Below are positions 1 through 36,941 of a DNA stretch of 36,941 nucleotides, one piece after another. The translations under genes and the position numbers were made by a program. The DNA is from Rhodospirillales bacterium. Lineage in GTDB: Bacteria > Pseudomonadota > Alphaproteobacteria > Rhodospirillales > Magnetospirillaceae. Location of the stretch: contig JACMKT010000026.1 of assembly GCA_014380005.1 (NCBI GenBank), positions 1 through 36,941 on the forward strand. Direction: 5' to 3'. How positions within the stretch are numbered: position 1 is the first letter of the stretch; every line of letters starts with the position of its first letter. The notes under the pieces were generated by a model, which was given only the letters and a program-made list of their open reading frames with translations, had not been told where the DNA came from and did no database searches.

Positions 1-202
1 CGCTGCCACCGACCGCACCGCCAGCCGAACCGCCGGACGGCCCGCCGGCACCGGTACTGCCGCCTGACACGCCGCCAGCCGAACCGCCGGCTGCCGCTTG
101 GGCTTTACGGGCCATGAACTCGCCAAAAGGCAGCATTGCCACAGCAAAGCCCAGGCCGCCGATCAGCCCTATTCGTGTCACCAAAACCTTTGTTGAACCC
201 AT
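1..202 (-). CDS. Partial Gly/Ala/Ser-rich exported protein (C-terminus beyond window)
   Basis: A reading frame starts at the ATG complementary to 200-202 and runs off the left edge after 67 codons. A good ribosome binding site (GAGGA, 7 bases upstream) fixes the start. The N-terminus (MGSTKVLVTRIGLIGGLGFA...) has basic residues followed by a hydrophobic stretch to about residue 25, so it looks like a signal peptide or membrane anchor. From about residue 36 the protein is almost entirely Gly, Ala and Ser with a few Pro, Val and Thr, in imperfect GGSAGG-type repeats. The family is not recognisable from this part. It could be a surface or envelope protein with a low-complexity spacer. It is divergent from the lipoprotein gene at 405. 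Confidence 0.6.
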   Translation of the reverse strand, partial: MGSTKVLVTRIGLIGGLGFAVAMLPFGEFMARKAQAAAGGSAGGVSGGSTGAGGPSGGSAGGAVGGS

Positions 203-404
203 GGTGGAATCCTCACGCCAGACCTGGACGTCCGTCGCCGCCCATTCGATGGCGACAAGGCCCAAGATGGGGACATCATTCGGATGGCAACACCACGCTT
301 ATGGGCACTCTTCCGCGCCAATGGGCTCCCCTCCCGAGAGGCCGTTAATCATGGCCGCAGGCCGTATGCTCGGCCCATCGATGCTCAACCGAGTGAGACT
401 CCCG

Positions 405-1286
405 ATGATACGTGCCCTCACCTTTGTGACAGCGACCCTGCTTGTGGCCGCCTGCGCCAGCGAGCCGCCCCGGCAAATGGCCGGGCCAGCCCTGCCCCCG
501 GCCCCGCTTCCCACCTATGCCATCGGCGACCAAGTCACCTGGAGCAACGGGCAGACCGAGACCGTGGTGGCGATAGATGGCGAGGTGGTGAGCTGGCGCG
601 ACCAGGACGGCAACACTTTCAGCGGCTATCGCAATTTCACGCTGCCGTCTTTGGCCTGGGACTACCCCAAATCCACGGCCACCACGGAAATGGCCATCCC
701 CGCCACCACGTTATGGCCGTTGAAGCTGGGCAACGAAGCCGACTTCAAGGTCAGCCAGCGCCTGACCCTGAAAATCCATGATTCCGATTTGGCCTATCAC
801 GACGAATGGGGCTGCCGGGTGGACGGCACCGAGCGGGTGAGCGTGGCCCTGGGCAAGTTCGACACCTTCAAGCTGCGCTGCAAACGCTTCTGGCAGGGCA
901 GCAATATCGGCGAAATCACCTGGAACTACGCCCCCGCCTTGGGCCGGGTGGTCAAGCGCAACTGGACCGGCGCCAAGGAACCCGAGGAACTGATCGCCAT
1001 GGGCAGCGGCAAGTTGGGCCCCAAGGCCGAGACCGTCGCCGCCAAGGTGCGCCAGCATGGTCTTGAGAAAATGGTTTCAGGGAGCGGAGCCATGGGCCGG
1101 GCCGCCGGCATTCAGGCGCAAATCGTGCCCAAGGCCACCTTCACCACCAGCACCGGAGCCATCTGCCGCGATTTCCTGCAAACCCTGGAAACCAAGACGG
1201 CGCGCGCCACCACCGCAGGCATCGCCTGCCGCGCCAAGGATGGAAAGTGGACGGTGGTGGATAGGATCAAAGCGACGGAGGATTGA
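405..1286 (+). CDS. Lipoprotein with C-terminal surface-antigen-like domain
   Basis: A 293-residue predicted lipoprotein. The start at 405 gives a compact signal peptide (MIRALTFVTATLLVAAC) with the lipobox cysteine at residue 17; an in-frame ATG at 381 would only lengthen the N-region. The middle part holds an SH3-like stretch (YAIGDQVTWSNGQ...) and a domain with two cysteines in the region WGCRVDG...KLRCKRFW. The last 60 residues (TGAICRDFLQTL...GIACRAKDGKWTVVD) resemble the C-terminal domain of RT0821/Lpp0805-type surface proteins, which carry a paired CR...ACR pattern. It probably sits at the inner face of the outer membrane. Its function is unknown. It converges on the Hsp70-like gene, with a palindromic repeat element in the gap. 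Confidence 0.75.
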   Translation: MIRALTFVTATLLVAACASEPPRQMAGPALPPAPLPTYAIGDQVTWSNGQTETVVAIDGEVVSWRDQDGNTFSGYRNFTLPSLAWDYPKSTATTEMAIPATTLWPLKLGNEADFKVSQRLTLKIHDSDLAYHDEWGCRVDGTERVSVALGKFDTFKLRCKRFWQGSNIGEITWNYAPALGRVVKRNWTGAKEPEELIAMGSGKLGPKAETVAAKVRQHGLEKMVSGSGAMGRAAGIQAQIVPKATFTTSTGAICRDFLQTLETKTARATTAGIACRAKDGKWTVVDRIKATED

Positions 1287-1340
1287 GGAGATACGCCCGC
1301 TACGCGAGCCACGGAAGGCACAAACGTTAACTTTCTTCCT

Positions 1341-1423
1341 CGTCATCCCCGCGAATGCGGGGATCCATGGTGGGAAACGGCACCATGGACCCCGGATCGG
1401 CGCTGCGCTTGTCCGGGGTGACG
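1341..1423. repeat. Cloverleaf-like palindromic extragenic element, copy 1
   Basis: The outer ends pair (CGTCA at 1341 with TGACG ending at 1423). Inside are two hairpins, CCCCGC-GAAT-GCGGGG and a longer CCCCGGA...TCCGGGG, separated by CCATGG repeated in inverted fashion. The right half recurs at 16382-16424 with one mismatch in 43 bases. It lies between the 3' ends of two convergent genes, so it may act as a bidirectional transcription stop; that role is inferred. Confidence 0.8.
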
Positions 1424-1434
1424 AATCAATATCC

Positions 1435-2727
1435 CTACCGCCTCGCAAACACCTCACGCGCCCGATGGGCCAACCCACTCGCGACGGAGATAAACTCGCC
1501 GCCGGCACTCAGCTTGGCCTCGCCGAAACGCCGGGCGAAGATGGCACGCACCGCAGGCACCAAAGACGAGCCGCCGGTCAGGAACACGCGGTCCACCTTG
1601 TCCGCACTGGTGCCGGTCGACTCCAACAATCCATCCACGCAGGTCTCGATGGCCGTCAGTTCGGGGGCGATCCAGCCTTCGAACTCGGCGCGGGTGATGC
1701 GGCGCCCAATATCCACCGGGTCATGGTGGAAGGCGAAATCGGTGAACTCGGCATGGGACAGCGCCACCTTGGCCTGCTCCACCGAGCGGTACAGGTGGTA
1801 GCCCAGATTATATTCGATCAGTGCCAGCAACTGGCCCAACTGGTCGGGCCGGTCCACCTTGCGCTCCAGATCGCGCAGCAGCCGCAGGGTCGAGGGCGCG
1901 TTGAGGAAGCCGATATGATGCCAACGCTCCAGCTTGCCGTAGATCCAGGCCGGCATGGGCAGGGTCTTGTCGTTGCTTTCGAAGGTGGCGTCCTTGCCGA
2001 AATGGCCAGCGATGCCGTGCTGGACCATGCGGCGATCGAAAGCATCACCGGCGATGCCCACGCCGCTGGTGCCGATAATAGCGTCTTCCGGGCGGTTGAG
2101 GCGCGCGCGGCCCGGCCCCAGGCGGATCAGGCAGAAATCGCTGGTGCCGCCGCCGAAATCGGCCACCAGAACTGTTTCGTCGCGGGTCAGGCCGCTCTCA
2201 TAATAATAGGCGGCGGCGATGGGCTCATATTCGAACACCACCTCATGGATGCCAGCCTTGGCGAATGCGTCGAGCAGGCGTCCGGTGGCGTAATCGTCTT
2301 CCTGTTCGCCACCCTCGGCCACGAAGCGCACGGGGCGCCCGGCCACCACCCGTTCAACCTTGGAGCCGGTGGTGGCGCTGGCATGGCGGCGCAGGTGATC
2401 AACGATGCGGGCGATCAGATCTTCCAGCGTGTAGGACGCGCCCAGGATCGACGTGCTGGTGAAGGCTCGGCTGGTCAGATAGGATTTGAACGATTGCAGG
2501 AAGCGGCACTCGCCATCGCCATGCAGATAGGCGTCGATGGCCTCATGCCCCACCAGCGGCGCGATACGCCCGTTGGCATCCTTGAAATGCTTGTCGAAAG
2601 CCAGCACCGAGCGCAACGTCGAGGCCGGTCCGCCGGCGGTGCTGAAGGACGCAATGCTCGCCGCGCCCTCTTCCCCCGCCACGGCAACCGCAGAGTTCGT
2701 GGTACCGAAATCCATACCCACATACAT
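1435..2727 (-). CDS. Hsp70-family ATPase, YegD-like (no substrate-binding domain)
   Basis: A 430-residue actin-fold ATPase of the Hsp70 superfamily. The phosphate-1 motif MDFGTTNS lies at residues 5-12, the phosphate-2 motif ADFGGGTSDF at about 190-200, and the adenosine motif FLTGGSSLVPAV near residue 390. The protein ends right after the nucleotide-binding domain, so it lacks the peptide-binding domain and lid of DnaK and matches the shorter YegD type, whose cellular role is poorly defined. The start ATG lies 3 bases after the stop codon of the MYG1-family gene, so the two are almost certainly cotranscribed and may be translationally coupled. The 3' end faces the lipoprotein gene across the palindromic element. 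Confidence 0.88.
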   Translation of the reverse strand: MYVGMDFGTTNSAVAVAGEEGAASIASFSTAGGPASTLRSVLAFDKHFKDANGRIAPLVGHEAIDAYLHGDGECRFLQSFKSYLTSRAFTSTSILGASYTLEDLIARIVDHLRRHASATTGSKVERVVAGRPVRFVAEGGEQEDDYATGRLLDAFAKAGIHEVVFEYEPIAAAYYYESGLTRDETVLVADFGGGTSDFCLIRLGPGRARLNRPEDAIIGTSGVGIAGDAFDRRMVQHGIAGHFGKDATFESNDKTLPMPAWIYGKLERWHHIGFLNAPSTLRLLRDLERKVDRPDQLGQLLALIEYNLGYHLYRSVEQAKVALSHAEFTDFAFHHDPVDIGRRITRAEFEGWIAPELTAIETCVDGLLESTGTSADKVDRVFLTGGSSLVPAVRAIFARRFGEAKLSAGGEFISVASGLAHRAREVFARR

Positions 2728-2730
2728 GCG

Positions 2731-3621
2731 TTAAGCCTCCGCCACCGCCAGACGAGCCAAAGCCACCGCGCCGTCGCGGCTGCGGGCGCCGCACACGAAG
2801 CGCGCCGGGTGGCAGAAGGTGGCGTCGGCCACGCCGGAAACCGCCGCAAGGGCGTCGTCGCGCAGACCACCCCAGGCGTCGGGCAATGACTTGCGCTGAC
2901 CGAATGAGCCCTTTTCCGGCGGCACCGCGCTGCAGGTCCAATCGCGCCCGGCGGGGCGGATGACGTAAAGCAGTTCGGTCAGGCCCAACTCGAACACTGC
3001 GTCCTCCCACGGTACCCGGTGTTCCAGCACCAAGATGGCGGGATCGGTGCCAAGGCGGGCGGCAGCGGCAACGCTGTCCACGGCCAAGGTGGCGGCGTGG
3101 GCGCGCGCGCAGGCCCGAGCGAGAACAGCAGAAGCCACGTCGGCAGCAGCGAGGAAGGCTTCGTTTTCGTCGCGATCCTCCTCGGCGAAGGTGGGGTTCC
3201 AGGCCTCAATCAGGGTGGAGAAATGGCCGGACGTCGGCACCATGGCGCCGTTATCCATCAGATCCACGTCGCGGACCAAACCGTCATCCACCATGCGCTG
3301 CACCTTGGCGATGGTGTTCTCGCTGGCAGGGGGAAGCAATGACCGGATGGCGTCCGCACCGAAATCGCGCCACACCAGACCGGCAGAGCTATAGGGCGCG
3401 CCATCGTCGCGCAGCGGCTTGTCACGCATGTGGTGGTCGTAACGGCGGGCTTGCGGGTCATAGGTGCCGCCCACGTCGAACACCACGTCGGCCTGGGCCA
3501 GGACATCGCCGTCGCGGGTGCGTGTCAGTTCAAGGCGGCCACCGGTTGCCGCCTTGAGAATGGCGTAGGCGAAGACGTCGTCGGCATGGAACGAGCCGCT
3601 ATGGGTAGCCACCTTGAGCAA
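2731..3621 (-). CDS. MYG1-family (UPF0160) metal-dependent hydrolase / exonuclease
   Basis: A 296-residue protein of the MYG1 family. The N-terminal motif THSGSFHADDVFA (residues 7-19) and the YDHHM motif (about residue 61-65) are the DHH-like metal-binding signatures of this family; eukaryotic MYG1 is a 3'-5' RNA exonuclease, while the bacterial members are little studied. The start is read as TTG at 3621, because AGGAG lies 6 bases upstream; GTG at 3612 is an alternative. It is the first gene of a two-gene unit with the Hsp70-like ATPase, which suggests a joint role, but none can be named from sequence. tRNA-Pro lies immediately upstream on the same strand, separated by its terminator. Confidence 0.85.
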   Translation of the reverse strand: MLKVATHSGSFHADDVFAYAILKAATGGRLELTRTRDGDVLAQADVVFDVGGTYDPQARRYDHHMRDKPLRDDGAPYSSAGLVWRDFGADAIRSLLPPASENTIAKVQRMVDDGLVRDVDLMDNGAMVPTSGHFSTLIEAWNPTFAEEDRDENEAFLAAADVASAVLARACARAHAATLAVDSVAAAARLGTDPAILVLEHRVPWEDAVFELGLTELLYVIRPAGRDWTCSAVPPEKGSFGQRKSLPDAWGGLRDDALAAVSGVADATFCHPARFVCGARSRDGAVALARLAVAEA

Positions 3622-3669
3622 GGCTTTCTCCTATAAGAAATGGCGGACGTCCAACGGACCCCCGCAAAG

Positions 3670-3702
3670 AAAAAGCCCGCCAGACCTTTCGATCTGGCGG
3701 AC
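3670..3702 (-). terminator. Rho-independent terminator of tRNA-Pro
   Basis: On the minus strand, directly after the tRNA, a GC-rich hairpin (GTCCGCCAGATC-GAAA-GGTCTGGCGGGC, with a few wobble or mismatched pairs) is followed by five T residues. Position, orientation and U-tract fit termination of the tRNA transcript before the MYG1-family gene. Confidence 0.85.
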
Positions 3703-3709
3703 TTTTATT

Positions 3710-3786
3710 TGGTCGGAGTGAGAGGATTCGAACCTCCGGCCCCTGCCTCCCGAAGACAGTGCTCTACCAGGCTGAGCTACACTCCG
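3710..3786 (-). tRNA. tRNA-Pro (anticodon CGG)
   Basis: A 77-base cloverleaf with encoded CCA. The acceptor stem pairs CGGAGTG with CACTCCG. The anticodon stem CTGTC/GGCAG holds the loop TTCGGGA, giving anticodon CGG, which reads the proline codon CCG. The T arm is GGAGG-TTCGAAT-CCTCT with a terminal G-U pair, and the D arm contains AGCCTGGTA. It decodes one of the commonest proline codons of a GC-rich genome. Confidence 0.95.
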
Positions 3787-3804
3787 GTCGCCTGCGAGGC
3801 GGTT

Positions 3805-3833
3805 CTTATAGCGCCAACATCGGCGGGGTGCAA
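3805..3833 (-). promoter_or_regulatory. Sigma-70 promoter of tRNA-Pro
   Basis: Reading the minus strand, TTGCAC (3833-3828) and TATAAG (3810-3805) are separated by exactly 17 bases. The -10 box lies about 18 bases before the tRNA 5' end, the usual distance for a tRNA gene. Confidence 0.75.
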
Positions 3834-3862
3834 AGGAATTTTGCGGCTATTTTCGCAGGGCT

Positions 3863-4288
3863 TTAACCGGCCCGCGCAGCCCCGGTTTCGCCAGTCTTTT
3901 TTGGCATGCGGCAATTGGGTTGCTCGGGTCCCTCGAACTCGATCAGCTCGGGCCGCAACAGGCCGTGACGTAAACTGTGCCAGGGCAGGAACTCGCGCGC
4001 CGCCGCGGGCGTTTCCACCATCAGACCGTCGCCGCTAACCAGCAATATCTTGAAACTGCGGGTTTTTTCGCGGCCGATGCCCTTCAGCATCACCCCCTGG
4101 GCCGGCTGGAAAACCGCTGCCAGCCGCACCACCTTGGCCGGGCTGACGGTGTGCGGGGTAAAGATGTCCTGCAATGGCACCGGGCTGATGGTCCCTTCCT
4201 CGCAATCAACCCGCACCAAGCCGGTGGCGCCGAAATCACTGCGCCGATAGCCGTAACATTGGGTAAGGATATCCTTCAAAGTGGTCAT
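3863..4288 (-). CDS. Hypothetical protein, 141 aa
   Basis: I do not recognise a family. The start at 4288 is chosen because GGAGGT precedes it by 6 bases; the frame is open further upstream but without a comparable site. The product (MTTLKDILTQCYGYRRSDFG...) is soluble-looking, with no signal peptide or membrane segment. It has a hydrophobic, beta-rich middle (KVVRLAAVFQPAQGVMLKG, SFKILLVSGDGLMVETP) and a short basic C-terminal tail. Cysteines near the start (C10 and one in RVDCEEG) are not in a recognised metal motif. It is divergent from the GDSL hydrolase gene and lies upstream of tRNA-Pro on the same strand. Confidence 0.6.
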   Translation of the reverse strand: MTTLKDILTQCYGYRRSDFGATGLVRVDCEEGTISPVPLQDIFTPHTVSPAKVVRLAAVFQPAQGVMLKGIGREKTRSFKILLVSGDGLMVETPAAAREFLPWHSLRHGLLRPELIEFEGPEQPNCRMPKKTGETGAARAG

Positions 4289-4399
4289 GCGCGCACCTCC
4301 GCTGGCCCTTTGCTCATGTTGTGCGACACGGCGGCGGCTGCGAGGGAACGCCCTGGGATATTTGTTGCCACCGCAATCGCCCTGAAGCAGCATGCCCGC

Positions 4400-4990
4400 A
4401 TGCGCATCTGCTTCCTGGGCGACAGCTTCATCAATGGCACCGGCGATCCCCATTGCCTGGGATGGGTCGGGCGAGTCTCGGCCCAGGCACGGGCCAGCGG
4501 CTGCGACGTCACCTGCTATAATCTGGGCATCCGCCGCAACACCAGCCAGGACATCGCCGCCCGCTGGCAGGCCGAGGCGGCATTACGCCTGCCGCCGGAA
4601 ATCGCCGGGATGCTGGTGTTCTCGTTCGGCGTCAATGATTGCTGCGATGAGGACGGGTGCCGCCGTGTCGCCCCCGAGGCCAGCGTGGCAACCACCCGCA
4701 GCATCCTGTCCGAAGCCGTCCGCCACCGACCCACCCTGATGGTAGGGCCGCCACCCATCGCCGCGCCCGACATCAATCACCGCATCGCCGCTTTGTCGCA
4801 GGCTTTGTCCAATGTGTGCCGGGACATGGGCGTGCCGTTCCTGGACGCCTTCACGCCATTATCCGCCAATCCCGTATGGATGCACGAAACCGACACCGGT
4901 GACGGCGCCCATCCGGGTGCCGGCGGTTATGACGCCTTGACCGCGCTGGTGTCCGCATGGCCCGATTGGCGCCGCGCCGTCTCGGCCTGA
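4400..4990 (+). CDS. SGNH/GDSL-family hydrolase
   Basis: A 196-residue single-domain esterase/lipase of the SGNH fold. The nucleophile block FLGDSF has Ser at residue 9. The Asn block is FGVND at residues 76-80, and the catalytic Asp-His pair lies in DGAHPG (D168, H171). The oxyanion-hole glycine block is near NLGIRRNTS (41-49). There is no signal peptide, so it is probably cytoplasmic. The ATG at 4400 starts directly at the first beta strand, as usual in short GDSL proteins; no strong ribosome binding site is visible. Its 3' end overlaps the convergent amidohydrolase gene by 64 bases. The natural substrate cannot be told from sequence. Confidence 0.85.
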   Translation: MRICFLGDSFINGTGDPHCLGWVGRVSAQARASGCDVTCYNLGIRRNTSQDIAARWQAEAALRLPPEIAGMLVFSFGVNDCCDEDGCRRVAPEASVATTRSILSEAVRHRPTLMVGPPPIAAPDINHRIAALSQALSNVCRDMGVPFLDAFTPLSANPVWMHETDTGDGAHPGAGGYDALTALVSAWPDWRRAVSA

Positions 4991-5805
4991 CCAAAGCCGA
5001 ACAGACCAGCAGCCGTACTGCCCAGAACCCGCGACCGCATGGCCGCCGAGGGCAGCCAGCGCGTCAACGCCGCCAACGCCGTACGGGTATCGGCCACCTG
5101 TTCAAATTGGGTGTGCGGCCAATCACTGCCCCACAACAGGCGGCTGGGGCCAAACGCGTGCACCAATTCCACTGCCGCATGCTGGGCCAGCCGGTCACCG
5201 TCGGGGCCAAGCCGGTAACCGGCCGATAGCTTGACCCAGACCTGCTTGGTGATAGCCGCTGCCAGCAGGGTGGTGAAGCCGGGATCGTGGATGCCCAGCA
5301 GCGGGTTGGGGCGACCGAAATGGTCGATCACCACATTGCCCCCCGCCGCCAGCAAAGGCGGCAGCACACGCGGCAGCCGTGCCGCCTCGCATTGAACCTC
5401 GACCTGCCAACCGGCGGCGGCAATACGGTCAAGGTGCCGGGTCCACAAAGCGGAGGCGAAGTCGGGGTCGTCCTTGCCGATCAAATTGAGCCTGATCCCA
5501 ACGATGCCTTGGCCTGCCAGTTGGGCAATCTCTTCCACCGAAATGGCGGGATCGACCATGGCGATACCGCGCAGGCGTTCGGGCGCAACCTGCAAGACCG
5601 ACACCAGATAGGAATTATCGGTGCCGAGAAAGCTGGGCTGCACCAGCACGCCATGGGTCATGCCCGAAGCGTCGAGCATGCCCAAATATGCCGCGATACC
5701 CGCATCGTAACTGGGCGTGTACCGCCGCGTCCCGTCCAGGGCAAGGCCCTGGACGAAACAATGGGCGTGGCAATCCACACGCATGGGCATGCTGATTAGT
5801 TTCAC
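4927..5805 (-). CDS. Amidohydrolase-2 family protein (2-pyrone-4,6-dicarboxylate lactonase-like)
   Basis: A 292-residue TIM-barrel hydrolase of the amidohydrolase-2 family (PF04909 type). The metal-ligand motif DCHAH lies near the N-terminus (about residues 11-15), VIDHFGRP in the middle and LLWGSDWPHTQFE in the last third, all typical of the lactonase and decarboxylase members. It starts with GTG at 5805, overlapping the TGA stop of the MFS gene (GTGA), so it is translationally coupled to the transporter; ATG codons at 5790 and 5784 are alternatives. Together with the upstream GntR regulator it suggests uptake and ring or lactone hydrolysis of a small carboxylic acid. The substrate is inferred only in class. 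The C-terminus overlaps the GDSL gene. Confidence 0.85.
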   Translation of the reverse strand: MKLISMPMRVDCHAHCFVQGLALDGTRRYTPSYDAGIAAYLGMLDASGMTHGVLVQPSFLGTDNSYLVSVLQVAPERLRGIAMVDPAISVEEIAQLAGQGIVGIRLNLIGKDDPDFASALWTRHLDRIAAAGWQVEVQCEAARLPRVLPPLLAAGGNVVIDHFGRPNPLLGIHDPGFTTLLAAAITKQVWVKLSAGYRLGPDGDRLAQHAAVELVHAFGPSRLLWGSDWPHTQFEQVADTRTALAALTRWLPSAAMRSRVLGSTAAGLFGFGQAETARRQSGHADTSAVKAS

Positions 5806-7067
5806 GCCTCGGCCACCGTAGGGGCGGCAGCGGGCAAATCCTGCTGCAGCGCCTTGCCGCGGGTTTCGGGCAGCATCAGCACGGCGACCAAAACCAGCGA
5901 ATAGGCCAGTCCGGCATCCACACCGATGGCGGTGCCCAGGGACCAGGTGTTGCTCATATAGCCGATCAGCACCGGCAGGCCCGCCGACAGGATACGGCCG
6001 AAATTATAGCAGAAGCCCACGCCCGAGCCGCGCACACCCTCGGGATAAAGCTCGTTGAATAGGGCGCCCATGCTGGCGGGAATGCCGGCGGCGCAGAAGC
6101 CCAAGGGGAAGCCCAGGATCAGCATGGCGGTGGGGCCGATGGGCGCCAGCAAATAAGTAACCGTCAACACGATGCAGCCCGAGGCGAACAGCATGACCGT
6201 GCGGCGGCGCCCCAACCGGTCCAGCAATTGCCCCGCCGTCAGGCAGCCGATGCCGAAGGCGACAATGATGACGCCCATATAAGCGCCGGTGCCCATGACC
6301 GACAGGTGACGCTCGGTTTTCAGGAAAGTCGGCAACCACGTGAACAGGCCATAGAAGCCGCCATGGGCGCCAAAGCCGAACAGGCCGCCGATCAAGGTCA
6401 CGCGCAGGGTTTCGGGGCGGAAGATGCCGAACACCGCCTTGAAATAGCTGGTGCGCGGCTTGCTCTCGCCGCAGGCACGGACCGGCTCTTCGACCTTGCG
6501 GCGCACATAGATGATCAGCAGCGCCGGCAGCAAGCCGATGGCGAACATGACCCGCCACGCGTATTCCTGCGGCAGCATGCTGAAGGCAATGGTGTAAAGC
6601 AGCACGGCGCCGCCCCAGCCCACGGCCCAGCCGCTTTGCACGGCGCCCATGGCCTTGCCGCGATGTTCGGAGCGGATGACTTCGGCCATCAGCACCGCAC
6701 CGGCGGCCCATTCGGCGCCGAAGCCAAGGCCCTGCAACCCCTTAAGCACCATCAGCTGTTCGAAATTTTGGCAGAACGCCGCCAGGAAAGTGGCGGTGGC
6801 GAACCAGACGATGGAGATCTGCAGCGCCTTGACCCGCCCGATGCGGTCGGACAACGCACCGCCCAGCCAGCCGCCCAGCGCCGACGCCACCAGGGTGACG
6901 CCGCTGATCAGGCCGGCCTCGGTCTTGCTGACACCCCAGGTGGCAATCAATGCGGGAATGACCATGCTGAACATCTGAATGTCCAAGGCGTCCAGCGACC
7001 ACCCACCGAAACATGCCCAGAACGTGCGGCGCTCTCCCGGCGCCACCTGCCGATACCACGTGAACAT
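5802..7067 (-). CDS. MFS transporter, aromatic-acid/metabolite:H+ symporter type
   Basis: A 421-residue major facilitator with about 12 hydrophobic segments. Near the N-terminus is the segment WSLDALDIQMFSMVIPALIA, whose D-A-x-D pattern in TM1 is characteristic of the aromatic acid:H+ symporter group. The loop 2-3 motif GGWLGGALSDRIGRVK and the C-terminal half motif GQLLDRLGRRRT are the conserved MFS A-motifs. GGGAGA-like bases 6 upstream of the ATG support the start. The gene lies 79 bases after gntR and directly after an operator palindrome, and is coupled to the amidohydrolase. It probably imports the substrate of that enzyme. Confidence 0.9.
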   Translation of the reverse strand: MFTWYRQVAPGERRTFWACFGGWSLDALDIQMFSMVIPALIATWGVSKTEAGLISGVTLVASALGGWLGGALSDRIGRVKALQISIVWFATATFLAAFCQNFEQLMVLKGLQGLGFGAEWAAGAVLMAEVIRSEHRGKAMGAVQSGWAVGWGGAVLLYTIAFSMLPQEYAWRVMFAIGLLPALLIIYVRRKVEEPVRACGESKPRTSYFKAVFGIFRPETLRVTLIGGLFGFGAHGGFYGLFTWLPTFLKTERHLSVMGTGAYMGVIIVAFGIGCLTAGQLLDRLGRRRTVMLFASGCIVLTVTYLLAPIGPTAMLILGFPLGFCAAGIPASMGALFNELYPEGVRGSGVGFCYNFGRILSAGLPVLIGYMSNTWSLGTAIGVDAGLAYSLVLVAVLMLPETRGKALQQDLPAAAPTVAEA

Positions 7068-7088
7068 TGTCGTCTCCCTGGAGTTTTC

Positions 7089-7106
7089 TAGTCCTCTATA
7101 TGACTA
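7089..7106. promoter_or_regulatory. Putative GntR operator upstream of the MFS gene
   Basis: TAGTCCTCTATATGACTA: TAGTC and GACTA are inverted around a centre of 8 bases. The inner sequence AGTCCTCTANATGAC is repeated at 7880-7894 in front of the regulator gene. It lies 22 bases before the MFS start codon, where a bound repressor would block transcription or translation. Confidence 0.65.
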
Positions 7107-7146
7107 AAAAACCAGAAAGCACTTATCGCGTCAATGTAGTTTCTCG

Positions 7147-7869
7147 TCAGTTTATATCAATATGGTAGCGGAATGTCGCCGCCGGTGCTCGCGATAGGCG
7201 CCATTCCAAGGGGTGGCGGTCATAGCCGCGTGCAAGGCGTTCGATCACCACCACGGGCTCCCCCGGCTTCAATCCCAGCAACTGCGCGTGTTCCGCCCCC
7301 ACCGCTTCCACAGTCAAGGTCTCCTGCGCCGAGGCGATGGACTGGCCGCACAGCCGCTCGTAAGTGGGGTAAAGCAGATCGCCCATATCGTCCAAGCCGA
7401 CGGTGAAAATGGGGGCGAAGCGCACCTTGGGCAGCCAGATTTCCTCGCCCATGACGATGTGCCCGTCAACCAGCCGCAGCCGGACCAGCCGGATGACCTC
7501 GGCGCCTTGGGCAAGGCTCAAATTCCGGGCCACGTCGGGCGGTGCCGCCATCACATCACGCTGGAGGATACGGCTTTGCGGCACGGTGGCTTGGTCGCCG
7601 CCATGATGGCGCAGGAAGCGCAGCAGGGAATTGTCGAAGCTGGGGCGGCGTACGAAAGTACCGCGCCCCTGCGACCGCTCTACCAGCCCATCGGCCACCA
7701 GGACATCGATGGCGCGGCGCACCGTCCCCAAGGCGACCTTATGAATCGCCGCCAGTTCGGATTCCGACGGAATGGCGTCGCCGGGGCCCCAGACATTGGC
7801 GGCAATCTCGGCGGCAATCTGGTCGCGCAGGCGCTGATAGCGGGGCAAGCGGTCGTCGATGGTGTTCAT
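7147..7869 (-). CDS. GntR-family transcriptional regulator, HutC subfamily
   Basis: A 240-residue regulator. Residues 10-75 form the GntR winged helix (PRYQRLRDQIAAEI...IPSESELAAIHKV...GTVRRAIDVLVADGLVERSQGRGTFV). Residues about 90-235 form a UTRA ligand-binding domain of HutC type (EVIRLVRLRLVDGHIVMGEEIWLP...HPLEWRLSRAPAATFRYHIDI). HutC-type proteins usually repress a neighbouring catabolic operon and are released by a pathway metabolite. Two near-identical palindromes, one in front of this gene and one in front of the MFS gene, support repression of both. The operator overlaps the only GAGGA sequence ahead of the start, so autoregulation is likely. The effector is unknown. Confidence 0.92.
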   Translation of the reverse strand: MNTIDDRLPRYQRLRDQIAAEIAANVWGPGDAIPSESELAAIHKVALGTVRRAIDVLVADGLVERSQGRGTFVRRPSFDNSLLRFLRHHGGDQATVPQSRILQRDVMAAPPDVARNLSLAQGAEVIRLVRLRLVDGHIVMGEEIWLPKVRFAPIFTVGLDDMGDLLYPTYERLCGQSIASAQETLTVEAVGAEHAQLLGLKPGEPVVVIERLARGYDRHPLEWRLSRAPAATFRYHIDIN

Positions 7870-7879
7870 GTGTATGCGC

Positions 7880-7894
7880 AGTCCTCTAGATGAC
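7880..7894. promoter_or_regulatory. Putative autoregulatory operator of the GntR gene
   Basis: AGTCCTCTAGATGAC is a near-perfect palindrome (GTC-TCTAGA-GAC) that matches the site at 7089-7106 in 14 of 15 bases. It lies 11 bases before the regulator start codon and overlaps its presumed ribosome binding region. Confidence 0.65.
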
Positions 7895-7986
7895 CCATCT
7901 AAAGGGTGGCGGGCGGTGGATTGTCAAGGGTTGGCGCTGGTTATTGGGCAGAGGCGGCGGCGGATTGGGCCGCGCCCCTTAAACCT

Positions 7987-9999
7987 TCAGCCAACATCTT
8001 CGGCATAAGCCAGATCGTAAATCTGATGATGGCGGGGCACGATGAAGTCCATGGCTTGGTAATAGAACGTCGTATCGCCCTCATGGTCATATTCACGCTT
8101 GAACGAGGCGATCTTGCCAAGCGCCAAGTCCGAGGCCTGGAACAGGATGCGGCGCGGCGCGCTCAACGGTGCGGGCAGGCCTTCATACTTGTCGCGCCGC
8201 CAGGCCAGGAAGTCGTGGGTGACCGTCAGCGGTTCGGGCGCCACCGCCCCCCGCAGATCGATCCGCTCACGCTCCGCCAAATCCAACGCCTCGCGCAGCA
8301 AGGCTTCGTGGCCAACAACGGTGGGCTCGTTCAGCAACAATCCTTCGAGGGTCTGCCGCACCCAGCTCAGTTCCTGGTAAATCAGCCGGGCACCGAAGGC
8401 GATGTTGATGCGGGTGGGGTCGGCAATGGTCCGGCCGCTGGCCTCGTACTGGGCCTTCACATGGTCGAACAGGGACTGGCGATCGGGGAACAACTCGCCC
8501 TCCACGGCCGCATGGAAGTCGGACAGGAAGCTGCGATAGCCGGGATTGTCCGATGCGCCGCCGGTGACGAAGCGGTCGAAGACGGTGGCTAAGTCGCAAT
8601 TCAGGCCGCGCAGCACCTGGAACAGCGGCTTGAAGAAGTGCAGCGAAAACACCGTATAGAACATCAGGTTCAAGCCACGCACGGCGATAAAGTCCTCGTA
8701 CGAGAAGGTGTCGGTGGCGACCACCACTTCTTCGTGCTCCAGGACGAATTCGTCGCCCACATGGCCGTAATTGGTGCCAAGCAGACGGAAGCCGGTCTTC
8801 AAACCGTACTTCTCGCGCACACCCGGGCGGTTCAGTTCGATGCCGTCCATGATGAACAGGTTGTGGCACTGCACCGTATCGAAGCGGCGGGCCACCGACC
8901 GGTTGAGCAGGTCGACAAACGAATGACGCGTCTCGTAGGGCAAGCCGAAGATCAGTTCGGTGGTGGTGCCGATGTCCCGCTCCTTCGCCCAATCGATGGC
9001 CGCGACAATTTCAGCCTCGCTGACGTTCTTGCGGTTGATGGCCTTCAGGGTCTCGGGGTTCTCGGTCTGCAGGGCGAGAGCCAAGCCCAACTGATTGTAA
9101 TCGCCCAGGGTCTCGATCACGGCTTTCGACGTGTCGGTGAAGCGCTTGTCGTTATAGAAGAACAGGGATTTCGGGTAGCCGATCCGTTCGCCGCAATCGC
9201 GGATGTGCTCGGCCACTTCCACGTCGCGCGGCAGGATGCCGAAATTCTCGTCGGCCAGGAACAGCACCTGATGGTCTTGGCCCTTATATGCGCGGGCCAC
9301 ATAGGAAAGTTCCTCTTTCACCTGATCCATGGGGAAGGCGCGGATCTTGCCCCGATTCTTGCCCGAGGTGCAGAACGCGCAGGTGTAGGGACACAGCCGC
9401 GAGGTCTGCACCAAGGGCTGGAATTCGCTGGTCAGGAACGGGGCCAGCACGCCCGACAGATACGGCGAACCAAGCGTCGTCAGGTCAAGGGTAAGGCCGA
9501 CCGGGGCGCCGGACTGCAACGTCCCGTCAGCCTGGAACACCACTCCGTCGATGGGCTTATGCTTCAATGCGGCGCGGTCGGCCAGGACCTGAGCGACGAT
9601 ATTCCACAGGCCCAACTCGCCTTCATTGACCACCAGGAAATCGGCGTCGGGCAGAGTGGCGAACAAACGCGCCTGCTCACCCACATCCGTATCAATGCTG
9701 GGGCCGCCATAGACGATGATCACATCAGAGTACAGGTTGCGGATATAGCGCGCCGCCTGACGGCCAATATCCGTATTCCAGTAATACAACGAGAACGCAA
9801 CGATGTCGGGCTTGACCGCAACGGCGTCCTGGTAAAGCTGCTCGACGCTTTTATACAGCTTCAGCTCGACGTCATTGCCGGCTTGCTGCTTCACATACTG
9901 CGCCAGAAACCCAATATTGAGCGGCGTATACCGCGTGGCGGCCGTAAAAACATTCGTGTAGCACAAATCGGCCAGCAGGATACGAAGGGGACGAGGCAC
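7987..9999 (-). CDS. Radical SAM protein with B12-binding-like N-terminal domain
   Basis: A 670-residue protein. Residues 1-165 look like a Rossmann-type cobalamin-binding domain (LRILLADLCYTN..., PDIVAFSLYYWNT, VIIVYGGPSIDTD, FLVVNEGEL), but the DxHxxG motif for base-off cobalamin is not seen. The radical SAM core begins at CPYTCAFC (C203, C207, C210), which ligates the 4Fe-4S cluster; LFLADENFGI and TTELIFGLPYET are typical downstream strands. About 250 residues at the C-terminus match nothing I know. This architecture is common in class B enzymes that modify lipids, antibiotics or peptides; the substrate here is unknown. The gene stands alone behind its own promoter and a GC hairpin in its leader. 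Confidence 0.85.
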   Translation of the reverse strand: MPRPLRILLADLCYTNVFTAATRYTPLNIGFLAQYVKQQAGNDVELKLYKSVEQLYQDAVAVKPDIVAFSLYYWNTDIGRQAARYIRNLYSDVIIVYGGPSIDTDVGEQARLFATLPDADFLVVNEGELGLWNIVAQVLADRAALKHKPIDGVVFQADGTLQSGAPVGLTLDLTTLGSPYLSGVLAPFLTSEFQPLVQTSRLCPYTCAFCTSGKNRGKIRAFPMDQVKEELSYVARAYKGQDHQVLFLADENFGILPRDVEVAEHIRDCGERIGYPKSLFFYNDKRFTDTSKAVIETLGDYNQLGLALALQTENPETLKAINRKNVSEAEIVAAIDWAKERDIGTTTELIFGLPYETRHSFVDLLNRSVARRFDTVQCHNLFIMDGIELNRPGVREKYGLKTGFRLLGTNYGHVGDEFVLEHEEVVVATDTFSYEDFIAVRGLNLMFYTVFSLHFFKPLFQVLRGLNCDLATVFDRFVTGGASDNPGYRSFLSDFHAAVEGELFPDRQSLFDHVKAQYEASGRTIADPTRINIAFGARLIYQELSWVRQTLEGLLLNEPTVVGHEALLREALDLAERERIDLRGAVAPEPLTVTHDFLAWRRDKYEGLPAPLSAPRRILFQASDLALGKIASFKREYDHEGDTTFYYQAMDFIVPRHHQIYDLAYAEDVG

Positions 10000-10060
10000 A
10001 GCGTTTACTCTCGTAAGAATTCAACGCGGGCAAGGACTTCCGCCCGCATACAGCGGCGGG

Positions 10061-10089
10061 ACAATACCCCAACAAGCAACTAGTTGCAA
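10061..10089 (-). promoter_or_regulatory. Sigma-70-like promoter of the radical SAM gene
   Basis: On the minus strand TTGCAA (10089-10084) and TATTGT (10066-10061) are 17 bases apart. The transcript would start about 55 bases before the gene. Its leader contains the hairpin GCGGGC...GCCCGC at 10026-10047. Confidence 0.55.
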
Positions 10090-10180
10090 ACCTATTGGCT
10101 GCACCAGTAAGCGGGGCGACGCCTGACTGCGCAAGCATTAAGTGTTCACGTTGTCCGACCTAGTAAAGTCGGCTAGCAAC

Positions 10181-10291
10181 GAAAAACCCCCGCCAGTTTC
10201 CTGACGGGGGTTTCCCGAACTTGGTCCGCCTTGGGACTTGCGCCCCAAGGGTTCCCCGATACTCGGATTAGACCGAGTAGTACATCTGGGA
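10181..10291 (-). repeat. Second copy of the glnA 3' end, 3' UTR and terminator
   Basis: This segment matches the end of glnA at 12124-12267. It shares CCAGATGTACTA followed by two synonymous codons, the GTC-TAA end, GGAACCCTTGG in the UTR and the terminator hairpin. It therefore encodes the last residues QMYYSV and the stop of glutamine synthetase without the rest of the gene. The UTR between core and terminator differs from the glnA copy and has its own hairpin (CCTTGGG...CCCAAGG). It is best explained as the original glnA end displaced by an insertion. Confidence 0.75.
10187..10210 (-). terminator. Rho-independent terminator (displaced glnA terminator)
   Basis: On the minus strand a hairpin CCCCCGTCAG-GAAA-CTGGCGGGGG is followed by TTTTT. 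A T-G pair in the stem is a wobble only in the minus-strand RNA, which fixes the orientation. The same terminator recurs at 12131-12154. Confidence 0.85.
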
Positions 10292-10630
10292 CGGACGCTG
10301 AGCGAGGCCAAAGCCAGTGATGGCAAGGGCTTCAGCGCCACTGTGAACGGGCCGTGACCCACACTGCTGCACACGGCTGCTACACACCTGGAGTACGTGA
10401 AGTCGGTGAAGCACGAGCGGCTGTGGCCGGAACTGACCGCCGATGCCGAAGGTGGCCATCGCCTCGGCGGCGTTCACGCCCAGCAGTTCCACCAGCGGGG
10501 TGTTAACGCCCAGGCGGGCGGCCGATGGCACATAGACGGTGCGGCCGCCGCGCTGCTTGGACAGCTCCAGCGCCTTGGCCTCACCGATCACAGCAACCAG
10601 TTCGGTGTAGCTGACAGATTGCTCAGCCAT
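10268..10630 (-). pseudogene. Truncated Mor-like phage transcription activator ending in glnA codons
   Basis: The start at 10630 has AGAGGTG 5 bases upstream. The first 65 residues or so (MAEQSVSYTELVAVIGEA...LELSKQRGGRTVYVPSAARLG...LVELLGVNAAEAM) resemble the N-terminal part of the Mor/C activator family of Mu-like phages, with the IGE...GG..VYVP pattern. After about residue 70 the sequence stops looking like a protein family, and the expected DNA-binding helix-turn-helix is missing. The frame then runs, in register, into the displaced glnA end and finishes QMYYSV-stop. It is thus a chimera of phage gene and glutamine synthetase tail, and is probably not functional. Family assignment is moderately sure. 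Confidence 0.5.
10364..10387. repeat. 24-base direct repeat, copy 1 (arm-site-like)
   Basis: Starts CTGCTGCACACGG and ends TGCTACACAC. It matches 12177-12200 in 21 of 24 bases and in the same orientation, and is itself built from two tandem CTGCTRCACA units. It lies about 90 bases inside the left end of the glnA-flanked interval. Confidence 0.6.
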
Positions 10631-10676
10631 GAAGCACCTCTTGCCCGGCAAGGGCACACGCCTCTAAGTTGTCGAG

Positions 10677-11345
10677 ATGGACAAGAAAATACTTCTCGTC
10701 GCCGCCGGTCTCTTCGGGCTCGCTATGCTGCTCCTCACCGAGCCAGCCGCAGTTTCCCTTGCCGCCTTCGGCAGGGCCGCCACCGCCGAGAGCTGGGCCG
10801 CATGGGTGCAGGCCGTCGGCAGCGTGGCGGCTATTCTTGCTACGCTTTACGTCCCCATGCGGGAACGCAGGCAGGCCAAGCTGGATGCGGAGAAGGTCGC
10901 GCTCATGGTCATCGCTACCGAGCTGCGCAACTGGCTGGAGCGTTGCTCCGAGGCCGTGAGCGAGACCATGACTTACGCCTTGTCCAATGGAGCGCGCGGG
11001 ACTCGTCACTCGACACTGGAGGTCTTTCCTTTCGAGGAGGATCTTGGGCAGATTGCGAAGCTTGACCACGCGCACGCGACGGCCCTCTTTGGCCTGATCC
11101 ATCGAAAGAACGACGCGAACGCAAGTGTCGAGAAAGCATCTAATTGGCTCGAAGAGTACGGCGTTATAGAAGAATTCTGCGGGTGTGCACCGGAAATCTA
11201 CATGCTCTCTTTCGAAATATACTCGGCATTCATTGCGGAATTGGGCTGGGCGCGCCGAATCGACGACGAAGTGCTTGCCGGCATGAGAGCGAGGGCCGAG
11301 AACTACGTGCGCAGACGCGAGGAGTTCAGTATGGCGAAGTTCTGA
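10677..11345 (+). CDS. Membrane protein of unknown function, 222 aa
   Basis: Two hydrophobic segments lie at residues 4-30 (KILLVAAGLFGLAMLLLTEP...) and about 38-60 (ESWAAWVQAVGSVAAILATLYVP), followed by a basic loop (MRERRQAKLDAEK) and a long soluble, helix-rich region rich in Trp, Glu and Tyr. The W..W.QA.GS..AI pattern in the second segment is common to many small uncharacterised membrane proteins in phages and islands. No enzymatic motif is visible. Base composition in the second half (11090-11250) is less GC-rich than in the flanking genes, consistent with foreign origin. It lies inside the glnA-flanked interval, divergent from the Mor-like remnant. The ribosome binding site is weak. Confidence 0.6.
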   Translation: MDKKILLVAAGLFGLAMLLLTEPAAVSLAAFGRAATAESWAAWVQAVGSVAAILATLYVPMRERRQAKLDAEKVALMVIATELRNWLERCSEAVSETMTYALSNGARGTRHSTLEVFPFEEDLGQIAKLDHAHATALFGLIHRKNDANASVEKASNWLEEYGVIEEFCGCAPEIYMLSFEIYSAFIAELGWARRIDDEVLAGMRARAENYVRRREEFSMAKF

Positions 11346-11462
11346 TCGCCGCTCAGCTGCACGGTCACACGGAACTAACACGGCTTGCTCCCTTCGCAAG
11401 GTCGTTGATACCGCACTTCGTGGTCGGCAATCCAGGCAGGCGCATAGGCGGAACGCCTCGAC

Positions 11463-12059
11463 ATGGGGGGCGGTGACACCGCCTACCTTGTCGATGGTCA
11501 TCACCGCCGCGAAGCCTACCTCAACGCCAAGGTCACCCAACCGATCCCGGTGACCTACTTCACCGGCTCGGTCGAAGAGGCGGTGCTGGAAGCGGGCCGG
11601 GCCAACAGCAAGGCCAAGCAGCCCATGACCAACACCGAACGCCAAGACTTCGCATGGCGTTTGGTCAGGCTGGGCAGCTATACCCGCAATCAGGTTGCCG
11701 AAGCGGCGGGGGTCTCGGTGCGGCAGGTCGCCACCATGCGGGAGGTGCTGAAGCAGTTGGGCGAGGACGCCTTTGAGTACGAAAGCTGGTGGAAGGCCCG
11801 TACCGTCGCATCTGGCAGGGAAAGTTCATCCTTCGACAGCGACGAGGAGCGGGAGGAATGGCTGGAGGCCTGGGACTCGGACCTTGCCAGCCGTATGCGC
11901 AAGGAGTTCACCGGCAAGCTGATCGCCAACCCGGAACTGGCCGCACGGGCGCTGAACATCTACTTCGGTCGCAAGCTGCCGGACCTGTTCAGCGAACTGC
12001 GCCAATACGTCTCGGAGGGCGACACGCAGGAACAGGCTGACGAGAACGACGACTTCTGA
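11463..12059 (+). pseudogene. ParB-like protein lacking the N-terminal part of its nuclease/CTPase domain
   Basis: The 198-residue product begins almost directly at YLVDGHHRREAYLNA, which corresponds to the GxHRxxA box of the ParB/sulfiredoxin fold; the first half of that domain, normally 40-60 residues upstream, is missing, and a TAG closes the frame just 16 bases before the ATG. It continues with a helix-turn-helix-like region (TRNQVAEAAGVSVRQVATMREVLK, about residues 75-98) and an acidic C-terminus. Such proteins occur in Mu-like phages and plasmids. The 5' truncation fits a deletion junction in 11346-11460. A shorter protein could still be made, but normal ParB activity is unlikely. Confidence 0.6.
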
Positions 12060-12130
12060 CCCTTCCCTGTGCAATCCCTACGGGGTGCATTTTGCACACC
12101 GCGATGTCCCTCCACCGACCCAAAGGAAAA

Positions 12131-12154
12131 CCCCCGCCAGTTTCCTGACGGGGG
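12131..12154 (-). terminator. Rho-independent terminator of glnA
   Basis: On the minus strand the same hairpin as at 10187-10210 (CCCCCGTCAG...CTGGCGGGGG) is followed by TTTTCCTTT. It lies about 90 bases after the glnA stop. Confidence 0.85.
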
Positions 12155-12176
12155 CTTCCAAGATCGGGTTCCTTGA

Positions 12177-12200
12177 CTGCTACACACGCCTGCTACACAG
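12177..12200. repeat. 24-base direct repeat, copy 2 (arm-site-like)
   Basis: Starts CTGCTACACACGC and ends TGCTACACAG, 21 of 24 bases identical to 10364-10387. It lies about 40 bases from the glnA stop, inside the right end of the glnA-flanked interval. Confidence 0.6.
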
Positions 12201-12245
12201 TCGTCGCCGGGTGTGGCGCAAAGCCAAGGGTTCCAGCCATTCCGA

Positions 12246-13658
12246 TTAGACGGAATAGTACATCTGGAACTCGACCGGATGCGGGGTGTGCTCGAAGCGG
12301 TAGACTTCTTCGTACTTCAGCTCGATGTAGGCCTCGACGAATTCCTTGGAGAACACGTCGCCCTTCAGCAGGAAGTCGTGATCGGCCTTCAGGCAATCGA
12401 GAGCCTCGCGCAGCGAACCGGCCACGGTCGGGACCTGCTTGAGCTCCTCGGGAGGAAGGTCATACAGGTTCTTGTCCATGGGCTCGCCGGGATGGATCTT
12501 GTTGGCGATACCGTCCAGGCCGGCCATCAGCATGGCGGAGAAGGCCAAATACGGGTTGGCACCCGGATCGGGGAAGCGGATCTCGACGCGCTTGGCCTTC
12601 GGGCTGGTCGCGTACGGGATACGGCAGGAAGCCGAACGGTTGCGGGCCGAGTAGGCCAGCAGCACCGGGGCTTCGAAGCCGGGGATCAGGCGCTTGTACG
12701 AGTTGGTGGTCGGGTTGGTGAAGGCGTTCAGCGCCTTGGCATGCTTGATGATGCCACCGATGTAGTACAGGCACATGTCCGACAGGTCGGCATAGCCCGA
12801 ACCAGCGAACAGGGACTTGCCGGCCTTCCAGATGGACTGGTGGACGTGCATGCCCGAGCCGTTGTCGCCATAGATGGGCTTCGGCATGAAAGTGGCGGAC
12901 TTGCCATAGGACGCGGCCACATTGTGGACCACGTACTTGTAGATCTGCATCCAGTCGGCGGCCTGAACCATGGTGCCGAACTTGCAGCCCAGCTCGTGCT
13001 GCGACGAGGCCACTTCGTGGTGATGCTTTTCGATGGGCAGGCCCATCTCACCCATGACGGTCAGCATCTCGGCGCGCATGTCGACCGAGGCATCCACCGG
13101 CGGAACCGGGAAGTAGCCGCCCTTGACGCCCGGGCGGTGGCCCAGATTGCCTTCGGCGAAGTCCTTGGCGGAGCTTTCCACGCCGTCTTCCGAGTTCAGT
13201 TCGTAGTAACCGACATTCATGCCGGTCTTGAACTTCACGTCGTCGAAGACGAAGAATTCGGCTTCCGGGCCGAAATAAGCGGTGTCGCCGGCGCCGGACT
13301 CGACCACATAGCGCTCGGCGCGCTTGGCGATGGCGCGGGGATCGCGGTCATACAGCTGGCCGGTGGCGGGCTCGACGATGTCGCAGAAGATGATCATCTG
13401 CGCCTGGGCGGCGAAGGGGTCCATGACGGCCGACGCGCAGTCGGGCTTCAAGATCATGTCGGACTGGTCGATGGACTTCCAGCCGGCGATCGACGAACCG
13501 TCGAACATCAGACCTTCGGTCAGCATGTCGGTATCGACCGAGCAGACATGCTGAGCGGTGTGCTGCCACTTGCCCTTGGGATCAGTGAAGCGGAAATCGA
13601 CGTACTTAACGTCGTGCTCCTTGATCATATCGAGGACTTTCTTGACGTCGTCGGCCAT
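12246..13658 (-). CDS. glnA: Glutamine synthetase, type I
   Basis: The 470-residue dodecameric type I enzyme makes glutamine from glutamate, ammonia and ATP in the cytoplasm. Visible signatures are FDGSSIAGW (residues 52-60), the metal/nucleotide strand [21 protein letters not shown] and [10 protein letters not shown]. The adenylylation site NLYDLP has Tyr399, so activity is probably controlled by GlnE, as in enteric bacteria. AGGAA precedes the ATG at 13658 by about 7 bases; the TTG two codons upstream is less likely. It follows glnB by 56 bases in the classic glnBA operon. The last codons are duplicated at 10268, and an insertion appears to have replaced its 3' end without changing the protein terminus. 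Confidence 0.98.
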
Positions 13659-13714
13659 GGTCAATTCCTGAATTGTTGGTTGGTAAGTAAATAGAAAAAC
13701 GCCCGGAAGGCGGC

Positions 13715-14260
<546 letters not shown>

Positions 14261-14302
14261 CTACATGTCGAGCCCCACCCACACCACAAACGGCCCGGTG
14301 TC

Positions 14303-15460
14303 ATGGTCCACGCCAATTCAATTTTCGCCGCCTGCGGCACCACCATTTTCGAGACAATGTCTCGGCTCGCCAATGCCAGCGGCGCCATCAATCTGGGCCA
14401 GGGCTTCCCCGAAGGCCTGGAACCCGCCGCCCTGATCGAGCGCCTTGCCCAGGCCGACCGCAGCGGGCCGCACCAATACCCGTCCATGATGGGAACGCCC
14501 AATTTACGGGCGGCGGTGGCCGCACATGAAATGCGTGAATATGGGATTCAGACCGATCCGGCCCAGGTGATGGTCACCTCGGGCGCCACCGAGGCCCTGG
14601 CCGCCTGCTTTTTCGGCCTGATCGAACCGGGTGACGAGGTGGTGCTGATCGAGCCGCTATACGATTCCTACCTGCCCATCATCCGCCGCGCCGGCGGCAT
14701 CCCCAAGCTGGTGCGGGTGTCGCCGCCAGAGTGGCGCCTGCCGCGCGAGGAACTGGCCGCCGCTTTCAGCCCACGGACCAAGCTGCTGGTGCTGAACAGC
14801 CCGACCAATCCGTGCGGCAAGGTTTACGACGCGGACGACCTCGCCTTCATCGCCGCCCTGCTGGAGCAGCATGATGCGGTGGCGATGTGCGACGAGGTCT
14901 ATGAACATCTGGTCTATGACGGCCGCCGCCACCGGCCCCTGCGCAGCCTGCCCGGCATGGGCGGGCGCATTGTAAAGATCGGCTCGGCGGGCAAGATTTT
15001 CTCACTGACCGGCTGGAAGGTGGGCTGGGTGGTGGCCGAGGCTGAATTGCTGACCCCCGTGGCCAAAGCCCACCAATTCCTCACCTTCACCACCCCGCCC
15101 GCCCTACAAGAAACGGTGGCGTGGGGGCTGGAGCATCAGCGGGATTATTATGATGGTTTAGCGGCTGTGCTGGAAAAACGCCGCGACCGTCTGGCGGCTG
15201 GGCTGGTCCAGGCCGGGTTCGGAGTGTTGCCGGCGGAAGGCAGCTATTTCCTCACCGCCGACTTCCGGCCTTTGGGCTTTGACGGCAGCGACGTGGAGTT
15301 CTGCCGCATGATCACGGAGAAGGCCGGCGTGGCCGCCATCCCGGTCAGCGCGTTCTACCAAGGCGAGGCGCCGGCGCACTTTGCCCGGTTCTGCTTCGCC
15401 AAGACGGATGGGGCCATCGACGGGGCGGTGGAGCGGTTAGTGGGGTTCTTCAACGTTTAG
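14303..15460 (+). CDS. PLP-dependent aminotransferase, class I/II
   Basis: A fold-type I aminotransferase of 385 residues. Seen in order: the substrate-side motif INLGQGFPEG near residue 30, the cofactor loop TSGATEAL (about 93-100), NSPTNPCGKV with the Asn that contacts PLP, the Asp in MCDEVYEHLVYDG, and the PLP lysine in GSAGKIFSLTGWKVGW (about residue 235). The NLGQGFP and SLTGWKVGW forms resemble methionine aminotransferase (YbdL) and kynurenine aminotransferase-like enzymes, so the substrate may be methionine or an aromatic amino acid. The start is uncertain: ATG at 14303 matches the family length, with 14258 as an alternative. It is divergent from glnBA and has no obvious operon partner. 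Confidence 0.88.
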   Translation: MVHANSIFAACGTTIFETMSRLANASGAINLGQGFPEGLEPAALIERLAQADRSGPHQYPSMMGTPNLRAAVAAHEMREYGIQTDPAQVMVTSGATEALAACFFGLIEPGDEVVLIEPLYDSYLPIIRRAGGIPKLVRVSPPEWRLPREELAAAFSPRTKLLVLNSPTNPCGKVYDADDLAFIAALLEQHDAVAMCDEVYEHLVYDGRRHRPLRSLPGMGGRIVKIGSAGKIFSLTGWKVGWVVAEAELLTPVAKAHQFLTFTTPPALQETVAWGLEHQRDYYDGLAAVLEKRRDRLAAGLVQAGFGVLPAEGSYFLTADFRPLGFDGSDVEFCRMITEKAGVAAIPVSAFYQGEAPAHFARFCFAKTDGAIDGAVERLVGFFNV

Positions 15461-15593
15461 AAAACGCCATTTCCGGTGGATAAACCCCCACGAACCACGC
15501 TATGATGCGAGCCGTGTCCCGCGTCGCGGGTGCAGGATGGAAGGGTGTTACCAGCACCCTCCCACCCCTAACCACACACTGGAGGCCCAGAGT

Positions 15594-15686
15594 ATGGCTA
15601 AGAGCGACTATAACCCATCGTCCGGAATTTCCACAGCACCGCTATGTTCGCATGGCGGTGAGGTGTTAGGGCTGGCCGGGGGCTGA
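15594..15686 (+). CDS. Candidate micro-ORF (30 aa) behind a structured leader
   Basis: ATG at 15594 follows GGAGG by 8 bases, a strong ribosome binding site. The product is 30 residues (MAKSDYNPSSGISTAPLCSH... ending LGLAGG) with no recognisable family. Upstream, two potential hairpins occur: CCCGCG/CGCGGG around 15517-15530 and GGAAGGGTG...CACCCTCC at about 15539-15562. TATGAT at about 15500 could be a -10 box, but no matching -35 was found. It could be a short peptide, a leader, or chance. Confidence 0.3.
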   Translation: MAKSDYNPSSGISTAPLCSHGGEVLGLAGG

Positions 15687-15783
15687 ACGGCGGGCGCCGA
15701 CGGCGGGTCGGGTTACCTCGACTCGCGCTGTGGCCCGGCCCGTTCGTTCGCGCCGCCCTTCAGTCCCTGGCCGCCCGCCGGCC

Positions 15784-16206
15784 ATGAAATTCATCATCAT
15801 CGGTGCCGCCGCCTTGATGGCGGCAGGCACGCCCGCGTCCGCATCCGAGATGCTGGCGGGGCCGTACAACGCCCAAGTGCTGCGCGTCATCGACGGCGAC
15901 ACTGTGGAAGCGCGGGTGCGCCTATGGCTCGACCAAGACTTGACCGTGCGAGTCCGCCTACGCGGCATCGACGCGCCCGAGATGCATGAAGACTGCGCCG
16001 ACGCTGCAGAGGCATCCCGTACGGCGCTGACCCGTTTGCTGGGCGCCGGAGCGGTGACACTGACCCGCATCAGCTATGACAAATACGGTGGCCGTGTGGA
16101 TGCGGCGCTATCGCTGGCGGACGGACGGGACGTGTCCGCCGTCATGTTGAGCGGGGGATATGCGCGCCGGTGGCCGAAGGGGAAAGGGGTGGCAGGGTGC
16201 CCATAA
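15784..16206 (+). CDS. Secreted thermonuclease-like (SNase family) protein
   Basis: A 140-residue protein with an N-terminal signal peptide (MKFIIIGAAALMAAGTPASAS, cleavage probably after ASA) followed by one staphylococcal-nuclease OB-fold domain. The catalytic-type residues are visible: VIDGDTV (Asp about 37-39), RVRLRGIDAPE (Arg, Asp, Glu) and a later arginine in GGYARRW. SNase-family enzymes cut single- and double-stranded nucleic acid with calcium, and this one would act in the periplasm or outside. The length is short but complete for the family. The start at 15784 is chosen for the signal peptide; no good ribosome binding site is visible. It converges on the GST gene across a repeat-filled gap. 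Confidence 0.82.
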   Translation: MKFIIIGAAALMAAGTPASASEMLAGPYNAQVLRVIDGDTVEARVRLWLDQDLTVRVRLRGIDAPEMHEDCADAAEASRTALTRLLGAGAVTLTRISYDKYGGRVDAALSLADGRDVSAVMLSGGYARRWPKGKGVAGCP

Positions 16207-16261
16207 GCTGCCGTCGGTGCACTGCCATGGTGCGTTATGCGGCTGATGTCGGAGTTTATGA

Positions 16262-16351
16262 GAACACAGATGAAGATAGGGAGGCTGAGGCGCCTACCCC
16301 ACAGAAACCACATCTGTGTCTATCTGCATTCATCTGCGTTCATCTGTGTTC
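16262..16351. repeat. Inverted-repeat extragenic element (GAACACAGATGAA type)
   Basis: GAACACAGATGAA at 16262-16274 is the exact reverse complement of 16339-16351. The right half also has short tandem units of the type CATCTGNGTT (from about 16311). Elements with this motif are widespread extragenic repeats; the function is unknown. Confidence 0.75.
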
Positions 16352-16381
16352 CCATAAAATGACTGACAGCCAATTAGCCCC

Positions 16382-16424
16382 CACCATGGACCCCGGATCG
16401 GCGCTACGCTTGTCCGGGGTGACG
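16382..16424. repeat. Half copy of the palindromic element at 1341-1423
   Basis: CACCATGGACCCCGGATCGG onwards to GGGGTGACG matches 1381-1423 in 42 of 43 bases. Only the right arm, with the hairpin CCCCGGA...TCCGGGG, is present; the left arm has been lost. Confidence 0.8.
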
Positions 16425-16485
16425 CCATCCGTGTTTATCCGTGAAGCGGTGACCGCGCACACCTGCCAGCAACCCAAATCGAATT

Positions 16486-16590
16486 TGTCATTTCGAACGA
16501 AGCGAAGCTGAGGAGAAATCTTGCCTCAGCGAAAACGCCGTCCGTCGAGAAACAAGATTTCTCCTCGCCTGCGGCTCGTTCGAAATGACA
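16486..16590. repeat. Inverted-repeat extragenic element (TGTCATTTCGAACGA type)
   Basis: The outer 15-base arms, including TTTCGAACGA and TCGTTCGAAA, are perfect inverted repeats (16486-16500 and 16576-16590). An inner 14-base pair GAGGAGAAATCTTG / CAAGATTTCTCCTC (16510-16523 and 16553-16566) is also perfect. The transcript would fold into a long interrupted hairpin on either strand. Confidence 0.8.
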
Positions 16591-16606
16591 CGCGCTTTTC
16601 GCCCCG

Positions 16607-17212
16607 CTAAACCAGCCCCTCCGCCTGCAACGCCTGCCGCACCTTCTCCCGCCCCCGCACCCGGTCCATGAAGGCGCGCAGATTGGCGTAGGGGCTCAGA
16701 TCCACATTGTGGAAGCCGCACCAATTGACCACGGTGAACAAATAGGCATCGGCGGCGGTGAACGTGTCGCCCATCAGATACGCGCGGGCGGCCAGTTCCT
16801 GGTCGAGCCACGCGAAGCGCCGCGCCAGACGGTCGCGGGCGCCCTGCTTGATTTCTTCCGGGATGGCGGGGTTCCACAGCGGGCCGAACGTCTTGTGCAC
16901 CTCGGAGCTGACGAAGGTCAGCCATTCCTGCAGGCGGTAGCGCGCCATGGTGCCGCAAGCGGGGGCAAGGCCGGATGCGGGGGTCTGGTCGGCGAGGTAC
17001 TGCATGATGGCGACGCCCTCGGTCAGGGTTTGGCCGTCATCCAGCACCAAGGCGGGCACGTAGCCCTTGATATTGATGGCGTTGAAGTCGGTGCCGTCCT
17101 CGCAACGGTGTTCCTTCAAATCCACCTTGACCAGTTGGAGCGGCAGGCAGGCCTCGGCGGCGACGATGTGCGAAGCCAGCGAGCAGGCGCCGGGGGTGTA
17201 GTAGAGCTTCAT
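16607..17212 (-). CDS. Glutathione S-transferase, beta class-like
   Basis: A 201-residue cytosolic GST. The N-terminal thioredoxin-like domain (MKLYYTPGACSLASHIVAAEA) carries the Cys10 typical of bacterial beta-class enzymes. The cis-proline and glutathione-binding strand follow in GYVPALVLDDGQTLTEGVAIMQYLAD (about residues 54-80). The C-terminal helical domain contains YLMGDTFTAADAYLF, the usual GST N-capping box. Such enzymes bind glutathione and conjugate or reduce electrophiles; the natural substrate is unknown. The start at 17212 is set by the family N-terminus and a GGAG sequence 9 bases upstream. It is transcribed alone, divergent from tRNA-His. Confidence 0.9.
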   Translation of the reverse strand: MKLYYTPGACSLASHIVAAEACLPLQLVKVDLKEHRCEDGTDFNAINIKGYVPALVLDDGQTLTEGVAIMQYLADQTPASGLAPACGTMARYRLQEWLTFVSSEVHKTFGPLWNPAIPEEIKQGARDRLARRFAWLDQELAARAYLMGDTFTAADAYLFTVVNWCGFHNVDLSPYANLRAFMDRVRGREKVRQALQAEGLV

Positions 17213-17273
17213 GGCATAATCTCCGTGGCTGAGCGGCCCCATCAACTTACCTGAAAAACGTTGAAAGTGGTGC

Positions 17274-17303
17274 TTGACGGCAGGGGGGCCTTTTGGGTAC
17301 ACA
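17274..17303 (+). promoter_or_regulatory. Sigma-70 promoter of tRNA-His
   Basis: TTGACG at 17274-17279 and TACACA at 17298-17303, 18 bases apart. The -10 box ends 14 bases before the tRNA. Confidence 0.6.
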
Positions 17304-17317
17304 TTCGGCCTCGCGGT

Positions 17318-17395
17318 GGCGGGTGTAGCTCAGTTGGTTAGAGCGCCAGTTTGTGGTACTGGATGTCGGCGGTTCAATTCCGCTCACTCGCCCCA
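17318..17395 (+). tRNA. tRNA-His (anticodon GTG)
   Basis: A 78-base cloverleaf counting the encoded extra G(-1) at 17318 and the encoded CCA. The acceptor stem GCGGGTG pairs with CACTCGC with one G-T wobble, and G(-1) faces C73, the histidine identity pair. The anticodon stem CCAGT/ACTGG holds the loop TTGTGGT with anticodon GTG. The T loop is TTCAATT. Confidence 0.95.
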
Positions 17396-17693
17396 CTCCC
17401 CCTTCTTTCGATTCCGGTAAAACGGCCATCCTGATGGATGCGCCGCGAAAACCTGTGCGCATCCCCCATGCCCCTGATTCTGCAAATAATTTTCACGCGC
17501 ATGGGTGAGCCCTTACACGATTTCGGTAGGGCGCTCCCCACGCATTTGGGCATTTCCTACCAACTATGAACGCGTGGCTACCTCTCTCAGAAGGTGGGAG
17601 GCGGGACGCCGCTCGGATAAGACTCGGCTCAGAAAGATCCAACTCTCGGGACACATTTGCCCGAAAGCTGCCTTCCAACGCACGGGGACTGAT
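17396..17693. other. Gap between tRNA-His and the LuxR-type regulator
   Basis: About 300 bases without a supported gene. It is presumably the leader and promoter region of the regulator. I see no convincing -35/-10 pair, terminator or repeat. The reading frame of the regulator is open upstream to 17505, but that extension lacks a ribosome binding site and family similarity. Confidence 0.5.
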
Positions 17694-18443
17694 ATGCAGA
17701 ACGTGGAAATGCTTCTCATTGATGCCAACAAGCTGTTTCGGGAAGGCCTGAAGAAGCTTTTGGACGGATCGTCCTTCGTGATCTCCGACGAGGCGGACAG
17801 CATGGCCGAGGGCTTGGTGCGGCTGGAAGCGGGCATGAAGCCGAAGATCGCCCTGGTGGAGTTCGACGCCGGCTCGGACGACATCACCGTGCTGCAGCAG
17901 ATGCGCGAAAAGCATGCCGACCTCAAGCTGGTGGTGTTGGCCGCCAGCACCCGCAACATCCACAATCTGGCGCGCTGCTTCGAAGCCGGCGCCGATGCTT
18001 ACCTGCTGAAGAACATCTCGCCCGACGCCCTTAAGCAATCGCTGAAGCTGGTGCTGCTGGGCGAAAAAGTGTTCCCCACCCGGTTGGCCGCCATGCTGAT
18101 TTCCGGTCAGGTGGACACCCAGCGCCCGGCCACCGCCTCCCCCGATCTGGAAGGCCTGTCCGAGCGTGAAATCCAGATTCTGCGCTGCCTGCTGAACGGC
18201 CACCCCAACAAGGTGATCGCCAAGAAGCTGAGCATCACCGAAGCCACGGTGAAGGTGCATCTGAAGGGCGTGCTGAAGAAGATCAACGCCGCCAACCGCA
18301 CCCAGGCCGCCATCTGGGCGCTCAATAACGGCCTGTCGGCGGAAAACGCCGCCATCATCTCGCCGCGACGCGGCGCCGTGGCCCATGGCGGCGGCACCAC
18401 GCCCACCAGCGCCAGCCCCATGGAGTTCGGGTCGGGGGTGTAG
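17694..18443 (+). CDS. LuxR/NarL-type response regulator with atypical receiver
   Basis: A 249-residue protein. Residues 3-120 form a receiver-like domain and residues about 150-212 a LuxR helix-turn-helix (LSEREIQILRCLLNGHPNKVIAKKLSITEATVKVHLKGVLKKI). In the receiver the strand PKIALVEF aligns with PDLVLLDL, placing Glu56 where the phosphorylated Asp belongs. Only one acidic residue (D10) remains of the usual pair; the conserved Lys is present (LLK, 106). It may therefore be active without phosphorylation. A Gly/Ala-rich tail follows the DNA-binding domain. GGGGA 6 bases before the ATG supports the start. No histidine kinase lies nearby, so it is an orphan. Its targets are unknown. Confidence 0.85.
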   Translation: MQNVEMLLIDANKLFREGLKKLLDGSSFVISDEADSMAEGLVRLEAGMKPKIALVEFDAGSDDITVLQQMREKHADLKLVVLAASTRNIHNLARCFEAGADAYLLKNISPDALKQSLKLVLLGEKVFPTRLAAMLISGQVDTQRPATASPDLEGLSEREIQILRCLLNGHPNKVIAKKLSITEATVKVHLKGVLKKINAANRTQAAIWALNNGLSAENAAIISPRRGAVAHGGGTTPTSASPMEFGSGV

Positions 18444-18451
18444 TCGCCTCC

Positions 18452-18958
18452 CTACCCCACCAGGGACTTGACCAAACTGACCGCCGCGTCGAAATCCGGT
18501 TGAACCGGATGCGGGCCGGCGGTCAGCATCAAATTGTCCACTAGGCCGAAATCCTCGACGATCATGCCGTGCTGGCGGCACCACACCCGGCCCTGGTCGT
18601 CGGGGTCGGAGGGCACGCGGGTCAGGTAAGCGGCAGTGTCTTCGCACCATGCCACCACCGGCTTGCCCAACGCTTCCGCATAGCCCATTTCCCACGCCGT
18701 CCCGGCATCGGCGCCGGGGCCACGGAAGGGCGAGATGCAGGCGATGACCGCGTCGCACGCGATGATCTTTTCCTTGTTCAGCGTGCGGATGGCGGCGGCC
18801 TTGCCGGCGGGGTCGAGCGCCGACAAATCCAGCGCGCCGATCTCGGGCGTCACCGCCTTCAACCCGGCCTTGTCGCAAATCTCCACCAGATATTCGAACA
18901 GGGCCTTGGCGGCGGGATGGAACACGGCGGGACCGGCCAGATAGACGCTTTTGGTCAT
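18452..18958 (-). CDS. Nucleoside 2-deoxyribosyltransferase-family protein
   Basis: A 168-residue protein of the nucleoside deoxyribosyltransferase fold. The N-terminal strand VYLAGPAVF and the active-site region DAVIACISPFRGPGADAGTAWEMGYAEALGKPV are typical; the Glu of AWEMGYA is the expected nucleophile. Family members transfer deoxyribose between bases or hydrolyse nucleotides, in salvage or clean-up. The start at 18958 gives the family N-terminus directly; the upstream signal is weak. It is the last gene of the minus-strand run ppc, pepN, outer-membrane-sorting-like gene, with an 85-base gap ahead of it. It ends 8 bases from the convergent regulator gene. Confidence 0.8.
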   Translation of the reverse strand: MTKSVYLAGPAVFHPAAKALFEYLVEICDKAGLKAVTPEIGALDLSALDPAGKAAAIRTLNKEKIIACDAVIACISPFRGPGADAGTAWEMGYAEALGKPVVAWCEDTAAYLTRVPSDPDDQGRVWCRQHGMIVEDFGLVDNLMLTAGPHPVQPDFDAAVSLVKSLVG

Positions 18959-19043
18959 AGGTTTTCTTTCACCAGAGAGCGGCGGGCACCAGATGGCGGC
19001 GGAGCGTGTGGATTTTGGCGGATGAGCCGGGCCGCGCCAAGGG

Positions 19044-19727
19044 CTAAGGCTTGAACACCCCATCACCCAGGGCGGAATTGATCTCCACCTTGTCCAGCCG
19101 GCTTTCCCCCGTGGTTATGCCCATGGCGGCGTGACCTTCGCGGTGGGCCACCAAGACGCCATCCACTTTGCGGAAATCGTCGTAATCGGTGACGAATTCC
19201 ATGATTTGTCCGCCCATGGACAGCAAGCCGCGCGAGCGCCGGATCAGGGCCTGGGCGGGATCGATCTGAGCTTCCACAATCATGCCCTCACCCAAATCCA
19301 CCGCCAGAACCTTCCAGCCCTCAGGCGTAGTGCCGGTCAGCTTGGGCGGCTTCTCGCTCAGCAGCAGAGGCAGGCGGAACCGGGCGGCTTGCAGCTTGGT
19401 GGCGGTGACCAGCGGGCCTTGGGCCGGGGCGCCGTTCTTATAGGCGATGGTCTTGTCGAGGATACGGCTTTCCTCCTCGCCATTGGGATAGCGGGTGTCC
19501 AGGCGCAGGCGGTCGGGGCTGGCGAACCAGCGTTCCACCGTGCCGGTCTGGCCGGTGCGCAGGGACGAAATCTGCCCGGTCTCATGCAGGGTGCGGATGG
19601 CCGCCAGCTTCTGGCGCCCGCCATAATTGGCGACCACCTTGTCCACCAAAGTGGAAACCTCGTCGGCCCCGGCAGCGGCGGGAAGGAACAGCAAGGCCAT
19701 CAAGGCCAGAACGGCGCGTCCACGCAT
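19044..19727 (-). CDS. Exported outer-membrane lipoprotein-sorting-like protein
   Basis: A 227-residue protein with a clear signal peptide (MRGRAVLALMALLFLPAAAGADE). The mature part (VDKVVANYGGRQKLAAIRTLHETGQIS...GTVERWFASPDRLRLDTRYPNGEEE) resembles periplasmic proteins of the LolA/LolB-like or lipoprotein-sorting superfamily, with an unclosed beta barrel and repeated amphipathic strands. It has no lipobox cysteine. The substrate is unknown. GGGGGA lies 7-8 bases before the ATG at 19727. It follows the pepN stop by 17 bases, so it is very likely cotranscribed with it. Confidence 0.65.
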   Translation of the reverse strand: MRGRAVLALMALLFLPAAAGADEVSTLVDKVVANYGGRQKLAAIRTLHETGQISSLRTGQTGTVERWFASPDRLRLDTRYPNGEEESRILDKTIAYKNGAPAQGPLVTATKLQAARFRLPLLLSEKPPKLTGTTPEGWKVLAVDLGEGMIVEAQIDPAQALIRRSRGLLSMGGQIMEFVTDYDDFRKVDGVLVAHREGHAAMGITTGESRLDKVEINSALGDGVFKP

Positions 19728-19744
19728 GAAAGTTCCCCCCTTGG

Positions 19745-22378
19745 CTACAACACCAGCGCCTTCGCCACGATCTCGCCCACGTCGCGCGACAGGCCGGGCT
19801 TGGCCGCGATGCGTTCCAACTGCGCCTTCATCAGCGCCTGACGGGCCGCGTCGTAACGCTTCCACCGCATGAGCGAGCGCACCATGCGCGAGGCCACTTG
19901 CGGGTTGGTGGAATCCAGCTCGATCACCCGGTCGGCCACGAATTCATACCCGGCGCCGTCCAGGGCATGCACCCATTTGGGGTTGCCGGCAAAGCCGCCG
20001 ATCAGAGCGTAAATCTTGTTGGGCTCACTGGCATCAAAGGCGGGGTGGACCAGCAGGGCCTTAACCCGCTCCAACACATCGGGCCAATTGGCCATGGCCT
20101 GCAGGGCCAGCCATTTGTTGACCACCAGCTTCTCGCTTTGCCATTGCTGGAAAAAGGCATCCAGCGCCGGCTGGGTGGCATCCGCACCAAACAGGGTCAA
20201 GGCACCCAAGGCCGCCATCTGGTCGGTCATGCAGGTGGCGGTACGGAACTGCTCCTGGGTCAGGGCCAGCATTTCGTCGGTTTTGGTAAAGGCCAGGAAG
20301 CTTAGCGCCACATTGCGCAGGCGGCGCTTGCCGATGGCCTGGGGGGTCAAGGAATAGCCCGGTTCGGTCAGGGCGTTGCGGACCCGCTTCAACGGTTCGT
20401 AAAAGCGCCGGCCCATGGCTTCGGCCAGGAATAGGGTGGCGGCGTAAATGCCGTCCACGTCAATGACCTCCATGCGCTCGCCCAGCACCGAGAAGCCCGC
20501 CCACCCCAGGGCCTCGGCGGCAAAGGCCGGGTCGGTGGCGTGATCGGCCAGCACCTTGCCCCAGGCAGCGGCAAAGCCCTCGTCCAGGGTCAGTTCCTCA
20601 CCGGCGCGGAACTTGCGGATCAGTTCGAGAATGACCCGGATAGCCAATTCCTGCCCGGCATCCCAGCGATTGAACGCGTCGGAATCGTTGGCCATGAGGA
20701 AGGCCAGATCGGCCTCGGCATAGGGCGCGTCCACCACCACCGGGGCGGAGAAACCACGGAACAGGGACGGCACCGCCGGTTCAGCCACGTCTTCGAAGAC
20801 GAAGCTGGTCTGGGCTTCGGTCAGGTTCAGCACCCGCGTGGTGCCGTGGGCGGCGTTCTCGCCTTCCAGCCGCAGCGGCACGTCACCGCTTTTGCCCACC
20901 AGCCCCAGCGCCACCGGGATGTGGAAGGGCAGCTTTTCTTCCTGGCCCGGTGTGGGCTTGGTGGCCTGGGACAAGGTCAGGGTCAGGCGCTTGGTGGCTG
21001 GGTCATGGGTCCAGGCGGCGGTGATCTTGGGGGTGCCGGCCTGGGCGTACCAGCGGCGGAACTGGGCCAGATCCACGCCCGAGGCGGTCTCCATGGCGGC
21101 GACGAAATCTTCGCAGGTGACCGCGCTGCCGTCATGGCGGGCGAAGTACAGATCCATGCCCTTACGGAAGGATTCCGCGCCGATCAGGGTGTGGATCATG
21201 CGGATGATTTCGGCACCCTTCTCGTAGACGGTCGATGTATAGAAGTTGTTGATCTCCACATAGGATTCCGGCCGGATGGGATGGGCCATGGGGCCGTTAT
21301 CCTCGGGGAATTGCGACGCGCGCAGGGCCCGCACATCCTCGATGCGCTGCAGGCCCCGGCTGTTCATGTCCGCCGAGAATTCCTGGTCGCGGAAGACGGT
21401 CAGGCCTTCCTTCAGGGTCAGCTGGAACCAGTCGCGGCAGGTGACCCGGTTGCCGGTCCAATTGTGGAAATATTCGTGGGCGATAACCGATTCGATGCCG
21501 AGGAAATCGCCGTCGGTAGCGGTTTCCTGCTTCGCCAGCACGTATTTGCTGTTGAAGATATTCAGGCTTTTGTTCTCCATGGCGCCCATGTTGAAGTGGG
21601 ACACGGCGACCACGTTGTAGATATCCAAATCGTATTCCAGGCCGAACACCTGTTCGTCCCATTCCATGGCCTTCCTCAAGGATTCGAGGGCATGGCCGAC
21701 CTGATCCTCATTGCCATGCTCCACCCAGAATTTCAGCGCCGCTTCGCGGCCCGAGCGGGTGGTGAAGCTGCCTTCCACCAGGGCCAGATCGCCGGCCACC
21801 AAGGCGAACAGATAGCAGGGCTTGGGGAACGGGTCCGCCCACACCGCACGGTGACGGCCCGCGCCCAAATCGGCGCTGTCCACCAGATTGCCGTTGGACA
21901 ACAGTACCGGGAAGCGCGCGCGGTCGGCGGTGATGGTGACACGGAAACGGGCCATGACGTCGGGGCGGTCGGGATACCAGGTGATGCGGCGGAAGCCTTC
22001 GGCCTCGCACTGGGTGCACAGCATGCCGCCCGATTGGTACAGGCCCTCCAGCGCGGTGTTGGTGGTGGGGTCGGTGGCGACCACAGTGGTCAGGGTGAAG
22101 GCATCGGGCACATTGTCGATGATCAGCCGCTCGCCGTCCATGCGGTACTGGGCGGGCTGGCCGTCGATCTCGACCCGGCGGGTCTCCAATTCCTGACCGT
22201 CCAGTTCCAGCGGACCGGGGGCGTTGCGGCGCAGCTTCAGATCGGCCCGCACCTCCACTTCCGCCTCGCCAATGTCGAAGGCCAACTCCACCGCATCCAC
22301 CCAGAAAACCGGCGGAGCATAATCGGCACGGCGGATGGTCTGGGGGGCGGCTTCGGTATCGGCGCGGTCGAGGGGCAT
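19745..22378 (-). CDS. pepN: Aminopeptidase N (M1 family)
   Basis: An 877-residue zinc aminopeptidase that removes N-terminal residues from peptides in the cytoplasm. The substrate motif GAMENKSLNIFN and the zinc site HEYFHNWTGN with the second-sphere Glu in LKEGLTVFRDQEF (ligand Glu 19 residues after the second His) are intact at about residues 265-325. The long helical C-terminal domain characteristic of the E. coli-type PepN is present, and the length is normal. It lies 69 bases downstream of ppc on the same strand and just upstream of the outer-membrane-sorting-like gene. The ATG at 22378 fits the family N-terminus. Confidence 0.96.
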   Translation of the reverse strand: MPLDRADTEAAPQTIRRADYAPPVFWVDAVELAFDIGEAEVEVRADLKLRRNAPGPLELDGQELETRRVEIDGQPAQYRMDGERLIIDNVPDAFTLTTVVATDPTTNTALEGLYQSGGMLCTQCEAEGFRRITWYPDRPDVMARFRVTITADRARFPVLLSNGNLVDSADLGAGRHRAVWADPFPKPCYLFALVAGDLALVEGSFTTRSGREAALKFWVEHGNEDQVGHALESLRKAMEWDEQVFGLEYDLDIYNVVAVSHFNMGAMENKSLNIFNSKYVLAKQETATDGDFLGIESVIAHEYFHNWTGNRVTCRDWFQLTLKEGLTVFRDQEFSADMNSRGLQRIEDVRALRASQFPEDNGPMAHPIRPESYVEINNFYTSTVYEKGAEIIRMIHTLIGAESFRKGMDLYFARHDGSAVTCEDFVAAMETASGVDLAQFRRWYAQAGTPKITAAWTHDPATKRLTLTLSQATKPTPGQEEKLPFHIPVALGLVGKSGDVPLRLEGENAAHGTTRVLNLTEAQTSFVFEDVAEPAVPSLFRGFSAPVVVDAPYAEADLAFLMANDSDAFNRWDAGQELAIRVILELIRKFRAGEELTLDEGFAAAWGKVLADHATDPAFAAEALGWAGFSVLGERMEVIDVDGIYAATLFLAEAMGRRFYEPLKRVRNALTEPGYSLTPQAIGKRRLRNVALSFLAFTKTDEMLALTQEQFRTATCMTDQMAALGALTLFGADATQPALDAFFQQWQSEKLVVNKWLALQAMANWPDVLERVKALLVHPAFDASEPNKIYALIGGFAGNPKWVHALDGAGYEFVADRVIELDSTNPQVASRMVRSLMRWKRYDAARQALMKAQLERIAAKPGLSRDVGEIVAKALVL

Positions 22379-22447
22379 GGAGCAAGCCTTCTGGTTTCTG
22401 AGGTCACAGGAAGATAAGCAAAGATGGGGCGCGCCGAAAGGGGTGCC

Positions 22448-25231
22448 CTACCCCGTATTCCTCAACCCCTGCGCCAGCGCATTAATCGACCGCAGCAGCG
22501 GGGTCAGCCAGCGCGCCCGGTCCGGGTCGCCTTCCGGCAAGCGGCGGTAGTGTTTCAGCGCGGTGATCTGGATGTGGTTCAGCGGGTCCAGATAGGGATT
22601 GCGCCGGGCCAGGGACAAAGTCAGCCGGGGATTGTCGGCCAGCAAGGCGGTAGCTTCGGTGATCTTCAGCAGCCAATCCACCGTGCGTCGATATTCATCA
22701 GCGATGCGGGCGAAGATGGTTTCCGCTTCGGCCTCGTCATGGCACAGGCGGGAATATTCGTGGGCGATGGACAGTTCGGATTTGCTGAGCGACATGGCGA
22801 TGTTGCCCAGCAGGGCGCGGAAGAACGGCCATTCGCCATACATGGCGCGCAAGGTTTCCACCTCGCCGCCCCATTGGGACAGGGCCGTGCCCAGGCCGTA
22901 CCACGCCGGAATGGTCTGGCGCGATTGGCCCCAGCCGAACACCCATGGGATGGCGCGCACGGAATATTTCGAGCGGTCGCCCTTGGCCCGGTGGGACGGC
23001 CTGGACCCCATATTGAGCAGCCCGATTTCCGCCACTGGCGTCGCTTCATAGAAATAGTCGATAAAGCTGGGCGTGTGATCGGTGAGGTCGCGATAGGCTT
23101 GCTCGCCCAATTTCGCCAACTGATCCATGACGTCGGTGAATTCGGCCCGGTCGATCCGGCAGGCGAAGGCGATGCCGCAGGACGCCTTCATCAACCCGGT
23201 CAGGCCCATGGTGAGTTCGTATACCGCATTCTCGGGGTTGGAGTATTTGGCCGACAGCACCTCGCCCTGTTCGGTGAATTTGATATCGCCGGTCAGGGTG
23301 CCGGGCGGCTGGGACAGGATGGCGTCGTGAGTGGGGCCGCCGCCGCGTCCCACCGTGCCGCCCCGGCCATGGAACAGGCGCGAGGCCACGCCGTGCTTGG
23401 CGGTCACAGCGGCGATTTCCTTCTGGGCGTTGTACAGGCCCCAGCTTGACGCCAGGATGCCGCCGTCCTTGCAGGAATCCGAATAGCCCAGCATGACTTC
23501 CTGCACCTTGCCGGATGCGGCCAGCAGCGCTTGGTACGAGGGCAGGCCCAGCAGGGTGTCCAGCACCGGGCGGATGCGGGCAAGGTCGTCGATGGTTTCG
23601 AACAAAGGCGAGACCCGCAACTCGCAATGCCAAGAGCCATCGGGACGGCGCCCGGCAAGACCGGAGAACCCGGCCAGGAACAGCACTTCCAGCACATGGC
23701 TGGCCTGATGGGTCATGGAGATGACATAGGCGCCGAACGCCTTGGCGCTGATCTCGCCCTTCAGCCCCTTGATTGTGGACAGCACGTCCAGCACCTCGCG
23801 GGTCTCGGGCGACAATTGGTCCACGAACAACAGCGGCGTGCCGCCATGGGACAGCAATTCGTCCAGCACCTTGACCCGCCCGGCCTCGTCCAAGGCGGCG
23901 TAATCGGGCAAATTGGGGGCGCAGGCGAACAATTCGGTCACCGCCTGGGTGTGGCGGGCGGAATCCTGGCGCACGTCCAATTGGGCCAGGAAGAAGCCGA
24001 AGGTTTCCGCCTGGACCATGAGGTCTTTCAAACCGGCTTCGGCCAGATTGCCGTCGCCATGGCTGGCAAGCGAGCGGGCGATGACGCTGAAATCCGTCAG
24101 GAAATCGGCCTCGCCGCCATAGCATCCCTGCGTGCCGGGATCGGGCTGCCCGTCCAACAGCGCCTCCAGCCGGGCGATCTGGCGGCCCAGGCGGTGATGC
24201 ATGATGTGCAGCTTCAGGCGATAGGGTTCCTGGGCATAGCGCCGGGGGTTGTTGCCCAACACCGCGTCCAGCACATCCCGATCGGCGCCCAGCCTTTCCT
24301 GGAATTCATCGGACGGCGTGACCAGGGTGGAGGACAAGGTCAGTTCCAGGGCCAGCGCCTCGATGCGCCGACGATAGCGTTTCAGCACCTCGCGCGCTTG
24401 CAGGCGCAGGGCCAGCCGGGTTGCTTCGTGGGTGACAAACGGGTTGCCGTCGCGGTCGCCGCCAATCCACGAGCCCAGGCGGATGATGGGCGGCACCGTG
24501 ATGGAGGCGGCCTCGTCGCCATAGGCGTTGCGCAGGGCGCGCTCCAGATTGCGGTGGATACGCGGCACGGCATCGAACAGGGTCTCGCGGAAATAGAACA
24601 GGCCGTTCTTGATCTCGTCTTCCACGCGGGGACGGTGGACGCGGACCTCGTCAGTCTTCCACAGCACTTGGATCTGGTTGCGCAAATCCTGCTCGATCTC
24701 GGCCCGCTCGGGGCCGGGGCTGGCAGAGTCCAGGCGACGGGTCAGCACGTCCAGGCGGCGCTGGACCTCCAGCACGGTGCGGCGCTTGGCCTCGGTGGGA
24801 TGGGCGGTGAAGACCGGCTGGAAGCGCAGATGGCTCAGCAAATCGGCCACCCGTTCGGCATCAACGCCTTGCGCCTTCATCTCATGCAGGGTGTGGTCGA
24901 ACGAGCCGTACCACAGGCGCTCGCCGCGCTGGACCCGGCGGCGACGGTCCTGATGGGCCCAATCATCCTCGGCGATGTTGGCCAGCAGGAAATACAGGCT
25001 GAACGCCCGCACCACATGGGACAACAGATGGGGGTCCAGGCCGGCGATGACCTCCATCAACCGGCGCCGTTTGTCCGCATCCTCGCGCTGGCGCAATTCG
25101 ATGAAACCTTTGCGCAGGATTTCGACGGTCGCCAACACCTCGCGCGCTTCGTGCTGCTGCAGCACATCGCCCAGCATGCTGCCCAGCAATTTGACCCGGG
25201 CGCGCAAATCCTTGTCATCGGTCAGTGGCAT
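22448..25231 (-). CDS. ppc: Phosphoenolpyruvate carboxylase
   Basis: A 927-residue bacterial-type enzyme that carboxylates PEP to oxaloacetate, refilling the TCA cycle. The catalytic His motif FTAHPTEAKRRT lies near residue 140. IGGDRDGNPFVT, GYSDSCKDGG (about 580) and FHGRGGTVGRGGGPTHDA (about 620) are the other active-site signatures, and the conserved C-terminal end is GLRNTG. A strong ribosome binding site (AAGGAGG, 4 bases before the ATG) fixes the start. It is the first gene of a four-gene minus-strand run with pepN; the functional link to pepN is unclear. It supplies the C4 acids that both fumarases in the window act on. Confidence 0.98.
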   Translation of the reverse strand: MPLTDDKDLRARVKLLGSMLGDVLQQHEAREVLATVEILRKGFIELRQREDADKRRRLMEVIAGLDPHLLSHVVRAFSLYFLLANIAEDDWAHQDRRRRVQRGERLWYGSFDHTLHEMKAQGVDAERVADLLSHLRFQPVFTAHPTEAKRRTVLEVQRRLDVLTRRLDSASPGPERAEIEQDLRNQIQVLWKTDEVRVHRPRVEDEIKNGLFYFRETLFDAVPRIHRNLERALRNAYGDEAASITVPPIIRLGSWIGGDRDGNPFVTHEATRLALRLQAREVLKRYRRRIEALALELTLSSTLVTPSDEFQERLGADRDVLDAVLGNNPRRYAQEPYRLKLHIMHHRLGRQIARLEALLDGQPDPGTQGCYGGEADFLTDFSVIARSLASHGDGNLAEAGLKDLMVQAETFGFFLAQLDVRQDSARHTQAVTELFACAPNLPDYAALDEAGRVKVLDELLSHGGTPLLFVDQLSPETREVLDVLSTIKGLKGEISAKAFGAYVISMTHQASHVLEVLFLAGFSGLAGRRPDGSWHCELRVSPLFETIDDLARIRPVLDTLLGLPSYQALLAASGKVQEVMLGYSDSCKDGGILASSWGLYNAQKEIAAVTAKHGVASRLFHGRGGTVGRGGGPTHDAILSQPPGTLTGDIKFTEQGEVLSAKYSNPENAVYELTMGLTGLMKASCGIAFACRIDRAEFTDVMDQLAKLGEQAYRDLTDHTPSFIDYFYEATPVAEIGLLNMGSRPSHRAKGDRSKYSVRAIPWVFGWGQSRQTIPAWYGLGTALSQWGGEVETLRAMYGEWPFFRALLGNIAMSLSKSELSIAHEYSRLCHDEAEAETIFARIADEYRRTVDWLLKITEATALLADNPRLTLSLARRNPYLDPLNHIQITALKHYRRLPEGDPDRARWLTPLLRSINALAQGLRNTG

Positions 25232-25361
25232 GGTGCCTCCTTAGCTTATCTGGCCCGCCCGCCCGCTACCGGCATCCGCCGAACCGAGTATTGCTTTGGA
25301 CCAGTGCCCTTTGCCGGGCAAAGCTGCGTATAGTGGTCAGACCAGCAAGTGAGAGGTGACC

Positions 25362-25529
25362 ATGCCCGTCCGAACCCCGCTGAAAGCTGCCGACCCCGAT
25401 ACCCTAGCCACCCTGGCCGCCGCCCTGCGCGCCATCGCCCGCGATCATAAATCCGCGGCGCCGGTGCTTCATGCCTTGGCCAAGAGTTACGATTTACGCG
25501 CCCAAACCCAGAACACGACCCAACATTGA
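25362..25529 (+). CDS. Small hypothetical protein, 55 aa
   Basis: ATG at 25362 is preceded by GAGAGGTG at 5 bases, and codon use (strong G/C in third positions) is like that of real genes here. The product (MPVRTPLKAADPDTLATLAA...) is Ala-rich and predicted helical, with a polar tail (RAQTQNTTQH). TATAGT at 25329-25334 may be a -10 box; no -35 box is clear. It is divergent from ppc and followed by a palindromic element. No family is recognised. Confidence 0.5.
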   Translation: MPVRTPLKAADPDTLATLAAALRAIARDHKSAAPVLHALAKSYDLRAQTQNTTQH

Positions 25530-25544
25530 GGGCCTAACTATCGT

Positions 25545-25640
25545 CGTCATGCGCGGGCTTGACCCGCGTATCCACGTGGAGCCGTCTGGCACCCTCTTCG
25601 CCCGACCACGTGGATGGCCGTGTCAAGCACGGCCATGACG
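25545..25640. repeat. Cloverleaf-like palindromic extragenic element (CCACGTGG type)
   Basis: The outer ends CGTCATG and CATGACG pair. Two internal hairpins, CGCGGG-CTTGA-CCCGCG-like (25552-25568) and GGCCGTG-TCAAG-CACGGCC (25616-25634), flank two copies of CCACGTGG (25572-25579, 25606-25613). The layout is the same as in the element at 1341-1423, though the sequence differs. It lies between convergent gene ends. Confidence 0.8.
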
Positions 25641-25655
25641 GGCTTTAATTGTGCC

Positions 25656-27578
25656 TTAGCTTGCCGCCACCCAGGCACGCAGCCATTCGGCCACGCTCCA
25701 GCCTTGTGCCGGGCAGCCGCGCGGCTTGTGCGGCGGGTCGGCGTCGAATACCTCGGCGATGGTGCCGACGCAATACTGGGCCAAATGGGGTTCCATGGCC
25801 GCCAGCACATCCCGCGCCCCGGCCCGGTCGTCCGGCCACACCTTCAGCCATGCATCCACGAACGGCCCCAGCAGGAACGGCCACACCGTGCCCTGATGAT
25901 AGGCGCCGTCGCGGGAGTGCTGGTTGCCGGCGAAACGGGACTGGTAGCGCGGGTCATCGGCGGGCAGCGAACGCATGCCATAGGGCGTCAGCAGCTTGTC
26001 GCGGATGATCTGAACCACGGATTCCCAACGCTCGGGCGCCAGCACCGGGTGGGTCAGCGAGATGGCGAACAATTGGTTGGGGCGCAGCAGCGGTGACTCT
26101 GCCGGGTCGCCGTCGATGACGTCATAGAGATAGCCACCCTGCGCGTACCAGAAGCGCTTGTTGAACGACTCCCGCGCCCGCTTGGCATCGCGGGCGGCGC
26201 GTTCCGCCGCCTCACCCTTCAGCCAGCCCGCCATCAGGCACAGGGCGTTGTACCATAGGGCATTGATCTCCACCGGCTTGCCGCGCCGGGGCGTCACCAC
26301 CCAATCGCCGACGATGGCGTCCATCCAGGTCAACTGGTAACCCTCCGCCGCCGCCCGCAGCAACCCGTCCTCGGGATCGACGCCGATGCCGAACAAGGTG
26401 CCGTCGCGGTGGCGGTCGATGACCTCCGCCAGCTTGGGCAGGATCAACGCCAGAGTCTCGGTGTCGCCGGTGGCGGTGACGTAACGGTCCACCGCATGGA
26501 AGAACCACAGGGTGGCATCGGCGGTGTGGTAGACCGGCGGCCACGGCCCGTCGGGGATGTTGTCGGGGATCAGCCCGTCCTTCAGATAGCGGGCGAAGGT
26601 GCGCAGGATGTCGCGTGCTTCAGTCCAGCGCCCGGTGACCAGGGTCAGGCCCTCCAGCCCGATCATGGTGTCACGGCCCCAATCGTTGAACCACGGATAA
26701 CCGGCGACGATGCTGCACAGGCCGTCGCCCTCGGCCTGGACGCGGGCCAGCAATTCGGGACGGTTGCGCGGGGTGAAGACGAAGGCATCGGCGGCCAGGG
26801 TCAGCAGCGCCGCAGGACCGTGTTGCAACGCCGGATGGGCGCGCAACAGCAGACGGCGGCGACGTTCGTGCTCGGCAGCCAGGGCTTCGTCAGGGGTCAA
26901 AGCCAGCGCCACCGCCCAAGGTTCGGTGGAGGCGGTCAGCGCCGCGCCCGTGCTATCCAACATGGCGGATAGGGTGCCGGGGCTCCACAGCGGGCCGCGA
27001 TCCAGGAAGTCGCGTTCGGTCTCGATGGGATAGACCGCTTCGGTGCGGCGCGGGTCGTTGAACTCCACGCGCCCGGTCCAGGCCAGCCGCACGGTCGGCC
27101 ACGGCGCCATGGTGATCTCGGCCTTGCCAGCGTCGACCGTCACGTTGGCGTCCAGCAACGGCTGGTCCACACCCCAATCGGCATGGCGCACATGCAACCA
27201 GGGGCGCAGGGACAATTCTACCGGGGCGCCTTCGATCAGGCGATACAGTACGGTCACAGTGTTCTGACGCCAGCTCATGACCACGCGGCGTTCCATCATC
27301 CGGCCCAAGCCTTGGAAGCGCCACACCGGCAGGCCTTGCTCCAGGCGGAATTCCGTCAGCAAATCGAATAGCGGAGTGCCGTCCACCGTCTCGACCACGC
27401 CATCCAGCATCACCGTGCGGCCATGGGGCGCATCCAGCGCGGCCACCAGCAACCCGTCATGACGGCGGCTGGCCGGCCCCATTAGCGTGCCCGAGCCGTA
27501 ACCGCCCAAGCCATTGGTGACCATCCATTCCGTTTCGGTCATGGCAGCGGGGGAAATGCGGATTTGGGAAACGGACAT
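25656..27578 (-). CDS. Glycogen debranching enzyme (amylo-alpha-1,6-glucosidase family)
   Basis: A 640-residue protein. The N-terminal third (TEWMVTNGLGGYGSGTLMG...RRHDGLLVAALDAP) is the GDE_N beta domain. The C-terminal part is an (alpha/alpha)6 barrel with the acidic motif GYPWFNDWGRDTMIGLEGL (about residues 290-308) and GAYHQGTVWPFLLGPFVDAWL. This is the archaeal/bacterial GDE type that hydrolyses alpha-1,6 branch points of glycogen, rather than the GlgX (GH13) type. No other glycogen gene lies in the window, so it is transcribed alone. The start at 27578 is supported by the family N-terminus. It converges on the 55-residue ORF across a palindromic element. Confidence 0.92.
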   Translation of the reverse strand: MSVSQIRISPAAMTETEWMVTNGLGGYGSGTLMGPASRRHDGLLVAALDAPHGRTVMLDGVVETVDGTPLFDLLTEFRLEQGLPVWRFQGLGRMMERRVVMSWRQNTVTVLYRLIEGAPVELSLRPWLHVRHADWGVDQPLLDANVTVDAGKAEITMAPWPTVRLAWTGRVEFNDPRRTEAVYPIETERDFLDRGPLWSPGTLSAMLDSTGAALTASTEPWAVALALTPDEALAAEHERRRRLLLRAHPALQHGPAALLTLAADAFVFTPRNRPELLARVQAEGDGLCSIVAGYPWFNDWGRDTMIGLEGLTLVTGRWTEARDILRTFARYLKDGLIPDNIPDGPWPPVYHTADATLWFFHAVDRYVTATGDTETLALILPKLAEVIDRHRDGTLFGIGVDPEDGLLRAAAEGYQLTWMDAIVGDWVVTPRRGKPVEINALWYNALCLMAGWLKGEAAERAARDAKRARESFNKRFWYAQGGYLYDVIDGDPAESPLLRPNQLFAISLTHPVLAPERWESVVQIIRDKLLTPYGMRSLPADDPRYQSRFAGNQHSRDGAYHQGTVWPFLLGPFVDAWLKVWPDDRAGARDVLAAMEPHLAQYCVGTIAEVFDADPPHKPRGCPAQGWSVAEWLRAWVAAS

Positions 27579-27706
27579 GGCAGTCTCCGGGGTGCGGGCA
27601 CCTGCTTATGGTGGCGCGGCCCGTCGCCCCTGTCTACCTCAACCGGATAGGCTCTACCTCATCTGAACAGAGTGGCAATGGCTGCAAAATCGGGTAGGAA
27701 ACGCAC

Positions 27707-27823
27707 ATGGAACCCTCACTCGTCGCCGTCTCACTGTTCACCCTGGCCGGACTGTTCGCCATCGTGCTGATCGCGGATAAGAAACGGGCCGAGGCCGAAC
27801 GGAACCTCACACTAAAGGCGTAG
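27707..27823 (+). CDS. Small single-pass membrane protein, 38 aa
   Basis: ATG at 27707 with AGGA about 8 bases upstream. The product MEPSLVAVSLFTLAGLFAIV... has one membrane segment (residues 4-22) followed by a basic, charged tail (DKKRAEAERN). It has the shape of the tiny inner-membrane proteins that bind larger membrane complexes, but no family is recognised. It lies 63 bases upstream of the diguanylate cyclase gene on the same strand, so cotranscription is possible. Confidence 0.5.
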   Translation: MEPSLVAVSLFTLAGLFAIVLIADKKRAEAERNLTLKA

Positions 27824-27885
27824 GCGCGCGCTTGAAATCGTCAATGGTGATACCAATGTGCGATAGGGATAATCCCTAACAGCAT

Positions 27886-29451
27886 GTGAATCATTTGGCC
27901 ATGGATGGTGGGGCGGCATCATTGAAAGGTCGGGCACGCTTCCAGGGCTGGCTGGTCCTGGCGGTGTTGACTGCGGCCATCCTGGCCACCTTCTTCCTGC
28001 TGGCGTGGCGGGACCTGACCACACGCTATGAAATGGCTGCGCGCCAGGGCCACGACACCACTTGGTTCATCGGCCGCAACGTGGCGGAGAAATTCCGCCA
28101 ATACGACCGCCAGCTTTCCGCCATTATCGGCGAAATCGAATCCGCCGGCACTGCCGCCTTCGCGGGCGAGCCGGTATGGCATATGATTTCCCTGGCGATC
28201 CAAACCACGCCGTTCGTGCGCTCCATCGGACTGTATGACGAGACCGGGCGCATCCTTCAGCATAGCGACCGCAAGGGCGGCTTCCCCGATACCAACGTGG
28301 CCGACCGCGATTATTTCCGCACCCTCAAGGCCAATCCCGGCCAGGGCCTGTTCATCACCCGGCCGTTCAAAAACCGGGGCTATGAAGAAACCATCATCGG
28401 CTTGGCCCGTGCCATCATGACTGCCGATGGCAAGTTCACCGGCGTGGCGCTGATCGCCGTCTCGCCCGAGGCCTTCGATTTGCTGGGCGGCTTGCCCAAT
28501 CTGCCACGCGACAGCGCCATTTCCATCCACCGCCGCGACGGCATCAATCTGTTCCGCGCACCGCTGATCCCTGACCAATGGGGCAAAGATCTCTCCGGCA
28601 CCGCGCTGTTCACCAAGCACCTGCCGACGTCAGCGGTGGGGGTGACCTATACGCCCACCGGCGGCAGCACCTTCGACAGCCAGGACCGCCTGCTGGCCTA
28701 TCGCACGGTGGAGGAATGGCCGCTGGTGGTGGTGGTCGGCATCCTGCGCGCCGAGATCGCCGCCACTTGGCGCCAGGATTGGACCCGTAACGCGGTCTTC
28801 GTCGGGTTGGCCCTGATCGGCTTTTCCTGGCTGGCGACCATCGCCCAGCGCCAGACCACGGGCCGGTTGGAGGCCGAACTGAACCTCAGCCGCCGCGAAT
28901 TGCAGCACCGCGCCATCGTGGAAGAGGAACTGCGCCGCTGGGCCACCACGGATTCCTTGACCGGCATGGCCAACCGCCGCCATTTCCTTGAACATTGCGA
29001 ACGCGAGATGCAGCGCGCCCTGCGCTACAGCCGGCCCATGCCGGTGCTGATCTTCGACGTGGATTTGTTCAAGACCATCAACGACCGCTTCGGCCACGCC
29101 ATGGGCGACGAAGCCCTGAAGATCATCGCCGACGTGGCCGCCGCGAGCTTGCGTGAGACCGATCTCATGGGCCGGCTGGGCGGCGAGGAATTCGGCGTGC
29201 TGTTGCCCGAGACCGACACCACCGGCGCCGCCGATCTGGCCGAACGCCTGCGCGCCGCCATCGCCGCCGCCCCCATGACCGTCAATAACCAGACTGTGCC
29301 GCTCAGCATCAGCGTCGGCGTTGCCATGCTGCATCCCGACGACACGTCAGTCGACGCCCTGTTCAACCGCGCCGATCAGGCCCTGTATCGCGCCAAACAT
29401 GCCGGCCGTAACCGGGTGGTGCTGGCGGAAGCCCCCACGGCCATGGCTTAA
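27886..29451 (+). CDS. Membrane diguanylate cyclase with periplasmic Cache-like sensor (GGEEF)
   Basis: A 521-residue signalling protein. A first membrane segment lies at about residues 23-43. A periplasmic sensor of the dCache type follows (SIGLYDETGRILQHS...VADRDYFRTLK...GLFITRPF, to about 295), then a second membrane segment (about 302-320), a short coiled coil and a GGDEF domain. The active-site motif GGEEF is intact at about 430-434, so it should make c-di-GMP. RETD sits five residues before it, the inhibitory I-site RxxD, implying product feedback. The start may be GTG 27886 or ATG 27901; neither has a strong ribosome binding site. The ligand is unknown. Likely role: switching motility or surface behaviour. 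Confidence 0.92.
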   Translation: MNHLAMDGGAASLKGRARFQGWLVLAVLTAAILATFFLLAWRDLTTRYEMAARQGHDTTWFIGRNVAEKFRQYDRQLSAIIGEIESAGTAAFAGEPVWHMISLAIQTTPFVRSIGLYDETGRILQHSDRKGGFPDTNVADRDYFRTLKANPGQGLFITRPFKNRGYEETIIGLARAIMTADGKFTGVALIAVSPEAFDLLGGLPNLPRDSAISIHRRDGINLFRAPLIPDQWGKDLSGTALFTKHLPTSAVGVTYTPTGGSTFDSQDRLLAYRTVEEWPLVVVVGILRAEIAATWRQDWTRNAVFVGLALIGFSWLATIAQRQTTGRLEAELNLSRRELQHRAIVEEELRRWATTDSLTGMANRRHFLEHCEREMQRALRYSRPMPVLIFDVDLFKTINDRFGHAMGDEALKIIADVAAASLRETDLMGRLGGEEFGVLLPETDTTGAADLAERLRAAIAAAPMTVNNQTVPLSISVGVAMLHPDDTSVDALFNRADQALYRAKHAGRNRVVLAEAPTAMA

Positions 29452-29459
29452 AAACTCTA

Positions 29460-29565
29460 GATTCACCACCAAGGGCACCAAGAACACCAAGACGGCGTGC
29501 AGGAACACACCCAGCCAGCCACACGGCAGACAGCTTCGTGCCCTTCGTGCCCTTGGTGGTGAATC
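29460..29565. repeat. Inverted-repeat extragenic element (CACCACCAAGGGCAC type)
   Basis: GATTCACCACCAAGGGCAC (29460-29478) is the exact reverse complement of 29547-29565. Both arms continue with A/G-rich tandem units such as CAAGAACACCAAG. It belongs to the same broad family as 36194-36293. It lies between convergent gene ends. Confidence 0.8.
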
Positions 29566-29621
29566 TTACGGTGATAGCCCCGCGTGATGTCCCTAGGGGC
29601 GCAGGCTCCGTCAGCCATGGC

Positions 29622-29822
29622 TTAGGCCCTGACCTCGCCCAGCACGAACACCCGGATGGCCGAGGACAAATTGCCGGCGCGGCCCTGATCGATCTCGGCC
29701 ACCAATTGATTCAGCGACACCGCACGCTTTTCCGCGATCTCCTTCAGCGCATCCCAGAATTCCGGCTCCAGCGAGACGCTGGTGGCATGGCCGGCGATGA
29801 CGATGGAACGCTTCTTCAGCAT
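29622..29822 (-). CDS. Ribbon-helix-helix domain protein (RHH_4-like)
   Basis: A 66-residue protein. The order of elements, a beta strand (TSVSLEPEFWDAL) then two helices (LKEIAEKRAVSLNQLVAEID...NLSSAIRVFVL), matches the alphaproteobacterial ribbon-helix-helix family PF13467, small DNA-binding or regulatory proteins of unknown targets. GGAGG 4 bases before the ATG at 29822 fixes the start. It is divergent from the CsbD gene, with 67 bases between the start codons, and could control it; that is a guess from position only. Confidence 0.82.
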   Translation of the reverse strand: MLKKRSIVIAGHATSVSLEPEFWDALKEIAEKRAVSLNQLVAEIDQGRAGNLSSAIRVFVLGEVRA

Positions 29823-29831
29823 GCGGCCTCC

Positions 29832-29857
29832 GGAACCGGGCGCGCCTGCCCGGTGTT
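29832..29857 (+). promoter_or_regulatory. Candidate general-stress (EcfG-type) promoter of the CsbD gene
   Basis: GGAAC at 29832-29836 and TGTT at 29854-29857 are 17 bases apart, against the alphaproteobacterial EcfG consensus GGAAC-N16/17-CGTT. One base of the -10 element deviates. CsbD proteins are typical general-stress products, which makes the match plausible. Confidence 0.35.
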
Positions 29858-29889
29858 TACTGACGTGAACAACTGCACGGAGGTTTGCC

Positions 29890-30090
29890 ATGAACTGGGA
29901 TCAGGTCAAAGGCAATTGGAAGGAATTCAAGGGCAAGGTCAAGGAGCAGTGGGGCGAGCTGACCGATGACGACCTTGACCGCATGGCCGGCCAACGCGAC
30001 CAATTGGTCGGCCAGATCCAGCAGCGCTACGGCACCACCCGCGAAGAAGCCGAGCGGAAGGTGAAGGATTGGGAAGAGACGCGGCATTAG
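29890..30090 (+). CDS. CsbD-family stress protein
   Basis: A 66-residue CsbD-like protein. The family signature MNWDQVKGNWKEFKGKVKEQWG spans the first 22 residues, followed by LTDDDLDRMAGQRDQLVGQIQQRYG and a charged tail. CsbD proteins are small, very hydrophilic and strongly induced under general stress in many bacteria; their molecular role is unknown. GGAGG lies 8 bases before the ATG. A perfect 12-bp hairpin follows the stop at 30096. It is divergent from the RHH gene. Confidence 0.92.
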   Translation: MNWDQVKGNWKEFKGKVKEQWGELTDDDLDRMAGQRDQLVGQIQQRYGTTREEAERKVKDWEETRH

Positions 30091-30095
30091 TCACA

Positions 30096-30125
30096 GTCCC
30101 GGCGCGGTCATTGCCGCGCCGGGAC
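30096..30125. terminator. Terminator-like hairpin between the CsbD gene and fumC
   Basis: A perfect 12-bp stem, GTCCCGGCGCGG (30096-30107) with CCGCGCCGGGAC (30114-30125), and a 6-base loop. It lies between two convergent stops and could serve both strands. It lacks a T-tract, so Rho independence is uncertain. Confidence 0.6.
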
Positions 30126-30128
30126 ACG

Positions 30129-31520
<1,392 letters not shown>

Positions 31521-31590
31521 TCCGTCCCTCCCAAACACGTTTGTCCCCGCCCATATGGTGGTGCAGCCCCCCCAACCGTGAGGACCCGTT

Positions 31591-32004
31591 ATGTCCATGC
31601 CCCTAACCCTGGCTGAGACCGGCGCACTGGCCTTAGCGGATGCCGCTACCCAGTTGGATCAGGCGGATAACGCCGGGAAATTCCTCCATGCGCTGGAGCG
31701 CAACCGCAAGGTTTGGCAAACCATCAAGGATGTGGCCCTGCGGCTGCCCAATCCGCAATTGGCCGATTACGCACTCAGCACCGCCGGAAAGATGGGGCAC
31801 GGAGTCAACGACGCCCAGGTCAGCGCGCTGATCGACATCAGCCGCCGGGTTTCCGCCCAATTGGCCGGCGGCAACATCGACCATATCCGCGAGCGCGCCT
31901 ATTTCATCTGGGAAAACAGCGGGCACCCCAGCGGCCAGGATTTGGAACATTGGCTCATCGCCGAAATCGAGACGAAGGGCAAAGCCGGCATCACCCCCTG
32001 CTAA
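31591..32004 (+). CDS. FlaF-like domain fused to DUF2934-like tail, paralogue 1
   Basis: A 137-residue protein. Residues about 15-95 ([20 protein letters not shown]...[17 protein letters not shown]) resemble FlaF, the small flagellin-expression regulator of alphaproteobacteria, with the N-x-x-W and late LI-x-I-x-R positions. Residues about 100-130 ([26 protein letters not shown]) match the short DUF2934 motif (AY-x-W-x-x-x-G-P-x-G-x-x-x-HW-x-x-A-E). GAGGA precedes the ATG by 6 bases. A clear paralogue follows 119 bases downstream. Neither flbT nor flagellin genes lie nearby. The FlaF relation is inferred by eye; a role in flagellar regulation is only a hypothesis. Confidence 0.6.
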
Positions 32005-32123
32005 CGGCTAATTGTGCGTATGCCGTCCAAGGGTATAGCCTTTCCGTCCAATGCCCCCGCGATGTTTAGGATCGAAGAAGGGGCACCCATAGAAGAAGGG
32101 CGACACGCCCAAGGGAGGAAACC

Positions 32124-32558
32124 ATGGGGATCATCTCCATTCCGGTCCGCTTGACGCTGTCCGAAAGCAGCGCGGTGGCCTTGACCATGGCGGCGGATGA
32201 ACTGGCCGCCGCCAGCAACACCATCAACTTCCTGGCCGCGCTGGACACCAACCACCGCCTGTGGCTGACGCTTAGCGACATCGCCCATAACAGCAAGTGG
32301 ACGGTGCCCGACCGCCGGCTGTCCGACTTCGTCATGGCGACGTCCCACAAGGCGGGCCGCAAGACCGGCGATGACCAGATCGAGACCCTGATCGGCATCA
32401 ACCGCGACGTCTCGGCCAAGCTGGCCGGCAACCAGGACATGGACGCCGTCCAACGCCGCGCCACCCTGGCTTGGCAAGAACGCGGCCGCCCCTATGGTTT
32501 GGGCCTGGAACGCTGGCTGATCGCGGAAATGGAACGCAAGGCGCGCATCCGGCATTGA
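32124..32558 (+). CDS. FlaF-like domain fused to DUF2934-like tail, paralogue 2
   Basis: A 144-residue paralogue of the preceding gene. Shared positions run the whole length: NFLAALDTNHRLWLTLSDIA against [38 protein letters not shown] against [18 protein letters not shown], and RGRPYGLGLERWLIAEME against [18 protein letters not shown]. It has a 4-residue insertion in the middle (KWTVPDRR). The DUF2934-like His is replaced by Arg (ERWL rather than EHWL). GGGAGGA precedes the ATG by about 5 bases. It may form an operon with paralogue 1 and the SEC-C gene. Function unknown. Confidence 0.6.
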   Translation: MGIISIPVRLTLSESSAVALTMAADELAAASNTINFLAALDTNHRLWLTLSDIAHNSKWTVPDRRLSDFVMATSHKAGRKTGDDQIETLIGINRDVSAKLAGNQDMDAVQRRATLAWQERGRPYGLGLERWLIAEMERKARIRH

Positions 32559-32615
32559 TCGGGATGGCGGCGGTGCTTATGGTCCGGGCGTTCTCATCAG
32601 CCGGACCAAACGCCC

Positions 32616-33146
32616 ATGCGCCGCGCCACCTTCCTGTCCACGCCCCTAAAGCTGACCGGTGAAATCCGCCGCTTCTGCGCCACCCTGTCCGACTCCGAGC
32701 CGGTGGTGGTCAAGGCCGTGCCGTTCCCCGGCTGCGACGGCGAGTGCTGGGACAATCTGCCCGGCCAAATCCAACGCTTCGGCGGCCAGCCCCTGGCCGG
32801 CTGGCGCATCGTGGTGTGGCCCCGCGTCATGCTGCACGCCGAGCCCCATCTGATCTGGCATTCCCCCAAGGACGAGCTGATCGACGTCACCGCCACCCCC
32901 GACCGCGCCCCGCAAGCGGTGTTCGTGGCCGACCCAAAGGCCGCCAACCGCCCCGCACCGTTCCGCCAAGCCCTGACCACCGATGCCGATCTGGCTCGCT
33001 GGCTGGCCATCACCGAGGCCGGCCAGGAAGAAACCGAAGCGGGCATGGCGACCTTCCTGAAGGTCCTGAAGAAATTCGCCCGCCCCAACGATCCCTGCCA
33101 TTGCGGCAGCGGACGACAAATGCGGAAATGCCATCCGTTGCGCTAA
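32616..33146 (+). CDS. SEC-C zinc-motif protein
   Basis: A 176-residue protein ending in a SEC-C motif (NDPCHCGSGRQMRKCHPL; C-x-C-x8-C-H zinc ligands), which in SecA binds zinc and SecB/ribosome and elsewhere mediates protein or nucleic-acid contacts. The N-terminal 150 residues (MRRATFLSTPLKLTGEIRRF...) contain two Cys in PFPGCDGECWDNL and a WRIVVWPRVMLHAEPHLIWH stretch; I recognise no family in them. The gene lies 57 bases after the second FlaF-like gene on the same strand and overlaps the convergent DUF983 gene by 4 bases. Confidence 0.65.
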   Translation: MRRATFLSTPLKLTGEIRRFCATLSDSEPVVVKAVPFPGCDGECWDNLPGQIQRFGGQPLAGWRIVVWPRVMLHAEPHLIWHSPKDELIDVTATPDRAPQAVFVADPKAANRPAPFRQALTTDADLARWLAITEAGQEETEAGMATFLKVLKKFARPNDPCHCGSGRQMRKCHPLR

Positions 33147-33571
33147 CGCCCGGTCTGGGATGGGGTGTCGCCATGCACCTCGTCCCCCCTCAGCTTCAGC
33201 GCCCACATCACCCCCACCATGCCGCCCTTGATGGCGGGCAGCAGCAGCCAGATCAGCAGGCAGGTGACCAGCAGGGCGCCGGCCATGAACGGCACCAACG
33301 GCGGCGCCCAATGCTGTTCCACCGTCAGCGCCCCCGGCACGACGATGTGGCCCACCACCAGAATGGTGAAATAGGCCGGTCCGTCATCGGCGCGGATGTG
33401 CCCCAGCTTCTCGCCGCAATGGTGGCAATGATCGGTCACGGTCAGATAGCCATCGCGGTACGACCCGATGCCGCAACGGGGACAGCGGCAGCGCAGGCCA
33501 CGCAATAGCGCGGTCAGCTTCGAAGGCCGCTCGGGGTGGAGGGCCGGAAGCGGCGGCGGCGTATCGTTCAT
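33143..33571 (-). CDS. DUF983-family membrane protein
   Basis: A 142-residue protein of family DUF983. A double zinc-ribbon-like head (RCRCPRCGIGS...CHHCGEKLGHIRADDGPAYFTI) is followed by two membrane segments (about residues 68-85 and 95-115; GALLVTCLLIWLLLPAIKG). RADDGPAYFTI...GHIVVP is the family hallmark. Such proteins are common in alphaproteobacteria and often lie near cytochrome oxidase assembly genes, but not here. The start at 33571 (ATG) is chosen over an upstream TTG. Function unknown. Confidence 0.85.
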   Translation of the reverse strand: MNDTPPPLPALHPERPSKLTALLRGLRCRCPRCGIGSYRDGYLTVTDHCHHCGEKLGHIRADDGPAYFTILVVGHIVVPGALTVEQHWAPPLVPFMAGALLVTCLLIWLLLPAIKGGMVGVMWALKLRGDEVHGDTPSQTGR

Positions 33572-33689
33572 GAAGCACCCCGCCAATTGTACAGGCCCTT
33601 AGAGTCTGGCGATGCAAGGGGCAGATTGCTAGGGGGCTGAAAGCGCCTTGACGGGCGATTGCTGCAGGTGGAAAACGATCATTCAATGA

Positions 33690-34175
33690 ACGTTTTGCGC
33701 ATCCTGGATAACGACAATCGACAATCAGCTCGGCGCCCCGCTTCCACTGTCCCTGCATCCCCAAATCTGCCTGAGGGACCCTGACGGCAACCTTGAATTC
33801 GGCTTCATTCCAGGCATCAAGGACGCCATCACTGGAGAGGGGCTATCGGTTGCTTCCTCGATTCGTCTCCAGCAAGGCAACAAACATTTGGGATTGCTAC
33901 ATGTTCGTGAGAATCATGAGGAAAAAATAGGTAAATATTACAAAGGGCTCGACCCTCTGACTTATATTTCAATCGTGACAAAGGGATATTCGCAGATATA
34001 CCTGCAACGAGACCGTAGCCTCTTCCTTTTGAAGTTCAACGGGGTCGTGAAGAGTGCCGTGGTGGCAAAATTTCATCGATCCGATGAAGAATACTACCGT
34101 GTGATCACGGCCTACCCGTTGGAACGCCTACCCCCATTCGGCAAACGTGGGGCAAAGCTGATCTGGGAGAGATAA
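33690..34175 (+). pseudogene. Start-less, AT-rich remnant resembling a nuclease-toxin C-terminus
   Basis: The frame is open from just after a TGA at 33687 to a TAA after 34175 but has no ATG and no ribosome binding site, so it looks like the 3' end of a lost larger gene. The protein-like part starts at about 33790 (DPDGNLEFGFIPGI...) and runs through HLGLLHVRENHEEKIG, YISIVTKGYSQIYLQ and the end EEYYRVITAYPLERLPPF. The H-x8-H spacing and the late YYRVITAYP resemble the barnase/EndoU/colicin-E5/RelE-like nuclease domains at the ends of phage MuF and polymorphic toxins. Base composition (clearly AT-richer at 33890-34090) differs from all neighbours. The family call is tentative. Confidence 0.4.
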
Positions 34176-34189
34176 CCAGAGAGGAGAGG

Positions 34190-34322
34190 TTTGTGGCCAC
34201 CACAAGCGTGAGCGAACCACGCTGCTGGCACCGCACTGCCAACCCTCTTCATCCGGCTCCAGTGGCAGCCTTTCGGCTGGTGCGGCTGGGCTTTGGGCGC
34301 TTGGGTAGGCGGTGGCCACAAA
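34190..34322. repeat. 12-bp inverted repeat bracketing about 110 bases
   Basis: TTTGTGGCCACC (34190-34201) and GGTGGCCACAAA (34311-34322) are perfect inverted repeats. The bracketed sequence has no gene. It lies directly after the toxin-like remnant and could be the ends of a miniature element; no target-site duplication is obvious. Confidence 0.45.
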
Positions 34323-34387
34323 TCTACAATAACGCAACCGCTCGTCACGCTCAACACCTCGAATGAGAGTGAGCATGGTTGGCGGCA

Positions 34388-34416
34388 GACCGCGCAACCA
34401 AAGCGGCTGCGCGGTC
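34388..34416 (-). terminator. Terminator-like hairpin after class I fumarase
   Basis: GACCGCGCA (34388-34396) pairs with TGCGCGGTC (34408-34416), 22 bases after the fumarase stop on the minus strand. There is no T-tract, so it may be a Rho-dependent or stabilising hairpin. Confidence 0.5.
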
Positions 34417-34437
34417 CTTAAGCCTTGCGACCGGGCT

Positions 34438-36054
34438 TTAGTGGGCGAAGTCGGCGAAGAAGTCGTTGCCCTTGTCGTCCACCACGATGAACGCGGGGAA
34501 ATCGACCACTTCGATGCGCCAGATGGCTTCCATGCCCAGCTCGGGGTATTCGACCACTTCCACCTTCTTGATGCAGTCCTGGGCCAAGCGGGCGGCAGCG
34601 CCACCAATGGAGCCCAGGTAGAAGCCGCCATGCTTCTTGCAGGCGTCGGTGACGGCCTGGGAGCGGTTGCCCTTGGCGATCATCAGCATGGAGCCGCCGG
34701 CGGCCTGGAACATGTCCACGTAGCTATCCATGCGGCCAGCGGTGGTCGGGCCGAACGAGCCCGACGGCATGCCTTCCGGGGTCTTGGCCGGGCCGGCGTA
34801 ATAGACGCCCATCTGCTTGAAGTAGTCGGGCAGGCCCTCGCCCTTGTCCAGGCGCTCCTTCAGCTTGGCATGGGCGATGTCGCGCGCCACGATCATGGGG
34901 CCGGTCAAGGACACGCGGGTCTTGATGGGGTACTGCGCCAGGGTCTTACGGATTTCGTCCATGGGGCGGTTGAGGTCGATCTTGACCACCTCGCCCGACA
35001 GCTTGGACATGTCGATATCGGGCATGTACTTGGCGGGATCGCGCTCGAGCGCTTCCACATAGACGCCGTCCTTGGTGATCTTGCCCAGGATCTGGCGGTC
35101 GGCAGAGCACGACACACCGATAGCCACCGGGCAGGACGCGCCGTGGCGCGGCAGGCGGATGACGCGGACGTCGTGGCAGAAATACTTGCCGCCGAACTGG
35201 GCGCCGATGCCCATGTCCTGGGTCATCTTCAGGACCACCTGCTCCAGCTCGCGGTCGCGGAAGGCTTGGCCGCCCTTGCTGCCTTCGGACGGCAGCGAGT
35301 CCAGATAACGGGCCGAGGCCAGCTTCACCGTCTTCAGGGTCATCTCAGCCGACAGGCCGCCGATGACGATGGCAAGGTGATAGGGCGGGCAGGCCGAAGT
35401 GCCCAGGGTGCGGATCTGCTCGTCCAGGAACTTCAGCAGGGAGGTCGGGTTCAGCAACGCCTTGGTCTGCTGATACAGATAGGTCTTATTGGCCGAGCCG
35501 CCGCCCTTGGCCATGAACATGAACTTGTAGGCATCACCTTCGGTGGCATACAGGTCGATCTGCGCCGGCAGATTGGTGCCGGTGTTGACCTCGTCATACA
35601 TGTTCAGGGGCGCGGTCTGCGAATAGCGCAGGTTCAAATCGGTATAGGCCTGCTGCACGCCCTTGGACAGGGCCGCTTCGTCATTGCCGCCGGTGAAGAC
35701 GTTCTGGCCCTTCTTGCCCATGACGATGGCAGTGCCGGTGTCCTGACACATGGGCAGGGTGCCGCCGGCGGCGATCATGGCGTTTTTCAGCAGGTCATAG
35801 GCAACGAACTTGTCGTTGGCCGAAGCCTCAGGGTCTTCCATGATCTTGCGGATCTGGGCCAGATGGCCAGGGCGCAGCAGATGCGAGGTGTCCTTGAACG
35901 CTTCATAGGCCAACCGGGTGATGGCCTCGGGCTCGACGGTGACCACGGTCTTGCCGTTGAAGGTGGCGGTGCCCACACCGTCCGACGTGACCTTGCGGTA
36001 CGGGGTGTCGTCATGGGTCAACGGGAACAGCTCGTGGAAGACGAAGTCGGACAT
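34438..36054 (-). CDS. Fumarate hydratase, class I (Fe-S)
   Basis: A 538-residue single-chain class I fumarase of the FumA/FumB type. Three cysteines in family positions would hold the 4Fe-4S cluster: MCQDTGTA (C103), TSACPPYH (C222) and VSCSADR (C316). The N-terminal alpha domain and the C-terminal beta domain (from about residue 360; [39 protein letters not shown]) are fused, as in the long form. The enzyme is oxygen-sensitive and active mainly at low oxygen; fumC in this window is the oxygen-stable counterpart. GAGGGG lies close upstream of the ATG. The gene is transcribed alone behind an inverted-repeat gap. Confidence 0.96.
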
Positions 36055-36193
36055 CGGCGCCCCTCAGCTCGAAAATGGGTAGGCACACGCCACCCCGCGC
36101 GGGTGGGGGCCTGGCGGGTTGGTCAAACACCTTTTTCGACGGGGCGTCAAGAGTCTTGACCCCTGGCCTGAGGGCTAGCCGGAGAAGGACATA

Positions 36194-36293
36194 TTCACCA
36201 CAAAGACACAAAGAACACGAAGAGGCCCTACCGGGTGGCACGCACTGAGCCTCCCGAAAATCATCTTTGTGTTCTTTGTGTCTTTGTGGTGAA
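36194..36293. repeat. Inverted-repeat extragenic element (TTCACCACAAAGACAC type)
   Basis: A 25-base arm starting TTCACCACAAAGACAC (36194-36218) is the exact reverse complement of 36269-36293. Related in sequence to 29460-29565 (TTCACCAC then A/G-rich tandem CACAAAG units). It lies between sspB and class I fumarase, both on the minus strand. Confidence 0.85.
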
Positions 36294-36297
36294 AACC

Positions 36298-36783
36298 CTA
36301 CTTCTTTCGGAACGCGTCCAAGGCAATGACCTTGGCGCCCTCGGCGGGGATTTCGTCTTGGGGCGGGGGGGCGGAGGTGACGGAAACTGCGTCCTCGTCC
36401 CCGTCATCATCCTCGTTGAACTCGTCGTCTTCCACCTGGAACTGCAGGCCGAACTTGGCCGACGGATCGGCAAAGCCGGTGACGGCGGCGAACGGGATGT
36501 GCAGACGCTCGGACGCGCCCGAGAAGGACAGCGTCACGGCGAAGGATTCCTCGGCGACCTCCAGGCCCCAGTACTGGTGCTGGAGCACGATGGTCATCTC
36601 TTCCGGGTGGCGAGCCATGATGTGGGGCGGCAAATGCACGCCCGGCAGGCGGGTGCGGAAGGTGATGTAGAAATGGTGATCGCCGAACAGTCCGGTTTCA
36701 GCCGTCTGAACCAAAGCGTCGCGGACCACGCCGCGCAGGGCGTCTTCCACCATTTTATCGTAGCGCAGCGAATCTTCCGGCAT
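36298..36783 (-). CDS. sspB: SspB, ClpXP adaptor for ssrA-tagged proteins (alphaproteobacterial type)
   Basis: A 161-residue adaptor that binds the ssrA degradation tag and hands tagged proteins to ClpXP. The N-terminal substrate-binding domain covers residues 1-115 (LRYDKMVEDALRGVVRDALV, HHFYITFRTRLPGVHLP, MTIVLQHQYWGLEV). A highly acidic linker (EDDEFNEDDDGDED) follows. The C-terminal tail AKVIALDAFRKK is the ClpX-binding peptide. The layout matches Caulobacter-type SspB. The ATG at 36783 lies about 40 bases after the 3' hairpin of the tmRNA gene on the same strand, so adaptor and tag are encoded side by side. Confidence 0.94.
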   Translation of the reverse strand: MPEDSLRYDKMVEDALRGVVRDALVQTAETGLFGDHHFYITFRTRLPGVHLPPHIMARHPEEMTIVLQHQYWGLEVAEESFAVTLSFSGASERLHIPFAAVTGFADPSAKFGLQFQVEDDEFNEDDDGDEDAVSVTSAPPPQDEIPAEGAKVIALDAFRKK

Positions 36784-36820
36784 ATGACCGCACGGCCCCT
36801 GACAGTCCGAATAATTAAGT

Positions 36821-36941
36821 GGGGGGGCTTCTGTTGCCCGGTGCCCCCCCGAACCGCGCTTACGGGTTAAGCCGCAGCGGCAAGAGCAACGTTGTCGTTG
36901 GCACTTGATAGTGTTTAGCCCGATAACGGTGGATACTATGC
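36821..36941 (-). ncRNA. ssrA: tmRNA, coding piece with tag frame (5' part beyond window)
   Basis: On the minus strand the tag frame at 36902-36867 reads ANDNVALAAAA-stop, following GGGCTAAACACTATCAAGT. After the stop come CGCGGTTCGGGGGGGCACC and the conserved GGGCAACAGAAG loop inside a 7-bp G/C stem (36821-36827 with 36844-36850), which forms the 3' end of the coding piece in permuted alphaproteobacterial tmRNAs. No acceptor piece follows before sspB, so it must precede, outside the window. tmRNA frees stalled ribosomes and marks the product for ClpXP. The final Ala-Ala of the tag suits ClpX. Confidence 0.9.

Follow-up and report, generated by a model that had tools for sequence, protein, structure and literature searches.

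Protein genes such as icd and guaA serve as integration targets for islands and prophages, and phage-defence islands occupy integration hotspots. For tRNA and tmRNA genes, the Islander account (PMC4383910) describes islands that split the target gene, with internal sequence restoring the gene and a displaced fragment marking the other end. Islands and prophages also target dusA, which is struck at its 5′ end (PMC4482086); the small RNA GlnZ comes from the glnA 3′ UTR of Enterobacteriaceae (PMC9731577). The glnA islands described here share with Islander elements the same splitting, restoration and displaced fragment, but their target is a protein gene and the replacement would add a stop codon, a UTR with presumed integrase sites, and a predicted terminator. 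They resemble the elements of dusA, icd and guaA in inserting site-specifically into a protein gene with a housekeeping role; dusA is struck at its 5′ end, and the tails retained after island loss are a further feature of the glnA islands. Like defence islands in hotspots, they are small, occupy a fixed site and carry, besides an integrase, exchangeable cargo of the restriction or Lamassu kind, although a specific site and a DUF6538 integrase clade distinguish them from such islands generally. GlnZ likewise shows that a function can reside in the glnA 3′ UTR, whereas the UTR considered here appears to be island-borne. Integration into glnA was not named in the literature searched; glnA as a target, and tails retained after island loss, are new here.

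The window, meaning the whole 36,941-nucleotide stretch analysed (Rhodospirillales bacterium, contig JACMKT010000026.1), carries the glutamine synthetase gene glnA on the minus strand (12246–13664; stop codon TAA at 12246–12248). An earlier note had claimed that the end of this gene is duplicated, and the duplication is real: the last codons, the stop codon, GGAACCCTTGG and a 27-bp terminator core each occur twice in the same orientation. The last codons are repeated at 10263–10289 with three mismatches in 27 (0 matches in 100 shuffles), CCAAGGGTTCC has two occurrences across the whole window (10245–10255 and 12224–12234), and the terminator core is present in two identical copies (10184–10210 and 12128–12154). 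Measured from start to start, the codon copies lie 1,978 bp apart and the terminator copies 1,944 bp. A paired repeat is likewise duplicated (10363–10386 and 12176–12199, 92% identity). Both terminator copies form a hairpin followed by T residues by our own rule and by folding; a terminator scan of the window listed neither. Because similar terminators occur away from glnA (G000:C127 and C13, 86% over 35–37 bases, and others in relatives), terminator sequence alone is weak evidence, and its identity was dropped as proof. The word GGAACCCTTGG is present on either side of the presumed crossover, an observation that the island reading leaves unexplained.

The stretch 10278–12267 is very probably what is left of an integrative island; its integrase likely recombined a 12–13 bp core in the glnA end, supplying the gene with its tail. 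A tyrosine integrase would have recombined this core within the last glnA codons, after which glnA would read into a tail brought by the island, from the last residues and stop codon through the UTR to a predicted terminator, while its original end would now lie beyond the island (10181–10277). The supplied hairpin would halt glnA transcription ahead of the island, the body of which would then have decayed, with the integrase nearly all lost and a Mor-like piece, one open frame and a ParB-like fragment left behind. The sequence itself shows the two ends with their common core and paired repeats, the scrap of integrase, and whole islands with the same ends at glnA in other genomes; that the integrase carried out the joining, and that the supplied predicted terminator stops transcription before the island, we infer. 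The tyrosine-recombinase element proposed in the earlier note is supported by the scrap, the shared core and the islands at glnA elsewhere.

On the glnA side, the near core block CCAGATGTACTA, within the last glnA codons (12256–12267, minus strand), is identical to the far core block (10278–10289, minus strand), and strand exchange most likely took place inside the near block. The glnA tail at 12121–12255 (minus strand), comprising last residues, stop codon, UTR and terminator, appears island-supplied from its identity to the Roseospirillum parvum island end and to the relative G012. It contains a candidate arm-type repeat pair 50 nt past the stop codon (12176–12199, minus strand; TGTGTAGCAG GC GTGTGTAGCAG in the glnA sense) and a terminator-like hairpin with a T tract reading out of glnA (12125–12157, minus strand; own rule and folding). 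The interior holds a ParB-like gene fragment (11463–12059, plus strand; phrog_1033, E 8e-10), with a longer homologue at the equivalent place in the R. parvum island (G092, 50% identity); a 222-residue open reading frame (10677–11345, plus strand) for which family searches found no family, its N-terminus membrane-like by our own reading; a truncated Mor-like late activator remnant (10448–10612, minus strand; phrog_836, E 1.6e-8); and a 24-codon scrap of a DUF6538 tyrosine integrase (LEYVKSVKHERLWPELTADAEGGH; 10388–10459, plus strand), the sole integrase sequence in the window, which has no working integrase. Beyond it lie the integrase-side island arm (10290–10387, minus strand; matching G009 at 87% across 94 aligned bases), including the far repeat pair (10363–10386, minus strand; 101 nt from the far core), and the displaced end (10181–10277, minus strand), which is probably the original end of glnA and runs from the last residues and stop codon through a UTR to a terminator-like hairpin (10184–10213). 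The earlier description of the duplicates as enclosing only phage-like remnants holds for the phage-like pieces but not for the word ‘only’, a paired repeat and the integrase scrap being present too. Comparison of four window frames with PHROGs gave only the Mor-like and ParB-like matches, and no defence gene was recognised in the one frame scanned against PADLOC.

When five integrases were compared with the whole window, the scrap matched that of Magnetospirillum fulvum at 19 of 24 residues (E 7e-8); it has the orientation of the integrase in whole islands, while window positions 10260–10386 show 86% identity to G009, a genome of the same genus, beside the start of a DUF6538 tyrosine integrase gene. 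This flank bears on the possibility, raised in the earlier note, that the second copy derives from a complete glnA duplicate that has decayed: the far copy does end in the same codons, stop codon and terminator, but glnA identity ceases at the 12-bp core, upstream of which the far copy instead matches the G009 integrase arm (87% over 94 bases), and a decayed duplicate, for which we see next to no probability, is refuted by that match.

An integrase search of 317 genomes of the order returned six matches at E 1e-60. A copy of the glnA end adjoins the integrase start in all six, one of the integrases being broken, and glnA lies on the same contig in four, 5–12 kb from the integrase gene. The integrases of G009 and G092 combine PF00589 with DUF6538. 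A relative in G615 (40–49% identity) had no glnA within 18 kb and no paired repeats, so the rule of glnA as target is limited to the near integrase clade. The R. parvum integrase had no match to phage records at E 1e-30; the G009 integrase gave 19 pattern matches and no relative among virus contigs, which yielded 0 glnA ends when scanned by pattern; and six plasmid records carry integrases of 28–34% identity. In one virus contig, whose target differs, the paired repeats of the glnA islands recur at the start of the integrase.

Full-length integrase islands at the same place, as sought in the earlier note, exist in other genomes: four whole islands of 6.7–13.9 kb lie between two glnA ends in genomes identified as M. 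fulvum, R. parvum and Novispirillum itersonii and in one further genome. Predicted restriction or Lamassu genes are present in three of them, by family match a type I restriction–modification system with GmrSD_N in G064, an Eco29kI-type restriction–modification system with Vsr in G092, and LmuA/LmuB in G106; no defence gene was found among the genes scanned in G161. A direct repeat stands at both ends, one copy completing glnA, in the window (12-bp core) and in the four islands (12–27 bp), near and far cores being identical over 12, 13, 13, 27 and 12 bp in the window, G064, G092, G161 and G106, respectively. The shared core starts at the C before a Q/E/K codon, and MYYS-V/A/S-stop is encoded at both ends, in all five two-ended cases; beyond the core, the island would provide the last residues, stop codon, UTR and terminator of glnA. 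A plain segmental duplication or template switch of the glnA end, with phage genes in between by chance, could draw on terminators that are common in these genomes and might recombine, but it leaves unaccounted the same architecture and related ends at glnA in the four other two-ended islands, across three families, and an integrase scrap at the right place and in the right orientation; we dropped it as very unlikely given ends common to other families, its probability being negligible. G012 and C180 had been considered as islands of differing contents, a candidate dropped because both carry an HSDR_N protein (93% identical over 368 residues), opposite to glnA in one and in the same orientation in the other.

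As a separate observation, the glnA stop codon often lies in the loop of a short palindrome: 30 of the 114 tails have a stem of at least 5 there, compared with 128 of 2,622 positions used as controls. This palindrome was rejected as the recombinase core: pairing is mostly internal to each copy, near or far, while the two differ from each other, and the shared block ends before the palindrome in four of five cases, the G161 block including it.

Candidate arm-type repeats occur in both flanks at fixed spacing. On the near side, the paired repeat stands +49 to +51 past the stop codon in 10 of 114 distinct glnA tails (those retrieved in the analysis, not a random sample), and the rule for a pair or a single repeat selects 11; among 17,810 control windows, a pair occurs in 102 and a single repeat in two. 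On the far side, the repeat starts 100–104 nt from the core ATG, beside the integrase, in all seven far ends, and G009 has the same pair beside its integrase start. Two repeat types are distinguished, the TGTGTAGCAG type expected to be bound by the G009 and G092 integrases and the GTGGACCAG type by those of G064 and G161. The repeats, UTR and terminator could conceivably be an old host feature of glnA, copied by the islands into attP with nothing replaced in kind, and genus g7, in which several island-free genomes have a long repeat-bearing tail, looks as vertical inheritance would predict. The far-end repeats, however, stand at this distance where no glnA UTR exists; the two ends of every two-ended case carry a single repeat type, which tracks the integrase N-terminus (five sequences, one informative); 103 of the 114 tails fall outside the repeat rule; and the virus contig has these repeats at a different target. 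An ancestral host origin is, on these grounds, improbable. The paired repeat is probably an arm-binding site of the integrase; its DUF6538 N-terminal domain may bind the repeats, in which case the new UTR of glnA would be an attL arm.

That the replacement spans UTR and terminator, as the earlier note had suggested, finds support in R. parvum, a member of another family, to which the near non-coding tail is 81.7% identical over 197 aligned bases and the glnA coding sequence 78.5%; in their near copy, UTR and terminator look island-derived. Against the nearer relative G012 the UTR and terminator (87.0%) are no better kept than glnA (88.4%), so the backing for tail transfer comes from the cross-family comparison. 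Because eight relatives have such a tail without an island, the tail can probably outlast the island and serve as the host’s own 3′ end. Of 17 repeat-free tails (glnA identity of 84% or more), 16 have the terminator 27–66 nt past the stop codon and one gave no call; of 12 repeat-bearing tails, 10 have it at 61–99 nt, our rule having called a nearer, probably spurious hairpin in the other two. In the seven displaced ends the hairpin follows at 31–80 nt (58 in the window), a longer distance than in most empty tails. An empty site is found in kind, since in relatives of genera g1 and g7 without an island a short UTR and a terminator come directly after glnA, but no exact joining of glnA to 10181–10267 was found for the window’s own species.

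No second glnA end was found within 7.3 kb in G012 or 16.5 kb in C180. In C180 the first bases past the stop codon resemble the far copy of the window and the remainder the near copy, a mosaic not explained by a single crossover in the codons, which may reflect later recombination between strains. Among the seven displaced ends, an older repeat is present in G106 and G090 (0 and 1 mismatch) and, more weakly, in G064 (3), which points to probable serial replacement in G106 and G090; in the displaced end of the window the best candidate has 6 mismatches, as in chance windows, and serial replacement is not claimed there because no older repeat was found.

We see an even chance that the 3′ end of glnA in Rhodospirillales works as a turnstile, at which successive defence-loaded islands each install their own stop-codon end, UTR and terminator and displace the older set outward, the attL arm of a dead island staying as a permanent UTR, maybe with island-encoded control of glnA mRNA. 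If true, the tail of a central nitrogen gene would be of mobile-element origin. In a core metabolic gene, mobile elements seem to replace the regulatory tail as well as codons, with whole, decayed and tail-only stages visible side by side and a DUF6538 integrase clade tied to one site and to two repeat types. The glnA end becomes a place to seek defence genes in magnetic and purple bacteria, and why such elements should carry a terminator becomes testable: it could spare the host gene, shield the island or do both.

The last codons of glnA, a word of its UTR and its terminator each occur twice in the window, 1.97 kb apart and in the same orientation, as the earlier note had described; shuffled sequence yielded no such duplicated end by chance, the terminator sequence by itself being of a common kind in these genomes. 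A pair of 9-10 nt repeats, presumed arm-type sites of an integrase, is likewise duplicated (10363-10386 and 12176-12199). The reading of this interval as the scar of an island that gave glnA a new tail is supported, and enlarged by what follows. By glnA, the nearest named relatives of the window are Magnetospirillum.

With the near UTR (at glnA itself) as query, 4/297 genomes of the order matched, the window's own genome counted, among them Roseospirillum parvum (G092) with a whole island behind glnA. G009, another of the four, holds the far island end only, where the integrase gene start abuts the repeat pair and a glnA-end copy lies ∼80 nt further. This integrase combines an N-terminal DUF6538 with a tyrosine-recombinase domain; as query, and with the best few candidates per genome scored, it matched 6/317 genomes from the order at a threshold of E 1e-60, and a glnA-end copy stands beside the integrase start in all six. 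glnA and integrase share one contig in four (G064, G092, G161 and G106), with core-to-core island sizes of 13.9, 6.9, 6.7 and 8.0 kb, respectively; in G090 the integrase is broken and the near end lies on a separate contig ending 0.4 kb on. A wider-class sample matched in 1/385 genomes, with a more distant integrase for which no glnA location was found within the 18 kb read.

Along glnA, the order is a core in the last codons, the last residues and stop, a UTR in which the repeat pair lies at +49 to +51, and the terminator; then the island body, an integrase pointing back to glnA, and the second repeat pair; and lastly a second core joined to the displaced glnA end, which has a terminator of its own. 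The block identical between near and far copies spans 12 bp in the window, 13 in G064, 13 in G092, 27 in G161 and 12 in G106, and starts at the same base in all five two-ended cases; strand exchange therefore most likely falls within it, and everything beyond the core would then belong to the island. Near and far copies encode the same protein end in 5/5 two-ended cases, and in 7/7 far ends a distance of 100-104 nt separates the core ATG from the start of the repeat.

A free-standing host UTR should be no better conserved than glnA, and the near tails of the window and R. parvum, 81.7% identical over 197 aligned bases against 78.5% for glnA coding DNA, count against one. Between the window and the nearer G012 the order is reversed (tail 87.0%, glnA 88.4%), as expected without transfer between the two lineages. 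Stop-to-terminator distances are 27-66 nt in 16 of 17 tails of empty relatives (no call in one; repeat-free tails were compared at glnA identities of at least 84%), 61-99 nt in 10/12 repeat-bearing tails (two were called at a nearer, probably spurious hairpin) and 31-80 nt in all seven displaced ends. In both window copies (12241-12261 and 10263-10283) a short palindrome has the glnA stop codon in its loop, the stem sequences differing between near and far; stems of at least 5 pairs occur in 30/114 glnA tails versus 4.9% of control positions.

Five sequences, one of them informative, suggest that repeat type, of which there are two, tracks the N-terminal domain of the integrase: the catalytic part of the G106 protein is about equally far from all others (55-57%), and its residues 1-60 are nearer the other GTGGACCAG-type proteins (52-55% versus 38-40%), G106 alone being informative since other same-type pairs are also closest in the catalytic part. 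The TGTGTAGCAG repeat pair recurs where an integrase on a virus contig starts (IMGVR_UViG_2855927618_000004, 840-1017), adjoining, by reading, a seeming 3′ part of a tRNA, where ARAGORN called none; the same presumed arm sites would there serve another target.

The far side of the window (10260-10386) matches G009 at 86%, and is followed directly by an integrase scrap (10388-10459; E 7e-8 to the Magnetospirillum fulvum integrase) oriented as in whole islands; nearly all of the integrase is thus gone. A ParB-like fragment (11463-12059) sits at the place of the ParB-like gene in the R. parvum island, with 69.3% DNA identity, directly behind the terminator in both; a Mor-like piece and a 222-aa frame found no match among the eight island stretches searched. 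In G068, a 3.8-kb contig combines a resolvase with a ParB-like gene that shares 78% identity with the window's fragment; it is perhaps another member of the island family with unassembled ends. In the window, the displaced glnA end is separated from a GDSL-type gene (3977-4990) by Radical SAM and, named by reading, GntR-like, MFS-like and amidohydrolase-like genes (4927-9999), a block that is a further insertion or lineage-specific, because the GDSL-type gene adjoins glnA or its island in G010 and C180, a second contig of the window's bin.

Cargo, named by family match in the part of the island reading frames scanned, comprises HsdM, HsdS, an HsdR-like protein and a GmrSD_N protein in G064; a C5 methylase, an Eco29kI-type nuclease and Vsr in G092; LmuA and LmuB of Lamassu in G106; and a resolvase, a DUF3102 protein and genes without known family in G161. 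C180 (1-17059) represents a second, related strain, with glnA 96% identical over 478 nt and other matches at 82-87%; it also carries an ABC transporter/C39 peptidase and HlyD cassette behind tRNA-Pro. C180 and G012 have near tails related to the window's with different contents behind: DUF2971 and an HSDR_N protein in C180, and in G012 an HSDR_N protein, 93% identical and in opposite orientation, after which comes, by reading, a terminator resembling that of empty relatives. We read these inserts as further islands at this site, or as a single one that was rearranged.

Long tails with the repeat at its usual place occur in eight further genomes, found under a strict pair rule in G003, G069, G071 and G076, a laxer pair rule in G063 and a single-repeat rule in G034, with one repeat by reading in G072 and a degenerate one (3 mismatches) in G004. 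Neither an integrase match nor a second glnA end was found in 37.7-39.5 kb downstream (4.1 kb in G071, which holds one ATGTATTAC without the remainder of the glnA end). Six of the eight belong to one genus, so a single old, inherited event may account for them. The search yielding most of them matched 10/317 genomes; G260 was rejected as a tail carrier, its match being confined to codons and the repeat absent. The displaced ends of G106 (0 mismatches) and G090 (1 mismatch) contain an older repeat that belongs to the other type, with 1/15,886 control windows as good; a weaker one lies in G064 (3 mismatches; 88/15,886); none was found in those of the window, G009, G092 and G161. This pattern supports repeated replacement of the glnA end in certain genomes, the window not among them.

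Literature searches on glnA or glutamine synthetase with integration found no report of glnA as a target among the papers listed; a NAR 2020 study reportedly catalogues protein-gene targets and may include it. No report was found of DUF6538 together with an integrase. In the main text of the Integrase-On-Demand paper (PMC12884075), glnA is absent. The gene-restoring integrase island is a known kind, of which the glnA islands become a variant by virtue of their target, the predicted terminator they would supply, a UTR with presumed sites for the integrase, and tails that seem to persist once the island is lost, features that appear new.
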